Shown one piece after another: positions 1 through 57,120 of a stretch of DNA of 57,120 nucleotides. The DNA comes from Gemmatimonadota bacterium (GTDB taxonomy: Bacteria; Gemmatimonadota; Gemmatimonadetes; Gemmatimonadales; Gemmatimonadaceae): positions 3,723 to 60,842 of the forward strand of contig PMYN01000033.1 in assembly GCA_003171215.1 (NCBI GenBank), written 5' to 3'. A model generated the notes under the pieces. The model did not search any database. It saw nothing but the letters and a program-made list of their open reading frames with translations, and had not been told where the DNA came from. Position numbers and translations under genes: made by a program. Every line of letters begins with the position of its first letter. The first letter of the stretch is position 1.

Positions 1-2232
1 TGGAAGGCGCAGGTGCTGCACGACCTGCACGAGTCGGTGGCCTTCATGTACGACAACACCGTCGGCGATGGACCGTACAACGCATGGCTCGATCCGCTGC
101 TCACGAACGAGTGGCAGATGATCGGCTGGAACAACGTGCAGGAGATGACGCGGTACGGCATGCCCGGCGTGTTCGCGCACGGCGAATTCGACACGTGGTC
201 GCCCGGGTACCTGATGTTCATCGCCGCGACGCACAACGGCATCAGCCGCCTGTACGAGACGTTCGGCAACGGTGGCACGGCGGAAACCGTGGATCGCACG
301 CTTTCCCCGGCGGAGACCGAGCGGTCCTGGTTCAAGCAGAACCCGCCGATCCCGCACGTGAAGTGGTCGCTGCGCAACAACAACAACTACGAGCAGACCG
401 GGCTGCTCGTCTCGCTCAGTTACATCGCGAACAACCGGCACCTCTTCCTCAACAACTTCTACGAGAAGAGCAAACGATCGGTCCTGAAGCCGAAGGTCGA
501 AGGACCGGCCGCGTACGTCTTCAGCGCGAACGATCCGCGCCCCGGCGCGCAGGCGGACCTGCTCCGCATCCTGCAGATGCAGGCGGTCGAGATTTCGCGC
601 GCGACATCGTCCTTCACGGTCACACTGCCGGTGAAGCGCGCACCGGCGGCCGGCGGCCGCGGCGGCCGCGGCGGCGCGGCGCCCGCCGATTCGGGCGCGA
701 CCGCCGCACCTCGCACGGAGACGCGCGAATTTCCGGCGGGCAGCTACATCGTGCGCATGGACCAGCCCTACTCTCGCATCGCCGACGCGCTCCTCGACTA
801 CCAGTACTGGAGCCCGAACGATCCGCAAAAGAATCCATACGACGACACGGGCTGGACCTTTCCCGAGGGCTTCAACGTTCAGGCCGTTCGCGTCACCGAC
901 GTGAAGGTGCTCGACGCTGCGATGGAGCGCGTGACAGGCACCGTCACCGCGGCTGGTGGCGTCGCGGGCTCGGGGTCGGTGTTCGCCATCAATGCCAACG
1001 GCGACAACGCGATCGCGACGCTTCGCTACAAGCTGAAGGACGCGGACTTCCAGTCTGCGGAAGAGGCGTTCGACGCGGGCGGCGCGCACTTCAGCCGCGG
1101 CTCGTTCGTGATTCGCAACGTCGCGTCGGGAGACCTCGACAAACTCACGAAGGAACTCGGCCTCAAGGTCACCGCGCTCGCAGCAGCGCCGTCAGTGAAG
1201 ATGCATGCCGTGCGGGCGGCGCGCGTCGCGATCCTCCACACGTGGACGGGAACGCAGACGGAAGGGTGGTGGCGTCAGGCGTTCGACCAGCTCCAGATCC
1301 CGTTCACGTACATCAGCACGCAGGACGTCGCGAAGGACTCGAACCTGAACGCGACGTACGACGTGATCCTCTTCCCGCCCGCAGGCGGCAACGGACAGGC
1401 CATCGTCGACGGCATGCCCATGTGGCGCAACCCGATGCCGTGGAAGAATTCCGCTGAGACGCCGAACATCGGCACGTGGGCGCAAACGGACGACGTGCGT
1501 CCGGGGCTCGGTTACGGCGGACTCGAAAATCTCCTGAACTTCGTCAAGCGCGGCGGGGTCATGGTGGGCGTGACCAACACCGCGGATTTCGCGATCCAGT
1601 TCGGCCTCGTGAACGGCGTCAGCAGCAATGCTCCACGGCGCGGCGAAGTGGTGGGCAGCTTTCTTCGAACGAAGATCGTCGACGACGCGAGCCCGATCGC
1701 GTACGGCGTGAGCGACAACCTCGCGGTGTACAGCAACAGCGGCGAGAGTTTCAACGTCAGCAGCTCGCGCGGCGGCGGCGGCCGTGGCGGCGGACGCGCG
1801 GGCGGCGGCGGCGCGACGCGCTCCACGGGCCGCGGAACGCCCGATGATGCCGATCAGGTGCAGGGATTCCCGCAGCTCGATCCTCGGTTTCTTCCGGCGC
1901 CGCGCCCGACAGTGCAGCCATGGCAGTACGCGCCGATCACGGACGACCAGCTGCGCAACCCGCTCAACATCATTCCGCCCGACCAGCGTCCGCGCGTGAT
2001 CCTGCGTTATGGCGAACAGCGCGACCTGCTTGCCTCAGGCCTGCTCGACGGCGGCGCGGACATCGCACAGCGGCCCGTCGTGGTGGACGTGCCGATGGAG
2101 AAGGGACACGTCGTGCTGTTCGGCAACAATCCCGTGTACCGCGGTGAAACCATCGGGAGCTACTTCCTGGTGTTCAATACGATCCTGCACTTCGACAACT
2201 TGAATTCAGGGAGAAAGCTCGATGCGAAATAG
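1..2232 (+). CDS. M14-type zinc carboxypeptidase family protein, C-terminal part (5' end outside window)
   Basis: Open from the first base (frame 1), so the N-terminus and most of the M14 catalytic domain lie outside the window. The visible start HDLHES, followed by an aromatic-rich stretch to about residue 110, is consistent with the second half of an M14 fold, where a His zinc ligand would sit in HDLHES. The rest (about residues 150-740) is an extracytoplasmic region with two low-complexity Gly/Arg insertions (bases 637-690 and 1768-1815) and a C-terminal segment that may resemble a glutamine-amidotransferase-like or beta-rich domain. Probably an exported peptidase. Its last codons overlap the S9 peptidase start at 2222 by 11 bases, so the two are likely cotranslated. 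The family call rests on overall resemblance, as the HxxE zinc motif is not in view. Confidence 0.7.
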   Translation, partial: WKAQVLHDLHESVAFMYDNTVGDGPYNAWLDPLLTNEWQMIGWNNVQEMTRYGMPGVFAHGEFDTWSPGYLMFIAATHNGISRLYETFGNGGTAETVDRTLSPAETERSWFKQNPPIPHVKWSLRNNNNYEQTGLLVSLSYIANNRHLFLNNFYEKSKRSVLKPKVEGPAAYVFSANDPRPGAQADLLRILQMQAVEISRATSSFTVTLPVKRAPAAGGRGGRGGAAPADSGATAAPRTETREFPAGSYIVRMDQPYSRIADALLDYQYWSPNDPQKNPYDDTGWTFPEGFNVQAVRVTDVKVLDAAMERVTGTVTAAGGVAGSGSVFAINANGDNAIATLRYKLKDADFQSAEEAFDAGGAHFSRGSFVIRNVASGDLDKLTKELGLKVTALAAAPSVKMHAVRAARVAILHTWTGTQTEGWWRQAFDQLQIPFTYISTQDVAKDSNLNATYDVILFPPAGGNGQAIVDGMPMWRNPMPWKNSAETPNIGTWAQTDDVRPGLGYGGLENLLNFVKRGGVMVGVTNTADFAIQFGLVNGVSSNAPRRGEVVGSFLRTKIVDDASPIAYGVSDNLAVYSNSGESFNVSSSRGGGGRGGGRAGGGGATRSTGRGTPDDADQVQGFPQLDPRFLPAPRPTVQPWQYAPITDDQLRNPLNIIPPDQRPRVILRYGEQRDLLASGLLDGGADIAQRPVVVDVPMEKGHVVLFGNNPVYRGETIGSYFLVFNTILHFDNLNSGRKLDAK

Positions 2233-4501
2233 ACTGCTGATCGCGCTGACCGTCGCGATCTCGCTGCCGCTCGGCGCGCAAACCTCGAAGAACACCATCG
2301 CGCAGTACATCGGCACCGCGGAGCCGCTGGAAGTCACGTCCGCACAAAAGGCCGACCGCATCGCCTGGATCGCGTACGATCGCGGCATGCGGAACGTGTT
2401 CACGGCGGCCGCTCCGGATCTCAAGCCGGTCCGGCTCACCAACTTCATGGAAGACGACGGCACCGATCTTACGGCGGTCTCGCTTTCCGCCGACGGCTCG
2501 ATTGCCATCTTTGTTCGCGGATCGGCGCCGAACCGCGTGGGTTGGGTGGCGAATCCGACGCACGATCCCGACGGTGCGGAACGCGCGATCTGGGCGGCGC
2601 GCACGACCGGAGGCGGCGGCGCATGGCGGCTCGCGGAAGGAAGCGCGCCCGCGGTGTCGCCGGACGGCAAGTGGGTGCTCTACGTGAAGGATGGACAGAT
2701 CTATCGTGTGCGTACCGCGAAGGTCCCGCCGGCCACGCGCATGGACACGGGCGGAGTGCCCTTCATCAAGGAATGGGGCAACAATGGGACGCCTCGCTGG
2801 TCCCCGGACGGTTCCAAGATCTCGTTCGTGAGCGCGCGGGAGAATCACTCGCTCATCGGCATCTACGATGTGAAGACGCGCAAGGTCGATTTCGTTTCGC
2901 CGAGCGTGGATTGTGATGGAAGTCCGACGTGGTCGCCCGATTCGAAGCAGATCGCGTTCATCCGGACTCCCGGAATTCCGTTCGGCCGGCAGACGCAGCA
3001 GGGGAACGGAGGTATCGGCAATCCGGGCGGATCGGCTTCCGCGCTCGCGGCCGGACGCGGCGGCGCGGGCGCCGCATGCGGCGGCTTCGGTGGTCGCGGC
3101 GGAGGCGGAGGTGCCGCGGGGCGCGGCGGTCGCGGAGCCGACGCGGCACCGGCACCGGTGCGCGCACCCGGACTGTACAGCGCGACGTTCAAGGGCGGCT
3201 ATACGCTGTCGCTGATGGTCGCCGATATCGCCACGGGAAAGATTCGCGAGTTCTGGCACAGCGAGCCGAACGATCGTGTCTTTTCGGGCATCACGAACAT
3301 CCGGTGGGCCGGAGAGAGCGTGATTTTTCCGGCCGTCGTTCCGAATGACGAGTGGGATCGCTACTACGCCATCAACGTCGCCGCCACGAACTCGGCGCCG
3401 GTTCAACTCACCACGACCAACGGCCTGATCGAGGACGCCACCTCGGTCGCGCTCTCACCTGACGGCAGGACGCTCTACTATTGCACCAATGCCGGCGACA
3501 TCGAGCGCCGCCACATCTGGGCAGTGTCGACATCCGGCGGCACGCCGCGCCAGCTTTCCACCGGTGACGGCGTCGAGAGGGATCCGACGCCGCTCGCATC
3601 GGGGAAGAAGCTCGCGGTGCTCTACTTCAATGCGGCACAGCCTGCGTCGGTCGGGATCGTCTCGACCGAGGGAGGGTCGCCGAAGGTAATCTTTCCGACA
3701 CTTCCGGCGAGTTTTCCGGTCGCGGCCCACGTGACCCCCCAGATCATTATCACGCATGCAGCCGACGGCCTCGAGCTCCACAACCAGCTCTTCCTGCCGA
3801 AGGATTTGAAACCGGGCGAGAAACGGCCGACGATGATCTTCGTGCACGGCGGGCCTGCGCGGGAAATGCTCCCCGCCTATCACTACATGCAGTTCTATCA
3901 CTGGGCGTACGCGTTCAACCAGTGGCTCGCCGACCAGGGCTACATCGTGATGTCGATCAACTACCGCAGCGGTGTCGGTTACGGGCGCTCGTTCCGCCAG
4001 GCACCGGGCACCGAATCTCGCGGAAATTCCGAGTATCAGGACGTCGTCGCCGGCGCGAAGTATCTGCAGTCACGGCCCGACGTCGACTCGTCACGCCTTG
4101 GAATCTGGGGGCTGTCCTACGGCGGGCTGCTCACCTCCCAGGCGCTCGCACGCAACTCCGACATGTTCGTTGCCGGCGTCGATCTCGCGGGAGTGCATCT
4201 CTACGGACAGTCGCTCGCCGACACCGCGCTCTCGTACAAGTCGTCCGCGATCTCGGCGATCGACGGCTGGAAGTCGCCCGTGTTCCTGTTGCAGGGCGAC
4301 GACGACCGGAACGTGGATTTTTCGCAGATGATAGGATTGGTCCAGCTGCTGAGAGCCCACAACGTCTACTACGAATTGACCGTGATCCCCGACGACCTGC
4401 ACGAATCGATGATCCACAGCCGCTGGGTGACGACCTTCGGCAAGATGAGCGACTTCCTGCGCCGCTTCGTCTGGGAAAAGCAGAAGCCTCCGGCGAATTG
4501 A
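2222..4501 (+). CDS. S9 family prolyl oligopeptidase, exported
   Basis: 759 aa. Signal peptide at residues 1-20 ending LPLGAQ. A WD40-like (PD40) beta-propeller spans about 30-510, with the repeated element SPDGK/SPDSK, interrupted near residues 265-320 by a Gly/Arg/Ala-rich insertion. The alpha/beta-hydrolase domain follows, with nucleophile Ser632 in GLSYGG, an acidic residue in GDDDRNVD (693-695) and His727 in DDLHES. These match the S9 catalytic triad, so it should cleave oligopeptides in the periplasm or outside the cell. A GGGAGAAA-like purine stretch at 2208-2215 precedes the ATG. It overlaps the upstream M14 gene by 11 bases and the downstream LpxR-like gene by 4, giving a coupled operon. 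The exact S9 subfamily and substrate cannot be told from sequence alone. Confidence 0.93.
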   Translation: MRNRLLIALTVAISLPLGAQTSKNTIAQYIGTAEPLEVTSAQKADRIAWIAYDRGMRNVFTAAAPDLKPVRLTNFMEDDGTDLTAVSLSADGSIAIFVRGSAPNRVGWVANPTHDPDGAERAIWAARTTGGGGAWRLAEGSAPAVSPDGKWVLYVKDGQIYRVRTAKVPPATRMDTGGVPFIKEWGNNGTPRWSPDGSKISFVSARENHSLIGIYDVKTRKVDFVSPSVDCDGSPTWSPDSKQIAFIRTPGIPFGRQTQQGNGGIGNPGGSASALAAGRGGAGAACGGFGGRGGGGGAAGRGGRGADAAPAPVRAPGLYSATFKGGYTLSLMVADIATGKIREFWHSEPNDRVFSGITNIRWAGESVIFPAVVPNDEWDRYYAINVAATNSAPVQLTTTNGLIEDATSVALSPDGRTLYYCTNAGDIERRHIWAVSTSGGTPRQLSTGDGVERDPTPLASGKKLAVLYFNAAQPASVGIVSTEGGSPKVIFPTLPASFPVAAHVTPQIIITHAADGLELHNQLFLPKDLKPGEKRPTMIFVHGGPAREMLPAYHYMQFYHWAYAFNQWLADQGYIVMSINYRSGVGYGRSFRQAPGTESRGNSEYQDVVAGAKYLQSRPDVDSSRLGIWGLSYGGLLTSQALARNSDMFVAGVDLAGVHLYGQSLADTALSYKSSAISAIDGWKSPVFLLQGDDDRNVDFSQMIGLVQLLRAHNVYYELTVIPDDLHESMIHSRWVTTFGKMSDFLRRFVWEKQKPPAN

Positions 4502-5481
4502 GGCGCGCATGCTCAGGTGCGGCGGTCATCGTATTCGTGTTCGCGATGACCGCCGGCACCGCGCGTGCCCAGCAGCTGCAATCAGTGAGCGTGCGCGCCG
4601 ACAACGACGCGTTCAATTTCTGGCAGGCTCCGTACAAGCGACCCGACGAAGAGTACACCAGCGGTGTTCGGGGCTCACTCGTGTTCTTCGGCGCCGCGCC
4701 GTGGGAGCGATGGCTGCACCACGCTGCGGCCTCGTGCGAGAAGAGCGACAACCCGTGCGCGACGCACACGTATTCGATCGGGCAGGATATCTACACCGGC
4801 AAGCTCGTGCCCGGCGACACGATTCACCTTCCGGGAACGCGGCCGAACGCCGGTTGGCTCTACGTGCAGGAATCGTCGCGCATCGCCAAACCAGACCGGC
4901 TCGACGAGACCAGCATCACCATCGGCATCACGGGTCCTGGGGCGCTCGGCAAGGCGATGCAGGACGCGTTCCACTCGATCGCACCGGCCTTCAACCGCCC
5001 GGACAACTGGACGGTACAGCTGCCGTTCGAGCCCGGAATCATCGCCGCGTACGACCGTACGCAGCGGATGTTCGTGGCCGGCGAGGGCGAGCCGTTCGGC
5101 GGCGATGTCGAGCCGCATGCCGGCGTGTCGCTCGGCAACATCCTTACCGAGGCCCGAGCCGGCGTGCGGGTGCGTGGAGGATTTCGCCTGCAGCATCCCT
5201 GGCAGGCGGTGGCGGAGTCGTCGACTCCCGAGATTTCCTTCTTCGCCGACGCCACGATCCACGGCGTTGCGCGCAACGAGTTTCTCGCCGGGACGCTGTT
5301 TCGCCCGAGCGCTCACGTGCAAGAGCGGCCGTTCGTGCCCGAGTACCAGATGGGGTTTTCCGTCCGATGGAAACGGCTCACTGCGAGCTACAGCCTGGAT
5401 CAGACGCAATCGGAGTATGCGACGCGCCCGAACGGACACGCGTGGTCGCGGCTCGGCGTCGACTGGCGTATCGAACGTTGA
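4498..5481 (+). CDS. LpxR-like outer-membrane lipid A deacylase family protein (DUF2219)
   Basis: 327 aa starting at TTG 4498, which overlaps the TGA of the S9 gene (TTGA). That start gives a good signal peptide (MRRACSG, hydrophobic core, cleavage after TARA). An internal ATG at 4546 would leave a truncated leader. The motif ADNDAF (residues 34-39), followed by EEYTSG, matches the active-site region of LpxR, where Asn and Asp of the NDxxF segment and a Ser in YTxG help remove the 3'-acyloxyacyl group of lipid A. Further conserved stretches include ITIGITGPGALGKAMQDAFH (about 140-160). Beta-strand-like alternation continues to the C-terminus, as in a 12-stranded barrel. Placement after peptidase genes does not explain its role. 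It could be a structural relative without deacylase activity. Confidence 0.85.
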   Translation: MRRACSGAAVIVFVFAMTAGTARAQQLQSVSVRADNDAFNFWQAPYKRPDEEYTSGVRGSLVFFGAAPWERWLHHAAASCEKSDNPCATHTYSIGQDIYTGKLVPGDTIHLPGTRPNAGWLYVQESSRIAKPDRLDETSITIGITGPGALGKAMQDAFHSIAPAFNRPDNWTVQLPFEPGIIAAYDRTQRMFVAGEGEPFGGDVEPHAGVSLGNILTEARAGVRVRGGFRLQHPWQAVAESSTPEISFFADATIHGVARNEFLAGTLFRPSAHVQERPFVPEYQMGFSVRWKRLTASYSLDQTQSEYATRPNGHAWSRLGVDWRIER

Positions 5482-5503
5482 CGTCCTGACGGGGAGGGAT
5501 CGC

Positions 5504-6355
5504 ATGGCGATCGAGCATGTTTCCGATACGGCGCGATGGGTGGCCGTCTATCGCGCGATGGAGACGGAGCGGCCGGACGCGATCTTCACGGATCCGTTCG
5601 CGCGGCGCCTCGCAGGCGAACGCGGCCAGGCGATCGTCGATGAGGTCACGCAGGGCCGGTCGATGGCGTGGGCGATGATCACGCGAACAGCGGTGTTCGA
5701 CGAGATGATCCTCGACCTCATCAAGCGCGAGAAGGTGGATCTCGTCGTGAACCTCGCGTGCGGGCTCGATGCACGCGCGTGGCGTCTCGACGTGCCGCGG
5801 GAACTGCGCTGGGTGGATGTCGATTTTCCGGTGATGATCGACTACAAGACGGAGATCCTGAAGAACGAGCGCCCCGTCTGCCGCTACGAGGCGATCGCCG
5901 TCGACCTCACGGACGATGGCGCCCGCTCGGCGCTTTTCGCGCGGATCGGAGCCGACGCCCAGCGCGCGCTCGTGATATCCGAAGGACTGCTCATCTATCT
6001 CACCCCCGAGCAGGTGAGCACGCTTGCCCGCGACCTGCACTCACAGTCGTCCTTTCGCTGGTGGCTGATCGATCTCGCGCACCCGCAGTTGCTGAAGATG
6101 ATGACGAAAATGTGGGGCGGAAGCGTATCCGGCGGGAACGCACCGTTTCTGTTCGGGCCGGAGGAGGGAACCGGGTTCTTTCTTCCGCTCGGCTGGCGCG
6201 AAACTTCCTTTCGCTCGCAGGGGGACGAAGCGCGGCGCCTCAACCGGGAAATGCGCGGCATGTGGATCTGGCGCTGGATGAGCATCTTCTACTCGAAGAA
6301 ACAACGCGAAACATGGCGCAGGTTTGCCGGCTACGTGATGTTCGAACGCACTTAG
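5504..6355 (+). CDS. Class I SAM-dependent methyltransferase, leucine carboxyl methyltransferase (PPM1/LCMT) type
   Basis: 283 aa, ATG 5504 preceded by GGGGAGGGA at 5491-5499. The N-terminal FTDPFARRLAG segment and the SAM-binding LVVNLACGLDARAWRL (about residues 80-95) are hallmarks of the LCM/Omp-type methyltransferases, which include polyketide and mycobacterial O-methyltransferases. The acidic residue in RWVDVDFP would contact the ribose, and VISEGLLIYL is the usual post-I motif of this family. Cytoplasmic. The substrate is unknown. It lies 22 bases after the LpxR-like gene and 13 bases before the cyclophilin, so it is probably part of the same operon. Confidence 0.88.
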   Translation: MAIEHVSDTARWVAVYRAMETERPDAIFTDPFARRLAGERGQAIVDEVTQGRSMAWAMITRTAVFDEMILDLIKREKVDLVVNLACGLDARAWRLDVPRELRWVDVDFPVMIDYKTEILKNERPVCRYEAIAVDLTDDGARSALFARIGADAQRALVISEGLLIYLTPEQVSTLARDLHSQSSFRWWLIDLAHPQLLKMMTKMWGGSVSGGNAPFLFGPEEGTGFFLPLGWRETSFRSQGDEARRLNREMRGMWIWRWMSIFYSKKQRETWRRFAGYVMFERT

Positions 6356-6368
6356 GAGGATTCACGAC

Positions 6369-6998
6369 ATGAATCGATTCACGAGAATCACCGGCGGAGC
6401 GGTTCTTGCGATCGCGGCGGCTGGCACTGCGTGTCATGCGCCGCAGCCCGGCGCTGCACGCCCAAGCGAGATTTTCCGCGTGCGAATCGAGACGTCGAAA
6501 GGCGCGTTCGTTCTCGAGGTGAACCGCGCGTGGGCACCGCGCGGCGCCGACCGGTTCCTCGAACTCGTGCGAGGGCGCTTCTTCGACGACTCCCGGTTCT
6601 TCCGCGTGCGGGAGAAGTACATCGCGCAGTTCGGTATCGCGGGCGATCCGGCGGTGACGCGCGCCTGGAAGGACCGATATTTCCCGGACGATTCCGTTCG
6701 CGCGAGCAATGTGCGCGGGACGTTCGCGTTCGCGATGACGGGGCCGAACCTTCGCAATACGCAGGTCTACATCAATCTTGTGGACAACCGGCAGCTCGAT
6801 GCGCAGGGGTTTTCACCGGTCGGGCGCGTGGTCGAGGGAATGGACGTCGTGGACCGGATCTACTCGGGGTACGGCGAAAATGCGGGTGGTGGGCTGCGGC
6901 TCGGGAAGCAGGATCGGATGCTGAACGAGGGGAACGCGCATCTCGACGCCGACTTTCCGAAGCTCGATCGGCTGATACGGGCGACGGTCTTGCCGTAG
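6369..6998 (+). CDS. Cyclophilin-type peptidyl-prolyl isomerase, lipoprotein
   Basis: 209 aa. The leader ends in a lipobox (AGTAC, Cys22), so the mature protein should be lipid-anchored in the periplasm. The cyclophilin core starts at FRVRIETSKGAFVLEVNRAWAP and carries ADRFLELVRGRFFDDSRFFRV, a shortened form of the usual domain. FAFAMTGPNLRNTQVYINLVDN replaces the canonical MANxGPxTNGSQFFI block, as in the Ser/Thr-poor bacterial cyclophilins. It should assist folding of exported proteins, which fits the enzymes encoded around it. RBS TAGGAGGA (6353-6360) overlaps the stop of the methyltransferase. Last gene before the palindrome at 7003-7145. Confidence 0.92.
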   Translation: MNRFTRITGGAVLAIAAAGTACHAPQPGAARPSEIFRVRIETSKGAFVLEVNRAWAPRGADRFLELVRGRFFDDSRFFRVREKYIAQFGIAGDPAVTRAWKDRYFPDDSVRASNVRGTFAFAMTGPNLRNTQVYINLVDNRQLDAQGFSPVGRVVEGMDVVDRIYSGYGENAGGGLRLGKQDRMLNEGNAHLDADFPKLDRLIRATVLP

Positions 6999-7002
6999 CG
7001 AC

Positions 7003-7145
7003 AACGGCAACGCTATCAGACGACACCTGTCAGAATACGGCAGCGTCCAGACAACGGCCTCGTTACCGATCAGCGCGCGAATCGGTAACGAGGCCGTTGT
7101 CAGATAGCTGACGTCTGGTGGCTGTCGGTTGAAAGCGTTGCCGTT
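7003..7145. repeat. 143-bp imperfect palindrome between convergent genes
   Basis: The outer arms, 7003-7014 and 7134-7145, are perfect 12-base reverse complements. The inner arms, 7050-7070 and 7081-7101, are perfect 21-base reverse complements around a 10-base loop (CAGCGCGCGA). Between them, scattered matches (CGACA, TGTCAG/CTGAC) suggest that the whole 143 bp was once a single hairpin. It fills the space between a + strand stop at 6998 and a - strand stop at 7171. It could act as a bidirectional terminator, a cruciform, or the relic of a non-autonomous mobile element. No target-site duplication is obvious. Confidence 0.85.
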
Positions 7146-7170
7146 TTCTCCGTTCTCAGAACCTCCGTCA

Positions 7171-8274
7171 TTACTTGGAGAGGTTAATCATATCCATATA
7201 GTAGGAAATCTTCCCCTCGTTGTAAGCCTTCAGGAGTCCCTGCATCGAGCACAGCAGTTCCACCTGCCGGCCATTCGAACTTCCGGGGCGGAATCCGAAA
7301 CCCTGCGAGAGCGAACGGATGAAGGTGCTCGATTCGTCGAGCGGCAGCGTCGCGACGTTCGCGTAGAACTTCTTCCAGTCGTCGCCCTGCCTGAACAGGT
7401 AGAACTCCACATTCGAGACGTAGAACGCGGTGATCGTCGCGTGGCGCTCGCGCACGTAGTTGCCCACGGCGCGCAGCGCCTTCGGGCCGGTGAAGTCGCC
7501 GGTGACGCCGACGATGAGGTTGTTCCCTTCCATCTCCTTGACGACCCGAAAGTTCGACTCGTTCGCGAGATAGCTCCGGTGCGCGTTCGTTCCGTCGGTC
7601 TCGAGCATCAGCATCGCGTACGTGGGGAACCGGCCGCGGTATCCGCCCATGTTCATGTTGTAACTGAGATTCGGCCCCGCGTTGAAGAACCACGAGTACA
7701 GGTAGTCGATGTTTGCGAGTTCGTCGGTGCTGAGCGGGAAGCCGTGGGTCTTGAGAAGCCGGTCCTTCACGGCGACAAGATTCCGTGCGAATAGCGCGCT
7801 GTCCTTCGGCACGGCCGAATAGGCCAGCATGAGTTGCTCGATCGTCGACGCGCTGTCGAGGCCGGCGGGCCTTGGCCGCGAGAACAGGCGGCCGGTGAAT
7901 TCGGCGCGATCGGCGGAGAGTTCGAAGAGCGCCTTGTAGACGAGGAGGAGCAACGAATTGTCGTGCCGGATGTCGACGATGAATGCGATTTTCGGCTTCA
8001 ACGCGGCAAGGTAGGTGAAGTTCTGCTCGGGGGCGACGCCGAGGTAGACACCGCCGGGCTTGGTGGTGCGAAGGAGTTCGGGGATGACGTACTGGAGGGA
8101 GGTCTCGTTCGAGAGCAGGTTGTCGCTCGGGAAGTTGCCGCTGGGCTCGGAGAATTCGGTGACCATGCGCCAATAGGTCGTGTCGGCGAGCCGCGCCGGT
8201 ATTTCCTGAGCCGAGGCGTTGACGGCGATGGCGAAAAGGAAGGCGAACGCGCGTTGACATCCTGTTGACATCAT
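7171..8274 (-). CDS. Conserved exported protein of unknown function (possibly LIC_10091-like)
   Basis: 367 aa from ATG 8274. I prefer this over the ATG at 8304 because CGGAG sits about 10 bases upstream and the signal peptide (MMSTGCQRAFAFLFAIAVNASA) then starts correctly. No enzyme motif is certain. Conserved-looking stretches are FPSDNLLSNE (mature N-terminus), GGVYLGVAPEQNFTY and IAFIVDIRHDN (Rossmann-like beta-alpha pattern), and VGDFTGPKALRAVGNYVRE. The layout resembles a family of exported proteins that I recall as LIC_10091-like in Acidobacteria and Gemmatimonadota, but that name is from memory. Transcribed alone, divergent from the BNR/VPS10 gene and convergent with the cyclophilin gene. 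Confidence 0.75.
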   Translation of the reverse strand: MMSTGCQRAFAFLFAIAVNASAQEIPARLADTTYWRMVTEFSEPSGNFPSDNLLSNETSLQYVIPELLRTTKPGGVYLGVAPEQNFTYLAALKPKIAFIVDIRHDNSLLLLVYKALFELSADRAEFTGRLFSRPRPAGLDSASTIEQLMLAYSAVPKDSALFARNLVAVKDRLLKTHGFPLSTDELANIDYLYSWFFNAGPNLSYNMNMGGYRGRFPTYAMLMLETDGTNAHRSYLANESNFRVVKEMEGNNLIVGVTGDFTGPKALRAVGNYVRERHATITAFYVSNVEFYLFRQGDDWKKFYANVATLPLDESSTFIRSLSQGFGFRPGSSNGRQVELLCSMQGLLKAYNEGKISYYMDMINLSK

Positions 8275-8300
8275 CCTGTCGGTGCTCCGAGGCAAGAAGG

Positions 8301-8316
8301 GCATACTGAAGTATGC
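8301..8316. promoter_or_regulatory. Perfect inverted repeat GCATAC-TGAA-GTATGC in the divergent intergenic region
   Basis: Six-base perfect arms with a four-base spacer, 27 bases upstream of the - strand ATG at 8274. This could be an operator for the divergent pair or a small leader hairpin. A second palindromic site (ACATTCTATAGATGT, 8331-8345) lies beside it. Confidence 0.35.
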
Positions 8317-8347
8317 GCACGACCAGAACTACATTCTATAGATGTGA

Positions 8348-8377
8348 TTTTTACGGCTTCAAACCGAACGCTGTCAA
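8348..8377 (-). promoter_or_regulatory. Candidate sigma70-type promoter for the 8274 gene
   Basis: On the - strand, TTGACA (8377-8372) is followed after 18 bases by TAAAAA (8353-8348). The predicted transcript would start near 8340 and carry a leader of about 65 bases that includes the two palindromic sites at 8331-8345 and 8301-8316. The -35 match is perfect; the -10 is fair. Confidence 0.4.
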
Positions 8378-8451
8378 CGGATAACGTTCAGAAAGCGGCT
8401 GGGGCGACCGAATCGTTCGCCGAAGGCGGGCTCAACCTCGAGGAGTTCCTT

Positions 8452-11400
8452 GTGAAAAAGACTTTCATTTCCGCGCGTGCGTTGCTGTCCTTGCTCGCGC
8501 TTCCACTGGCACTCTCGGCCCAGCGCGGTGTTCCGGCGCGACCGGCTGCGCAAACGACTGCGCTGTCGGGTCCTGTCGATACCACCTATTGGGGCAACGT
8601 GCAGTGGCGGAACATCGGGCCGAACAGCGCAGGCCGCATGGTCTCGGTCGCCGGATCGATCGCACGGCCGAAGGAATACTATTTCGGCACGACGGGCGGC
8701 GGCGTCTGGAAGACGACGGACGGCGGCACCACACTCGTCCCCGTCAGCGACAAATACTTCGGCGGCAGCATCGGCGCGATCGCCGTGAGCGAAAGCAATC
8801 CCGACGTCGTCTACATCGGCGGCGGAGAGACGCAGATTCGCGGCAACGTCTCCGACGGCGACGGTGTGTGGAAGACCACCGACGGTGGCAAGACCTGGAC
8901 CTCGCTGGGCCTCAGGGAAACGCAGTACATCTCGCGTGTTCGAATTCATCCGACGAATCCGGACATCGTCTACGTCGGCGCATTCGGTCACGTGTTCGGG
9001 CCGAGCTCCGAGCGCGGAGTGTTCAAGACGACGGACGGCGGCAAGTCGTGGAAGAAGATCCTGTTCCGGAACGACTCGACCGGAGTCGCCGATCTCATCA
9101 TGGAGCCGGGCAATCCCAACGTGCTGTACGCCACGATGTGGCAGGCGTACCGCACGCCGTGGACGCTGTGGAGCGGCGGTGCCGGCAGTGGAATCTTCAA
9201 GACGACGGACGGCGGCGATCACTGGACGGAGATTTCGCGCAACCAGGGGCTTCCGTCGGGAGTGCTTGGCCGGATGGGCATCGCGATCTCGCCGGCGAAG
9301 CCAAGCCGGGTGTGGGCACTCATCGAGCACGAGCCGGGTGGCGGCGTGTATCGCTCGGATGACGCCGGAGCGACATGGAAGTTCCTGAGCGGCTCACGCG
9401 ACCTTCGGCAGCGCGCCTGGTACTACTCGAACATTTACGCCGATCCGAAGGACACGAACGTCGTCGCGGCGCCGCAGGTGGGCGCGGAGTGGTCAAAGGA
9501 CGGCGGGCTGACCTGGTCAGGCGGATTCGGCGCCGGAGACAACCACGACATCTGGTGGGCGAGCGACGATCCGAAGCGTCTCGTCGTGGTGCACGACAAC
9601 GGCGCCGTGATCACCACGGATGGCGGCACCACGCGGGTGAGCGTGGCCGCGCCGACGGGACAGTTCTATCACGTACACCTCACGAACCACTTTCCGTATC
9701 ACGTCTGCGGATCGAAGCAGGACTCCGGCCCGAACTGCGGGCCGGTGCGCACCGCGAACGCAGGCGGGCGGGGCGGTGGTGGAGGCGGCGGTGGACGCGG
9801 CGGACCGCCGCCGTCGCCGTACTCCGAGTTTTACGGAGTGGCGGGCGGTGAGAGCGGGTACATCGCGTCCAATCCCATCGACCCCGACATCATCTACGGC
9901 GGCAACTACAGCGGCGTGCTGCAGGTGATCAATCGCCGCACCGGTTTGAGCGAGCGCCTCGATCCGTGGCCGCTCAATCCGATGGGCCACGATGCCGTGG
10001 ACTCGAAGTACCGGTTCCAGTGGACCTATCCGATCATGAATTCGCCCTTCAATCCGCACGTGCTCTACGTGGGATCGAATGTCGTGTTCAAGTCGGTCGA
10101 CGACGGCAAGAGCTGGACGATCATCTCGCCGGATCTCACCAAGCACGATCCGAAGACACTCGGGCCGAGCGGCGGCCCGATCACGAAGGATCAAACGTCG
10201 GTGGAGTACTACGCGACGGTGTTCGCGCTGCAGGAATCGCCGATCACGCCGGGACTCATCTGGGCCGGATCGGACGATGGCCTGATGCACATCACGCGCG
10301 ACGGCGGCAAGACGTGGAAGAACATCACGCCGAAGTGGCCCGACCAGATGCGTGTGTCGATCATCGATCCGTCTCCGCACTCGCCCGGCACCGCGTGGGT
10401 CGCGGGCAACAGATACCAGATGGACGACAAGAAGCCATACCTGTACAAGACGACGGATTATGGCACGACGTGGACGAAGATCACCGATGGCATCAAGACG
10501 GACGAGTTCACGCGTGCGATTCGCGAAGATCTCGTGCGTCCGGGAATGCTCTATGCGGCGACGGAACGCAGCATGTGGCTCTCGTACGACGCGGGTGCGC
10601 ACTGGCAGAGTCTCGCGCGGAACCTTCCGCCGGTTCCGGTGCACGATATCGCGCTCCGCGACGACGACATGGTGATCGCGACGCACGGCCGGGCGTTCTG
10701 GGCGATGGAGAACCTGACTACGCTGCGCCAGGCTCCCGAAGTGGCGATGGCCGAGGGGAAGAACTTTCTCTACAAGCCGGCACCGGTCTACCGGGTCGGC
10801 GGCGCGCAGGCCCTCGTGACGTACCGATTGTCGCAGGGAACTCAGCCGGTGACGATTGAGTTTCTCGACGGCGCCGGGAAGACCATCAAGAAGTTCGCGT
10901 CCACCGATACGCAGCCCACGCCGCCCGCGGGTCGCGGCGGCGGTGGCGGCCGCGGGGGCGGCGGCGCTCCGCCGGTCGTGACGAACAAGGTTGGGGTGAA
11001 CACGTATCGCTGGGACATGCGCTATCCCGACGCGTCGAACTTCCGCGGAATGATCCTCTGGGGCGGCGGCGTGCAGGGACCGGTGCTCGCGCCCGGATCA
11101 TACACGGTGCGGGTGACAGTGGGCGCCGAGCCGCCGATGAACCAGGCTCTCCTCGTGAAGCGCGATCCGCGTTCGAGTGCGACCGACGCCGATCTCGTGG
11201 CGCAGACCAAGCTCGCGCTCCAGCTTCGCGATCGCATGAACGAAGCCGATGACGCGGTGAAGCGGATTCGCAGCGTGAAGGAGCAGATCGACGAGCGCGC
11301 GCCGAAGATGGCGAACGTAAAGGAGTTCGCGACGCTCTCGAGATCGTTCACCGACAGCCTCGGCAGCGTCGAGGACTCGGTCTACCAGACGAGGAACAAG

Positions 11401-11673
11401 AGCGGCGAGGATCCGCTCAACTTCCCGGTGCGCCTGAACAACCAGATTGCGGCGCTCATGGGCTTCGTCACGAGCGGCGACCGCCGGCCGCCGCCGCAGG
11501 CGTATCAGGTGTTCGAGACCGTATCGCCGAAGCTCGACACGCAGCTCGGCCGGTACAGGAAGTCGGTGGACTTGTACCTGAACAAGATCAACGCGCTGCT
11601 GAAGGCGGCGGGGTTGCAGCCGATCGTGCCGACAACGGTGGAGGGGCCGCCAAAGCCGATCGTGGCGATGTAA
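8452..11673 (+). CDS. Sortilin/VPS10-like BNR-repeat exported protein (glycosyl-hydrolase-like)
   Basis: 1073 aa from GTG 8452, chosen because AGGAG (8441-8445) lies six bases upstream and translation then opens with a clean signal peptide (KKTFISARALLSLLALPLALSAQ). The frame stays open upstream to 8344 but without a leader. The body (about 40-780) is a double beta-propeller with many Asp-box units of the form TTDGG followed by TW or SW, typical of the sortilin/BNR family. Gly-rich insertions occur near bases 9760-9810 and 10925-10980. The C-terminal 250 residues are helical and charged, as in similar bacterial proteins. It is often labelled glycosyl hydrolase, but no catalytic acid can be assigned and the true role is unknown. 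It is followed by S9 and DUF885 genes on the same strand. Confidence 0.88.
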   Translation: MKKTFISARALLSLLALPLALSAQRGVPARPAAQTTALSGPVDTTYWGNVQWRNIGPNSAGRMVSVAGSIARPKEYYFGTTGGGVWKTTDGGTTLVPVSDKYFGGSIGAIAVSESNPDVVYIGGGETQIRGNVSDGDGVWKTTDGGKTWTSLGLRETQYISRVRIHPTNPDIVYVGAFGHVFGPSSERGVFKTTDGGKSWKKILFRNDSTGVADLIMEPGNPNVLYATMWQAYRTPWTLWSGGAGSGIFKTTDGGDHWTEISRNQGLPSGVLGRMGIAISPAKPSRVWALIEHEPGGGVYRSDDAGATWKFLSGSRDLRQRAWYYSNIYADPKDTNVVAAPQVGAEWSKDGGLTWSGGFGAGDNHDIWWASDDPKRLVVVHDNGAVITTDGGTTRVSVAAPTGQFYHVHLTNHFPYHVCGSKQDSGPNCGPVRTANAGGRGGGGGGGGRGGPPPSPYSEFYGVAGGESGYIASNPIDPDIIYGGNYSGVLQVINRRTGLSERLDPWPLNPMGHDAVDSKYRFQWTYPIMNSPFNPHVLYVGSNVVFKSVDDGKSWTIISPDLTKHDPKTLGPSGGPITKDQTSVEYYATVFALQESPITPGLIWAGSDDGLMHITRDGGKTWKNITPKWPDQMRVSIIDPSPHSPGTAWVAGNRYQMDDKKPYLYKTTDYGTTWTKITDGIKTDEFTRAIREDLVRPGMLYAATERSMWLSYDAGAHWQSLARNLPPVPVHDIALRDDDMVIATHGRAFWAMENLTTLRQAPEVAMAEGKNFLYKPAPVYRVGGAQALVTYRLSQGTQPVTIEFLDGAGKTIKKFASTDTQPTPPAGRGGGGGRGGGGAPPVVTNKVGVNTYRWDMRYPDASNFRGMILWGGGVQGPVLAPGSYTVRVTVGAEPPMNQALLVKRDPRSSATDADLVAQTKLALQLRDRMNEADDAVKRIRSVKEQIDERAPKMANVKEFATLSRSFTDSLGSVEDSVYQTRNKSGEDPLNFPVRLNNQIAALMGFVTSGDRRPPPQAYQVFETVSPKLDTQLGRYRKSVDLYLNKINALLKAAGLQPIVPTTVEGPPKPIVAM

Positions 11674-11690
11674 TCGTCGCGACGCGTTCC

Positions 11691-11700
11691 CTCTATAGAG
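11691..11700. promoter_or_regulatory. Palindrome CTCTATAGAG upstream of the S9 peptidase gene
   Basis: Perfect 10-base palindrome 94 bases before the ATG at 11795. Related CTATA-centred sites occur at 8331-8345, 29420-29435 and 44093-44106, always upstream of a gene start. This suggests either a shared operator or a promoter element. Confidence 0.3.
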
Positions 11701-11709
11701 ATGCCGTCT

Positions 11710-11726
11710 CCGGCCTCAGCGGCCGG
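11710..11726 (+). terminator. Possible weak terminator hairpin after the BNR/VPS10 gene
   Basis: CCGGCC (11710-11715) and GGCCGG (11721-11726) pair perfectly around a five-base loop, 37 bases after the stop. No U-tract follows (CGGTTTGG), so it may only be a stabilising hairpin. Confidence 0.3.
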
Positions 11727-11794
11727 CGGTTTGGACGCGTACATTCAGATGTCAGTCAGGTGTCAACACCCCCACCGCACTGGGAAATTCCACC

Positions 11795-14155
11795 ATGAAG
11801 ACCATCCTGTCTCGCGCTGTCGCACTCGTCCTGTTCACCGCCACGGCGCTCGCCGCGCAATCGAGCGGCCGCGCGTTCAACCCTGAAGACTGGTACAAGA
11901 TCGCGCGCGTTGCCGGTGGAAGTCTGTCGCCCGACGGCAACACGCTCGCGTTCACCGTGACCACTGTCATCGAGGAAAAGAACGCGCGCCATACCGAGGT
12001 CTGGATCCAGCCTGTGTCGGGTGGCTCGTCGCGGCGCATGACCGCGCCCGCGTTCGAGAGCACTGCGCCACGCTGGTCGGACGACGGCAGGACGCTCTAC
12101 TTCACATCGACGCGCCCGGGCAGCCGCGGGAACACGTGGGCCATTCGAATGGACGAAGGTGGTGATGCGTTTCCGGCCGAGGCTGGCGCCGGTGGCGCGG
12201 GTGCGGGCGGCCGTGGCGGACGCGGCGGACGCGGCGGCGGTGCCGCCGGCGCACAGCCCGCCGACAAGAGCTTCACGATCTTTGCCGGTCCGGCTGCTGC
12301 CAGCGGCGGCCGCGCGGCCGGTGGTGGCGGTCGCGGCGGACGTGGCGGACGCGGCGACGCAGCGGAGTCGACCACGGTAAATCTCAACGATCCCTACGCA
12401 AAGATGGGCCCGCTTGCCCGTCCGCCGCAGGGCTCGATCACCAAGCCGCTCAACCCGGCGCGCTTCGACGGCCGGCAGTTCATCGACGAACGCACCCGCT
12501 CGAACGATGCAGGCTTTCTTCCGAGCACGGGTCGCGGCGGCGCGGCGGATTCGCTCGCTGCGCTGTTCGGCGGCGGGCGCGGCGGTCGCGGATCCTTCCT
12601 GCCGCCCGCAGGAACTCCACCGGTACAACTGTTCATTCAGCGCGGCGCGGGCGATCGCAAGCAGATCACCAGCACCAACTACACACACTTCACGCCGAGC
12701 GTTTCGCCCGACGGAAAGTGGGTGGTGTTCAGCGCCGACGCGAAGCTGCGCTCGGATTCGCTCGTCGCTCGCGAGCGCGATTCGGTTGCGAAGCTGCCGC
12801 CGAACCATGTTCGTGACGACGCGGACCGCAACGAAACCGATCTCTACATTCTTCCGGTCGCCGAGTGCGAAGCGGGGAACGCGGCCGCGTGCAAGCCGAA
12901 GAAGGTCGACTACTTCGGCGGCGAGACCAACGTCATCTGGTCGGCCGACAGCAAGCAGTTCGCATTCGTCGGACGCCCGGGACAGTTCAGCAGCTCGCGC
13001 CTCCTGCTCTCGACGATCGATGGCGGAAAGCCGGTCGATATTCTCGGCGCCTGGAAGTACGAGCCGGGCCAGATCGAGTGGTTCAAGGACGGCAAGATCC
13101 GCATGATCACGAGCACCGGCGGAAGTTCGGGACTCTGGCAGGTGGATCCCGCGACGAAGCAAGTCTCACCGATTCTCGCCGGTCGCCGCGTCGTCGGTGA
13201 CATCGTGATGGACAAGGCGCAGACCAAGCTCGTGTACACCTCGAGCGACATCTCGCATCTCGCCGAGTACTACACGTCCGACATCAACGGCCAGAACGAG
13301 AAGAAGCTCACGACCTTCAACGACGCGCTCCAGAAGGAAGTCGCGTTCTCCGACGCCGAGCGCTTCACGTACAAGTCAGTCGACAACCTGGAGATCGAGG
13401 GCTGGCTGATGAAACCGTACGGTTATCAGCCGGGGAAGAAATATCCGGTCGTGCTGTACATCCACGGTGGGCCGCACTCGGAGTACAACGAGGGTTGGTT
13501 CGACGAGTTCCAGAGCCTCGCCGGCGGCGGCGTGTTCGTGCTGTTCACGAACCCGCGCGGATCAAGCGGCACGAACGGCGCGTTCACCAACGCGAGCCGT
13601 GGCGACTGGGGTGGCAAGGATTATCTCGACCTCATGAAGTCCGTCGACATCGTCTCGGTGCGGCCTGATGTCGACTCGACCAGGATGGGTGTGACCGGCG
13701 GATCGTACGGCGGGTTCATGACCGCATGGGTCGAAACGAAGACGAACCGGTTCAAGGCCGCCGAGACGGACCGCATGATCAGCGACTGGACGTACTGGTG
13801 GGGCGCGTCGGACGTACAGGGGCTCACGAACGGTGAGTTCTTTGGCCGTCCGTGGGAGAATCAGGCGATGTACGATTCGCTTTCGCCGATCCGGCACGTG
13901 AAGAACGTGAAGACACCCACGCTGATGGTGCAGTCGGAGGATGACTTCCGGACGCCGATGGGGAACGCCGATCTCTGGTACACGGCGCTGAGAACGCAGG
14001 GCGTGCCTGCGGAATTCGTGCGCTACCCGCGCTCGACGCACGAGCTGTCGCGCTCCGGCGAGCCTTGGTTGCTGGTCGATCGTCTTGGCCGCATCCGGCA
14101 GTGGTTCGATTACTGGCTGATCCAAGGCGGGCCGAAGAAAGCGGTGCAGCCGTAG
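11795..14155 (+). CDS. S9 family peptidase, acylaminoacyl-peptidase/DPP-like, exported
   Basis: 786 aa. Signal peptide at 1-22 (ALVLFTATALAAQ). The propeller covers about 30-520 and holds Gly/Arg-rich insertions encoded at 12180-12370 and 12535-12600, longer than in the other S9 proteins here. The hydrolase domain (about 530-786) has Ser637 in GGSYGG, Asp716/717 in QSEDDFRTP and His749 in STHELSRSG, the typical triad spacing for S9C/S9A acylaminoacyl peptidases. It should cleave N-terminal residues from peptides in the periplasm. It lies 121 bases after the BNR/VPS10 gene and five bases before the DUF885 gene. Confidence 0.94.
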   Translation: MKTILSRAVALVLFTATALAAQSSGRAFNPEDWYKIARVAGGSLSPDGNTLAFTVTTVIEEKNARHTEVWIQPVSGGSSRRMTAPAFESTAPRWSDDGRTLYFTSTRPGSRGNTWAIRMDEGGDAFPAEAGAGGAGAGGRGGRGGRGGGAAGAQPADKSFTIFAGPAAASGGRAAGGGGRGGRGGRGDAAESTTVNLNDPYAKMGPLARPPQGSITKPLNPARFDGRQFIDERTRSNDAGFLPSTGRGGAADSLAALFGGGRGGRGSFLPPAGTPPVQLFIQRGAGDRKQITSTNYTHFTPSVSPDGKWVVFSADAKLRSDSLVARERDSVAKLPPNHVRDDADRNETDLYILPVAECEAGNAAACKPKKVDYFGGETNVIWSADSKQFAFVGRPGQFSSSRLLLSTIDGGKPVDILGAWKYEPGQIEWFKDGKIRMITSTGGSSGLWQVDPATKQVSPILAGRRVVGDIVMDKAQTKLVYTSSDISHLAEYYTSDINGQNEKKLTTFNDALQKEVAFSDAERFTYKSVDNLEIEGWLMKPYGYQPGKKYPVVLYIHGGPHSEYNEGWFDEFQSLAGGGVFVLFTNPRGSSGTNGAFTNASRGDWGGKDYLDLMKSVDIVSVRPDVDSTRMGVTGGSYGGFMTAWVETKTNRFKAAETDRMISDWTYWWGASDVQGLTNGEFFGRPWENQAMYDSLSPIRHVKNVKTPTLMVQSEDDFRTPMGNADLWYTALRTQGVPAEFVRYPRSTHELSRSGEPWLLVDRLGRIRQWFDYWLIQGGPKKAVQP

Positions 14156-14160
14156 TATCG

Positions 14161-16125
14161 ATGCGCAAAGTATGCGCAGTAGTTGCGCTGTTTGCCGCTG
14201 TCACGCTGAGTTCGCCCGCGAGCGCTCAGCGTGGCGCCACACAGGCGCCTGGTCCGGACCCGCTCGCATCGATCCCCAAACCGATCGACCTGGTGGGGAA
14301 GCCGGCGAGCGAGCTCGCCGATCTGCTCAACCGCTACAATGCCGACCAGACGTCGCTTGCCCGGCGGTACGACGCGCCGGACTCCCCGCTTCAGCGCACG
14401 CGGATGCGCGCGTTCTATTCGGGCTGGCGAACGCGGCTCAAAGAAGTCGATTTTGAAAAACTGAAACAGGAGGGACGCGTCGACTACGTCCTCCTCGACC
14501 ACCTGCTGAAATACCAAATTGCGCTGCTCGATCGCGCGGACAAGCAGCGCGCGGAGCAGGCGTCACTCCTTCCATTCGCCGACGAATTGTTGAAGCTGCA
14601 GGACGATCGCCGCGAGATGAAGGTCGTGGACGGCAAGGCTGCGGCGCGCGTGCTCGCAACGCTCGCGAAGCAAGTGGACAGCCTGCGCATGCTGATCGAG
14701 CAGCCGCAGCGCGGAGGCGCCGATGTGCCGTCGGCGGCGCCGCGCCCGCCGCGCGCGGTTGCCAATCGTGCCGCCGACGAGATCGATCGTATTCGCAATG
14801 TCGTGAACCAGTGGTACAGCTACTATCAGGGCTACGACCCGATGTTCACCTGGTGGGTCGAGAACCCGATGTCGAAGATCGACGAGTCGCTCAACTCGTA
14901 CTCTCGGACGATTCGCCAGCGCATCGTGGGGATTCCCGTCGCGGGAGCGGCAGTTGTGGGCGGCGGTGGACGTGCGGCGGCCGGACGCGCGGGCGGCGCC
15001 GGCGGCGGCGGGCGTAACGGCGGTGCCGGCGGCGGCGGCAACACGGGCGGCGGCTCGATGAGCGCGGATGCCAACGCGCCGATCATCGGCGACCCGATCG
15101 GTCGCGACGGGCTCATGGCGGATCTCGAAAAGGAAATGATCCCCTACACACCCGAAGAGTTGATCGCCATCGCAGAGCGCGAGTACCAGTTCAGCCTGAG
15201 TGAGATGAAGAAGGCGTCGCGCGAGATGGGCTTCGGCGACGACTGGAAGGCCGCGATGGAAAAGGTGAAGGAATCGTACGTTCCGCCGGGCGAACAGACG
15301 GAGCTCATCCGCCGGCTCGGTCGCGAAGCGGAGGAGTTCTTCGCGAAGCACCAGTGGATCACGATCCCTGAGCTCGCGAAGGAAGACTGGCGGATGGAGA
15401 TGATCCCGCCCGATCGCCAGCGCGTCTCGCCGTTCTTCCTCGGCGGCGACCTGATCCAGGTGTCGTACCCGACCAACGACATGACGGACGAGGAAAAGGC
15501 GAACAGCCTGCGCGGCAACAATCCGCACTTCTCGCGCGCCACGGTCTTTCACGAACTGAACCCGGGGCACCATCTGCAGGGCTTCATGACCGCGCGATAC
15601 AACACGCAGCGCAGAATTTTTGCGACGCCGTTCTGGACCGAGGGTGGAGCGCTCTACTGGGAAATGTTCTTGTGGGATCACGACTTCCAGGTCACGCCCG
15701 AGGACCGCATCGGCGCCCTCTTCTGGCGCATGCACCGGAGTGCGCGCATCGTGTTCTCGCTCAGCTTCCATTTGGGCAAGATGACGCCGGAGCAGGCGAT
15801 CAAGTATCTGATTGACGCGGTGAACTTCGAGCCGAACAACGCAGAGGGCGAAGTGCGCCGCTCGTTCGGCGGCGCGTACTCGCCGTTGTACCAGTCGGCG
15901 TACATGCTCGGCGGACTTCAGCTTCGCGCGCTGCACAAGGAATTGGTGGACTCGAAGAAGATGACCGATCTCCAGTTCCACGACGCCGTGTATCAGGGCG
16001 GGACGATGCCGATCGCGATGGTGCGCGCGCGGCTCGCGAACATTCCGCTGACGCGCGACGGTGCCGCGCCGTGGAAGTTTGCGGATCAGCTCCCGCCGCC
16101 CATTCCGCGGCCGGAGAAACGATAG
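14161..16125 (+). CDS. DUF885 family protein, putative exported metallopeptidase
   Basis: 654 aa from ATG 14161, with signal peptide MRKVCAVVALFAAVTLSSPASAQ. The frame is open further upstream but only within the previous gene. The DUF885 signature HELNPGHH (residues 464-471) is present and may bind a metal. The domain has the usual conserved FWTEGGALYWEMFLWD downstream. A Gly/Ala/Arg-rich low-complexity stretch (about 263-300) interrupts the middle. DUF885 proteins are related to carboxypeptidase-like enzymes, but substrate and activity are not established for this one. It follows the S9 gene by five bases, so the pair is probably co-expressed. A hairpin with a short T-run (16135-16160) follows the stop. 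Confidence 0.9.
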   Translation: MRKVCAVVALFAAVTLSSPASAQRGATQAPGPDPLASIPKPIDLVGKPASELADLLNRYNADQTSLARRYDAPDSPLQRTRMRAFYSGWRTRLKEVDFEKLKQEGRVDYVLLDHLLKYQIALLDRADKQRAEQASLLPFADELLKLQDDRREMKVVDGKAAARVLATLAKQVDSLRMLIEQPQRGGADVPSAAPRPPRAVANRAADEIDRIRNVVNQWYSYYQGYDPMFTWWVENPMSKIDESLNSYSRTIRQRIVGIPVAGAAVVGGGGRAAAGRAGGAGGGGRNGGAGGGGNTGGGSMSADANAPIIGDPIGRDGLMADLEKEMIPYTPEELIAIAEREYQFSLSEMKKASREMGFGDDWKAAMEKVKESYVPPGEQTELIRRLGREAEEFFAKHQWITIPELAKEDWRMEMIPPDRQRVSPFFLGGDLIQVSYPTNDMTDEEKANSLRGNNPHFSRATVFHELNPGHHLQGFMTARYNTQRRIFATPFWTEGGALYWEMFLWDHDFQVTPEDRIGALFWRMHRSARIVFSLSFHLGKMTPEQAIKYLIDAVNFEPNNAEGEVRRSFGGAYSPLYQSAYMLGGLQLRALHKELVDSKKMTDLQFHDAVYQGGTMPIAMVRARLANIPLTRDGAAPWKFADQLPPPIPRPEKR

Positions 16126-16134
16126 GAGCGACCG

Positions 16135-16160
16135 AAGACCGAGGTCCTCGGTCTTGCTTT
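16135..16160 (+). terminator. Rho-independent-like terminator after the DUF885 gene
   Basis: AAGACCGAGG (16135-16144) and CCTCGGTCTT (16146-16155) are perfect reverse complements around one base, so about eight pairs can form with a small loop. GCTTT follows. It starts ten bases after the stop and overlaps the -35 of the next gene's promoter. Confidence 0.55.
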
Positions 16161-16182
16161 CGCCGGGAATCTGAACTATCTT
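16154..16182 (+). promoter_or_regulatory. Candidate promoter of the MarR/MhqR-like gene
   Basis: TTGCTT (16154-16159), 17-base spacer, TATCTT (16177-16182). The -10 hexamer is also the left half of the operator at 16177-16194. A start site near 16189 would leave almost no leader before ATG 16192. The mRNA would then be nearly leaderless, or translation would begin at GTG 16234. Confidence 0.45.
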
Positions 16183-16194
16183 ACCACTAAGATG
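16177..16194. promoter_or_regulatory. MhqR-like operator overlapping -10 and start codon of the repressor gene
   Basis: TATCTTACCACTAAGATG: half-sites TATCTT and AAGATg separated by six bases. The same half-site order and spacing occur at 16784-16801 in front of the dioxygenase gene. It would give autoregulation. Confidence 0.55.
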
Positions 16195-16737
16195 AATTCA
16201 CCCAAGCGCGCCGCCTCGAAAGAACCCCGCCCGGTGAAGAGCGCGGCGATCACGGCCGACCTTCCCACCGCCACGGCCTTGAAGTTGTGGGTGGTGCTGG
16301 CGCGGTCGCACGACGCGCTCGTCGAGGTTCTGAAGGCCGACATCGAGCGCCACGACCTCACGCTGGCGGAGTTCGCGGTGATGGAAGCGCTGTACCACAA
16401 GGGACCGCAGCTCTTGGGCGAGATCCAGAAGCGGATATTGGTCTCGAGCGGTGGGATGACGTTCCTCGTGGACCGGCTCGCGAAGCGCGGACTGGCCGAG
16501 CGGCGAGCCTGCCCGTCGGATCGTCGCGCGCGTTACGCGGCACTTACGAAGAAAGGCGAGAAGCTGATGCGCTCGATCTTTCCCGAACATGCGGCCGTGA
16601 TCCAGGGCGCGATGATGGGATTGAAACAGTCGGAGCAACGGGAACTGACCGCGCTGTTGAAGACGCTGGGGAAGGAGGCTGCGCGGTTGGCGGCCGAGAC
16701 CCCGGCGTGCAAGGCAGCGCTGGCCGAACAGGAGTAG
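16192..16737 (+). CDS. MarR family transcriptional regulator, MhqR-like
   Basis: 181 aa. The winged-helix core begins at ALKLWVVLARSHDALVEVLKADIERHDLTLAEFAVMEALYH and carries the recognition region LLGEIQKRILVSSGGMTFLVDRLAKRGLAERR, then the wing with PSDRRARYAALTKKGEKL. This layout, and the downstream glyoxalase-fold ring-cleaving dioxygenase, matches the MhqR-MhqO arrangement of quinone/electrophile sensing systems. ATG 16192 adds about 25 residues before the usual family start; GTG 16234 is an alternative. No Cys is present in the N-terminal half that could act as a thiol sensor, which suggests ligand binding as in MhqR. Likely represses itself and the dioxygenase through the sites at 16177-16194 and 16784-16801. 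Confidence 0.88.
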   Translation: MNSPKRAASKEPRPVKSAAITADLPTATALKLWVVLARSHDALVEVLKADIERHDLTLAEFAVMEALYHKGPQLLGEIQKRILVSSGGMTFLVDRLAKRGLAERRACPSDRRARYAALTKKGEKLMRSIFPEHAAVIQGAMMGLKQSEQRELTALLKTLGKEAARLAAETPACKAALAEQE

Positions 16738-16757
16738 GGAGTAGCACGAACGAACGA

Positions 16758-16786
16758 TTGACTTGCCGATCCAAAGCGATTAGTAT
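16758..16786 (+). promoter_or_regulatory. Candidate sigma70 promoter of the ring-cleaving dioxygenase gene
   Basis: TTGACT (16758-16763), 17-base spacer, TAGTAT (16781-16786). Strong match to the consensus with ideal spacing. The operator at 16784-16801 overlaps the -10 and start point, so a bound repressor would block polymerase. Confidence 0.65.
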
Positions 16787-16801
16787 CTCAGTAGTGAGAG
16801 G
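16784..16801. promoter_or_regulatory. MhqR-like operator in front of the dioxygenase gene
   Basis: TATCTCAGTAGTGAGAGG: half-sites TATCTC and GAGAgg separated by six bases. It has the same geometry as the site in front of the regulator gene and as the MhqR operator of Bacillus subtilis as I remember it (TATCTC-N6-GAGATA). Confidence 0.6.
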
Positions 16802-16820
16802 ATTATAAGTGAGGGAACAT

Positions 16821-17810
16821 ATGACAACAAACACAAGAACGACAAAGACACTGACGACGCTGGGATTCCATCACGTCACGATGGTGTCGGGCGACTCGCG
16901 GAGGACGCTCGCGTTCTACCGCGACCTGCTCGGGCTGTCCGTGGTGAAGGACGCCGGCGAGTCGAAGGACCCGAACGCATACAGGCTCTACCTCGGCAAT
17001 GAAGCCGGTTCACCGGGCACCTTGGTCACGTTCGTCGAGCGTCCGGCGGCCGCGCACGGCCGGCCCGGGGTCGGCGGCGTGCACCATCTCGCGCTAGGCG
17101 TCGGCACGTACGAAGCGCAGCTCAAGTGGAAGCGGTACCTGATGGACAAGGGCGTGCCGGTCAGCGGACCTATGCCGCGCGGTTACTTCACGTCGCTGTA
17201 CTTCCGCGATCCCGACGGCCAGGTGCTGGAGATCGCGACCGCCGGTCCGGGTTACGCTTACGACGAACCGATCGAGGCGCTCGGCCGGCAGATCATGCTG
17301 CCTCGCGAGCAGCAGCTTCCGGGCGGCCGCGACGAGCGGTCGATCCAGATGACCACGTATTCGGAGCCTGTGCCGGTCATCACTCCCGACATGAAGCTCA
17401 CCGGCATTCATCACATCACCGGGATGACGGACGACATCGAGCGGGCGAGCGACTTCTACGAAGAGGCGCTCGGTCTCTCGGTCGTGAAGAAATCGGTGAA
17501 CCAGGACGACCCCGAGACGCCGCACTGGTTCTGGGCGAACTACGACGGCACGCGCGTGCTGCCGCACAGCAGTTGGACGCTCTTTGGATGGACGCCGCGG
17601 CATCCGCACGCGCGGGCGGGCGTCGGGCAGACGAACCACGTGGCGTTCAGAGCCGCGGACGTCGAGGAATTGAAGGCATGGCAGGAAAAGCTGCGCTCGA
17701 TGGACCTGGATGTGTCAGCCGTGACCGGCAGTCCGTTCTTCTCGAGCATCAACTTTTCCGCGCCCGACGGGCAGTTGTTGGAGATCGCGACGGATGGGCC
17801 CGGATTCTAA
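16821..17810 (+). CDS. Glyoxalase-fold ring-cleaving dioxygenase, MhqO-like
   Basis: 329 aa from ATG 16821 (GAGGG six bases upstream; GTG 16809 is in frame but lies over the RBS). Two vicinal-oxygen-chelate modules are evident: residues 12-150, starting LGFHHVTMVSGDSRRTLAFYRDLLGL, and residues 195-329, starting TGIHHITGMTDDIERASDFYEEALGL. Each ends in an FRDPDGQVLEIATAGPG or SAPDGQLLEIATDGPG metal-ligand block. MhqO-type proteins are thought to open hydroquinone or catechol-type rings and protect against quinone stress. The regulator gene upstream and the matching operators support the same role here. Cytoplasmic, Fe(II)- or Mn-dependent by family analogy. Confidence 0.9.
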   Translation: MTTNTRTTKTLTTLGFHHVTMVSGDSRRTLAFYRDLLGLSVVKDAGESKDPNAYRLYLGNEAGSPGTLVTFVERPAAAHGRPGVGGVHHLALGVGTYEAQLKWKRYLMDKGVPVSGPMPRGYFTSLYFRDPDGQVLEIATAGPGYAYDEPIEALGRQIMLPREQQLPGGRDERSIQMTTYSEPVPVITPDMKLTGIHHITGMTDDIERASDFYEEALGLSVVKKSVNQDDPETPHWFWANYDGTRVLPHSSWTLFGWTPRHPHARAGVGQTNHVAFRAADVEELKAWQEKLRSMDLDVSAVTGSPFFSSINFSAPDGQLLEIATDGPGF

Positions 17811-17817
17811 GAAGTAC

Positions 17818-17852
17818 GATGGAAGATGGAAGATGGAAGATGGAAGATGGAA
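17818..17852 (+). repeat. Heptamer tandem repeat (GATGGAA)x5
   Basis: Five perfect copies, 35 bp, beginning eight bases after the dioxygenase stop and ending 60 bases before the yceI start. Perfect purity suggests recent slippage. It is not a multiple of three and lies outside coding sequence. Confidence 0.95.
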
Positions 17853-17912
17853 ACCACCACACGAGCTGGCTGGGCAGCCAGCTACCACTCCTTACACCTG
17901 ATGGAGACGAAC

Positions 17913-18452
17913 ATGAAGTGGACACTCGATACCACCCATAGCGCCGCCGAGTTTGCGGTCAAGCATCTCATGATCTCGACGGTCAAGGGTCACTTCAAGA
18001 CTTTCACCGGCAGCGGCGAGACGAATACGGACGGCACGCTGAAGTCGGCTGAACTCACGATCGATGCGGCGAGCCTCAATACGAACGTCGAGGCACGCGA
18101 CAACCACCTCCGCTCGGCGGATTTCTTCGACGTCCCGAAGTTCCCGACCATCAACTTCAAGTCGACGAAGATCGAACAGAAGGGCACCGACATCACGATC
18201 ACCGGTGACCTGGCGATGCATGGGGAGACGAAGCCCGTGACCTTGAAGGGCGAACTCACAGCGGCCGTGACCGACCCATGGGGCAATCAGCGTTCGGCGC
18301 TGGCCGTCACCGCCAAGATCAACCGCAAGGACTGGGGGCTCCACTGGAACCAGGCGCTCGAGGCTGGCGGCTGGGCCGTGGGCGAAGAGGTCAAACTCAG
18401 CGTCGAGTTCGAAGCCGTGGGCGTGAAAACCGAAACGCCCGTCGCCGCATAG
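17913..18452 (+). CDS. YceI family protein (lipid/isoprenoid-binding beta-barrel)
   Basis: 179 aa from ATG 17913, with GGAGA five bases upstream; ATG 17901 is in frame but lies before the RBS. The family signature runs from WTLDTTHSAAEFAVKHLMISTVKGHFKTFTG through DNHLRSADFFDVPKFPTINFKST to FGNQRSALAVTAKINRKDWGL-type blocks (here WGNQRSALAVTAKINRKDWGLHWNQALEAGG). YceI forms a lipocalin-like barrel that binds a long polyprenoid or amide. No signal peptide is seen, so this copy is cytoplasmic, like many MhqR-linked copies. It is 102 bases after the dioxygenase gene on the same strand and could share its induction. Confidence 0.93.
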   Translation: MKWTLDTTHSAAEFAVKHLMISTVKGHFKTFTGSGETNTDGTLKSAELTIDAASLNTNVEARDNHLRSADFFDVPKFPTINFKSTKIEQKGTDITITGDLAMHGETKPVTLKGELTAAVTDPWGNQRSALAVTAKINRKDWGLHWNQALEAGGWAVGEEVKLSVEFEAVGVKTETPVAA

Positions 18453-18512
18453 TTGCAGGCGGTCTCCGCCGTCTGCAGTCTGTCGTCTGCCGTCGGGGTT
18501 TGAGGTAGCGCC

Positions 18513-18570
18513 GGAGCCGACTCTGGAATAACGTTTCGGCTCCCGCCACACGCCGAATAAACCGGAGCCG
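18513..18570 (+). promoter_or_regulatory. Competing hairpins that could mask the amidohydrolase ribosome binding site
   Basis: The segment CGGCTCC (18537-18543) can pair either with GGAGCCG at 18513-18519 (extending to 8 bp; 15-base loop) or with GGAGCCG at 18564-18570, which contains the Shine-Dalgarno GGAG of the gene starting at 18575. The pairings exclude each other, as in a translational switch. No known riboswitch class is recognised. Confidence 0.35.
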
Positions 18571-18574
18571 CTCG

Positions 18575-20092
18575 ATGGTCTTCTCCCGACTTCTCTGGAC
18601 GGCCGCCGCAATCGCGGCGGCCGCCTCGCCCCTCGCTGCACAAACCAAAGGCGTCACGCACGGCCAGCGCCCCGCGCGCCTCGTGATCCGCAACGCCACG
18701 ATCGTCGACGGCAACGGCACACCCGCGCGCGGGCCGGCCGACATCGTCATCGTCGGCAATACGATCACGGAGATCGTGTACCTCGATCCCGTCGCCCTGA
18801 ACCGCGGCGGCGCGAGGCGCCCGGCAGGCGATGTGCAGATCGACGCAACGGGTAAGTTCGTCCTCCCGGGCCTGATCAACGCGCACGCCCACTTGCAGAG
18901 CAACCGCTCCGGCCAGTCGCTCGGCGGCTACGAGTACAACCTGAAGCTCTGGCTCGCGAGCGGCATCACGACCGTGCGCGAAGTCGGTCCGGAATCCGAC
19001 ACCGGCATCGTCAACATCCGCGACCGTTCGGCGCGCGGCGAGATCGTCGCGCCGCGCATCTTCGCGTACCCGATGTTCGATCGCGGAGTGCCGATTCACA
19101 CGCCGGCCGAAGCGCGCGCCCGCGTCCAGGCGCTCAAGAAACTCGGCGTCGATGGCATCAAGATCCTCGGCATCGAACGCGATATCATGCAGGCGATGGA
19201 AGACGAAGCCCACAAGGTCGGGCTCCGCATCGCGCATCACGTCGGCGTCGAAGAGACCAACGCGTGGGACGACATCAAGTTCGGCACCACCAGCATCGAA
19301 CACTGGTACGGCATTCCCGACGCAGCGATTCCCGAGGGACGCCAGCACTTCCCTAGCGACTACAACTATCTCAACGAGACCGACCGTTTCCGCTGGGCGG
19401 GCAGGCTGTGGCGCGAGGCCGACCCGAAACTGCTCGACTCCGTGCTCACCTCGATGGTGCGTGCCAACGTCGCATGGGTGCCGACGCTGGATATCTATGA
19501 AGCAAGCAGGGACCTGCAGCGGGCACAGAACCAGCCCTGGTACAAGGACTACCTGCATCCCTCACTCGAAAACTACTTCAAGCCCGACCCGTCGAATCAC
19601 GGATCGTACTTCATCGGCTGGAGCAGCACCGACGAGACGTACTGGAAGGAGAACTATCGCATCTGGATGGCCGCGCTCCGCGACTTCGAACGGAAGGGCG
19701 GCACCATCGGCTGCGGCGACGACGCCGGGTTCATCTACGAGATGTACGGCTTCGGCTTGATCCGCGAGATGGAGCTGCACCAGGAAGCCGGTTTCAACCC
19801 GATCAAGATCATCCAGCACTGCACCGGCAACAACGCGAAGATCCTCGGCCAGGAAGACAAGCTTGGTCGGGTGAAGATCGGCTGGACCGCGGACCTCATC
19901 GTCGTGGACGGCAACCCGCTCGAGAACATGAAGGTGCTGTACGCCGGCGGAACGTCCGCGATTCGCGACGGCAAGGAAGTGCGCACGCTCGGCTCCGAGT
20001 GGATCATCAAGGACGGCATTCCGTACAACGGCCCGCAGCTGATGCGCGAGGTCAAGGAAATCGTGGACAAGGCGCGGGCGGCGAAACGTTAG
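18575..20092 (+). CDS. Amidohydrolase family protein, exported (imidazolonepropionase/prolidase-like)
   Basis: 505 aa. Signal peptide at 1-23 (TAAAIAAAASPLAAQ). The composite domain starts RLVIRNATIVDGNGTPARGPADIVI. The metal-binding H-x-H is NAHAHLQS (about 103-110), and the predicted carbamylated Lys or second-shell block is in GVDGIKILGIE (about 190-200). The later ligand positions are in IAHHVGVEE and TSIEHWYG, and the catalytic Asp is near GCGDDAGF (about 381-387), where GGGDD is an alternative form of the usual GTDA. Exported members often cleave dipeptides or cyclic amides. SD GGAG at 18564-18567. It is followed after 19 bases by the acyl-CoA dehydrogenase gene. Confidence 0.88.
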   Translation: MVFSRLLWTAAAIAAAASPLAAQTKGVTHGQRPARLVIRNATIVDGNGTPARGPADIVIVGNTITEIVYLDPVALNRGGARRPAGDVQIDATGKFVLPGLINAHAHLQSNRSGQSLGGYEYNLKLWLASGITTVREVGPESDTGIVNIRDRSARGEIVAPRIFAYPMFDRGVPIHTPAEARARVQALKKLGVDGIKILGIERDIMQAMEDEAHKVGLRIAHHVGVEETNAWDDIKFGTTSIEHWYGIPDAAIPEGRQHFPSDYNYLNETDRFRWAGRLWREADPKLLDSVLTSMVRANVAWVPTLDIYEASRDLQRAQNQPWYKDYLHPSLENYFKPDPSNHGSYFIGWSSTDETYWKENYRIWMAALRDFERKGGTIGCGDDAGFIYEMYGFGLIREMELHQEAGFNPIKIIQHCTGNNAKILGQEDKLGRVKIGWTADLIVVDGNPLENMKVLYAGGTSAIRDGKEVRTLGSEWIIKDGIPYNGPQLMREVKEIVDKARAAKR

Positions 20093-20111
20093 GCGATCAA
20101 AGGCGATCCCG

Positions 20112-21290
20112 ATGACTGAGCTCCTCGCCGCCATCCGCTCGTTCATCGACGAGCGTGCTCTTCCGCTGGAGAGCGCGTTCCTCTCGTTGCCCTACAGCGA
20201 AGTCGAGCCGCGGCTGAACGAGCTCCGCGAGGAGGTCAAGCGGCGCGGGCTGTGGGCGCCGCACCTTCCGGCCGAGCTTGGCGGCCGCGGCCTTACGCTT
20301 ACTGAATTCGCGCACGTCTCGGCGCTGCTTGGCGAGACTCCGATCGGCCACTACCTGTTCAACGCACAGCCTCCGGACATCGGCAACTGCGAGCTGCTCC
20401 ATTCTCATGGAAGTGTCGAGCAGAAAGCGGTATGGCTGGAACCGCTCGCGCGCGGCGAGATCCGCAGCTGCTTCGCGATGACCGAGCCGGAGTTCGCGGG
20501 ATCGAATCCGGTCTGGATGGCCGCCACGGCCCGCCGCGACGGTGACGACTACGTGATCGACGGTCACAAATGGTTCACGTCGAGCGCCGACGGCGCGGCG
20601 TTCACGATCGTCATGGCCGTCACCAGGCCCGACGCGAAGCCGCACGAGCGCGCGAGCCAGATCATCGTTCCGATGGACGCGCCCGGCCTGACGCTCGTGC
20701 GAAACATTCCGGTGATGGGCGACACGGGGAGCGGTCACGCGAGCCACGGCGAACTGCGCTTCGAAGGCGTCCGTGCTCCCGTCGCGAACCGCATCGGTGC
20801 CGAGGGTGCGGGCTTTGCGCTCGCGCAGGAACGGCTCGGACCGGGGCGCGTCCATCACTGCATGCGGTGGCTCGGCATCTGCGAGCGCGCGTTTCGCCTC
20901 ATGTGCCAGCATGCGGTCAGGCGCGAGCTCTCGCCGGGCCATCCGCTGGGCGAGCAGCAGGCGGTGCAGCACTGGATCGCCGAGTCGCGCGCCGAGATCG
21001 ACGCGGCTCGCCTGCTGGTGCTCGACACCGCCCAGCAGATCGAGGCGCGCGGCGCGCACGCGGCGCGCGATCGCATTTCGCTGATCAAGTTCCACGTGGC
21101 GGGCGTTCTGCAGCGCGTGCTCGACCGGGCGGTGCAGGTGCACGGCGCGCTTGGCATGACCGACTACACTCCGCTCGCGTTCTGGTACCGTCACGAACGG
21201 GGCGCGCGGATCTACGACGGTCCCGACGAAGTGCACAAGTCCGCGGTCGCGCGGCGCATCCTCAAGGGATTCGGGCTGAAGAGGTCGTGA
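20112..21290 (+). CDS. Acyl-CoA dehydrogenase, ACAD10/11-like
   Basis: 392 aa, ATG 20112. The N-terminal helical domain (1-120), the beta domain with CFAMTEPEFAGSNP and IDGHKWFTSSADGA (about 125-160) and the C-terminal four-helix domain are all present. The C-terminal motif is YDGPDEVHKSAVAR rather than the YEGT found in ordinary short-chain enzymes. DGPDEVH is the form typical of the ACAD10/11 branch, which acts with an APH-type kinase on 4-hydroxyacyl-CoA. Its stop overlaps the APH-like kinase start by four bases, which supports that reading. FAD-dependent, cytoplasmic. Confidence 0.92.
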   Translation: MTELLAAIRSFIDERALPLESAFLSLPYSEVEPRLNELREEVKRRGLWAPHLPAELGGRGLTLTEFAHVSALLGETPIGHYLFNAQPPDIGNCELLHSHGSVEQKAVWLEPLARGEIRSCFAMTEPEFAGSNPVWMAATARRDGDDYVIDGHKWFTSSADGAAFTIVMAVTRPDAKPHERASQIIVPMDAPGLTLVRNIPVMGDTGSGHASHGELRFEGVRAPVANRIGAEGAGFALAQERLGPGRVHHCMRWLGICERAFRLMCQHAVRRELSPGHPLGEQQAVQHWIAESRAEIDAARLLVLDTAQQIEARGAHAARDRISLIKFHVAGVLQRVLDRAVQVHGALGMTDYTPLAFWYRHERGARIYDGPDEVHKSAVARRILKGFGLKRS

Positions 21291-22348
21291 GCGAGACGCG
21301 GGCGGTGCGCGCCGGTGAGGAGCTCGACCTCGGCGCTCTGAACGCGTGGCTCGCAGAAAATGCCGCGGAAGTCGGCGTGGTGTCGGACGTCGAACAGTTC
21401 CCCGGCGGCTTTTCCAACCTCACGTACCTGCTGAAGAGTGACCGCGGCGAGTTCGTGCTGCGCCGGCCGCCGGCGGGAGTGGGAAAGGGGTCCGCGCACG
21501 ACATGCCGCGCGAGTTTCGGATTCTCTCGGCGCTCGAGTCGCACTCCATTCCGGCACCGCGGCCGTTGGCGCTCTGCGAGGACGCGGCCGTGCTTGGTGC
21601 GCCGTTCTTCCTGATGGAGCGCGTGCGCGGCGTCATCCTGCGCCGCGCAGGAGGAGAGACTCCCGGCCCGGACACGATGCGCCGCCTGAGCGAATCGTTC
21701 GTCGTCACGCTCGCGGCGATTCATTCGGTGGACGTGACGGATACTGCGATCGCGGCGCTGGGAAATCCCGATGGCTATGTGGCGCGCCAGATGGCCGGGT
21801 GGACCAAACGCTGGGAAGCGTCGCGTACGGATGACGTGCCGTCGATGGATCGTGTCGCGGCGTGGCTGGCGTCGAACCAGCCCGCGGCGAGCGGCGCCTG
21901 TCTCGTGCACAACGACTTCAAGTACGACAACCTCGTGCTCGACCCCAGTGACGTCTCTCGCATCGTCGCGGTGCTCGACTGGGAAATGGCGACGCTCGGC
22001 GACCCTCTTCTCGACCTAGGCACCTCGCTCGGCTACTGGGTGGAGGCCGGCGATCATCCGGCGCTTCGCTCGCTCGGGCTCGGCGTGACGGCACTTCCCG
22101 GGAACTTCACTCGTTCCGGCCTCTGGGAGCGCTACCTCGCGCGCACCGGCAGGCCTCCGACGGATCCGGCATTCTACTACGCGTTCGGGCTGTTCAAGAT
22201 CGCCGTCATCGCTCAGCAGATCTACTTTCGCTATCGAAAGGGCCTGACGAGCGACGAGCGTTTCGCGCGGCTGGGCGAGGCCGTTCGGCTCTTCGGGATG
22301 ATCGCGGAACGCGTGACTACGACCGGGGCGATTTCAGCGACTTCTTGA
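21287..22348 (+). CDS. APH-family phosphotransferase, probable 4-hydroxyacyl-CoA kinase
   Basis: 353 aa from GTG 21287, in a GTGA overlap with the dehydrogenase stop. Aminoglycoside-phosphotransferase fold: nucleotide-binding GGFSNLTYLLKS (about 40-51), LVLR Lys/Arg region, catalytic HNDFKYDN (208-215, Asp210), and metal-binding DWEMATLGDPLLDL (231-244). This GDP-xxDL signature is the one found in the N-terminal domain of ACAD10/11 and in the levulinate-pathway kinase LvaA. It should phosphorylate the 4-hydroxyl of a 4-hydroxyacyl-CoA so that the adjacent dehydrogenase-like enzyme can eliminate it. The 3' end overlaps the convergent DinB gene by 32 bases. Confidence 0.9.
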   Translation: MSETRAVRAGEELDLGALNAWLAENAAEVGVVSDVEQFPGGFSNLTYLLKSDRGEFVLRRPPAGVGKGSAHDMPREFRILSALESHSIPAPRPLALCEDAAVLGAPFFLMERVRGVILRRAGGETPGPDTMRRLSESFVVTLAAIHSVDVTDTAIAALGNPDGYVARQMAGWTKRWEASRTDDVPSMDRVAAWLASNQPAASGACLVHNDFKYDNLVLDPSDVSRIVAVLDWEMATLGDPLLDLGTSLGYWVEAGDHPALRSLGLGVTALPGNFTRSGLWERYLARTGRPPTDPAFYYAFGLFKIAVIAQQIYFRYRKGLTSDERFARLGEAVRLFGMIAERVTTTGAISATS

Positions 22349-22811
22349 GCAGCGCAATCTGCCCGAGGTGATATACGTCGTGGTCGGCGAGCCCGCTGGC
22401 CGTGTCGGCGCGAGTCGCACCGCTGCCGTGACCCGTCTCGCCCTTCTTGGGAACCTGCAGGAACATCGACTCTTCGTGCGAGTTCTCAATGCACTCGAGC
22501 AGCGCCTTCCGCGCGGCGAGCAGTTCCGTCTGCGCCGCGATCCACTCATCCTGCGTGGATCCCTTCACTTGAGGCCAGTCGCCGCGCGCGGGCTGCTTAG
22601 ACTCGCCTCCATTCATCCGGCTCGTGGTCTCCTCGGTCCACGCGGTCATGTGCAGCAGCGTCTCCCAGATCGACTGCGCGCCCGGAAGCGGATGCGCCAG
22701 CGCTTCCGCCGCGGTGACGCCCTTGAGAATCGTGCTGCTCGACGAGCCGTACCACGGATCGCCGTTCCACACCGTCAACAACTTCTGGCTGAGATTCGCG
22801 CGGACGCTCAT
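22317..22811 (-). CDS. DinB family protein (four-helix metal-binding fold)
   Basis: 164 aa from ATG 22811 (GAGGAA upstream; an in-frame ATG at 22847 gives an unlikely acidic extension). DinB/YfiT-like features: SIWETLLHMTAWTEE (first His, about residue 65) and LADHDVYHLGQIALLKK near the C-terminus, which supplies the two further His ligands of the metal site. The family includes thiol-S-transferases such as BstA, but most members have no known reaction. It is the last gene of the - strand operon with the thiolase 48 bases upstream, and it overlaps the kinase gene on the other strand. Confidence 0.88.
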   Translation of the reverse strand: MSVRANLSQKLLTVWNGDPWYGSSSSTILKGVTAAEALAHPLPGAQSIWETLLHMTAWTEETTSRMNGGESKQPARGDWPQVKGSTQDEWIAAQTELLAARKALLECIENSHEESMFLQVPKKGETGHGSGATRADTASGLADHDVYHLGQIALLKKSLKSPRS

Positions 22812-22859
22812 GTTCGGTTCCTCAACGTCGAGGTGACTGCCCTCCATCTGCAGCTGAAC

Positions 22860-24035
22860 TTACGCGGGATAGACTTCGAAAATCCCCGCCGCTCCCATGC
22901 CGCCGCCAACGCACATCGTGACGAGCCCGAGCCCGCCGCCGCGACGGCCGAGCTCGTGCACCAGCTGCGTCGTGAGCTTCGAGCCCGTCGCGCCGAGCGG
23001 ATGGCCGAGCGCGATCGCACCGCCGTTCACGTTGATTCGCGACGTGTCCATCTCGAGATCGTGAATCACCGCGAGCGCCTGCGACGCGAAGGCTTCGTTG
23101 AACTCGATCAGCTTGATGTCGGATAGTTTGAGTCCGGCGCGCGCCAATGCCTTCGGAACGGCCTTCACCGGGCCGATTCCCATCACGTCTGGCTCGACGC
23201 CGGCCGTGGCGTAGTGCACGAAACGCGCGAGCGGCTTAAGCCCGAGTTCCTTCGCCTTCTCCAAACTCATCATCAACACCGCAGCTGCTCCATCAGAAAG
23301 CGGGCTCGCATTTCCCGCCGTAACCGTGCCGCCCGGCTTGAAGGCAGGCGGCAGTTTCGCGAGTCCTTCGATCGTCGTCGAGCCGCGCACGAGTTCGTCG
23401 GTCGCGAACGCGATTTCCTCGACGGTCTTCTTCGAACCCTTCCAGCGCACCTTCTGCACGGTCACCGGGACGATCTCACTCGCGAACACGTTCTTCGAAC
23501 ATGCCGCCGCCGCGCGCTGCTGGCTGCCGAGCGCGAACTGGTCCTGCATCTCGCGGGTGATGCCCCAGCGCGCGGCAACGCGCTCGGCGGTGAAGCCCAT
23601 GCCGATGTTCTGCTCCGCCATTCCGGGGTCGAGGCGTGTGTGGTATCCCGACATCGGCACCGCGCTCATCATCTCGACGCCGCCGGCCATGATCACGTCG
23701 CCCATGCCGGTCATGATCGCCTGCGCCGCCATCGCGATCGTCTGCAGCCCCGACGAACAGAAGCGATTGACCGTGGCGGCGCTCACCTCCACCGGAAATC
23801 CGGAGCGGAGGACGGCGAGTCGCGCCATGTTGAGTCCCTGCGATGCCTCGGGCATCGCGCAGCCCCAGAGCACGTCGTCGATGAGTTTCGGATCGAGCTT
23901 CACGCGCTCGACGACGGCGCGCATCACGGCGGCGGAGAGGTCCACCGCGTGCGTGGCGGCGAGCGAGCCGTCCTTCTTTCCGCGGGCGACTGCGGTGCGC
24001 ACCGCGCTCACGATCACTACGTCTTTTGTCTGCAT
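22860..24035 (-). CDS. fadA: Acetyl-CoA acyltransferase (thiolase), FadA/YusK-like
   Basis: 391 aa from ATG 24035; the frame is open upstream only within the neighbouring gene. Thiolase motifs: nucleophile Cys93 in [17 protein letters not shown] (about 311-317), His345 in [14 protein letters not shown], and the second catalytic Cys375 in [10 protein letters not shown]. It performs the last step of beta-oxidation, releasing acetyl-CoA from 3-ketoacyl-CoA. The length and the presence of a FadN-like gene upstream match the fadN-fadA pair of Bacillus, but here three unrelated genes lie between them (24080-27032). The symbol is given by family and context. Confidence 0.93.
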
Positions 24036-24079
24036 GGGTCTCACTCGAGTTGATGCAATTGTTCGGGCCGTGTGTCTGC

Positions 24080-24805
24080 TCAGCAGCCGCCGGTAGTCGC
24101 CGAGAACTGCCCGGTTGCCGTGTTCGGTCCCGTCGAGTTGGCGACGGGCGGGGCATAAGTTCCGGTGATGGTCGCCAGATCCGTCGAAAGTGTGCCGTTG
24201 ATCCCGATGCCGGTGTTCGTCACCCCCAGGAACGTCTGGTTGTTGATGACATTGCCGGTGAAGAGCGAACTCACCGCGGTGCCGGACGTCTGTGCGACGA
24301 ATCCACCGGCGGTTCCTCCTGAGAGGACCTGTATACTGAAGCGTCCGTTGCTGTTGGTCGACGTATACACGCCGCAATAGGTCCGGTGCGTGGCACCCGT
24401 GAGGGAGTCCGATGAGGCGACGAGAAACCCATTGCCTCCCGGTCCGGTGTAGAAACCCGAAATCGTTCCGAGACTGGTGAACCCCTGCAGTGTGTAGCCG
24501 CCTCCGGTCGCGTGCATAATGCTCGCGGCCGTGTCGACCGTGCCGGTCACCGGCACTGTCGGACCACCGGCAAATGTCAGCACTCCGGTTACGCTCAGGC
24601 TCGGCGCAACGGTTATCGAAGCCGTGCCTTGCTTCAGGCTATCGCCGATGACGCCGACGTAGTTCGCCGGCGACCCTGGCGACGCTCCGCCTCCGCCGCT
24701 CGGGGCCGTGAGATATCCGGCGTCGAGCATGCCGCTCCCGCAGGCGCTTGCGATCAGGACCGCAGAGAGAGACGAAATACGATACACGATGGACCGGGAC
24801 GTCAT
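24080..24805 (-). CDS. Lipoprotein of unknown function, paralogue of the 25899 gene
   Basis: 241 aa. Leader of 21 residues ending in lipobox SAC (Cys22). The mature part is Gly/Ser/Thr-rich and all-beta in pattern. A block [22 protein letters not shown], then [17 protein letters not shown], then [18 protein letters not shown] and a terminal GGC matches the corresponding blocks of the larger lipoprotein at 25899-27032 in order. The shared Cys in YCG and the C-terminal Cys could form a disulfide. No family is recognised. It is separated by 19 bases from the DUF3592 gene and 44 from fadA. Confidence 0.8.
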
Positions 24806-24824
24806 GTCACCTCAGAGAATGCGC

Positions 24825-25877
24825 TCATACGCTGTTCACCACCGGCACCAGCTGTTTCTGCGCCAGCACCACCTGAAGGCGCTGCACGCGAACGATCCAG
24901 CTGAAGCATAAGCCGATTGCGACGGGGAAGACCACGAATACCAGCGGGATGAGACTCACCTTGTGAAGAAGGAATGCGTTGCTGGGATGAGCCGGATTCA
25001 CGTACGCCGTCGTGATGCTGGCGGGTACATACTTATCGGCGATCGTTTGCGCCCAGCTCTCTCCAGCCGAGATGGTGATGGGAGTCACCGCGGACGACTG
25101 ATAGGGATTCCCGTCGTACGTGTAGTCATAGACGACCATGGGTTTGTACGAGTTTCCCTTGTTGCCTTTGACGGTCGCGACGGTGCTTGAAACGACCCGC
25201 GCCGTGACCGGCCGCCAGGTCGAGATGCGATACACCTCGAGGCTGAATATGCCGAGTCCAATCGCGACGAACAGCGAGAGGAACGCTGCGAGGCATCCCC
25301 AATTCGTGGCGACCGGGTGTGAGATGAGCGCGGGGGTCGGCGTGGTCGGCTGGACCTGATGCTCCGGATCGCCGGTCCATCCGCCGAAGGTGCGCACCGC
25401 CGCGGCGCAGCTCTCCTGCGAGATGCGGGCGTTCGTCAAGTACGGCGTCCACGGCACACGTGAGCCGTCCTTCATCAGGAACACGACCCGCCATGTGGGC
25501 GTGCTCGCCGAATTCGAGTTGGTGTTCATGCCCGCCGACTGCTCGAGCGCGACGTCGTCGATGTCCTTGAACGCGAGGAACGTGGTCTGCTGGTGCACGA
25601 GGCGTTGCACGACGATCCGGACGGTGCGCGCCGACCGGTCGACGATGTAGCGGCGGTCCGCGGAGAACCAGAAGATCACCACGCCGACGACCACGAAGAC
25701 ACTTCCGATCAGATAGACGAGCCACGGGCCGGCGTTCCCGCTCCATCCCGTCGGGTGTGTCCACCTCAGCCACATGACGCCGCCGCCCATCGCGCTGAAA
25801 ATCGCGCCCATGAGAACCGTCGTCCATCGTCCGTCGTGGACGACGAGTTCGGTCGGAGTCTGCAGCACGACTTGCAT
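24825..25877 (-). CDS. DUF3592 membrane protein
   Basis: 350 aa. Four predicted membrane segments: about 21-37, 50-70, 193-212 and 310-332. Between the last two lies a soluble DUF3592-type domain (RPVTARVVSSTVATVKGNKGNSYKPMVVYDYTYDGNPYQSSA through WAQTIADKYVPASITTAYVNPAHPSNAFL), which ends in the family hallmark VxPxxPxxAFL. An N-terminal PH-like region (about 70-150) is also likely. Function unknown. It is sandwiched between two paralogous lipoprotein genes with 19- and 21-base gaps, so the three probably form one unit. Confidence 0.85.
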   Translation of the reverse strand: MQVVLQTPTELVVHDGRWTTVLMGAIFSAMGGGVMWLRWTHPTGWSGNAGPWLVYLIGSVFVVVGVVIFWFSADRRYIVDRSARTVRIVVQRLVHQQTTFLAFKDIDDVALEQSAGMNTNSNSASTPTWRVVFLMKDGSRVPWTPYLTNARISQESCAAAVRTFGGWTGDPEHQVQPTTPTPALISHPVATNWGCLAAFLSLFVAIGLGIFSLEVYRISTWRPVTARVVSSTVATVKGNKGNSYKPMVVYDYTYDGNPYQSSAVTPITISAGESWAQTIADKYVPASITTAYVNPAHPSNAFLLHKVSLIPLVFVVFPVAIGLCFSWIVRVQRLQVVLAQKQLVPVVNSV

Positions 25878-25898
25878 GGGTGTTCGCGATCTCCCGCG

Positions 25899-27032
25899 CT
25901 AGTACCTGGTGAGCGTCACGCCGGTGACCGTCTGTTGGGCGAACGTTTGCGTCAACGTGCGCGGAGGCGTGAACACCACGGTGCCGGTCATCGTCGAGCT
26001 GTTGGTGACGGTGCCGCTGAAACTGAGCGTGCCGTACCAGAATCCGCCGTTGCCGGTCGGGTTGGCGCCGAGCTGCGCGGTGAATGTCACCTGCGAGTTC
26101 GCGAACGAACCGCTCGTGACAATGAACTCGTTGCCGGTCCAGGCCGGTACGAAGTTGACGGTGATGACTCCGCTTCCGCCGGTGGAGCTCCCGGATTGCG
26201 TCAGGGCGAAACGAAGATTGGTCGAGAGCCCGGTGCCGTTCGTCACCCAGAGGCCGGCGACGCTCGTGACGCCAGCCGCCACGCACGATGTGGTGCTTCC
26301 CTGGAACGTTCCGGAACCGGCGACCCCGGTTGGAACGTACGTGCCCGCGACACTGTTTCCGTCGGCCGAGAGGGTTCCCTGGATCGGCACGTTCGCGGTC
26401 GTCGCGGCGGTCAGTGACGAGCCGCTGAGCGATCCGCTGATCCCCACCGAAGCTGCGCCGACGATTGCAACCGCCATGCCACTGACATTTCCGCCGGCCG
26501 AGATCACCAAGTTGAGCCAGCCGTAGTCGTTGCTCGTCGCGTAGGTGCCGCAATAGCTCTTCGCCGCGGCGCCGGTGGAGGATGGTGCCTGCGTGGCGAA
26601 GTTTCCCGAGCCGTTCGGTCCGCTGTATGAGCCGGTCATGTTGCCGCTCGAGAGCACTCCGGTGAACGAGTAGCCGCCGCCGCTGAGCGTGAGCGCACCG
26701 GTAGCGGCGGAGTACGTGCCGCTCACCGTGGCGGTCGCACCGGAAAGGAACGCGAGCGTGCCGGTCGCCGATCCACTCGCGACCGTCTGGGCCTCGAGTG
26801 TCGCCGGCAGTATGCGCGCCGCGGAGGCCGACGAGGACGTGATGCTGACCGTCAGCGATCCACTCGTCTTGGGATCGGCAAACGTTCCGGCATACGTCGT
26901 CGTCGTCGTTGTGGGAGTCTTGCCGGTCGTTCCGGCATCGGAGGGCGCGGTCGATCCTCCCGAGCTGCACCCACTCAGTTGAGCGAGCATGAAGGAGACG
27001 GCAACGCAGATCCGGATCGGTTGGACGCGCAT
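25899..27032 (-). CDS. Large Gly/Ser/Thr-rich lipoprotein, paralogue of the 24080 gene
   Basis: 377 aa from ATG 27032 (AAGGA upstream; the frame opens at 27077 but without a leader). Lipobox LSGC, Cys22. The first half contains the same block order as the 24080 protein: GGGYSFTGVLSSGNMTGSYSGP, AAKSYCGTYATSNDYG, then a GTLSADGNSVAGTYVP block and a Cys at about 265. The second half is a separate all-beta segment with repeated GTL-F-GTV motifs. No enzyme signature. Probably surface or periplasmic, anchored by lipid. It lies 41 bases after the fadN-like gene. Confidence 0.82.
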   Translation of the reverse strand: MRVQPIRICVAVSFMLAQLSGCSSGGSTAPSDAGTTGKTPTTTTTTYAGTFADPKTSGSLTVSITSSSASAARILPATLEAQTVASGSATGTLAFLSGATATVSGTYSAATGALTLSGGGYSFTGVLSSGNMTGSYSGPNGSGNFATQAPSSTGAAAKSYCGTYATSNDYGWLNLVISAGGNVSGMAVAIVGAASVGISGSLSGSSLTAATTANVPIQGTLSADGNSVAGTYVPTGVAGSGTFQGSTTSCVAAGVTSVAGLWVTNGTGLSTNLRFALTQSGSSTGGSGVITVNFVPAWTGNEFIVTSGSFANSQVTFTAQLGANPTGNGGFWYGTLSFSGTVTNSSTMTGTVVFTPPRTLTQTFAQQTVTGVTLTRY

Positions 27033-27073
27033 GTGTCCTTGGGCTGATGTTCGAGTGTCTGCTGCGACCGCCC

Positions 27074-29395
27074 TCAATTCCGCAGTGGCTTCCCGGTCTC
27101 CAGCATGTACTTGATTCGCGCCTGCGTTTCCTTGGTGCCAAGCAGCTTCAGCGTGGCCTCGCGCTCGAGATCGATGATGTCCTGCTCCGTTGCATCACGC
27201 GGCGGACCGTCGCCGCCGGCGAGCACGTACGCGATCTCGTTTCCGATTCGAACGTCGTGGTCGCTTGCCTGTCCGGCTTCCTTGAACGAGAACAGCGCGT
27301 ATTGCAGGTTGCCGAGCGTTTCGCTGCCCAGCACGCGTATCGTCTTCATCGCGGGCGCGACGTAGTCGGGCGCGAGATCGAGGACGCGCGCCTTCGCATC
27401 GGCGATGAGCGTGTCGCGATTGAACGAGATGCGATCCGCCACGGGGCGAAGGAATCCCATCTTTCGCGCCTCGCTCGCGCTGCCGCTCATCTGTGCCAGC
27501 GCGATGAGCTTGAATGCGCGCTTCGCGGCCTCGAACGGATCGGCATCTTCGTACGGCTTGAGCGCCTCGGTGAAGCGGAAGAGCAGTTCCTTGGTGCCGC
27601 ATCCGCTCGGAATGATTCCGACTCCGACTTCCACCAAGCCCATGTAGAGCTCTGCATGAGCTTGGATGCGATCGGCGTGCAGCGATAATTCCACGCCGCC
27701 GCCGAGCGTGAGGCCGAATGGCGCCGACACCACCGGGAACGGCGCGCGGCGGACGCTCATCACCGCGTCCTGGAACGCCTTGACCGAGGCTTCGATGGCC
27801 TTCCAGTCACCGGCGGCCGCGGCTCCGGCGGCCGCCCCGAGATTGGCGCCTGCGCTGAAGGTGCGCGGGTCGTCGTTGCCGAGCACGAGGCCTGCGTACT
27901 TCCCCTTTGAGACTCGATCGATGGTCTTCGCGAGCATCTCGAGCACGCCGGGTCCGAGCGTGTTCATCTTTCCGCAGAACTCGAGGCAGAGCACGCCGTC
28001 TCCGAGATCGACGCAGCGCGCCTCCTTGTTCTCCTCGAGCACCTTGCCCTGCTGCTCGAGGATCGCGAGCGAGAGCTGTCCGGGAATCGGCGGGAGCGGA
28101 ATGCGGCCCGCGTCGACGGTCGCGATCGTCGTGCCGGTGGGAGTCTGCTCGTAGAACGACTTGCCCGCGCTCTTGAGGAGCGCCGGCTCGTTCTTTCCGG
28201 CCTTTGCGAACTCGGCGCGCAGCCAATCCAAACCCAGCGCGTCCATGACCTTGAACGGCCCGATTTCCCAGCCATAACCCCACTCGGTCGCGCGATCGAC
28301 GGCGGAGAGGTCGTACGCGAGCTGCGGAGTCATCGTGAGGCAGTAGTGCGACTGTTCGACGAGGAGCATGCGCAGGAACGCGCCCTGCTTGCCGCCGAGT
28401 TCCTTGGCCTTGCTCACGCGCTCGGCGCTCGGGAGCTTGAGCAGCGCCTCGATTTCCGGCGTGGAGTAGCGCTCCTGCTTTTCGTACTCGAGGGTCTTCC
28501 AGTTGAGCGTGAGGATGTCCTTGCCCTGCTTGTTGTAGAAGCCCGCCTTGGTCTTGTCGCCGAGGCGGCCCGATTTCACGAGGTCGAGGATCCAGGGGGC
28601 GAGCGCGAAGTCCTCGCCGGTGGCTTCGCTGAGTCCCTTGGTGACGTGCACGAGGACGTCGATCCCGGAGAGATCCCCCGTACGGAACGTGGCCGTTTTC
28701 GCGCGCGCGATGAGAGCGCCGGTGAGCGTGTCCACTTCGCTGATGGTGAGGCCGAACTCCATCATGTACCGGCTGGCGGTTACCATGCCATGCACGCCGA
28801 GGCGATTGGCGACGAAGCCGGGGACATCCTTCGCGATGACGATGCCCTTGCCGAGGATATTCCGTTGAAAGTGTTCTATGGTTTCGAGGACGTCAGGAGC
28901 GGTGTACGGCGTGGGGATGATCTCGAGCAGGTGCATGTAGCGCGGCGGGTTGAAATAGTGCGTGCCGCAGAACTGGCGCCGGAACTTCTCCGTGCGTCCC
29001 TGCAGGAGCACCGACATCGGGATGCCGGACGTGTTCGAGGTGACGATCGCGTTCGGCGCCACGGCCTCGATCTTGGCGAACAGTTCCTGCTTGGGCTTCG
29101 GCTGCTCGATGATGACTTCGACGATCCAGTCGCAGTCGGCGAGGAGTCCGATGTCGTCCTCGGTGTTTCCGGGAGTGACGAGCGCGGCGCGGTCGTTGTC
29201 CATGAAGGACGCCGGCTTGCTCTTGATGGCCTTGAGGAGGCCGTTCTTCGCTGGTGCGGAGCGATCGGGGGACTTGGGGTCGTCGGATCCCGGGATGTCG
29301 AGGAGGACGACCGGGATTCCGGCGGACGCGCAGAGCGCGGCGATTCCGTGGCCCATCACACCGGCGCCGATGACGCCGACTTTGGATATGCGCAT
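27074..29395 (-). CDS. fadN: 3-hydroxyacyl-CoA dehydrogenase / enoyl-CoA hydratase fusion, FadN-like
   Basis: 773 aa from ATG 29395, giving the NAD-binding start MRISKVGVIGAGVMGHG. ATG 29422 is in frame and lies five bases after a TACTAT element, so a leaderless longer form is possible. Domains: NAD-binding 3-hydroxyacyl-CoA dehydrogenase (about 1-190), its C-terminal dimer domains (about 195-420) and an enoyl-CoA hydratase domain (about 470-690) with the two Glu of GLTLGGGVEL and LVEVGVGIIPSG. This order (dehydrogenase first) is that of Bacillus FadN, not of FadB. It carries out the middle steps of fatty-acid beta-oxidation. First gene of the - strand operon. Confidence 0.93.
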   Translation of the reverse strand: MRISKVGVIGAGVMGHGIAALCASAGIPVVLLDIPGSDDPKSPDRSAPAKNGLLKAIKSKPASFMDNDRAALVTPGNTEDDIGLLADCDWIVEVIIEQPKPKQELFAKIEAVAPNAIVTSNTSGIPMSVLLQGRTEKFRRQFCGTHYFNPPRYMHLLEIIPTPYTAPDVLETIEHFQRNILGKGIVIAKDVPGFVANRLGVHGMVTASRYMMEFGLTISEVDTLTGALIARAKTATFRTGDLSGIDVLVHVTKGLSEATGEDFALAPWILDLVKSGRLGDKTKAGFYNKQGKDILTLNWKTLEYEKQERYSTPEIEALLKLPSAERVSKAKELGGKQGAFLRMLLVEQSHYCLTMTPQLAYDLSAVDRATEWGYGWEIGPFKVMDALGLDWLRAEFAKAGKNEPALLKSAGKSFYEQTPTGTTIATVDAGRIPLPPIPGQLSLAILEQQGKVLEENKEARCVDLGDGVLCLEFCGKMNTLGPGVLEMLAKTIDRVSKGKYAGLVLGNDDPRTFSAGANLGAAAGAAAAGDWKAIEASVKAFQDAVMSVRRAPFPVVSAPFGLTLGGGVELSLHADRIQAHAELYMGLVEVGVGIIPSGCGTKELLFRFTEALKPYEDADPFEAAKRAFKLIALAQMSGSASEARKMGFLRPVADRISFNRDTLIADAKARVLDLAPDYVAPAMKTIRVLGSETLGNLQYALFSFKEAGQASDHDVRIGNEIAYVLAGGDGPPRDATEQDIIDLEREATLKLLGTKETQARIKYMLETGKPLRN

Positions 29396-29419
29396 TGGGG
29401 AGGTTGCTTGGCTGGGGGA

Positions 29420-29435
29420 CATCTATATAGTAGGG
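29420..29435. promoter_or_regulatory. CTATATAG-centred site upstream of the fadN-like gene
   Basis: On the - strand it reads TACTATATAGATG, ending in the possible alternative start codon of fadN at 29422. It could be a -10 element of a leaderless promoter or an operator. It resembles the sites at 8331-8345, 11691-11700 and 44093-44106. Confidence 0.35.
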
Positions 29436-29473
29436 TGCTGGCAGGAATGGAGGCAGGGGGGGAGTGGGGAGAT

Positions 29474-29596
29474 CGACCCGATGCAGAGTGCGGAAGAGGA
29501 ATTCGGGTACGGGGGCAAGAGATGAGACGCGAGATCTCGCCACTCGCCGCTTTGTTCCTCCATCCGCATTCCTCTTCCGCACTCCGCATCGGGTCG
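29474..29596. repeat. Inverted repeat, 33-base arms with two mismatches, in a divergent intergenic region
   Basis: Left arm 29474-29506 and right arm 29564-29596 are reverse complements except at two positions. The 57-base spacer contains the palindrome GCGAGATCTCGC. It lies between the fadN-like gene (-) and the M14 gene (+). Possible roles: large leader hairpin, non-coding RNA, or repeat relic. Confidence 0.85.
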
Positions 29597-29668
29597 AAAT
29601 TCCGCATGCCGAATCCTTCTCGTCGCTCCTCGCCAGTTCTGATTACCGTCCCTTCTAACGAGGCTTTG

Positions 29669-31093
29669 ATGTCAGCCAGAAAGTTCATCGCGATCGCCGC
29701 GATCGCGTTCATTGCGCAGGGCATTCAGGCCCAGATTCCTGCGGCTGCGCCGGTTGCCGCGCCGATGACGAGCTCGCCGCTGCCCACCGGCCGCGTCACA
29801 TACCGCACGTACATCGAAGTCATGAACGAACTCGAACGGATCGCGAAGGCCAATCCGGAGCGCGTGCGGCGCTTCGAACTACCGCATCGCTCGCTCGTGG
29901 GCCAGACGATCTACGGACTCGAGATCACGCACAACGTGAACGCGAGCTCGGGGAAGCCGGTGTTCGTGATGACCGGACTGCATCACGCCCGCGAGTGGCC
30001 GACGGTCGAGCTCACGATGGAGTTCATCTACGACCTCCTGAAGAACGACGGTGTCGATCCGCACCTTACGGCGCTGCTCGACAGCGTGCGCTTCATCGCC
30101 GTGCCGGTGGTGAACGCGGACGGATACGAGATGTCGCGCTCGATGCTCGTCGAGCAGAAGCGGCGGAACTGCCGCATGGAGGCTGGAAAAGTCCCGACCT
30201 TCGCGGACTGTGCGAATCCCGCCAACACCCGCAACGGCGTGGACCTCAACCGGAACTATGGCGCATTCTGGGGCGGGAGCGGCGCGAACGTGAACCCGGC
30301 CGGCGACAGCCACCGCGGCGCGGCGCCGTTCTCGGAGCCGGAAATCCAGAACATGCGCGAGCTGCTCTCATCGAACCAAGTGGTGGTTGCACTGAGCAAC
30401 CACACGCCGGACGCGAAGGTGCTTCGCGTGCCGAGCTCGAACGAGGAGCCGGTACCGGCCGATGTGGTGCCGTACGACTCGCTCGCACAACTCCTCGGCG
30501 GCGATCTGAAATGGACAGCGGGGCCCTGGCCGAAGATTTATTACACGGCGTCCGGCACAATGGAAGAACAGGCGTACTACTCGGCGGGGACGTTCGCATT
30601 CACGTTCGAGAACGCTCCGGGCCAGCGCTCGTTCCATCCGCCGTACTCGTTCGTGATCGACCAGTATTTCGGCACCGGTGCGTATCCGGGCTCGAGCTCG
30701 CGCGCGGGATACATCCGGCTGTTAGAGGCGGCGGCCAATCCGAAATTGCATTCGGTGCTCGAAGTGAAGGCGCCGGCCGGCGCCACGCTCACGATCCACA
30801 AGAGCTTCACGATGGAGACTGCGCCGTTGCTGAAGTCGGACGTCGCGAGCGACAGCACGCGCGACGCGCCGATCAAGTTCACGCAAGAGCTGAACTCGTC
30901 GCTCGTGGTGCCGAAGGGCGCGGATCACGTGACGTGGCATGTGAACCCGTCCATGCGGCCGAGCCAACACGGAACGGAGTTCATTCGCGAGGCGTGGAAG
31001 CTGACGTGCTCGCTGAATGGGCAGAGTCAAAGCGTGGACGTCGTCGTTGCGCGCGGCGAGACGAAGCCGGTGGATGTGAGCCGTTGTCGCTGA
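29669..31093 (+). CDS. M14 family zinc carboxypeptidase, exported
   Basis: 474 aa from ATG 29669, with AGG six bases upstream; the frame is open for about 1.3 kb upstream but only as a shadow of the fadN-like gene. Signal peptide MSARKFIAIAAIAFIAQGIQAQ. M14 residues: HHARE (H106 and E109 as zinc ligands), NRN at 194-196 (substrate carboxylate binding), H245 in SNHTPDAK as the third ligand, and the catalytic Glu314 in FTFENAPG. It should remove C-terminal residues from peptides. The C-terminal 100 residues form a separate beta domain. It is followed after 28 bases by the ABC ATPase gene. Confidence 0.92.
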   Translation: MSARKFIAIAAIAFIAQGIQAQIPAAAPVAAPMTSSPLPTGRVTYRTYIEVMNELERIAKANPERVRRFELPHRSLVGQTIYGLEITHNVNASSGKPVFVMTGLHHAREWPTVELTMEFIYDLLKNDGVDPHLTALLDSVRFIAVPVVNADGYEMSRSMLVEQKRRNCRMEAGKVPTFADCANPANTRNGVDLNRNYGAFWGGSGANVNPAGDSHRGAAPFSEPEIQNMRELLSSNQVVVALSNHTPDAKVLRVPSSNEEPVPADVVPYDSLAQLLGGDLKWTAGPWPKIYYTASGTMEEQAYYSAGTFAFTFENAPGQRSFHPPYSFVIDQYFGTGAYPGSSSRAGYIRLLEAAANPKLHSVLEVKAPAGATLTIHKSFTMETAPLLKSDVASDSTRDAPIKFTQELNSSLVVPKGADHVTWHVNPSMRPSQHGTEFIREAWKLTCSLNGQSQSVDVVVARGETKPVDVSRCR

Positions 31094-31121
31094 TGTTCTC
31101 GAGTCCCCGGCCGATCAACGG

Positions 31122-31829
31122 ATGACCGCGACGCTTCGTGTTCTCGGACTCGCGAAGCGATTCGGTGCGGTCGCCGCGCTGGCTGACGCGTCGTTCGACG
31201 CTCGCGTCGGAGAACTGCTCGGGCTCATCGGACCCAATGGAGCCGGCAAGACGACGCTCCTCGAGTGTGTCGCGGGTGTGCTGGCCGCGGACCACGGGAC
31301 GGTCTCGCTCGGCGACGCATCGCTCGAGTACGCGAGTCGCAAGGACGCGTTGTTCTATCTCCCCGATGGCATGCAGCCGTGGCCCGACCAACGCGCCGGA
31401 TGGGTGCTTGAGTTCGCCGAGGCGTTGTTCCAGGCACCAGCAGGGTCGCGCGACGACCTGATCGGGTCGCTCCAGCTTGCACCGTTGCTCGACAAGCGCG
31501 TCGGCATGCTCTCGAAAGGCGAACGCAAGCGACTGACCATCGGGCTCGGCCTCCTCACGCAGCAACCCTTCCTTCTGCTCGACGAGCCATTCGACGGACT
31601 CGATCTGCGGCAGTCGCGCGAGGTCGCGGCGGTGCTGCGCGCCCACGCCGGCCGCGGCCGCGGCCTCTGCCTCTCCATTCACCAGCTCGCCGATGCGGCG
31701 CGGCTCTGTGACCGCCTCGTGCTGCTCGCCGACGGAGTCACGGTCGGCGAGGGCACGCTGGCCGAGCTGAGAGAAAAGGCCGGCGTGCCGGGTGGCGGTA
31801 TCGAAGAGGTGTTCCTTGCCCTCACGTAA
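31122..31829 (+). CDS. ABC transporter ATP-binding protein, GldA-like
   Basis: 235 aa. Walker A GPNGAGKTT (37-45), signature LSKGERKR (130-137), Walker B FLLLDEP (150-156) and a His switch in SIHQLAD (about 187). Short ATPase of the ABC-2/GldA type. The stop lies within the first codons of the permease gene, a 14-base overlap if the TTG start is right. With that permease it probably forms an exporter, possibly with a regulatory role in envelope assembly. The substrate is unknown. Confidence 0.92.
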   Translation: MTATLRVLGLAKRFGAVAALADASFDARVGELLGLIGPNGAGKTTLLECVAGVLAADHGTVSLGDASLEYASRKDALFYLPDGMQPWPDQRAGWVLEFAEALFQAPAGSRDDLIGSLQLAPLLDKRVGMLSKGERKRLTIGLGLLTQQPFLLLDEPFDGLDLRQSREVAAVLRAHAGRGRGLCLSIHQLADAARLCDRLVLLADGVTVGEGTLAELREKAGVPGGGIEEVFLALT

Positions 31830-33141
31830 CGTGGCGCGAGCGCAGTTGCTCCTGCGCAAGGAGCTGAGTGAGCTGGCGCTGTCACCGGCAATGGTGCTCC
31901 TACTGGTGCTTGTCGGGGCAATGGTCGGCCATGAGTTCATCACGTCGGTGCAGACCTTCGCTGAGATGAGCGGTGTCACGGGCGGAGGCGCGGCGCTCGC
32001 GCAGGGGATGAACCCGCTCGACGGCGTTCTCGTGCCCACGTTCGGCGCGTACGACATCGCGGCCACGTTCCTGCTTCCGTTCGTCGTCATTCGACTTTTC
32101 TCGTCGGAACGCGCGACCGGCGCATGGACGTTGCTCGTGCAGTCGCCCGCGTCGATGCGTACCATGCTCGCGGTCAAGGCGCTCGCGCTCGCGGCGGCGT
32201 GGATGGTGGCGCTCATGCCGGGCATTGCCGCCGTTGCGCTCTGGACGTCGTACGGCGGACATGTGCACGGCGCCGAGTTCGCGGTTCTGCTGCTCGGCCA
32301 CTTGTTGCGCGCAGCGTTCACCGTGGGCCTCGCTGCGACCGCCGCGGCCATCACGCGACAGGCGGCGAGCGCGGCAATCGTCGCACTCGGCGTCACCGTC
32401 GGCTCGTGGGCGCTCGACTTCGTGGCGGCGACGCGCGGCGGAGCGTGGGCGAGTGTCGCCGCTTTTTCGCCGACGGCCGCGCTGAGGACATTCGAGCAGG
32501 GACTCGTGCAGCTGAGCACCGTGAGCGTGATGATCACGTGCAGCATCGCCGGCCTGGTCGTCGCCGGCGTCTGGCTCGAGTCCGGCTCCGCCATGGGCCG
32601 GCGCGTGCGCGGAACGGCTCTCGCATTGCTCGTCTTCGCCGTCATCGCCGCCGCTTGCGCACGGTTACATGCGAGTTGGGACGTGACGGAGGATCGGCGG
32701 CATTCGTTCGCCCCGTCCGACGAACTCGCTCTGCGATCGCTCACCGCACCGTTGCGAATCGAAGTGCATCTGGGCGCGGAGGATCCGCGGCTTTTCGACC
32801 TTCGGCGAGAGATTCTCGACCGGCTGAAGCGCGTGGTGCCGTCGCTGGACGTCTCGTTCGTGGGCTCCGCGGGCACGGGTCTCTTCGCGAGCGCCGACCA
32901 GCACTACGGAGAGATCTGGTACCAGATCGCCGGGAAACGGGTGATGCTGAAGTCCGCCATCGAGCCGGTGGTACTTCAAACCATTTATGGCCTCGCCGGC
33001 ATCAGGGCCACGCCGGCGAGCGAATCCGAGAGCTACAGGGGGTACCCGCTGCGGTCTGGGGCGCCCATGGCCTGGCTCGTCTTTTTTGTGGTCTGGCCTG
33101 CCATCGTTCTGACAGTTTTCTGGAGGGTGAAAAGGAGCTGA
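31816..33141 (+). CDS. ABC-2-type permease fused to a GldG-like extracytoplasmic domain
   Basis: 441 aa with TTG 31816 (GAAGAGG seven bases upstream); GTG 31831 is the alternative start. Seven membrane segments span about 20-285 (for example SPAMVLLLVLVGAMVG, YDIAATFLLPFVVIRLF, GTALALLVFAVIAAACARL). A soluble stretch follows, beginning DVTEDRRHSFAPSDELALRSLTAPLRIEVHL, the characteristic opening of GldG-like domains. A final membrane helix is at about 415-435. In gliding Bacteroidetes, GldF (permease) and GldG are separate proteins that work with GldA. Here a shortened GldG-like domain is in the same chain. The call depends on recognising the DxTEDxRxSxxP pattern and is less certain than the ABC call. 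Confidence 0.72.
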   Translation: MPSRNVARAQLLLRKELSELALSPAMVLLLVLVGAMVGHEFITSVQTFAEMSGVTGGGAALAQGMNPLDGVLVPTFGAYDIAATFLLPFVVIRLFSSERATGAWTLLVQSPASMRTMLAVKALALAAAWMVALMPGIAAVALWTSYGGHVHGAEFAVLLLGHLLRAAFTVGLAATAAAITRQAASAAIVALGVTVGSWALDFVAATRGGAWASVAAFSPTAALRTFEQGLVQLSTVSVMITCSIAGLVVAGVWLESGSAMGRRVRGTALALLVFAVIAAACARLHASWDVTEDRRHSFAPSDELALRSLTAPLRIEVHLGAEDPRLFDLRREILDRLKRVVPSLDVSFVGSAGTGLFASADQHYGEIWYQIAGKRVMLKSAIEPVVLQTIYGLAGIRATPASESESYRGYPLRSGAPMAWLVFFVVWPAIVLTVFWRVKRS

Positions 33142-33182
33142 AGGGGGCTCAGGTCAACGCAGGCCAATGGGTTGGCGTATGC

Positions 33183-33210
33183 TTGTCATCTGCCAGTCAT
33201 GCATCATAAG
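33183..33210 (+). promoter_or_regulatory. Candidate promoter of the TonB-dependent receptor gene
   Basis: TTGTCA (33183-33188), 16-base spacer, CATAAG (33205-33210). The inverted repeat GCATCA-TAAGT-TGATGC (33201-33217) overlaps the -10 and could be an operator. The ATG follows at 33267. Confidence 0.4.
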
Positions 33211-33266
33211 TTGATGCGAATGACAGCGAGATGTCAGGCAACGCCACCTTTTCGTGAGGGCCCGTC

Positions 33267-35438
33267 ATGATTCGATCCCCCATTCGCTTCCGTCTGTTGC
33301 TGTCGGCGATGCTGTCACTCGCTCTGCCGGCGCTCGTGAGCGCGCAGGCCAAACCCGACACGAGCGCCAGAGGGAAACAGCGCAGGGATTCGTTGGCTGC
33401 CCAGCAGCTCCCCGGTGTCGAAGTCACCGCGAGCAAGGAAGCGCCGGCGGTTGGCATCGTGACGAAGGAAGACATCGGCCGCTTCGACGGCATCAGCATT
33501 CTCGGCCCGATCAACACCCTGCCGGGCGTGTACATGCAGACGCGGACACCGTTCGGCGGCGCGCGCATCACGCTGCGCGGCTACTACCCGAGCACGAGCG
33601 GCAACAGCCCGAACTCGAACGGTCTCGGATACCAGGTGTTCCTGAACGGCATTCCGATCACTGATGCGACCGGCACCTCGGTGCTCGACGACATCGACTT
33701 CTCGACGCTCGGCAGCGTGGAAGTCATCAAGGGACCGAACTCGAGCCGTTACGGCAGCTTCATCGGCGGCACGGTCAACCTGAGGACCGCTCTTCCCGAT
33801 GCGAACCAGACCAGCCTGAGTCAACAGGTGATGGGCGGGTCGTACAGCCTGCTGCGCACGAACACCACGTTCTCGCACTCGAGCGACGGTTCGAACTTCG
33901 TGCTGAATTACGGTCACCAGGGATTCAACGGATTCCGCACGAACGATTTCTCGGGCAAGGAATACGTTCGCGCGAGCGGCGACTTCAAGGCGGGCAGCAG
34001 CCAGACCCTCTCCACGTACTTCTCGTACAACAGGTCGAACGAGGGTCTCGCCGGAGAAATCGACAGCTCGGATTTCTACAACCGCCGCCCGGTGAGTGAT
34101 GCGAACTATCTCGCGAACAACTCGCATATCCAGCTCACGAGCTACTTCGCGGGCGTGTCCGACCGGTTCCAGATCAACGATCACTTCACGAATCTGACCT
34201 CGGTGTTCGGCAGCGGCCGCGTGGCGGACCAGCCGTTCGCCCACGGATACACCGACGTCAACCAGGTCAACTTTGGCGCGCGCACGGCATTCGACTGGTC
34301 CGGTCAGTGGGATATGGTTGGAGTCACCGGCGCGCTCGGCGCGACGGTCCAGCAGTCGAACAACACGAGCAACGGCGTGTTCATCACTCCCGCGCCGCCG
34401 TACGTGGAGCGTCCGAGCGCCAGCCAGAATTTCGCGGTGAACAGCTCGCTGTTCACCGAGTGGAGCTTCACGTTCCCGGGCGCCTGGGTGGCAACCGTGG
34501 GCGGCAGCCTGAACTACAACGACTTCGCCACGCGGAACATGCTGAAGAGCAACGTGCTGTTCGACACCACGACGCTCGCGAAGAAGTCGTTCGGCGCGCA
34601 GTTCACGCCGAGGGCCGCACTCACCAAAACGTTCGGCAACAATCTCTCGGTGTATGCGAGTGTGAGCACGGGGTACGCTCCGCCGCTCCTGAGCCAGGTC
34701 ATCGCGAACAACGGCACCGTGGACCTCACGCTCAACCCGGAGCATGCCATCCAGTACGAGCTGGGGCTGCAGGGCAGCTGGTTCGACCGGCACCTGAGCG
34801 GACAGCTCACGTGGTTCGACCTGGACAACACGGACAAGCTCGTCAGCCAGACGGCCAACGCCGTGACCTACACGACGAACGCGGGCGAGCAGAAGAATCA
34901 GGGCGCCGAACTGTCGCTCAGCTGGCTCGCGGTGAGCGACAAAAATGCGGTGCTCTCGATGCTTCGGCCGTGGATCACGTACACGTACACGGACGCCAAG
35001 TACGTCAGCTTCAAGAGCGACAACAACGCCAACGCGGCGACGGTCGACTTCTCCGGCAACGCGGTGGCCCGTGTGCCGAAGACGATGTACAGCGTGGGCC
35101 TCGATGCCGCGATGAACAGCGGCTTCTACCTCAACGGCACCTACCAGTTCGTCGACAAGGTGCCGGTGACGTTCGACAACACGCAATGGATGAAGTCGTA
35201 CAGCCTGCTGAGCGCGAAGGTCGGGTACAAGACGACGATCAACGAGCACTACGCGCTCGACGCGTTCGTCGGCGGGACCAACCTGACGAACAGCACGTAC
35301 TACAACTTCATTTTCGTCGGCGCGAACTACAAAGGACTGGCGCAGGCACAGGACGGCGGCACGGGTGACGGGTACATCCTGCCGGCGCCGTACAGCGCGC
35401 AGTACTACGCGAACATCATGGTCACGTACCGTTTCTGA
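33267..35438 (+). CDS. TonB-dependent outer-membrane receptor
   Basis: 723 aa. Signal peptide to about residue 28 (SLALPALVSAQ). Plug domain at about 50-175 (GVEVTASKEAPAVGIVTKEDIGRFDG, then LDDIDFSTLGSVEVIKGPNSSRYGSFIGGTVNLRT). Beta-barrel from 190 to the C-terminus, ending VTYRF, the aromatic C-terminus expected for BAM insertion. It should import siderophores, cobalamin, sugars or peptides with TonB. The ligand is not identifiable. It is followed by DUF1080 and DUF6624-like genes; co-transcription is likely (13-base gap, then a 4-base overlap). Confidence 0.95.
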   Translation: MIRSPIRFRLLLSAMLSLALPALVSAQAKPDTSARGKQRRDSLAAQQLPGVEVTASKEAPAVGIVTKEDIGRFDGISILGPINTLPGVYMQTRTPFGGARITLRGYYPSTSGNSPNSNGLGYQVFLNGIPITDATGTSVLDDIDFSTLGSVEVIKGPNSSRYGSFIGGTVNLRTALPDANQTSLSQQVMGGSYSLLRTNTTFSHSSDGSNFVLNYGHQGFNGFRTNDFSGKEYVRASGDFKAGSSQTLSTYFSYNRSNEGLAGEIDSSDFYNRRPVSDANYLANNSHIQLTSYFAGVSDRFQINDHFTNLTSVFGSGRVADQPFAHGYTDVNQVNFGARTAFDWSGQWDMVGVTGALGATVQQSNNTSNGVFITPAPPYVERPSASQNFAVNSSLFTEWSFTFPGAWVATVGGSLNYNDFATRNMLKSNVLFDTTTLAKKSFGAQFTPRAALTKTFGNNLSVYASVSTGYAPPLLSQVIANNGTVDLTLNPEHAIQYELGLQGSWFDRHLSGQLTWFDLDNTDKLVSQTANAVTYTTNAGEQKNQGAELSLSWLAVSDKNAVLSMLRPWITYTYTDAKYVSFKSDNNANAATVDFSGNAVARVPKTMYSVGLDAAMNSGFYLNGTYQFVDKVPVTFDNTQWMKSYSLLSAKVGYKTTINEHYALDAFVGGTNLTNSTYYNFIFVGANYKGLAQAQDGGTGDGYILPAPYSAQYYANIMVTYRF

Positions 35439-35451
35439 CCGGAGCAATCAC

Positions 35452-36204
35452 ATGACCAGCAAGACCGCCAGGGGCGCGGCCGCCGCCGCATGCCTCGTCC
35501 TCGCAGCAGCCGCCCTCCGGGCCGGCGCTCAGGAGCCGGGCGCCGCGACGACGCGCCCGGTCATCGTCAGTCTCTCCGCCGAGAAGGTGGGCGCCGAGCC
35601 GAAGAGTTTCGTGCCGATGGTCGGCGACTGGATCATCGCGCAGGATGATGGCAGGAAGGTGGTGATGGTGGACGGCCGCAAATGGAAACGGGGCCAGCCG
35701 GCCGGCGGGCTCGCTGACAAGGCACGCGAGATCTACGGCGCGCGCCACGAGGATTTCATCGACAACGTCGCGGCGTTCGCGTACTTCCCGATTGCGGTCG
35801 CAAAGGGTATCGACAACTTCGAGAATGGCGAACTCTCCGTGAAGTTCAAGATGATCGGCGGCGCGCTCGACCGCTGCTCGGGGATCCTCTTCAACGTGAA
35901 ACCCAACGGCGACTATCTCACCGTGCGGTTCAACGGCACGGAGGACAACCTCGTGCTGTGGACGTTCAACAGCGGCAAGCGGACGTTCGTGAAGCGCGGC
36001 GCCGACAACGTACCGCTCGAGCTCGGCACCTGGCACTTGATCAGGGTCGGCATCCACGGCACGACCCTCACCGGCTATCTCGACGGCAAGCTGCTCATCG
36101 AATACAGCCTGAAGGAGCCAGTCTCCGGGAAAGTCGGGCTCTGGTCGAAGACGGACAGCATGTCGGAATTCGACGCGTTCACCGTGACGCGGGCGGCAAA
36201 ATGA
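35452..36204 (+). CDS. DUF1080-like (3-keto-disaccharide hydrolase/LamG-fold) exported protein
   Basis: 250 aa from ATG 35452 (GGAG at 35441-35444). Signal peptide MTSKTARGAAAAACLVLAAA ending RAGAQ. The mature protein has the concanavalin-like pattern of DUF1080: FENGELSVKFKMIGGALDRCSGILFNVKPNGDYLTVRFN, LGTWHLIRVGIHGTTLTGYLDGK and SGKVGLWSKTDSMSEFDAF. Members act on or bind sugars. The role in this operon, after a TonB receptor, is open. Confidence 0.85.
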   Translation: MTSKTARGAAAAACLVLAAAALRAGAQEPGAATTRPVIVSLSAEKVGAEPKSFVPMVGDWIIAQDDGRKVVMVDGRKWKRGQPAGGLADKAREIYGARHEDFIDNVAAFAYFPIAVAKGIDNFENGELSVKFKMIGGALDRCSGILFNVKPNGDYLTVRFNGTEDNLVLWTFNSGKRTFVKRGADNVPLELGTWHLIRVGIHGTTLTGYLDGKLLIEYSLKEPVSGKVGLWSKTDSMSEFDAFTVTRAAK

Positions 36205-36878
36205 GAAACTCGACGATGACGGGCCGCGCGCTTGCAACGATGGTTGCCGCCGCAGTTGCCGCCGCACCGGCGCCGCTTGCCGCCCAGGGAAGCCGCGCCC
36301 GATGCACGATGCCCGACACGACGAAGGAGTGGGCGAGGTCGCAGCGCGCATGGCTCGACGACTCCAGGCACGATTGGTCCAACGACACCCTCCGCCTGAA
36401 GCTCGTGAACGCGGCGGGCCTCGACGCGTCGAAACCCATGCCGCTCCTCATGGGATGGACGACCCTCGATGCCCCGAAGAAGCCGGATTCGGCGGCGGTC
36501 GCCTTGTTGCGCGCGGGCATGGCAACCCGCGGCGCACAGTTCCCGACGCGCAGTGTCGTTGGAGCGGCGGGCGTGAGCGCCGTGTGGTCGATCGTCTTCG
36601 GCGATTCTGCGCTCGAGGCCGGCGTCATGCGGCGCACGATGGAGGCGGGGCTCGGCGAGGCGTTCGAGACGGAGACGGCGATGCTCGAGGACCGCGTTCG
36701 AGTGCGCGCCAGCCGCGGCCAGCTTTATGGCACGCTGTTGCGCGCGAACGCCGACGGTACTCTCGCGCCGGCCCGCATCGAGGACTCGGCGCACGTGGAC
36801 CTTCGCCGCGAGTCGGCCTGGCTTCCGCCGCTGAAACAGAGTGTGTGTGCAGCGACGGCAGGCACGTCCCGGAGGTGA
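36201..36878 (+). CDS. DUF6624-like exported protein
   Basis: 225 aa from ATG 36201, overlapping the stop of the previous gene (ATGA). A second ATG at 36216 would give a shorter leader. Signal peptide ends APLAAQ. The C-terminal part TAMLEDRVRVRASRGQLYGTLLR, then IEDSAHVDLRRESAWLPPL, matches the DUF6624 pattern DRVLxREGxxQLYGT ... PIEDxxxVDxRRxxxGLPPL. Function unknown. Its stop lies three bases before the stop of the convergent GGT-family gene. Confidence 0.78.
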   Translation: MRNSTMTGRALATMVAAAVAAAPAPLAAQGSRARCTMPDTTKEWARSQRAWLDDSRHDWSNDTLRLKLVNAAGLDASKPMPLLMGWTTLDAPKKPDSAAVALLRAGMATRGAQFPTRSVVGAAGVSAVWSIVFGDSALEAGVMRRTMEAGLGEAFETETAMLEDRVRVRASRGQLYGTLLRANADGTLAPARIEDSAHVDLRRESAWLPPLKQSVCAATAGTSRR

Positions 36879-36881
36879 GTC

Positions 36882-38585
36882 CTACGGTTTCGCCGCGGCG
36901 TGATGCAGCTCCATCACCGCCGCGCCATCCTTGCGGGGATCCGACGCGCCATAGTTCGTACCCGCGGCGAAGTCGCGCATCACGGCCTGCCCCGACCCCA
37001 TTCGCGTCGCCGAGAAATCTCCGCGCAGGATGATTTCATGGCCCATTCCCGTGAGCTCGTTTCGCACCCTCTCCGGAATCCGCGCCTCGATATTCACGTC
37101 GCATCCCGGGAACGTCTCCTTGGAGAACCGCGGTGCGTCGATCGCACCTTGAATGTTCATGCCGAAGTCGACGTAATTCGACACGAACTGCGCGTGGGCC
37201 TGCGCCTGGTTCCATCCGCCCATGATGCCGAACGCGATGCGCACGTCGCCCTTCTGCATGAATGCGGGAATGATCGTGTGCACGGGCCGCTTGTGAGGAG
37301 CGAGCACGTTCGGGTGTGATCTCTCGAGCGTGAAGAGTCCGCCGCGATTCTGGAGTGCGAAACCTGCGCCGCCCACGGCGAGCCCGGATCCGAAGCCCAC
37401 GGTCGCGAAGTTGCTCTGGATGAGCGACACCATGTTCCCGTCGCGATCGACGACGCTGAGATAGGTCGTGCCATTGTCGGTGCCCGGCGGGGTGCCCGCG
37501 TCCACGTGGCAGCTCGCCTTCGATGCATTGATCAGCGCGGCCCGCGTCTTTGCGAACTCCTTCGACTTGAGCCCATCCACGGGAATCTTCGCAAACTTCG
37601 GGTCGGCGTCGAAGCGGATCATGTCGGCGTAGGCGAGCTTCTTCGCCTCGATCATCGCGTGCAGGGCGCGGGTCGAGTTGTGGCCGTACTCCGCGAGCGG
37701 GAAGGTCTCCATGATGTTGAGCATCTCGAGCGCCGCGATGCCCTGGCCGTTCGGCGGCAGCTCGTGGACCGTCCAGCCGTGATACGTCGTCGAAATCGGA
37801 TCGACCCACTCGCCGTTGAAGCCCGACATATCCGCGGCGGTCATCGTACCGCCGTGACTCGCGAACGTCGCGAGAATCTTCCTGGTGATCTCGCCCTTGT
37901 AGAACGCGTCGCGTCCCCTGGCCGCGATCTGTTTGTATGTCCACGCCAGGTCGGGGTTCTTGAAGATCTCGCCGACCGCGGGTACGTGGCCGTCGATCAG
38001 GTAGGTCTTCGCGGTCGCGTCGTCGGCCTTCAGCGTCTTTTCGCTGTCCTTCCAAAACACGCGAACCACTTCCCCGACTGCGAAGCCTTCCTCGGCGTGC
38101 GCGATGGCGGGCGCGAGGACGTCGGCGAATTTCATCCTGCCGAATTTCGTGAGGAGCTTGTCCCAGCCGTCCACCGTTCCCGGGACCGTCACCGAGTGGA
38201 TGCCTTTCTGCGGCATCTCGGTGATCCCCTTCGACCGCAGGAACTCCGGCGTCAGCCCCGCGGGCGCCCAGCCGGACGAGTTGAGGCCGTAGAGTTTCCC
38301 GGTCTTCGCTTCGTACACGATCGCGAAGAGGTCGCCGCCCACGCCGTCGTTCATCGGCGCGACGAGGCCCATCATCGCGTTGGTCGCGACCGCCGCATCG
38401 ATCGCGTTGCCGCCATGTTCGAGGATCGAGGCACCGACCTGCGACGCAAGCACGCTCTCGCTCGCCACGATCCCGGATTGCGAGATGACCATCGACCGCG
38501 ACTGCGACCGGTCCTGCGCCTGCGCCGCAAACGCGGAGGCGGAGAGCGACAGTCCAAGTCCCGCGGCGGTCAATTCCTTCATCAT
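36882..38585 (-). CDS. Gamma-glutamyltransferase family protein, exported
   Basis: 567 aa. Signal peptide MMKELTAAGLGLSLSASAFAAQAQ. GGT features: VASESVLASQVGASILEHGGNAIDAAVATN (about 40-69), the autocleavage and nucleophile site DNGTTYLSVVD with Thr373, and the gamma-glutamyl-binding SGLAVGGAGFALQNRGGLF followed by AFGIMGGWNQAQAHAQF. In GGTs the precursor splits before that Thr into two subunits. It could hydrolyse glutathione or gamma-glutamyl peptides in the periplasm, or act as a cephalosporin acylase-like relative. Transcribed alone on the - strand. Confidence 0.93.
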   Translation of the reverse strand: MMKELTAAGLGLSLSASAFAAQAQDRSQSRSMVISQSGIVASESVLASQVGASILEHGGNAIDAAVATNAMMGLVAPMNDGVGGDLFAIVYEAKTGKLYGLNSSGWAPAGLTPEFLRSKGITEMPQKGIHSVTVPGTVDGWDKLLTKFGRMKFADVLAPAIAHAEEGFAVGEVVRVFWKDSEKTLKADDATAKTYLIDGHVPAVGEIFKNPDLAWTYKQIAARGRDAFYKGEITRKILATFASHGGTMTAADMSGFNGEWVDPISTTYHGWTVHELPPNGQGIAALEMLNIMETFPLAEYGHNSTRALHAMIEAKKLAYADMIRFDADPKFAKIPVDGLKSKEFAKTRAALINASKASCHVDAGTPPGTDNGTTYLSVVDRDGNMVSLIQSNFATVGFGSGLAVGGAGFALQNRGGLFTLERSHPNVLAPHKRPVHTIIPAFMQKGDVRIAFGIMGGWNQAQAHAQFVSNYVDFGMNIQGAIDAPRFSKETFPGCDVNIEARIPERVRNELTGMGHEIILRGDFSATRMGSGQAVMRDFAAGTNYGASDPRKDGAAVMELHHAAAKP

Positions 38586-38685
38586 GGTGCTCCTCGTGAG
38601 CCTTGAGATTCGAGACTGGACATCTTGATCACGCTATACGATGGTTTCTGCAGCCCTTCGGCGCCATTCCCCCGACTCAACCACC

Positions 38686-39060
38686 ATGTCCATCAGCGAC
38701 AGCTACCGCACCTTCGTCCTCGACCAGCTCGGTCGCGCGACGGAGCGTGTCCGGATGAAGAGCATGTTCGGCGGAGCGGGCGTGTATGCGGGCGAACTCT
38801 TCTTCGCGATCGTCAGCGACGACGTGCTGTACTTCAAGGTCGACGACACCAACCGTCCGGACTTCGCGGCGCGCGGGATGGGGCCGTTCAGCCCGTTCGG
38901 AGAGGGAGGGGAGGTGATGCAGTACTACCAGGTTCCGGAGGAACTGCTCGAGGATCCGGACGAGTTGAGGCCGTGGGTGGAGAAAGCGATTCTCGTGGCG
39001 GCGAACAAGAAGAAAAAGAAATCAAAACCAAAATTGAAAGTGAAGCCGAGGAAGCGCTAG
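38686..39060 (+). CDS. TfoX N-terminal domain protein
   Basis: 124 aa from ATG 38686 (MSISDSYRTFVLDQLG); the frame is open from 38641 but adds an unlikely N-terminus. Typical TfoX_N stretch RVRMKSMFGGAGVYAGELFFAIVSDDVLYFKVDDTNRPDF, then GEVMQYYQVPEELLEDPDELRPWVEKAI. The tail is very Lys-rich (residues 107-124), unlike most family members, and may bind nucleic acid or simply reflect slippage in A-rich codons. It overlaps the kinase stop by four bases (CTAG), convergently. TfoX proteins without the C-terminal domain have no proven competence role. Confidence 0.88.
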   Translation: MSISDSYRTFVLDQLGRATERVRMKSMFGGAGVYAGELFFAIVSDDVLYFKVDDTNRPDFAARGMGPFSPFGEGGEVMQYYQVPEELLEDPDELRPWVEKAILVAANKKKKKSKPKLKVKPRKR

Positions 39061-40832
39061 CTGACGAGGCTCCCGTCGAGCATCTGGCGAACCTTCCGCG
39101 CCAGCACCTTCGGATCGATCGGTTTTTGCAGAAACGCATCACCTGGCTGGAGCTCGCCGCGGCCGACCGCGTCGTCCGTGTAGCCGGAGACGAACAGCAC
39201 CTTCAGTCCCGGACGCCGCGCGGAGAGTTCGTTCGCGAGATCGTGGCCACCCATCGACGGCATCACGATGTCGGTCGTGAGCAGGTCGAGCGTCCCGCGA
39301 TGCCTGTCGGCCACGCGCAGCGCCTCGACGCCGTCGGATGCCTCGAGCACGCGATATCCCTGCGAGGTGAGGATGCGCGCCGTCAGCGTGCGGAGCACTT
39401 CGTCGTCCTCCGCAAGAAGGATCGTCTCTGTACCGCGCACCGGCGGAGTCTCGCGCGGCTCGTCGATCTGTTGCGGACGCTCGTTCACGGCGGGGAGAAA
39501 AATCTCGAACGTCGTGCCGTGGCCGAGCGTGCTCGCGACCCGAAGGTGGCCGCCGCTCTGTTTGACGATTCCGAATACGGTCGAGAGGCCGAGCCCCGTG
39601 CCGCGGCCTTTCGGCTTCGTCGTGAAGAACGGCTCGAATATCTGCGCGAGTGTCGCGGCGCCCATGCCGGTTCCGTCGTCGGACACCGTGAGCACGACGT
39701 ACTGCCCCGCGTCCGCGATCGAGTGCGACATCGGCGTCGGCTCGTCGAGCGTCGCGTTCCTGGTCTGGATTGCGAGCGTGCCGCCGGTGGGCATCGCGTC
39801 GCGTGCGTTGACGGCAAGGTTCAGCACGATCTGCTGCACCTGTCCCGGATCGACGCGGACGGACGAGAGATGCTCGCCGAGCGACACGCGAATCGCGATA
39901 TCCTCGCCGATCGTGCGCATCAGCATGCGCTGCGTGTCGGCGACGAGCTCGTTGAGACTCACGACCTTCGGTTCGAGAACCTGCTGGCGGCTGAACGCGA
40001 GCAGTTGTTGCGTGAGGTCGGCTCCGCGCATCACGGCCGCGCGGATCGTCTCGGCGTCGGCCCTTGGCGTGCCGTTCTCGGGAAGTTCACCGAGGAGAAA
40101 ATCCACCGATGCGAGCATCGTGCCGAGGATGTTGTTGAAGTCGTGGGCGACGCCGCCGACGATCCGGCCCATCGACTCCATCTTGTGCGATTGCCGGAGC
40201 CGGTCGATGAGCGCGTCGCGCTCGAGGATCGACGCGCGCAGGCCTTCCTGCGACTGATACTGGCGCCGGCGCTGTATGTGCAGGCGCGCCGAGGCAAAGA
40301 GGCCGAGGGCGTTCATCGCCGTAAGCACCGCGATGCTCGGCCAAAGCTGAAGGACGGGCGTGCCGCGCACGAGCCAGAGGACGAGCACGAATCCGATCGT
40401 CAGGCCGACCGCAGGTGCGGCGCGCTTCAGGAGCGGCGTCGGCGAAAGCGCGTAGAATCCGAGCACCATCACGACGATCGCAACTTCGTCGATTCTCGAA
40501 GGGGGCCGAATTGCCGTCAGCGCGACGAACTGCGCCGCCAACCCGGCGCTGAAGATCACCGACGCTCTGTCGAGGGCGGCCGGGGTCGACAATTCCCTGC
40601 CGAACAGGTACATCGCGCCGCAGAACCCGACGAAGAGCACGCGCACGATCACTATCGGCACGAGCTGCCGCCGATCGAAATAATTGAGCTCGAGCACGAA
40701 GACGCCGAGGACGAGCGCCAGCACGACGAGGACGCTGCCGGTGGCCTGTGCCCTGTCGACGCTCAGGAAGTGGAGGCGGTAGCCCTCTTCCTCCGATCCG
40801 AGCGTTGGTTCGAGTCTGTCCAGCAGGCGCAT
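39057..40832 (-). CDS. Hybrid histidine kinase with N-terminal membrane sensor and C-terminal receiver
   Basis: 591 aa. About six membrane helices (32-50, 58-78, 90-108, 115-132, 141-157, 165-183), then a short coiled coil, the HisKA H-box GGVAHDFNN with His230, the ATPase N-box NLAVNARDAMPTGG, G1 DDGTGM and G2 GRGTGLGLSTV. The receiver begins at residue 469, with Asp521 in TTDIVMPSMGG and Lys570 in QKPID. A phosphorelay from His230 to Asp521 and then to the separate receiver protein is plausible. The start codon shares one base with the stop of the upstream receiver gene (TGATG), so the two are coupled. The sensor has no recognisable ligand domain. Confidence 0.93.
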   Translation of the reverse strand: MRLLDRLEPTLGSEEEGYRLHFLSVDRAQATGSVLVVLALVLGVFVLELNYFDRRQLVPIVIVRVLFVGFCGAMYLFGRELSTPAALDRASVIFSAGLAAQFVALTAIRPPSRIDEVAIVVMVLGFYALSPTPLLKRAAPAVGLTIGFVLVLWLVRGTPVLQLWPSIAVLTAMNALGLFASARLHIQRRRQYQSQEGLRASILERDALIDRLRQSHKMESMGRIVGGVAHDFNNILGTMLASVDFLLGELPENGTPRADAETIRAAVMRGADLTQQLLAFSRQQVLEPKVVSLNELVADTQRMLMRTIGEDIAIRVSLGEHLSSVRVDPGQVQQIVLNLAVNARDAMPTGGTLAIQTRNATLDEPTPMSHSIADAGQYVVLTVSDDGTGMGAATLAQIFEPFFTTKPKGRGTGLGLSTVFGIVKQSGGHLRVASTLGHGTTFEIFLPAVNERPQQIDEPRETPPVRGTETILLAEDDEVLRTLTARILTSQGYRVLEASDGVEALRVADRHRGTLDLLTTDIVMPSMGGHDLANELSARRPGLKVLFVSGYTDDAVGRGELQPGDAFLQKPIDPKVLARKVRQMLDGSLVS

Positions 40833-41293
40833 CAGAATAGAGGCTTCGGAGGAGTCGAGTGGCGATGCTTGGGCGGCCGCTCCCTGATCACCCGACGCAG
40901 CTCGTCCGTCAACTCGGCGGCGGTGAATGGTTTCCCGACAAAGCCGACCCCGCGCTCGGTTTCCCTGAGCCTCAGCGCGTCGATTTCGGAGTATCCGGAC
41001 GTGACGACGACCGGAAGAGTGGAATCGTAGTACCGGAGAATGGCCAGAGTCTCGCCGCCGCTCGTATTGGGCATCACGAGATCCAGTAGAACCGCGGTGA
41101 TTTCCTCACGGCGCTCCGCGAACTTCTTGATCGCGTCGGAACCATCCCGCGCCTCGATCGTTGAAAAGCCCGCGTTTTGGAGTTGGCGGACGACCGCCGC
41201 TCGAAAGGATTCCTCGTCGTCGACGACGAGAATCACCTCCGTGCGGGTGAGCTCGGATTCCACCGGAAGGGCGTCGGGTGCGCAAGCGGGCAA
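40832..41293 (-). CDS. Single-domain response regulator (receiver protein)
   Basis: 153 aa with TTG 41293. GTG 41263 is an alternative, and the receiver itself begins only at about residue 19 (EVILVVDDEE). Phospho-acceptor Asp71 in LLDLVMPNTSGG, Thr/Ser switch in VVVTSGYSE and conserved Lys in VGKPF. No output domain, so it should pass phosphate or bind a partner protein. It precedes the hybrid kinase in the same transcript. The C-terminal tail (about 135-153) is Pro/His/Lys-rich. The start is uncertain. Confidence 0.88.
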   Translation of the reverse strand: MPACAPDALPVESELTRTEVILVVDDEESFRAAVVRQLQNAGFSTIEARDGSDAIKKFAERREEITAVLLDLVMPNTSGGETLAILRYYDSTLPVVVTSGYSEIDALRLRETERGVGFVGKPFTAAELTDELRRVIRERPPKHRHSTPPKPLF

Positions 41294-41379
41294 TACAGGT
41301 GTCTCCGGAGGCGTGAGCGTGCTTGATTAAACGAAAGCCGGTCGCGCCAAACCCGCAACTCACCCGAGAGAATCGCCGA

Positions 41380-42822
41380 ATGCCGCAGAGGGCACCGCTG
41401 CAACTGTCCCACGACGAAATGCAGGCCTTGGGCGCACAGGCGCTCAAACTCGTCATACACCACTTCGAGACGAACCGTGAGAATCCGGTGGCAGTGACGC
41501 TGCCGCGCGCACAAACCGAGCGAATGCTACGGACGGCGCTGCCGGAACAAGCTACTCCGGTACGCGAGCTCGTGGACATCCTCGCGCGAGACGTGTTTCC
41601 GAACGCGCTCAAGTCCGACCATCCGCGCTTCTACGCTTTTGTGCCAAGCCCGACGAACTTCGTCAGCGTCATTGGCGATTTGCTGATCAGTGGACACAAT
41701 CTGTTCGCCGGCCACTGGATGGCGGCGTCGGCGGCCGGGCAGATCGAGATCAACGTGATCGATTGGCTGAACGAGCTCGTCGGCTTTCCGAAAGAGGGCG
41801 GCGGCATCCTCGTGAGCGGCGGCTCGATGGCGAACCTGTCGGCCATCGCTGCGGCGCGCGAGTCACGGCTCGGCGGCCCGAACGAGAAGGCGATCGTGTA
41901 CTGCTCGGACCAGACTCACTCGTCGATGGCGAAAGGGCTGCGCATCCTGGGGTTTCGGCCCGGGCAGAAGCGCACGATCGCGACCGATCACGGCCTTCGC
42001 CTCTCGATTCCGGCGCTCGAGGCGGCGATCGCCGAGGATCGCGCGGCTGGGCGCCTGCCGTTTTGTGTGGTCGCGAACGGCGGCACGACGAACACGGGCG
42101 CGGTGGATCCGCTCGGACCTCTCGCCGACGTGTGCGCCCGCGAGAAGCTGTGGCTGCACGTGGACGGAGCGTACGGCGCCGCCGCGGTGATCACCGAGCG
42201 GGGCCGCGCTGCCCTTGCCGGAATGGAGCGCGCCGACTCGATCACGCTCGATCCGCACAAGTGGCTCTTTCAGCCGTACGAACTCGGATGCCTGCTGGTG
42301 CGCGACGCGAGCGTCCTGCAACAGGCGTTCCGCGTGGAGGATGAGGATCACGCGGACTATCTCGAGGACGTCACGCGCCACGTGCAGCACGACGTGAATT
42401 TCTACGAATGCGGCGTGCAGCTCACGCGATCGTTCAAGGCGCTGAAGCTGTGGCTGTCGATGCGGGCGTTCGGGCTGGGCGAGTTCCGGCGAGCGATCGA
42501 GAGCGGGTTCGAGATGGCGGATCACGCCGAGCGGACACTGCGCGCGGCAGGAACGTGGGAAGTCGTCACGCCGTCGCAGATGGGCGTGGTCACGTTCCGG
42601 TGGCGCGACGCGACGAAGACGGATGCGCAGATCGACGCGATCACGCGCGAGACCGTCGATTTGATGCGGGAGGATGGGTACGCGCTGGTGATGTCGACGG
42701 CGCTCAACGGGCGGGCGGTGCTTCGGCTTTGTCCGATCAATCCGGCGACGAACACAGGGGAGATCGAGGAGACTATCGCGAGGCTTGGGCGGTTTTCAGC
42801 GGCGGTTGGCGCGGACGTCTGA
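41380..42822 (+). CDS. PLP-dependent aromatic-L-amino-acid/glutamate-type decarboxylase (group II)
   Basis: 480 aa from ATG 41380; the frame opens at TTG 41323. Group II decarboxylase motifs: VSGGSMANLSA (146-155), His180 of CSDQTHSS stacking on PLP, Asp262 and Ala264 of HVDGAYG, and the Schiff-base Lys294 in LDPHKWLFQPYE. It should decarboxylate an aromatic amino acid or related substrate. It might also be a non-decarboxylating relative, as in aromatic aldehyde synthases, which sequence alone does not settle. It is divergent from the receiver gene, with the start 87 bases from that gene's start. A large palindrome follows the stop. Confidence 0.93.
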   Translation: MPQRAPLQLSHDEMQALGAQALKLVIHHFETNRENPVAVTLPRAQTERMLRTALPEQATPVRELVDILARDVFPNALKSDHPRFYAFVPSPTNFVSVIGDLLISGHNLFAGHWMAASAAGQIEINVIDWLNELVGFPKEGGGILVSGGSMANLSAIAAARESRLGGPNEKAIVYCSDQTHSSMAKGLRILGFRPGQKRTIATDHGLRLSIPALEAAIAEDRAAGRLPFCVVANGGTTNTGAVDPLGPLADVCAREKLWLHVDGAYGAAAVITERGRAALAGMERADSITLDPHKWLFQPYELGCLLVRDASVLQQAFRVEDEDHADYLEDVTRHVQHDVNFYECGVQLTRSFKALKLWLSMRAFGLGEFRRAIESGFEMADHAERTLRAAGTWEVVTPSQMGVVTFRWRDATKTDAQIDAITRETVDLMREDGYALVMSTALNGRAVLRLCPINPATNTGEIEETIARLGRFSAAVGADV

Positions 42823-42831
42823 CTTAAGGAC

Positions 42832-42965
42832 GAGTTAACCCGTTTCTTGTTGGTTGGTTAACTGAAGTAGAAAATTAGCCCAGGCAACGAGGCGCGTGAA
42901 TGCGCTCATTGCCAGGGCTAATTCCTTAACTTCTGTTAACCAACCAACTAAGAACGGGTTAACTC
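42832..42965. repeat. 134-bp palindromic element between convergent genes
   Basis: The left arm (42832-42891) and right arm (42905-42965) are near-perfect reverse complements over about 60 bases, with only a few mismatches and a single-base shift. They surround a 13-base loop. Both arms begin GAGTTAACCCGTT, and the composition is A+T-richer than the surroundings. It occupies the whole gap between the decarboxylase stop (42822) and the - strand propeller stop (42983). It has the same layout as the 143-bp palindrome at 7003-7145, but the two share no obvious sequence. Confidence 0.92.
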
Positions 42966-42982
42966 GCAGTTGCAGTTCTTAG

Positions 42983-44053
42983 CTAGTGCTTGATGGCAAT
43001 GAACCACGCCGCCACCATCGGCCCACGTGGCCCACCCCGTCCGCCGCGCCCAGCCGCCGGTGGCGGTGCATTCGGATCCGGCGCCGGTGCCGGCCCGAAC
43101 TCGGGCTGAAACAGGAATGCCATGTGCTTCACGTCATCCACGGCGATCGTCTTGGCGCCCTTGAAGGTGGGGACCGTCGCGACCGTGGTGTACTTGTCCG
43201 GCGAATCCTCATGCACGACGGTGACCGTGCCGTCGCCCTGGCCGGCGGGGATGTAGATCAACTTCTCGGTCTGGTCCCAGCCGATCGCGTCGACACCGTT
43301 GCCGTTCTTGATCTGCGCGACGACCTTGCCGTTCGTCGCGTCAACGACGACCGATGTGCCGCTGCATCCGGCGAAGAGGCGGTTCGTCTTGCGGTCCATC
43401 GCGATGCCCGTGGGGCCGTCGCAGGGAGCGATGTCCCACGTCGCGATCTTGGTCCACGTCTTGGCGTCGATGACGTCGATCGCATTCTTGTTCTCGATGT
43501 TGATGTAGATCTTGCCCTTGCCGTCGCTCACGCCGCCTTCCGGGGCGTTGCCGCTCAGGACGACCTTGCCCACGACGTCGCCGGTCTTTGCGTTCACAAC
43601 GACCGCCGTTCCGTCGGGCGTGCTGTGGTTGATCGAAAGGATCGTCTTGCTGAAGTCATCGTACATGATGCCGTCGAGGCGATTCACGCCCGCATGGACC
43701 TTCTTGATTAAGTGAAGGTCCTTCAGGTCGAACATCGTCAGCGTGGAATCGCCGCCGTTGGTCGTGAAGCCGAACCCTTCCTTGGACGCGAGTGCGATGC
43801 CGTGCATGCCGGGCGTGTCCGGGATGTCGCCGAGCACTTCGCCCGTGAGTCCGTTGACCACCATCACGTGCGTGCCGCGCGACACGAACACGCGACCCGT
43901 ACCGGGCTCGGCCGTGAGGTAATCGGTGCCGCCCGTACCCTTGATGTCCCATTTCTGGACCGTGAACGTCTGCGCGGACGCCGCGGCCGGGATCGCCAGT
44001 GCAGCGGCGAGAAGCGCCAGGGCCGGCGTCATGCGAGAGGTAATGCGAACCAT
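42983..44053 (-). CDS. YncE-like beta-propeller exported protein
   Basis: 356 aa from ATG 44053 (GAGG upstream; the frame is open to 44098 but that start overlaps a promoter-like element). Signal peptide to residue 27 (ALAIPAAASAQ). YVTN-type propeller: repeated blocks such as GRVFVSRGTHVMVVNGLTGEVLGDIPDTPGMHGIALA, KIYINIENKNAIDVIDAKTW and NRLFAGCSGTSVVVDATNGKVVA. The C-terminus has a short Pro/Gly/Arg tail (PPPAAGRGGRGGPRGP) before the final helix-like residues. Such proteins are surface or periplasmic and of unclear function. It is transcribed alone. Confidence 0.88.
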   Translation of the reverse strand: MVRITSRMTPALALLAAALAIPAAASAQTFTVQKWDIKGTGGTDYLTAEPGTGRVFVSRGTHVMVVNGLTGEVLGDIPDTPGMHGIALASKEGFGFTTNGGDSTLTMFDLKDLHLIKKVHAGVNRLDGIMYDDFSKTILSINHSTPDGTAVVVNAKTGDVVGKVVLSGNAPEGGVSDGKGKIYINIENKNAIDVIDAKTWTKIATWDIAPCDGPTGIAMDRKTNRLFAGCSGTSVVVDATNGKVVAQIKNGNGVDAIGWDQTEKLIYIPAGQGDGTVTVVHEDSPDKYTTVATVPTFKGAKTIAVDDVKHMAFLFQPEFGPAPAPDPNAPPPAAGRGGRGGPRGPMVAAWFIAIKH

Positions 44054-44092
44054 ATCAACCTCGATGGGAGTGGGAGTCGATGCAAACCCGCA

Positions 44093-44106
44093 ACACATAT
44101 AGTACT
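44093..44106 (-). promoter_or_regulatory. TACTATATGTG element upstream of the propeller gene
   Basis: On the - strand TAGTACTATATGTG lies 40 bases upstream of the ATG at 44053 and fits a -10 region (TACTAT). No good -35 is seen. It is one of the recurrent CTATA-type sites. Confidence 0.3.
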
Positions 44107-44162
44107 ACGCCTGGTGGCCTTCTGTTGGGTGCCGGTCCCGGGCGCTTCCGGCTATGTGAGCC

Positions 44163-44255
44163 CTACTTGCTCCACGGCGGCTTGACCCCGTTCATGCGCG
44201 CGTAGGCGATCAGCTGGCCGAGGTGCTCGTGGAGGTCGGAAATTTCGACGACATT
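44163..44255 (-). pseudogene. Remnant of a DinB-family gene (3' end only)
   Basis: The last 30 codons, NVVEISDLHEHLGQLIAYARMNGVKPPWSK, match the C-terminal end of DinB proteins of the type HxxHxGQLIxYxRMNGxxPPWS. The frame stays open upstream to 44357, but that part does not look like DinB and the three-His core is missing. It is most likely decayed. The 475-bp stretch 44054-44528 otherwise holds only this remnant and the DUF1801-like one. Confidence 0.65.
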
Positions 44256-44375
44256 CGAATTCTTCAACCATTCTGCGGCCCTGGTACGAACCGCTGTCAC
44301 CTGGCAGCGATCAGCGGATAACTGTCGGACAATCGGCTCATTACCGAATTCCGGCACGGATGGTAATTATCCCCG

Positions 44376-44528
44376 ATGGCACCTCCCACAGCCGCTGCAC
44401 AGCTCAGGACGTTCCTGGCGAAGTACACGCCCGCAATGCACGCCCAGATGAAGGCGGCACATGCGAAGATGCGGAAGCTCGTGCCCGGGGCCGTCGAGAG
44501 GGAAGAAGCGGCCGCGCCGGCCTCGCTG
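44376..44528 (+). pseudogene. Remnant of a DUF1801-like gene fused in frame to the sialidase
   Basis: Codons 1-41 (MAPPTAAAQLRTFLAKYTPA, then MHAQMKAAHAKMRKLVPGAVE) match the N-terminus of DUF1801-like proteins. The match ends abruptly, and after about ten codons the sialidase signal peptide begins at ATG 44529. No stop intervenes, so a fused product is possible. I regard the upstream part as leftover. Confidence 0.6.
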
Positions 44529-45542
44529 ATGAGGCGAGCAGCGCTCCTCCTCGGCCTTGTTCTTGCTCCGCCGCTCGCGGCGCAACGCGAGGCACGCATC
44601 ACGCTCTCGGAGTTCATCTACAACTCCGCACCGTTCCCGAGCGCGCACGCCTCCACGATCGAGGAGACCGGCGGTGTGCTCGTCGCGGCCTGGTTCGGAG
44701 GATCGTCCGAAGGCGCGGCCGACGTCGGGATCTGGCTCTCGCGCAAAATCGATGGAAAGTGGACTGCGCCCGTCGAGGTTGCGAATGGCGCGCAAGGCGA
44801 CGGCAAGCAGCTCCCGTGCTGGAATCCCGTGCTGTTCAAGCCGAAGGCCGGCGCGCTGACACTCTACTACAAGGTCGGGCCGAGTCCGCGAGAGTGGTGG
44901 GGGGAGGTGCGAACGTCCGCCGACGCTGGTCAAACGTGGAGCAAGGCGCGCAAACTCCCGGCCGGTATCCTCGGCCCGATCAAGAACAAACCCGTGCAGC
45001 TCGCGAACGGAACGATCGTGAGCCCGAGCAGCACCGAGTCGGGTGAGACGCCGCCCCGGTGGCGGATCCATTTCGAGCGCTCGAACGACCGCGGCACCAC
45101 GTGGATTTCGATCGCACCGCCGGATGCGGCTGATGTCAACGCGATCCAGCCGACGATTCTCGTCCATCGGGAAGGGCGGCTGCAGGCGCTGGTCCGGACG
45201 CAGGCAGCGAAGATCTTCGAGACCTGGTCCATGGACAACGGCGCAACGTGGTCGCCGCTCGCTCCCACGGAGCTGCCGAACCCGAACGCGGGAATTGATG
45301 GAATCACGCTTCGAGACGGCCGAGAGTTGCTCGTGTTCAACCGCTCGGAAACCGAACGCACACCGTTGACCGTCGCGCTCTCGGCCGACGGAACGTCGTG
45401 GCACGACGTGCTCACTCTCGAAAAGGATCCGGGCGAATACTCATATCCCGCCGTGATTCAAACGCGCGACGGTCTCGTGCACATTACCTATACGTGGAAG
45501 CGCAGGCGCATCAAGCACGTCGTCATCGATCCAGGGACTTGA
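44529..45542 (+). CDS. Sialidase-family (BNR repeat) exported protein
   Basis: 337 aa from ATG 44529, whose product opens with a signal peptide (MRRAALLLGLVLAPPLAAQ). No strong SD is seen; a purine stretch lies about 22 bases upstream. The frame continues upstream into the DUF1801-like remnant. The sialidase pattern is clear: SAHASTIEETGGVLVAAWFGGSSEGAADVGIWLS, then Asp-box-like TSADAGQTWS and SNDRGTTWIS, and GTNGxx-type end blocks (GIDGITLRDGRELLVFN). Related proteins hydrolyse or bind sialic acid or other glycosides. This branch (BNR_2) is often uncharacterised. The SDR gene follows after two bases. Confidence 0.85.
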   Translation: MRRAALLLGLVLAPPLAAQREARITLSEFIYNSAPFPSAHASTIEETGGVLVAAWFGGSSEGAADVGIWLSRKIDGKWTAPVEVANGAQGDGKQLPCWNPVLFKPKAGALTLYYKVGPSPREWWGEVRTSADAGQTWSKARKLPAGILGPIKNKPVQLANGTIVSPSSTESGETPPRWRIHFERSNDRGTTWISIAPPDAADVNAIQPTILVHREGRLQALVRTQAAKIFETWSMDNGATWSPLAPTELPNPNAGIDGITLRDGRELLVFNRSETERTPLTVALSADGTSWHDVLTLEKDPGEYSYPAVIQTRDGLVHITYTWKRRRIKHVVIDPGT

Positions 45543-45544
45543 AT

Positions 45545-46294
45545 ATGAAAGACAAGATCGTGGTCATCACCGGAGCGAGCGGCGGGATCGGCGCCGCGAC
45601 GGCCGAAGCCGTGGCGATGCGCGGCGCATCGGTTGTGCTCGTCGCCCGTCGCGCGGACGCACTCCAACGGGTCGCCGTGAAGTGCGGCGATGGAGCTCAT
45701 GTGATCGTCGCCGACGTCACGCGGCGCGACGAGGTGCGCCGCGTCGTGAACGAGTCGCTCGCGAAAGTCGGCCGGATCGACGTCTGGATGAACAACGTCG
45801 GCCAGGGCATCACGCGGCAGCCGACGGAACTCACCGACGAGGACATCGACGAGGCGATGCGAGTCAACGTGAAGTCCGCGCTTTACGGAATGCAGGAGGT
45901 GCTCCCGCACTTCAAGTCGCGCAGAGAGGGACAGATCGTCAACGTCTCGTCGATGCTGGGGCGAGTCCCGTTCGCCGTCATCCGGTCGGCGTACAACGGC
46001 GCCAAGCACTACCTCAACGCGCTCACCGCGAACTTCCGGACCGAAGTCCAGGCGACTCATCCCGGGATCCAGTTCTCGATCGTCTCGCCGGGCGTCGTGC
46101 GCACGGACTTCGGGCTGAATGCACGGCACGGCGGGCCGGACTCGCGCACCTTTCCGGAATCGCAGAGCGCCGAAGAGGTTGCCGCGGTGATCGTCGACGT
46201 GATCGAGTCGCGCCTGCCGGACGCTTACACGCGAAAGGGTGCGCACGACCGCGTGGCAGGGTACTACGCGTCGCTCGGGACGGATCCGGCGTGA
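45545..46294 (+). CDS. Short-chain dehydrogenase/reductase
   Basis: 249 aa. Classical SDR: NAD(P) site TGASGGIG (9-16), NNVG at 83-86, catalytic Ser135/136 in NVSSMLG and Tyr150-x3-Lys154 (YNGAK). Arg in VARRAD at the end of beta2 points to NADP(H). Substrate unknown. It lies two bases after the sialidase stop, and its own stop overlaps the DUF983 start (GTGA). Confidence 0.94.
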   Translation: MKDKIVVITGASGGIGAATAEAVAMRGASVVLVARRADALQRVAVKCGDGAHVIVADVTRRDEVRRVVNESLAKVGRIDVWMNNVGQGITRQPTELTDEDIDEAMRVNVKSALYGMQEVLPHFKSRREGQIVNVSSMLGRVPFAVIRSAYNGAKHYLNALTANFRTEVQATHPGIQFSIVSPGVVRTDFGLNARHGGPDSRTFPESQSAEEVAAVIVDVIESRLPDAYTRKGAHDRVAGYYASLGTDPA

Positions 46295-46695
46295 GCCAGT
46301 CGACCGATCGGGTCGGGTTCGTAACGGCCATCGGCCGGGCGCTGTTGCTCGAGTGCCCGCGATGCGGCACGCGCGGCATCCTCGACGGGTGGTTCAAGCT
46401 CAAGGAGCGCTGCACCGTCTGCGCGCTCGGCATGCATCGTGCGCCCGAAGACGACGAATGGTTCGGCGGATATTTCATCAACCTGATCACCTCGCAACTG
46501 CTGATGCTCCTCGTGGTGGTCGGATACGTGCTCTGGACCTGGCCCGCGGTGACGTGGGCCCGGGTCGAGGTGCTCGCCGTCGCCATGATCTTCGCCTCGG
46601 CGATCGTCTCCTATCCGTTCTCGAAGGTGATCTGGGTCGCGGTCGAGTTCGTGTTCGCAGAGCGCGCCGGCACGCAGAATCGCCGGCGGCCCTAG
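46291..46695 (+). CDS. DUF983 zinc-binding membrane protein
   Basis: 134 aa from GTG 46291, in a GTGA overlap with the SDR stop. The N-terminus has a four-Cys knuckle (Cys22, Cys25, Cys41, Cys44: CPRCG and CTVC). Two membrane helices follow at about 62-82 and 88-110, in the DUF983 order. DUF983 proteins sit near cytochrome oxidase genes in some bacteria and have no proven role. Confidence 0.88.
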   Translation: MSQSTDRVGFVTAIGRALLLECPRCGTRGILDGWFKLKERCTVCALGMHRAPEDDEWFGGYFINLITSQLLMLLVVVGYVLWTWPAVTWARVEVLAVAMIFASAIVSYPFSKVIWVAVEFVFAERAGTQNRRRP

Positions 46696-46733
46696 GGGTT
46701 CCCTCGCGACCCGGCGAGTCCGACATTGAGCCG

Positions 46734-46886
46734 ATGAAGAAGAAAGCCGACGCGCCCAAGACGGCGCTCTGCTTCGGATGGATCGACGGCCAGGTGCGAA
46801 CTCACGACGAGAAGACGTTCGTCCGGAAGTTCACGCCGCGGCGCGCGCGACCGGCAAACGGTGAAGATGGGCAAGCCGTAGGTTAA
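46734..46886 (+). pseudogene. Fragment of a YdeI/OmpD-associated-type gene
   Basis: 50 codons. Residues 9-38 (KTALCFGWIDGQVRTHDEKT, then FVRKFTPRRARP) match the core of YdeI/OmdA proteins, CFGWIDG-R-x-D-x-FTPRRxxS. The family protein is several times longer, and both flanks are missing, so this is an internal fragment that happens to start at an ATG. It ends in an unrelated tail. The rest of 46696-46916 shows nothing else. Confidence 0.65.
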
Positions 46887-46916
46887 TCGACGTCACCCCC
46901 ATTTTCGGAGCTTGGC

Positions 46917-49661
46917 ATGATCGGCCTCACACACCGGATGCGCTGGTTGCGGCGCGTCTTCGCCGCCGTCGCCGGCGCGACGTTTCTTGCGTCGCACGCC
47001 ATGGCGCAGTCCCCCATTGGCCAGAGCGACCACGACCTGCTGACCACCGAGACGTACGTGCGTCCGCCGGCGGTGGTGGATCGCATCATCATGGCGCAGC
47101 GCACGGACATCACGTTCGTGCAGCCGAGCCCGGACCGGAAATGGTTCCTGAAGTCGCCGGGGCTCGATCGCGGCGACGTGGCGCAGTTCGGCAAGCCGCA
47201 CATCTACCTGGGCGGCATACAGGTCGACGCGCACGCGAATCGCGCGCGGTCGCTCACGACCAGCACGCATCTCGGACTGATTCTCGTCGACCCCAGGACG
47301 AACACGACGAAGACGATCGAGACGCCGAAGGGCGCGTCGATTTCGTCGCAGGTCTGGTCACCGACGGGAACGCAGGTGGCGTACATCGCGAACTTCGACG
47401 ACGCCTCGCACGTGTTCGTGGCGGATGTCGCGACGGGGAAGTCGGTGCAGGTCACGAAGACACCGCTGCTCGCGACGCTCGTGACGACCCTGGAATGGAC
47501 CGCGGACGGGAAGAGCATCGTCGCGGTGGCGGTTCCCGAGGCCAGGGGTCCCGCACCGGTGCACGGCAAGAACGGAATCGAGGACGGACCGGAAGTGCGG
47601 CTCAGCGAATCGCGGGTGATTCCCCAGGCGATCCATCCGAGCCTGCTCGAGGATCCGCACGAGAAGGCGATGCTCAAGTACTACACGACCGGCCAAGTCG
47701 TGCTGATCGACGTGAAGACGAAGAGCGCGAGGAAGGTCGGCGTTCCGGGCATGATCCGCGCGGTGGACGCGTCGCCCGACGGCCAGTTCTTCCGCGTGAC
47801 GCAGATGACGGAGCCGTTTTCGTATCTCGTGCCGGTGACGAACTTCGGTTCCGTACAGGAGCTGTGGGACTTGAGCGGCAAGGTCGTGGCGACGCTGAAC
47901 AAACAGCCGTTGCGCGAAGGTGAGTCGGCCGGCGATGCCGACGTGCCGGCCGGCGGCGGACGCGGCGGGCCGCAGCAGACGGCGTCGGACACCGGGAAGC
48001 GGAACATCAATTGGAATCCCGTCGGCTCCGGACTCGTGTACTACGAATCGGTGTTTGCGGCTGGCGGGAATGGCGCCGGTGGTGCGACCGGTGTGGCTGC
48101 GGCGCCGGCTGGCGGCGGACGCGGTGGGCGCGGCGGCGGACGCGGCGGCGCGGCGGCACCGGCGGCCGCGGGGCGCGGCACGGCACCGGCGCGTCCGGCG
48201 CCGGCGAGCGTGCGCTACATGAACTGGGTGGCGCCGTACGGCGCCGGCGACACCAGGCTGATCTATGAAGGGAGCGGCCAACTCTCGAACGTCGCGTTCA
48301 GCTATGACGGCAAGACGATGTTCGTGAGCGACAGCGGTGCGGTGATCGTGCTGCGTTCGGCGGATCCTTCCAAGCGTTACAATCTCGGGCGCGGCGTGAC
48401 GGTGCCGGCGGCCGGCGGCGGACGGGGCGGCGGCGGCGGTGCATTCGGCGCCGCGGGCGCCGACACGGGCACGACGAGAGGCGCGCTCGCCACAAAGCGC
48501 GGGCCGAACGGCGTGCCGGTCGTGATCGTCGCGAGCGACAACAAGACGGTCTATCTCTCCGGCACGCGCGCCCCGGGTGCGAATTGGGTGACGCAGGCTC
48601 CGCGTCCGTGGGTGGACAAGCTCGACTTCGAGGGCGGCACGCGCAATCGGCTGTTCGAGAGTCCGGCCGACACGTACGACGAGTTCGTCACCGCGCTCGA
48701 CGACGACTACTCCGCGTACATCTACACGCACGAGTCGCCGACGGTGATCCAGGACGCGTACCTGCGCGACGCGAAGGCAGGGACGAGCACGCAGATCACG
48801 CATGCGAAGGACGTCGCGCCGGAGGTTTCCGGTGCGCAACACAAGCGAATCCAGGTCACCCGTCTGCGCGACGGGATCAAGTTCTGGGTGGATCTCACCT
48901 TGCCGGCGGACTGGAAGCCCGGCACGCGCCTCCCCGGAATCATCTGGTTCTATCCGCGTGAGTACACGACGCAGGCGGAGTACGATCGCTCGAGATATAC
49001 GACGAACATCAACAAGTTTCCCGACACGCCGGCGCTTCGGCCCGCCTCGTCGACGAAGCTTTGGGTGACGCAGGGATACGCGGTGATAGAACCCGATTGC
49101 CCCATCATGGGCGATGCGGGGAAGATGAACGACAACTACTCGCGCGATCTCAGGGAAAACCTCGATGTGGTGATCAACGCGATGGTCGACCAGGGTTACG
49201 TCGATCGCGACAGGGTGGGCGTCGGCGGCCACAGCTACGGCGCCTTCAGTACGGTGAACGCACTGACGCTGACGCCGTACTTCAAGGCAGGCATTGCGGG
49301 CGACGGCATGTACAACCGGTCGCTGACACCGTTTGGGTTCCAGAGCGAACGCCGCAATTTCTTCGACGCGGAGCAGACGTACCTGGACATGTCGCCGTTC
49401 TATCGTGCCGACAAGATTTCAGGACCGCTCCTGATGTACCATTCGCTCGAGGACCAGAACGTGGGGACGGCGCCGATCAGTTCGATCCGCATGTTCCACG
49501 CCCTGCAGGGACTCGGTAAGCCGGCGGCGCTCTTCCTCTACCCGTACGAGGATCACAGCGTCGCGACGTACCAGACCGACCTCGATCAGTGGGCGCGGTG
49601 GTTTGCGTGGTTTGACATGTACGTGAAGAATCCCAAGGTTGAGACGAAGACGGTACCTTAA
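46917..49661 (+). CDS. S9 family peptidase, S9D (glutamyl endopeptidase)-like, exported
   Basis: 914 aa; GGAG at 46904-46908 precedes the ATG. Signal peptide to about residue 31 (ATFLASHAMAQ). The long propeller region (about 60-640) has several Gly/Arg/Ala-rich insertions (47945-47985, 48105-48190 and 48410-48465). The hydrolase domain has Ser773 in GGHSYGAFS, Asp846 in SLEDQNVG and His880 in YPYEDHSVATY. GHSYGA and the size are those of the S9D group, including plant glutamyl endopeptidase. It should cleave after acidic residues by family analogy, which is inference. A long hairpin (49681-49726) follows the stop. Confidence 0.92.
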   Translation: MIGLTHRMRWLRRVFAAVAGATFLASHAMAQSPIGQSDHDLLTTETYVRPPAVVDRIIMAQRTDITFVQPSPDRKWFLKSPGLDRGDVAQFGKPHIYLGGIQVDAHANRARSLTTSTHLGLILVDPRTNTTKTIETPKGASISSQVWSPTGTQVAYIANFDDASHVFVADVATGKSVQVTKTPLLATLVTTLEWTADGKSIVAVAVPEARGPAPVHGKNGIEDGPEVRLSESRVIPQAIHPSLLEDPHEKAMLKYYTTGQVVLIDVKTKSARKVGVPGMIRAVDASPDGQFFRVTQMTEPFSYLVPVTNFGSVQELWDLSGKVVATLNKQPLREGESAGDADVPAGGGRGGPQQTASDTGKRNINWNPVGSGLVYYESVFAAGGNGAGGATGVAAAPAGGGRGGRGGGRGGAAAPAAAGRGTAPARPAPASVRYMNWVAPYGAGDTRLIYEGSGQLSNVAFSYDGKTMFVSDSGAVIVLRSADPSKRYNLGRGVTVPAAGGGRGGGGGAFGAAGADTGTTRGALATKRGPNGVPVVIVASDNKTVYLSGTRAPGANWVTQAPRPWVDKLDFEGGTRNRLFESPADTYDEFVTALDDDYSAYIYTHESPTVIQDAYLRDAKAGTSTQITHAKDVAPEVSGAQHKRIQVTRLRDGIKFWVDLTLPADWKPGTRLPGIIWFYPREYTTQAEYDRSRYTTNINKFPDTPALRPASSTKLWVTQGYAVIEPDCPIMGDAGKMNDNYSRDLRENLDVVINAMVDQGYVDRDRVGVGGHSYGAFSTVNALTLTPYFKAGIAGDGMYNRSLTPFGFQSERRNFFDAEQTYLDMSPFYRADKISGPLLMYHSLEDQNVGTAPISSIRMFHALQGLGKPAALFLYPYEDHSVATYQTDLDQWARWFAWFDMYVKNPKVETKTVP

Positions 49662-49680
49662 TGAGCCCGTTGCGCTCTAT

Positions 49681-49726
49681 GGTGGAAGTCTCGTAGCTAT
49701 CGCCTGTCAGCTGCGAGACAACCACC
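49681..49726 (+). terminator. Two-part hairpin between the S9D-like gene and the O-methyltransferase gene
   Basis: Inner stem of 11 bp (GTCTCGTAGCT, 49688-49698, with AGCTGCGAGAC, 49709-49719, one T-G pair) and outer stem of five (GGTGG, 49681-49685, with CCACC, 49722-49726), separated by a symmetric AA/AA bulge. Loop of ten bases. No T-run follows, so it could instead be a leader element for the next gene, whose RBS starts 21 bases later. Confidence 0.45.
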
Positions 49727-49756
49727 GGGGCGACCGATCCTGCGGCCGGAGGCGAT

Positions 49757-50422
49757 GTGACCCAAGACCAATGGACGGCGGTAGACCGCTATATCACCGA
49801 TCAGCTCGTGCCGACCGACGCCGCGCTCGATGCGGCGCTCGCGTCGAGCGCGGCGAATGGGCTGCCGGCGATCAACGTCGCGCCGAACCAGGGGAAGCTG
49901 CTGGAGGTGCTCGCGCGCTCGATCGGCGCGAAACGCATCCTCGAGGTGGGCACACTCGGCGGATACAGCACGATATGGCTCGCGCGGGCGCTCGCGCCCG
50001 GCGGGAAGCTGATCACGCTCGAATATGAGCCGAAGCATGCGGAGGTCGCGCGCGTGAACATCGAGCGCGCCGGTCTCGCGGATCTCGTCGAGATCCGGCT
50101 CGGCAAGGCGATCGATTCGCTGCCGCGGATCGCCTCCGATGGAGGCGGGGCGTTCGACCTCGTTTTCATCGATGCCGACAAGCCCGGGAACGCGGACTAT
50201 TTCGCGTGGGCGCTGAAGCTCACGCGCGTGGGTGGACTGATCATCGTGGACAACGTGGTGCGAAATGGCGATGTCATCGATCCGGCGGGGGACGCGAACG
50301 CCCGGGGCGCCCGCCGGCTGTTCGAAGCGATGGCGAAGGAGCCGAGGGTGAGCGCGACGGCGGTGCAGACCGTGGGCAGCAAGGGATACGACGGGTTCGC
50401 CATCGCCGTCGTGATCAAGTAG
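49757..50422 (+). CDS. Class I SAM-dependent O-methyltransferase (catechol/caffeoyl-CoA type)
   Basis: 221 aa from GTG 49757, with GGAGG at 49747-49751 and a five-base spacer. O-MT family 3 motifs: KRILEVGTLGGYSTIWLARAL (58-78, SAM binding), LITLEYEPKHAEVARVNIERAG, and the metal-ligand Asp in FDLVFIDADKPGNADYFAWALKL followed by DNVVRNG. It should transfer a methyl group to a catechol-like hydroxyl in a Mg-dependent way. First gene of an apparent long operon that runs to the window end. Confidence 0.93.
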   Translation: MTQDQWTAVDRYITDQLVPTDAALDAALASSAANGLPAINVAPNQGKLLEVLARSIGAKRILEVGTLGGYSTIWLARALAPGGKLITLEYEPKHAEVARVNIERAGLADLVEIRLGKAIDSLPRIASDGGGAFDLVFIDADKPGNADYFAWALKLTRVGGLIIVDNVVRNGDVIDPAGDANARGARRLFEAMAKEPRVSATAVQTVGSKGYDGFAIAVVIK

Positions 50423-50429
50423 CCGCCGC

Positions 50430-51020
50430 ATGCCGCGATACGTCGCACTGTTGCGCGGCATCAACCTCGGCGGTCACACCGTCAAGATGGATCGCCTCAG
50501 GCAACTTTTTGAGGAGCTCGGCCTCAAGAACGTCGAGACATTCATCGCCAGCGGGAACGTGATCTTCGAGTCCGCATCGAAGAGCCCTGCAGCCCTGGAG
50601 AAGAAGATCGCGGCGCATCTCGAAGAATCGCTCGGGTTCCCGGCGGCGACATTTCTTCGGACCGATCACGAACTTGCACGGGTGCTGGAGCACGAGGCGC
50701 TCGGGGATTTTGGGGCACAGTCCGTGTACATCGCGTTCCTGTTCGAGAAGCCGCCGAAGGAATCGCACGCGAAGCTGATGGCGCACGGAACGAAGAGCGA
50801 CCAGTTCCACGTGAACGATCGCGAGGTTTACTGGGTATGCAGGACCCACATGAGCGATTCGCCGTTCTTCAGAGTGGGAATCGAGAAGGCGCTCGGCATG
50901 AAGGCGACCGTGCGGAACGCGACGACGGTCGCGAAGCTGGTCGGGAAGTATCCCAACAGACGGCAGGCGGTGGACGGCGGACGGCAGAAGTCACACAGCT
51001 CAAAACGGAAGGCGAAGTGA
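50430..51020 (+). CDS. DUF1697 family protein with a repeat-derived C-terminal tail
   Basis: 196 aa. DUF1697 opens MPRYVALLRGINLGGHTVKMDRLRQLFEELGLKNVETFIASGNVIF and continues with HMSDSPFFRVGIEKALGMKATVRNATTVAKL. The last 23 residues (from about NRRQAVDG) are basic and encoded by a short direct repeat rich in GGCGGAC/GGCAG words (50960-50992). Words of this kind also occur between genes (18470-18500), so a repeat may have entered the 3' end. Function unknown. It starts seven bases after the methyltransferase stop. Confidence 0.88.
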   Translation: MPRYVALLRGINLGGHTVKMDRLRQLFEELGLKNVETFIASGNVIFESASKSPAALEKKIAAHLEESLGFPAATFLRTDHELARVLEHEALGDFGAQSVYIAFLFEKPPKESHAKLMAHGTKSDQFHVNDREVYWVCRTHMSDSPFFRVGIEKALGMKATVRNATTVAKLVGKYPNRRQAVDGGRQKSHSSKRKAK

Positions 51021-51505
51021 TGCGCATCTTACGATTTGCCGTGCCTCTTCTCGCGACCCTCGTCGCCGGTGCGTGCGCGTTGCCCGGGAAGGCGACGGTG
51101 GAGGTTTCACCCAAGGTTTCGCTCACAGGGCCGAAGGTCGTGGCGATCATGGGGACGCGAACCGAGTTGGTCGCCGCGCTCGAGGACGCGCTAACCGAGC
51201 ACGGCTTCACGTTCAGGCACTACCAGAACCGTGACCGCGTGACCGAGCCCCTCGGCCAGGTGAAGATGGGCGAGAGCACCGTGGACAACACCAAGTACGC
51301 CATCGAGGTGATACCCGACATCTTCGAACGCTGCTTGGGCGGCGGATTCCAGCTCACGTCGCTGAGAGTGTCCGTCGTCGACCGGTCGTCGAACGAACTG
51401 ATGCTGCGCTCGACGGCAAACGGAAGGACGGAGAAATGTCCGCCGACCTCGGGGACGATTTTCCACGACATAGCGAACGCGATCAACGCAGCATGGCAGA
51501 AGTAA
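51020..51505 (+). CDS. Small lipoprotein of unknown function
   Basis: 161 aa. The ATG shares one base with the previous stop (TGATG). Lipobox VAGAC (Cys19). The mature part has a predicted alpha/beta fold ([27 protein letters not shown]) and a Cys pair (Cys99-type in FERCLGGGF and a later Cys in EKCPP), which could form a disulfide. No family recognised. It sits between DUF1697 and the S9 peptidase, 16 bases before the latter. Confidence 0.78.
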
Positions 51506-51521
51506 CCGCGAGGTGATTCAC

Positions 51522-54002
51522 ATGATCAACGGACGGCAGCTCGCGACGCTCGTGCTCCTTCTTCCCGCAGCTGGTCTCGCGCAGGGAACGATGGCCGACT
51601 ATCGGCGGGCGCAGGCGCAGGAGAAGCGCTATTCGCCGCTCGTCGTAGATTCGCCCGACGCGCCGTTGTGGGTCGAGGGAACATCCCGGTTCTGGTACCG
51701 GAAAACGGTGAAGGGCGGCAACGCGTTCGTGCTCGTGGACGCCGCGGTTCCCGAAAAGAAGCCGGCCTTCGATCACGACAGGCTCGCGGCGGGCATCAGC
51801 ACCGCGAGTCACAAGCCGGTCACCGCGGTCACGCTGCCGTTCGCGACGTTCACCTTCGCCGACGACGCTCGCAGCATCTCGTTCATGGCGGACAGCGTGA
51901 ACTGGAGCTGCACGCTGGCCGATTATCAGTGCACGCGCGGCGCCGCGCGTGCGACCGGAGGCGGTCGCGGCGGACGCGGAGGGGGCGCGGGCGGCGCGCC
52001 CACAGGAGGGGACGCGACGCGCCCGTCGCCCGACGGAAAACTTCTCGCGTACATCGACAACTACAACATCGCGATGCGGCCCGCGGGCTCCGCGGAAGGG
52101 ACGCGCATCAGCACCGACGGATCGGAGGGGAATCCGTACACGCTTCAATCCGTGGTGTGGTCACCCAACTCGGCGATGCTCGCGGCGTATCGCGTGCGGC
52201 CCGGGTACCGCAGGTTGGTGCGGTACGTGGAATCGTCGCCCGTCGATCAGCTGCAGCCCAAGACCTTCGAGCGCTACTACCAGAAGCCAGGCGACGTGCT
52301 GGACTTGCAGCAGCCGTCGTTCTTCGACGTCGCGTCGAAACGTGAGATCGTCGTGGACAACGCGTTCTTCCCGAACCCGTACGATCTCTCGCGAATCGAA
52401 TGGCGGAAGGACGGCAGGGCGTTCACGTTCGAGTACAATCAGCGCGGCCACCAACTGTACCGCGTGCTCGAAGTGGACGCCTCCAACGGACGCGTTCGCC
52501 CGCTCATGACGGAGACGTCGCAGACGTTCGTCGATTATCGGCGCGCGAACGTCGGGCTCGCCGACTCGGGCCGGCAGTTCCGCTTCGATCTCGACGACGG
52601 CAAAGAGTTCATCTGGATGTCGGAACGTGACGGCTGGGCGCACCTCTACATGGTCGACGGCGCGACCGGCGCGATCAAGAGCCAGATCACGAAGGGGAAC
52701 TGGCTCGTGCGCGGCGTGCAGCGCGTGGACGAAGCCAACCAGCAGATCGTGTTCGGCGCAGGCGGAATGAACCCGAAGCAGGATCCGTACTTCCTGCAGT
52801 ACTACCGGATCAACTTCGACGGCACCGGGCTCACTCCGCTCACCGACGCCGACGGCTATCACACCGTCACCTTCTCGCCGGACAACAAGTACTACGTGGA
52901 TACGTGGTCGCGCGTCGACCTCGCCCCGGTCTCCCAGCTGCGGCGAACGAGCGACGCGAAAGTAATTCTCGATCTCGAGCGCGCCGACGCGACCGAGCTC
53001 GTCAAGGCCGGCTGGCGCGCCCCGGAAGTGTTCGTGTCGAAGGGCCGCGACGGCTCCTCGGACATTTGGGGCATCATCGTTCGGCCGACGACGTTCGATC
53101 CCAAGAAGAAATACCCGGTGATCGAGAACATCTACGCGGGGCCGCAGGGTTCATTCGTGCCGAAGACATTCGCCCCCTGGCTCGGCATGCAGGCGATCGC
53201 CGAACTCGGGTTCATCGTCGTGCAGATCGACGGAATGGGCACGGCCCACCGCTCGAAGGCGTTCCACGACGTCGCGTGGAAGAATCTCGGCGACGCGGGT
53301 TTCCCCGACCGGATTCTCTGGCACAAGGCCGCGGCGGCGAAGTATCCGTGGTACGACATCTCCCGCGTGGGGATCTACGGCGGATCGGCGGGCGGACAGA
53401 ACTCGATGGGCGCGCTGCTCTTCCATCCGGAGTTCTACAAGGCCGCGGTATCGTTCGCCGGCTGCCACGACAACCGGATGGACAAGGTGTGGTGGAACGA
53501 GCTGTGGATGGGCTGGCCCGTCGGGCCGGAATACGAGGCGAGCTCGAACATGGTGAACGCCGGCAAGCTGCAGGGAAAGCTGCTGCTCGTCTGGGGCGAA
53601 CTCGACACGAACGTCGATCCGTCGTCAAGCATGCAGGTGGTGAACGCGCTCATCAAGGCGAACAAGAGTTTCGACATGCTGGTCATGCCCGGCGAGGATC
53701 ACCCGGCGGGCCGGCGAGGGGCGAGTGCACCGTACGGAGACCGGAAGGTCTGGGACTTCTTCGTGCACAACCTGCTCGGCGTGGAAACCCCGCGCTGGAA
53801 CACCCTGCCCAACGGCATGCGCAATGCGGCGGACGGCAGCGGTGCAGGCAGCGGTGCAGGCAGCGGTGCAGGCAGCGGTGCAGGCAGCGGTGCAGGCAGC
53901 GGTGCAGGCAGCGGTGCAGGCAGCGGTGCAGGCAGCGGTTCGGGACTCTTCGGACCCAGCTGGGAGAGCGTGCTCGAGGGGTGGAATGCGCGGCGGCCGT
54001 AA
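51522..54002 (+). CDS. S9 family peptidase, dipeptidyl-peptidase IV-like, with GSGA repeat tail
   Basis: 826 aa from ATG 51522 (GAGG eight bases upstream; GTG 51513 is in frame but overlaps that RBS). Signal peptide [26 protein letters not shown]-type N-terminal propeller (about 60-480), with a Gly/Arg-rich insertion near bases 51950-52010. Hydrolase domain with Ser622 in GGSAGG (Ala where most have Tyr), Asp695 in WGELDTNVD and His727 in PGEDHPAGR. After residue 770 comes a run of eight GSGA units and one GSGS (53835-53942), then a short C-terminal peptide. The tail may be a flexible linker. It is followed after 12 bases by the epimerase gene. Confidence 0.92.
53835..53942 (+). repeat. 12-bp tandem repeat (GGCAGCGGTGCA), eight copies plus one variant
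   Basis: Perfect in-frame 12-base units encoding GSGA, ending with a GSGS variant. In-frame length change would lengthen or shorten the linker without breaking the reading frame. Confidence 0.97.
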
Positions 54003-54014
54003 CTGCGTGCCGGT

Positions 54015-55049
54015 GTGACCAAGCCGGCGGCGCCGCGCTCCGAGGAGGAGCTCGACGCGCTGCTCGCGGCGCCGCGCGAGGCGACGATCGCGGCGCTCGC
54101 GCGCGCGCCGGGCGATATCATCGTGCTCGGCGCTGGCGGGAAGATGGGTCCGACGCTCGCGTGCATGGCGGCGCGCGCACGGGACGACGGTGGTTTGCAC
54201 GGACGCATCATTGCCGTCTCGCGATTCTCCGCCGACGGTACCGAACAGTTCCTTCACCAGGCCGGCGTCGAGACGATCAAGTGCGACCTGCTGGACCGCG
54301 ACGCGGTCGCGCGGCTCCCGGACGCTCCCAACGTCGTGTTCATGGCCGGGCAGAAATTCGGCACGCGCGATGCGCCGTCGCGCACGTGGATGATGAACGT
54401 CGTGGTGCCGTCGATCTGCGCCGAGCGCTATGCCGGCGCGCGAATCGTCGCATTCTCCACCGGAAATGTCTATCCGCTCACAGCGGTGGGCGGCGGTGGC
54501 TCGCGTGAAACGGACGCAACCGCGCCCGTTGGGGAATACGCGCAGACATGCGTGGGGCGCGAGCGCGTGTTCGAGCACTACGCCACATCGTGCGATACGA
54601 AAGTGGCGATCGTGCGTCTCAACTACGCGATCGCGCTTCGTTACGGCGTGCTCACCGATCTCGCGCTCAAGATCGCCTACGGCCACGCGATTCCGCTCGC
54701 GATGGGACACGTCAACGTGATCTGGCAGGGTGACGCGAATCGTATGGCGCTGGAACTGCTGCCGCATGCATCGAGGCCGCCGCTGATCGTGAACGTCACC
54801 GGCACCGCAACGTTGTCCGTGCGCGAACTCGCCACGGCGCTCGGCGCGCGGCTCGGGCGCGATCCGCGATTCGAGGGTGTCGAGGCGGCTGATGCGTTGC
54901 TGTCCAACACGGAACGAATGCGCTCCCTGCTCGGCGAGCCCGAGATGGATATCGGTACGCTGCTCGATTGGGTGGCGGACCGGGTCAAGCGCGAGCGGCC
55001 GCTGCTCGGCAGCGCGACGCACTTCGAAACGCGCGACGGGCAATTCTGA
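54015..55049 (+). CDS. NAD-dependent epimerase/dehydratase family protein
   Basis: 344 aa from GTG 54015; no clear SD, so translation is probably coupled to the S9 gene 12 bases upstream. Extended-SDR fold: dinucleotide site IIVLGAGGKMGPTL (35-48), FMAGQKFGTRDAPS, FSTGNVYPLTAVGG, and VRLNYAIALRYGVL in place of the usual YGxxR block. The Tyr-x3-Lys pair is not obvious (the region has EYAQTCVGRERVF), so it may be an atypical member. It is paired with a DHDPS-like enzyme, an arrangement I associate with sugar-acid degradation. Substrate unknown. Confidence 0.85.
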   Translation: MTKPAAPRSEEELDALLAAPREATIAALARAPGDIIVLGAGGKMGPTLACMAARARDDGGLHGRIIAVSRFSADGTEQFLHQAGVETIKCDLLDRDAVARLPDAPNVVFMAGQKFGTRDAPSRTWMMNVVVPSICAERYAGARIVAFSTGNVYPLTAVGGGGSRETDATAPVGEYAQTCVGRERVFEHYATSCDTKVAIVRLNYAIALRYGVLTDLALKIAYGHAIPLAMGHVNVIWQGDANRMALELLPHASRPPLIVNVTGTATLSVRELATALGARLGRDPRFEGVEAADALLSNTERMRSLLGEPEMDIGTLLDWVADRVKRERPLLGSATHFETRDGQF

Positions 55050-56113
55050 TGGCCGCTCCGATGATCAGTGCGCGGGCGCAGCTCAAGTCGGGAGTCGTCA
55101 TTCCCGCGCATCCCCTGGCGCTGACGCCGAGCAGGACACTCGACGAGCGGCGGCAGCGTGCACTTACGCGATACTATCTGGACGCCGGCGCCGGTGGAGT
55201 CGCCGTGGGTGTCCACACGACGCAGTTTGCGATTCGAGAGCCGCGGCACGGGATGTACCGGCCGGTGCTGGCGCTCGCCGCCGACACGGTGAGGGCTTCT
55301 CTCGCGAAACAACCCAGGCCGTTCGTGATGGTGGCCGGGCTGGTCGGAAAGACGGAGCAGGCAGTGGCGGAAGCGGAGATCGCGAAGGCGCTCGGCTACG
55401 ACACGGGGCTGCTGAGTCTCGCCGCGCTCCCCGACGCGACCGACGCGGCGTTGATCAAGCATTGCCGATCGGTGGCCGAGGTGATGCCGCTGTTCGGATT
55501 CTATCTTCAGCCGGCGATGGGCGGCCGGGTGCTGAGCTACGAGTTCTGGCGCGAGTTTGCGGAGATCGAGAACGTATGGGCCGTGAAGATCGCGCCATTC
55601 GATCGCTACCGGACGCTGGATGCCATGCGCGGGATCGCCGAATCCGGGCGCGACGACATCGCGCTGTACACCGGGAACGACGACAACATCGTGAACGATC
55701 TCGTTGGTGAGTTCCCGGTGACGGTGGGCGGCGAACGGCGGATGAGAACGTTCGACGGTGGACTCCTGGGGCAGTGGGCAGTGTGGACGAGATCGGCCGT
55801 GGAGCTCCTGGCGCGCTGCAAGGCCGCACGCGCGGCGGGTGCGGTGTATTCGTCGCTGCTGCGCGAAGGCGCGGCGCTGACCGATGCGAACGCGGCGATC
55901 TTCGACTCCCCGCATTCGTTCGCGGGGTGCATCCCCGGGATTCACGAAGTGCTGCGCCGCCAGGGCCTGCTCGCCGGAGTCTGGTGCCTCGATACGGCTG
56001 AACGACTATCGCCGGGGCAGGAGGCCGAAATCGATCGCGTGTGCAGGTCGTATCCGTCGCTCACGGACGACGCGTTCGTGCGGGAAAATCGGGAAGCGTG
56101 GCTTCGCGCATGA
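55049..56113 (+). CDS. Dihydrodipicolinate synthase-like aldolase
   Basis: 354 aa; ATG 55049 shares one base with the previous stop (TGATG). Class I aldolase features of the DapA/NAL group: GAGGVAVGVHTTQF (about 46-60, standing in for the GTTGE substrate loop), Tyr152 in FYLQPAMGG, and the Schiff-base Lys180 in VWAVKIAPFDRY. The divergence at the substrate loop argues against lysine synthesis; a keto-sugar-acid or keto-acid substrate is more likely. It is coupled to the epimerase upstream and overlaps the next gene by four bases. Confidence 0.9.
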   Translation: MAAPMISARAQLKSGVVIPAHPLALTPSRTLDERRQRALTRYYLDAGAGGVAVGVHTTQFAIREPRHGMYRPVLALAADTVRASLAKQPRPFVMVAGLVGKTEQAVAEAEIAKALGYDTGLLSLAALPDATDAALIKHCRSVAEVMPLFGFYLQPAMGGRVLSYEFWREFAEIENVWAVKIAPFDRYRTLDAMRGIAESGRDDIALYTGNDDNIVNDLVGEFPVTVGGERRMRTFDGGLLGQWAVWTRSAVELLARCKAARAAGAVYSSLLREGAALTDANAAIFDSPHSFAGCIPGIHEVLRRQGLLAGVWCLDTAERLSPGQEAEIDRVCRSYPSLTDDAFVRENREAWLRA

Positions 56114-56718
56114 GGGCGTCAGGTGCGGCGCCGACGCGCGATGACTATCCGCTGATCGTCCGATGGGCGCGGATCCTTCTCATGCTTGCTCTCATCCCGC
56201 TCTCATGGAATGCGTTTCACGATCGTTACGGGGAAGTACCGCTGCTCTCCGGAATCGACCTTGCGATCCACGAATTCGGCCACATGCTGTTCATGCTGTT
56301 CGGCATCGCGTTTCTGGGACGTACGATGGTGATCCTCGGCGGTTCGCTGACCCAGGTGGCGGTGCCGCTGATATTCATGCTTTACTTTCTTCGCAATCGC
56401 GACGGTGTGCGCGATCTGCATGCGGCGATGGTCTGTCTTTGGTGGACGTCGATGAACCTCTTGTCGGTGGCGATTTACTGCGCCGACGCAAGGGCCGGGG
56501 TTCTGATGCTGGTCAGCGGCGAGACCGGGCAGGAGAGCGACGGTCACGACTGGAACAACCTGCTGCGAATTTGGGGCGTTCTGAACAAGGACACGATAAT
56601 CGCAGGAAAGATGCGCGGCGTGGCGTGGCTGCTGTGCGTCGTTAGCATCGTCGCTGGATTGATTGCCGCCTGGAATTCGGGCCGGCAGCGCGCACTTAAC
56701 GAAAACTCAACCGGGTAG
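56110..56718 (+). CDS. Small membrane protein with HEFGH motif (M50-like)
   Basis: 202 aa from ATG 56110 in an ATGA overlap. Four membrane segments: about 18-35, 50-80 (containing HEFGHMLFMLF, HExxH at 54-58), 82-100 and 175-192. HExxH inside a membrane helix is typical of site-2-type metalloproteases, but this protein is short and lacks the second-ligand LDG motif that I would expect. A zinc-binding membrane protein of unknown role is the safer call. It is followed after four bases by the LURP-one-like gene. Confidence 0.72.
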   Translation: MRASGAAPTRDDYPLIVRWARILLMLALIPLSWNAFHDRYGEVPLLSGIDLAIHEFGHMLFMLFGIAFLGRTMVILGGSLTQVAVPLIFMLYFLRNRDGVRDLHAAMVCLWWTSMNLLSVAIYCADARAGVLMLVSGETGQESDGHDWNNLLRIWGVLNKDTIIAGKMRGVAWLLCVVSIVAGLIAAWNSGRQRALNENSTG

Positions 56719-56722
56719 GCGC

Positions 56723-57120
56723 ATGAGATATGTAATGAAGCAGAAGCTGTTCTCGTTCACGGACGATTACAAGATCACGGACGCGGACGGGAAGGACGTG
56801 TACTACGTGGACGGCAAGCTGCTCAGCCTGGGCAAGAACCTCTCGTTCCAGGACATGGAGCAACGAGAGCTCGCGCACATCCAGCAGAAGCTGCTCAATT
56901 GGGGGCTGACATTCGAGATCACGCACGACGGCGAGCTCGTGGCGGTGGTGAAGAAGGAACTGTTCACCTTCTTCCACTGCGTGTTCCATGTGGACGAGCC
57001 GGGGCACGACGCGCTCACGGCCGAGGGAAACTTCAACGACCACGAGTACGTGTTCACGCGGGCGGGCCAACAGGTGGCGTCGGTGTCGAAGCAGTGGTTC
57101 ACCTTTGCCGATACGTACGG
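56723..57120 (+). CDS. LURP-one-related (YxjI/scramblase-like) family protein, 3' end outside window
   Basis: Reading frame from ATG 56723, open to the window end (132 codons visible). The sequence starts MRYVMKQKLFSFTDDYKITDADGKDVYYVDGKLLSLGKNLSFQDMEQ and repeats the KLxFxDxYxIxDxxGxxxxxVxG pattern of LURP-one/tubby-like C-terminal domains (also in SKQWFTFADTYG). The fold resembles phospholipid scramblases. Likely cytoplasmic or membrane-associated. It starts four bases after the previous stop. Confidence 0.85.
   Translation, partial: MRYVMKQKLFSFTDDYKITDADGKDVYYVDGKLLSLGKNLSFQDMEQRELAHIQQKLLNWGLTFEITHDGELVAVVKKELFTFFHCVFHVDEPGHDALTAEGNFNDHEYVFTRAGQQVASVSKQWFTFADTY

Follow-up and report, generated by a model that had tools for sequence, protein, structure and literature searches.

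Gene-end palindromes of a small group of uncultured Gemmatimonadaceae keep their sites while their arm sequences are replaced

Here we describe family A, a set of palindromes that share a modular build and lie at the ends of genes in near relatives within the Gemmatimonadaceae. Orthologous loci, compared at the sequence level, show fixed sites and a lineage-wise replacement of the arm sequence. The hairpins keep their place while a lineage's own version takes over their sequence, a kind of concerted evolution. We propose, with a probability of about 0.6, that these clade-restricted gene-end palindromes are likely terminators whose modules are copied between sites at the DNA level. Palindromic intergenic repeats are usually viewed as mobile elements that land near genes, whereas family A stays in place and has its sequence exchanged, the two arms changing in step.

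Results

The window, a stretch of 57,120 nucleotides, contains at 42831-42966 a near-perfect palindrome of 136 bp, as located by inverted-repeat analysis and a gapped scan. The original prediction, a near-perfect palindrome of 134 bp, was therefore correct in kind and short by one base at each end. It had also placed the palindrome between two convergent genes, and the gap that the palindrome fills is indeed bounded by two facing stop codons, at 42820-42822 (+) and 42983-42985 (-). The features of the region are:

41419..42822, + strand: pyridoxal-dependent decarboxylase gene (PF00282), 3′ end toward the palindrome
42831..42966, no strand: whole palindrome, family A, outer type O1
42831..42868, + strand: left outer arm, with the CGAG end, the O1 module CCCGTTTCTTGTTGG and the GTTGGTTAAC core
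42873..42923, no strand: inner core hairpin AATTAGCCC..GGGCTAATT with an A/T-rich tract on each side, terminator-like (T-richness judged across the family)
42929..42966, - strand: right outer arm, the reverse complement of the left outer arm
42983..44098, - strand: gene for a 371-aa beta-propeller-like protein, 3′ end toward the palindrome

The outer arms (42831-42868 and 42929-42966) pair over 38 nt and the inner arms (42873-42891 and 42905-42923) over 19 nt, each with 89% complementarity. The inner arms are separated by 13 nt, the loop length first reported, and both ends (CGAGTTAACCCGTT / AACGGGTTAACTCG) likewise read as before. GC content is 46.3% in the palindrome and 64.7% in the window, in agreement with the lower GC claimed relative to the surroundings. 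The predicted RNA fold of the palindrome has an energy of -84.8 kcal/mol, whereas shuffled sequences average -37.4 (z -12.1; 0 of 200 shuffles), and its DNA fold has a z of -13.3. No inverted repeat of comparable score was found in shuffled sequence. An Rfam scan of the palindrome gave nothing above the gathering score, and the sub-threshold matches were mostly microRNA hairpins. The closest orthologs of the 371-aa protein are encoded in uncultured Gemmatimonadetes/Gemmatimonadaceae assemblies.

Searches of the genome and of its relatives, as proposed with the original prediction, recovered many copies in the own genome (G000) and in three relatives (G002, G010 and G014). BLAST returned 24 matches to the palindrome in the G000 assembly (4.14 Mb in 162 contigs), both strands taken together, and we estimate about 20-27 copies; a core motif search revealed additional places beyond these matches. 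Across 61 genomes, matches in the DNA search were confined to the same four. A covariance model (R1), made from 14 family A copies, gave 53 hits in G000, 53 in G002, 26 in G010 and 92 in G014, counts that pool both strands (places being about half as many) and that vary with threshold. The genomes are mostly draft assemblies, one per species. The model had no hits in the other 14 of 18 congeners. Flanking genes are mostly 88-98% identical between G000 and G010 and mostly 73-93% identical between G002 and G014, which marks these four genomes as near relatives; the palindrome locus in other congeners has 69-77% DNA identity. On these searches, family A is restricted to one small group of uncultured Gemmatimonadaceae.

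Since the analysed copies were picked by family similarity, unbiased scans are a fairer gauge of how frequent long palindromes are. Such a scan found 15 intergenic palindromes of comparable score in 400 kb of G000 and 14 in 400 kb of G014, and none in 729 kb of two congeners, G015 (329 kb) and G006 (400 kb).

Copies of family A are mostly 70-165 bp long and are assembled from nearly constant CGAG...CTCG ends, an outer module, a middle module and an inner core hairpin. Four types of outer module occur (O1 CCCGTTTCTTGTTGG, O2 GTTAACCACTAACTGTTGG, O3 AATCGGTCGTTGGTC and O4 ACTGTTTTCCGTGCGTCGG), the middle module is GGTTAACCAAGG or GGTGTTCTGT, plus variants, and the inner core hairpin is found as several types. 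Read on either strand, the core consists of a GC-rich stem followed by a T-rich tract, with at least 5 T among the 8 bases after the core stem in 60 of the 99 strands scored. Neither the window copy nor its G014 counterpart (L084) gave a site in a strict terminator scan, which we attribute to the pairing of the T tract with the A tract of the opposite arm and to the long stem.

Family A is found predominantly behind genes. Of the 85 copies placed, convergent gaps contain 42, tandem gaps 36 and divergent gaps 3, and the remaining 4 are at contig edges, both neighbours having been read for 81. Genes were called automatically with a simple codon-model caller that had been trained on the window. 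The skew of convergent over divergent gaps (42:3, p = 9e-10) is far from chance, as the two kinds of gap are equally numerous in such genomes (44 convergent and 42 divergent in 400 kb of G014). In tandem gaps, the copy starts a median of 10 nt downstream of the preceding stop and ends a median of 92 nt upstream of the following start. Transcription terminators and 3′-end caps are placed in this way, and position at the stop codon together with avoidance of divergent gaps is expected of intrinsic terminators.

The sites themselves are largely shared between species. A copy was counted as matched where G014 has a family member in the gap, or downstream of the gene, that is orthologous. By their flanking genes, 14 of 21 G000 copies were matched to a G014 copy, and C95b is a fifteenth; at C95a the left gene alone is shared. 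With 15 of the 21 copies matched in G014, these copies are inherited in place. Counterparts of the window palindrome lie between the same two genes in L084 (G014) and in L085 (the G002:C156 place), both with outer type O2 and not O1.

At three sites (C31, C158a and C124:61k), G000, G014 and G010 each carry different arms, and G010 has type O3 at all three alike. Gapped alignment of G000 with G010, the closest pair of species, at these sites gives 82-92% identity for the 200-bp flanks and 52-61% for the palindromes, and the flank match extends to the CGAG end. At C46, by comparison, the G000 and G010 palindromes are 98% identical, which together with the replaced sites indicates that whole palindromes change site by site. 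The original prediction had overlooked the modular arms and their lineage-specific replacement at fixed sites. Outer type is strongly associated with genome (permutation, 0 of 20,000). In G002 and G014, both mostly O2, similarity is higher among orthologous copies (median 0.93) than among non-orthologous ones (0.84), and descent in place is thereby visible too.

The two arms of a copy nearly always agree in outer type (by tally, 60 of 63 copies in which a type could be given to each arm), and half-swapped copies are rare: C46 of G000 (O1/O2), L220 of G014 (O2/O4) and L246:10178 of G014. Middle modules are often discordant, with m1 on one arm and m2 on the opposite arm, which suggests that exchange sometimes takes a single arm. 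Covariation is strong, with 26 of 75 pairs altered on both sides and a score attained by 0 of 500 shuffles; in a wider set, 16 of 32 pairs covary. Selection on an RNA helix is expected to tolerate G-U pairs better than other mismatches. In a symmetric count of sense-strand mismatches in tandem copies, a modest sample for which one knows the strand that is transcribed, G-U pairs number 85 and A-C pairs 73 (p 0.38), with no wobble excess. From this we infer, with moderate confidence, that arm symmetry is maintained by DNA copying and not by compensatory selection on RNA. The case carries a warning that covariation in a hairpin need not imply selection at the RNA level.

Outgroups give a view of what preceded the long palindromes. 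Behind the same 371-aa gene, in a convergent gap, the congeners G007, G013 and G015 have hairpins of 35-47 bp, about a third the length of family A palindromes. The long palindromes may thus have replaced, or grown from, an ordinary terminator. The bidirectional terminator put forward in the original prediction is supported by the placement, the terminator-like core and these ordinary hairpins at the outgroup site; the strict scan without a site in the window copy speaks against it.

Discussion

The reading that we favour accounts for these observations as follows. RNA from either strand would form a hairpin of about 60 bp whose core resembles a bidirectional intrinsic terminator, and the most likely job of the palindrome would be to end transcription of both flanking genes, to cap the 3′ ends of their mRNAs, or both. 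Sites are inherited, while modules from other palindromes in the same genome would overwrite existing ones, usually on both arms. Exchange may proceed by ectopic gene conversion, perhaps begun by cutting or breakage of the hairpin or by fork stalling, with another palindrome as donor and a conversion tract that probably ends at the common CGAG ends. The outcome is the one read from the sequences: at the same gene ends, each lineage has an arm type that is its own. Homologous recombination could also alter the type at a single site, by bringing in whole alleles from relatives outside the sample.

A bolder version, which we put forward only tentatively, is that a dedicated hairpin-replacement system exists, in which a putative recombinase, or break-induced copying at hairpin tips, overwrites gene-end palindromes. 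Such a system would give long palindromes, one arm at a time or in their entirety, the type then current in the genome. If this were true, terminator hairpins would be mobile cassettes that home into other hairpins, and the clade's several palindrome families would be products of the same system.

The main rival is transposition that displaces an old copy. Here family A would be a palindromic MITE-like element, as YPAL and ERIC are, served by a terminator-targeting transposase, and orthologous sites would have been hit independently or their old copies displaced. We judge this unlikely, although the family is multicopy and clade-restricted, several palindrome families share the same genomes, and areas of dyad symmetry are reported targets of YPAL (PMC2229807). 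As in MITEs, there are terminal inverted repeats, the entire element being one inverted repeat whose CGAG ends are nearly constant. The non-autonomous element raised in the original prediction is supported as regards the many copies in the own genome and three relatives, but not as a classic insertion: no target-site duplication is visible at the ends of the copies read, boundaries are the same, and most copies lie in orthologous gaps. G002 has, behind the C95a gene, a 19-bp gap without a palindrome, which suits transposition. The C95b gap of G010 resembles a deletion remnant rather than a clean empty site, and a search of G010 for the C83 locus did not recover it. The C95a gap and the C95b remnant suggest that copies are also lost, or gained elsewhere.

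The 15 of 21 sites common with G014 tell further against a transposing element. As to an autonomous parent, a DNA search of the own genome (162 contigs, neighbours partly annotated) showed no copy whose ends enclose a transposase. The Y1/RAYT transposase (PF01797) is present in 18 of the 61 searched genomes, all of other genera, and in 0 of the 18 draft genomes of the genus. Mobilisation of family A by RAYT is ruled out as far as the absence of PF01797 from 18 draft genomes allows.

Plain intrinsic terminators, kept by selection for RNA stability and alike, with no exchange among sites, through common descent and compensatory change, would fit the placement at gene 3′ ends, the covariation and the ordinary terminators that outgroups have at the same place, stem-loops at 3′ ends being general in bacteria (PMC1590033). 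However, arm sequences are common to separate loci in one genome and absent from the orthologous loci of close species, and the type-3 sites of G010 weaken this explanation. The roughly threefold length over outgroup hairpins, the lack of a wobble excess and the fact that two congeners have none of these palindromes between their genes in 729 kb also argue against it, and we regard it as improbable. A last alternative is a site that acts as DNA, either a cruciform or a place where proteins bind (nucleoid, replication or domain boundary), and that tolerates gene-end positions. It would agree with the highly stable DNA fold and the high symmetry without wobble bias, but is very improbable, as the hugging of stop codons and the avoidance of divergent gaps indicate transcript ends.

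Loss of SbcD was also considered as a reason for the survival of the palindromes and was rejected: an SbcD-like gene is present in all 41 genomes and is thus without discriminating value.

Several known repeats resemble family A in part. ERIC, Correia/NEMIS, RUP and the Rickettsia palindromic elements (RPEs) are interspersed long stem-loops of 100-170 bp (PMC2229807; PMC2267715), and family A is like them in being long and interspersed. Most of them have short terminal repeats and TA duplications, neither of which is seen in family A at the sites read; RPEs also lie inside genes, and combinatorial arms are a feature of family A. YPAL / RU-2 of Yersinia has target-site duplications of 3-26 bp, and filled and empty sites among close species. 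Compared by description, family A differs in that its sites are largely conserved and the sequence within them is replaced. REP, BIME and REPIN sequences are palindromic, intergenic and less than 20 bp from gene 3′ ends, mostly in convergent and tandem gaps (PMC3733652). REP units, however, are 20-40 bp long with a GTAG or CGTC tag, whereas the window unit is 136 bp with CGAGTTAAC ends, and a constant GTAG or CGTC tag is absent from family A, which sets it outside the REP/BIME units. CGTC REPs are, like family A, without a known transposase.

Bidirectional intrinsic terminators consist of a hairpin amid convergent stops, with A-rich and T-rich tracts flanking a GC-rich core (PMC1590033). Family A has the same convergent-stop hairpin, tracts and core; its stem is much longer, as the original prediction had noted in comparison with a normal terminator, and its shared, modular, multicopy sequence sets it apart. 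The EFAR repeats of Enterococcus faecalis are stem-loops of about 170 bp, presumed bidirectional terminators, with interchangeable parts. As a lead, family A is like them in all three respects: long stem-loops, a supposed role in bidirectional termination and interchangeable parts. We know of no lineage-wise replacement of EFAR at orthologous sites.

In the open-access literature, we found nothing on palindromic repeats in Gemmatimonadota, nothing on the exchange of gene-end hairpins between sites and no earlier description of concerted evolution of such hairpins. The close species available here make the upkeep of repeat symmetry testable, with transposition, gene conversion and RNA selection as the competing accounts.

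Other palindromes in the clade

Family A is one of several palindrome families in these genomes. At 7000-7148 the window has a 149-bp palindrome of family C (AACGGCAACGCT.TCAG-like) that fills the convergent gap 6998/7171; about a dozen loci of this family in the own genome occupy gaps of all three kinds (convergent, tandem and divergent). A 125-bp palindrome of family B (GATGCGGAATGCGGAAGAGGAATTCGG-like) lies at 29473-29597, upstream of the gene 27074-29395(-). Family B has 149 BLAST matches in the own genome, and some copies exceed 300 bp and have repeated modules.

Further long palindrome families occur in G000 and G014 (GACGGCAGACGGCGG, CAACGGCGACGGGTGACGG, AAAAGGGATGGGTTAACGG, GCTCACAGTTC and CGACCCTCTCAGTCGCTTCGCTCC), with loci at L375 13268-13409 and 14866-14978, L381 761-960, L367 5117-5298, L288 4437-4571 and L296 13814-13961; the CGACCCTCTCAGTCGCTTCGCTCC family is found in divergent gaps. 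Another Gemmatimonadota assembly, palsa_1233, has behind its ortholog of the 371-aa gene (L086, about 6105-6200) a palindrome of about 100 bp, GAGAGAGACGAGAGACGAGAGAAACC, which is AG-rich and unlike family A. In G014 and G002, the palindromes L219 4983-5275, L246 5131-5442 and L260 2450-2698 score 40-70 bp into both flanking gene ends, an extension that may reflect arm growth into coding DNA or alignment overrun.
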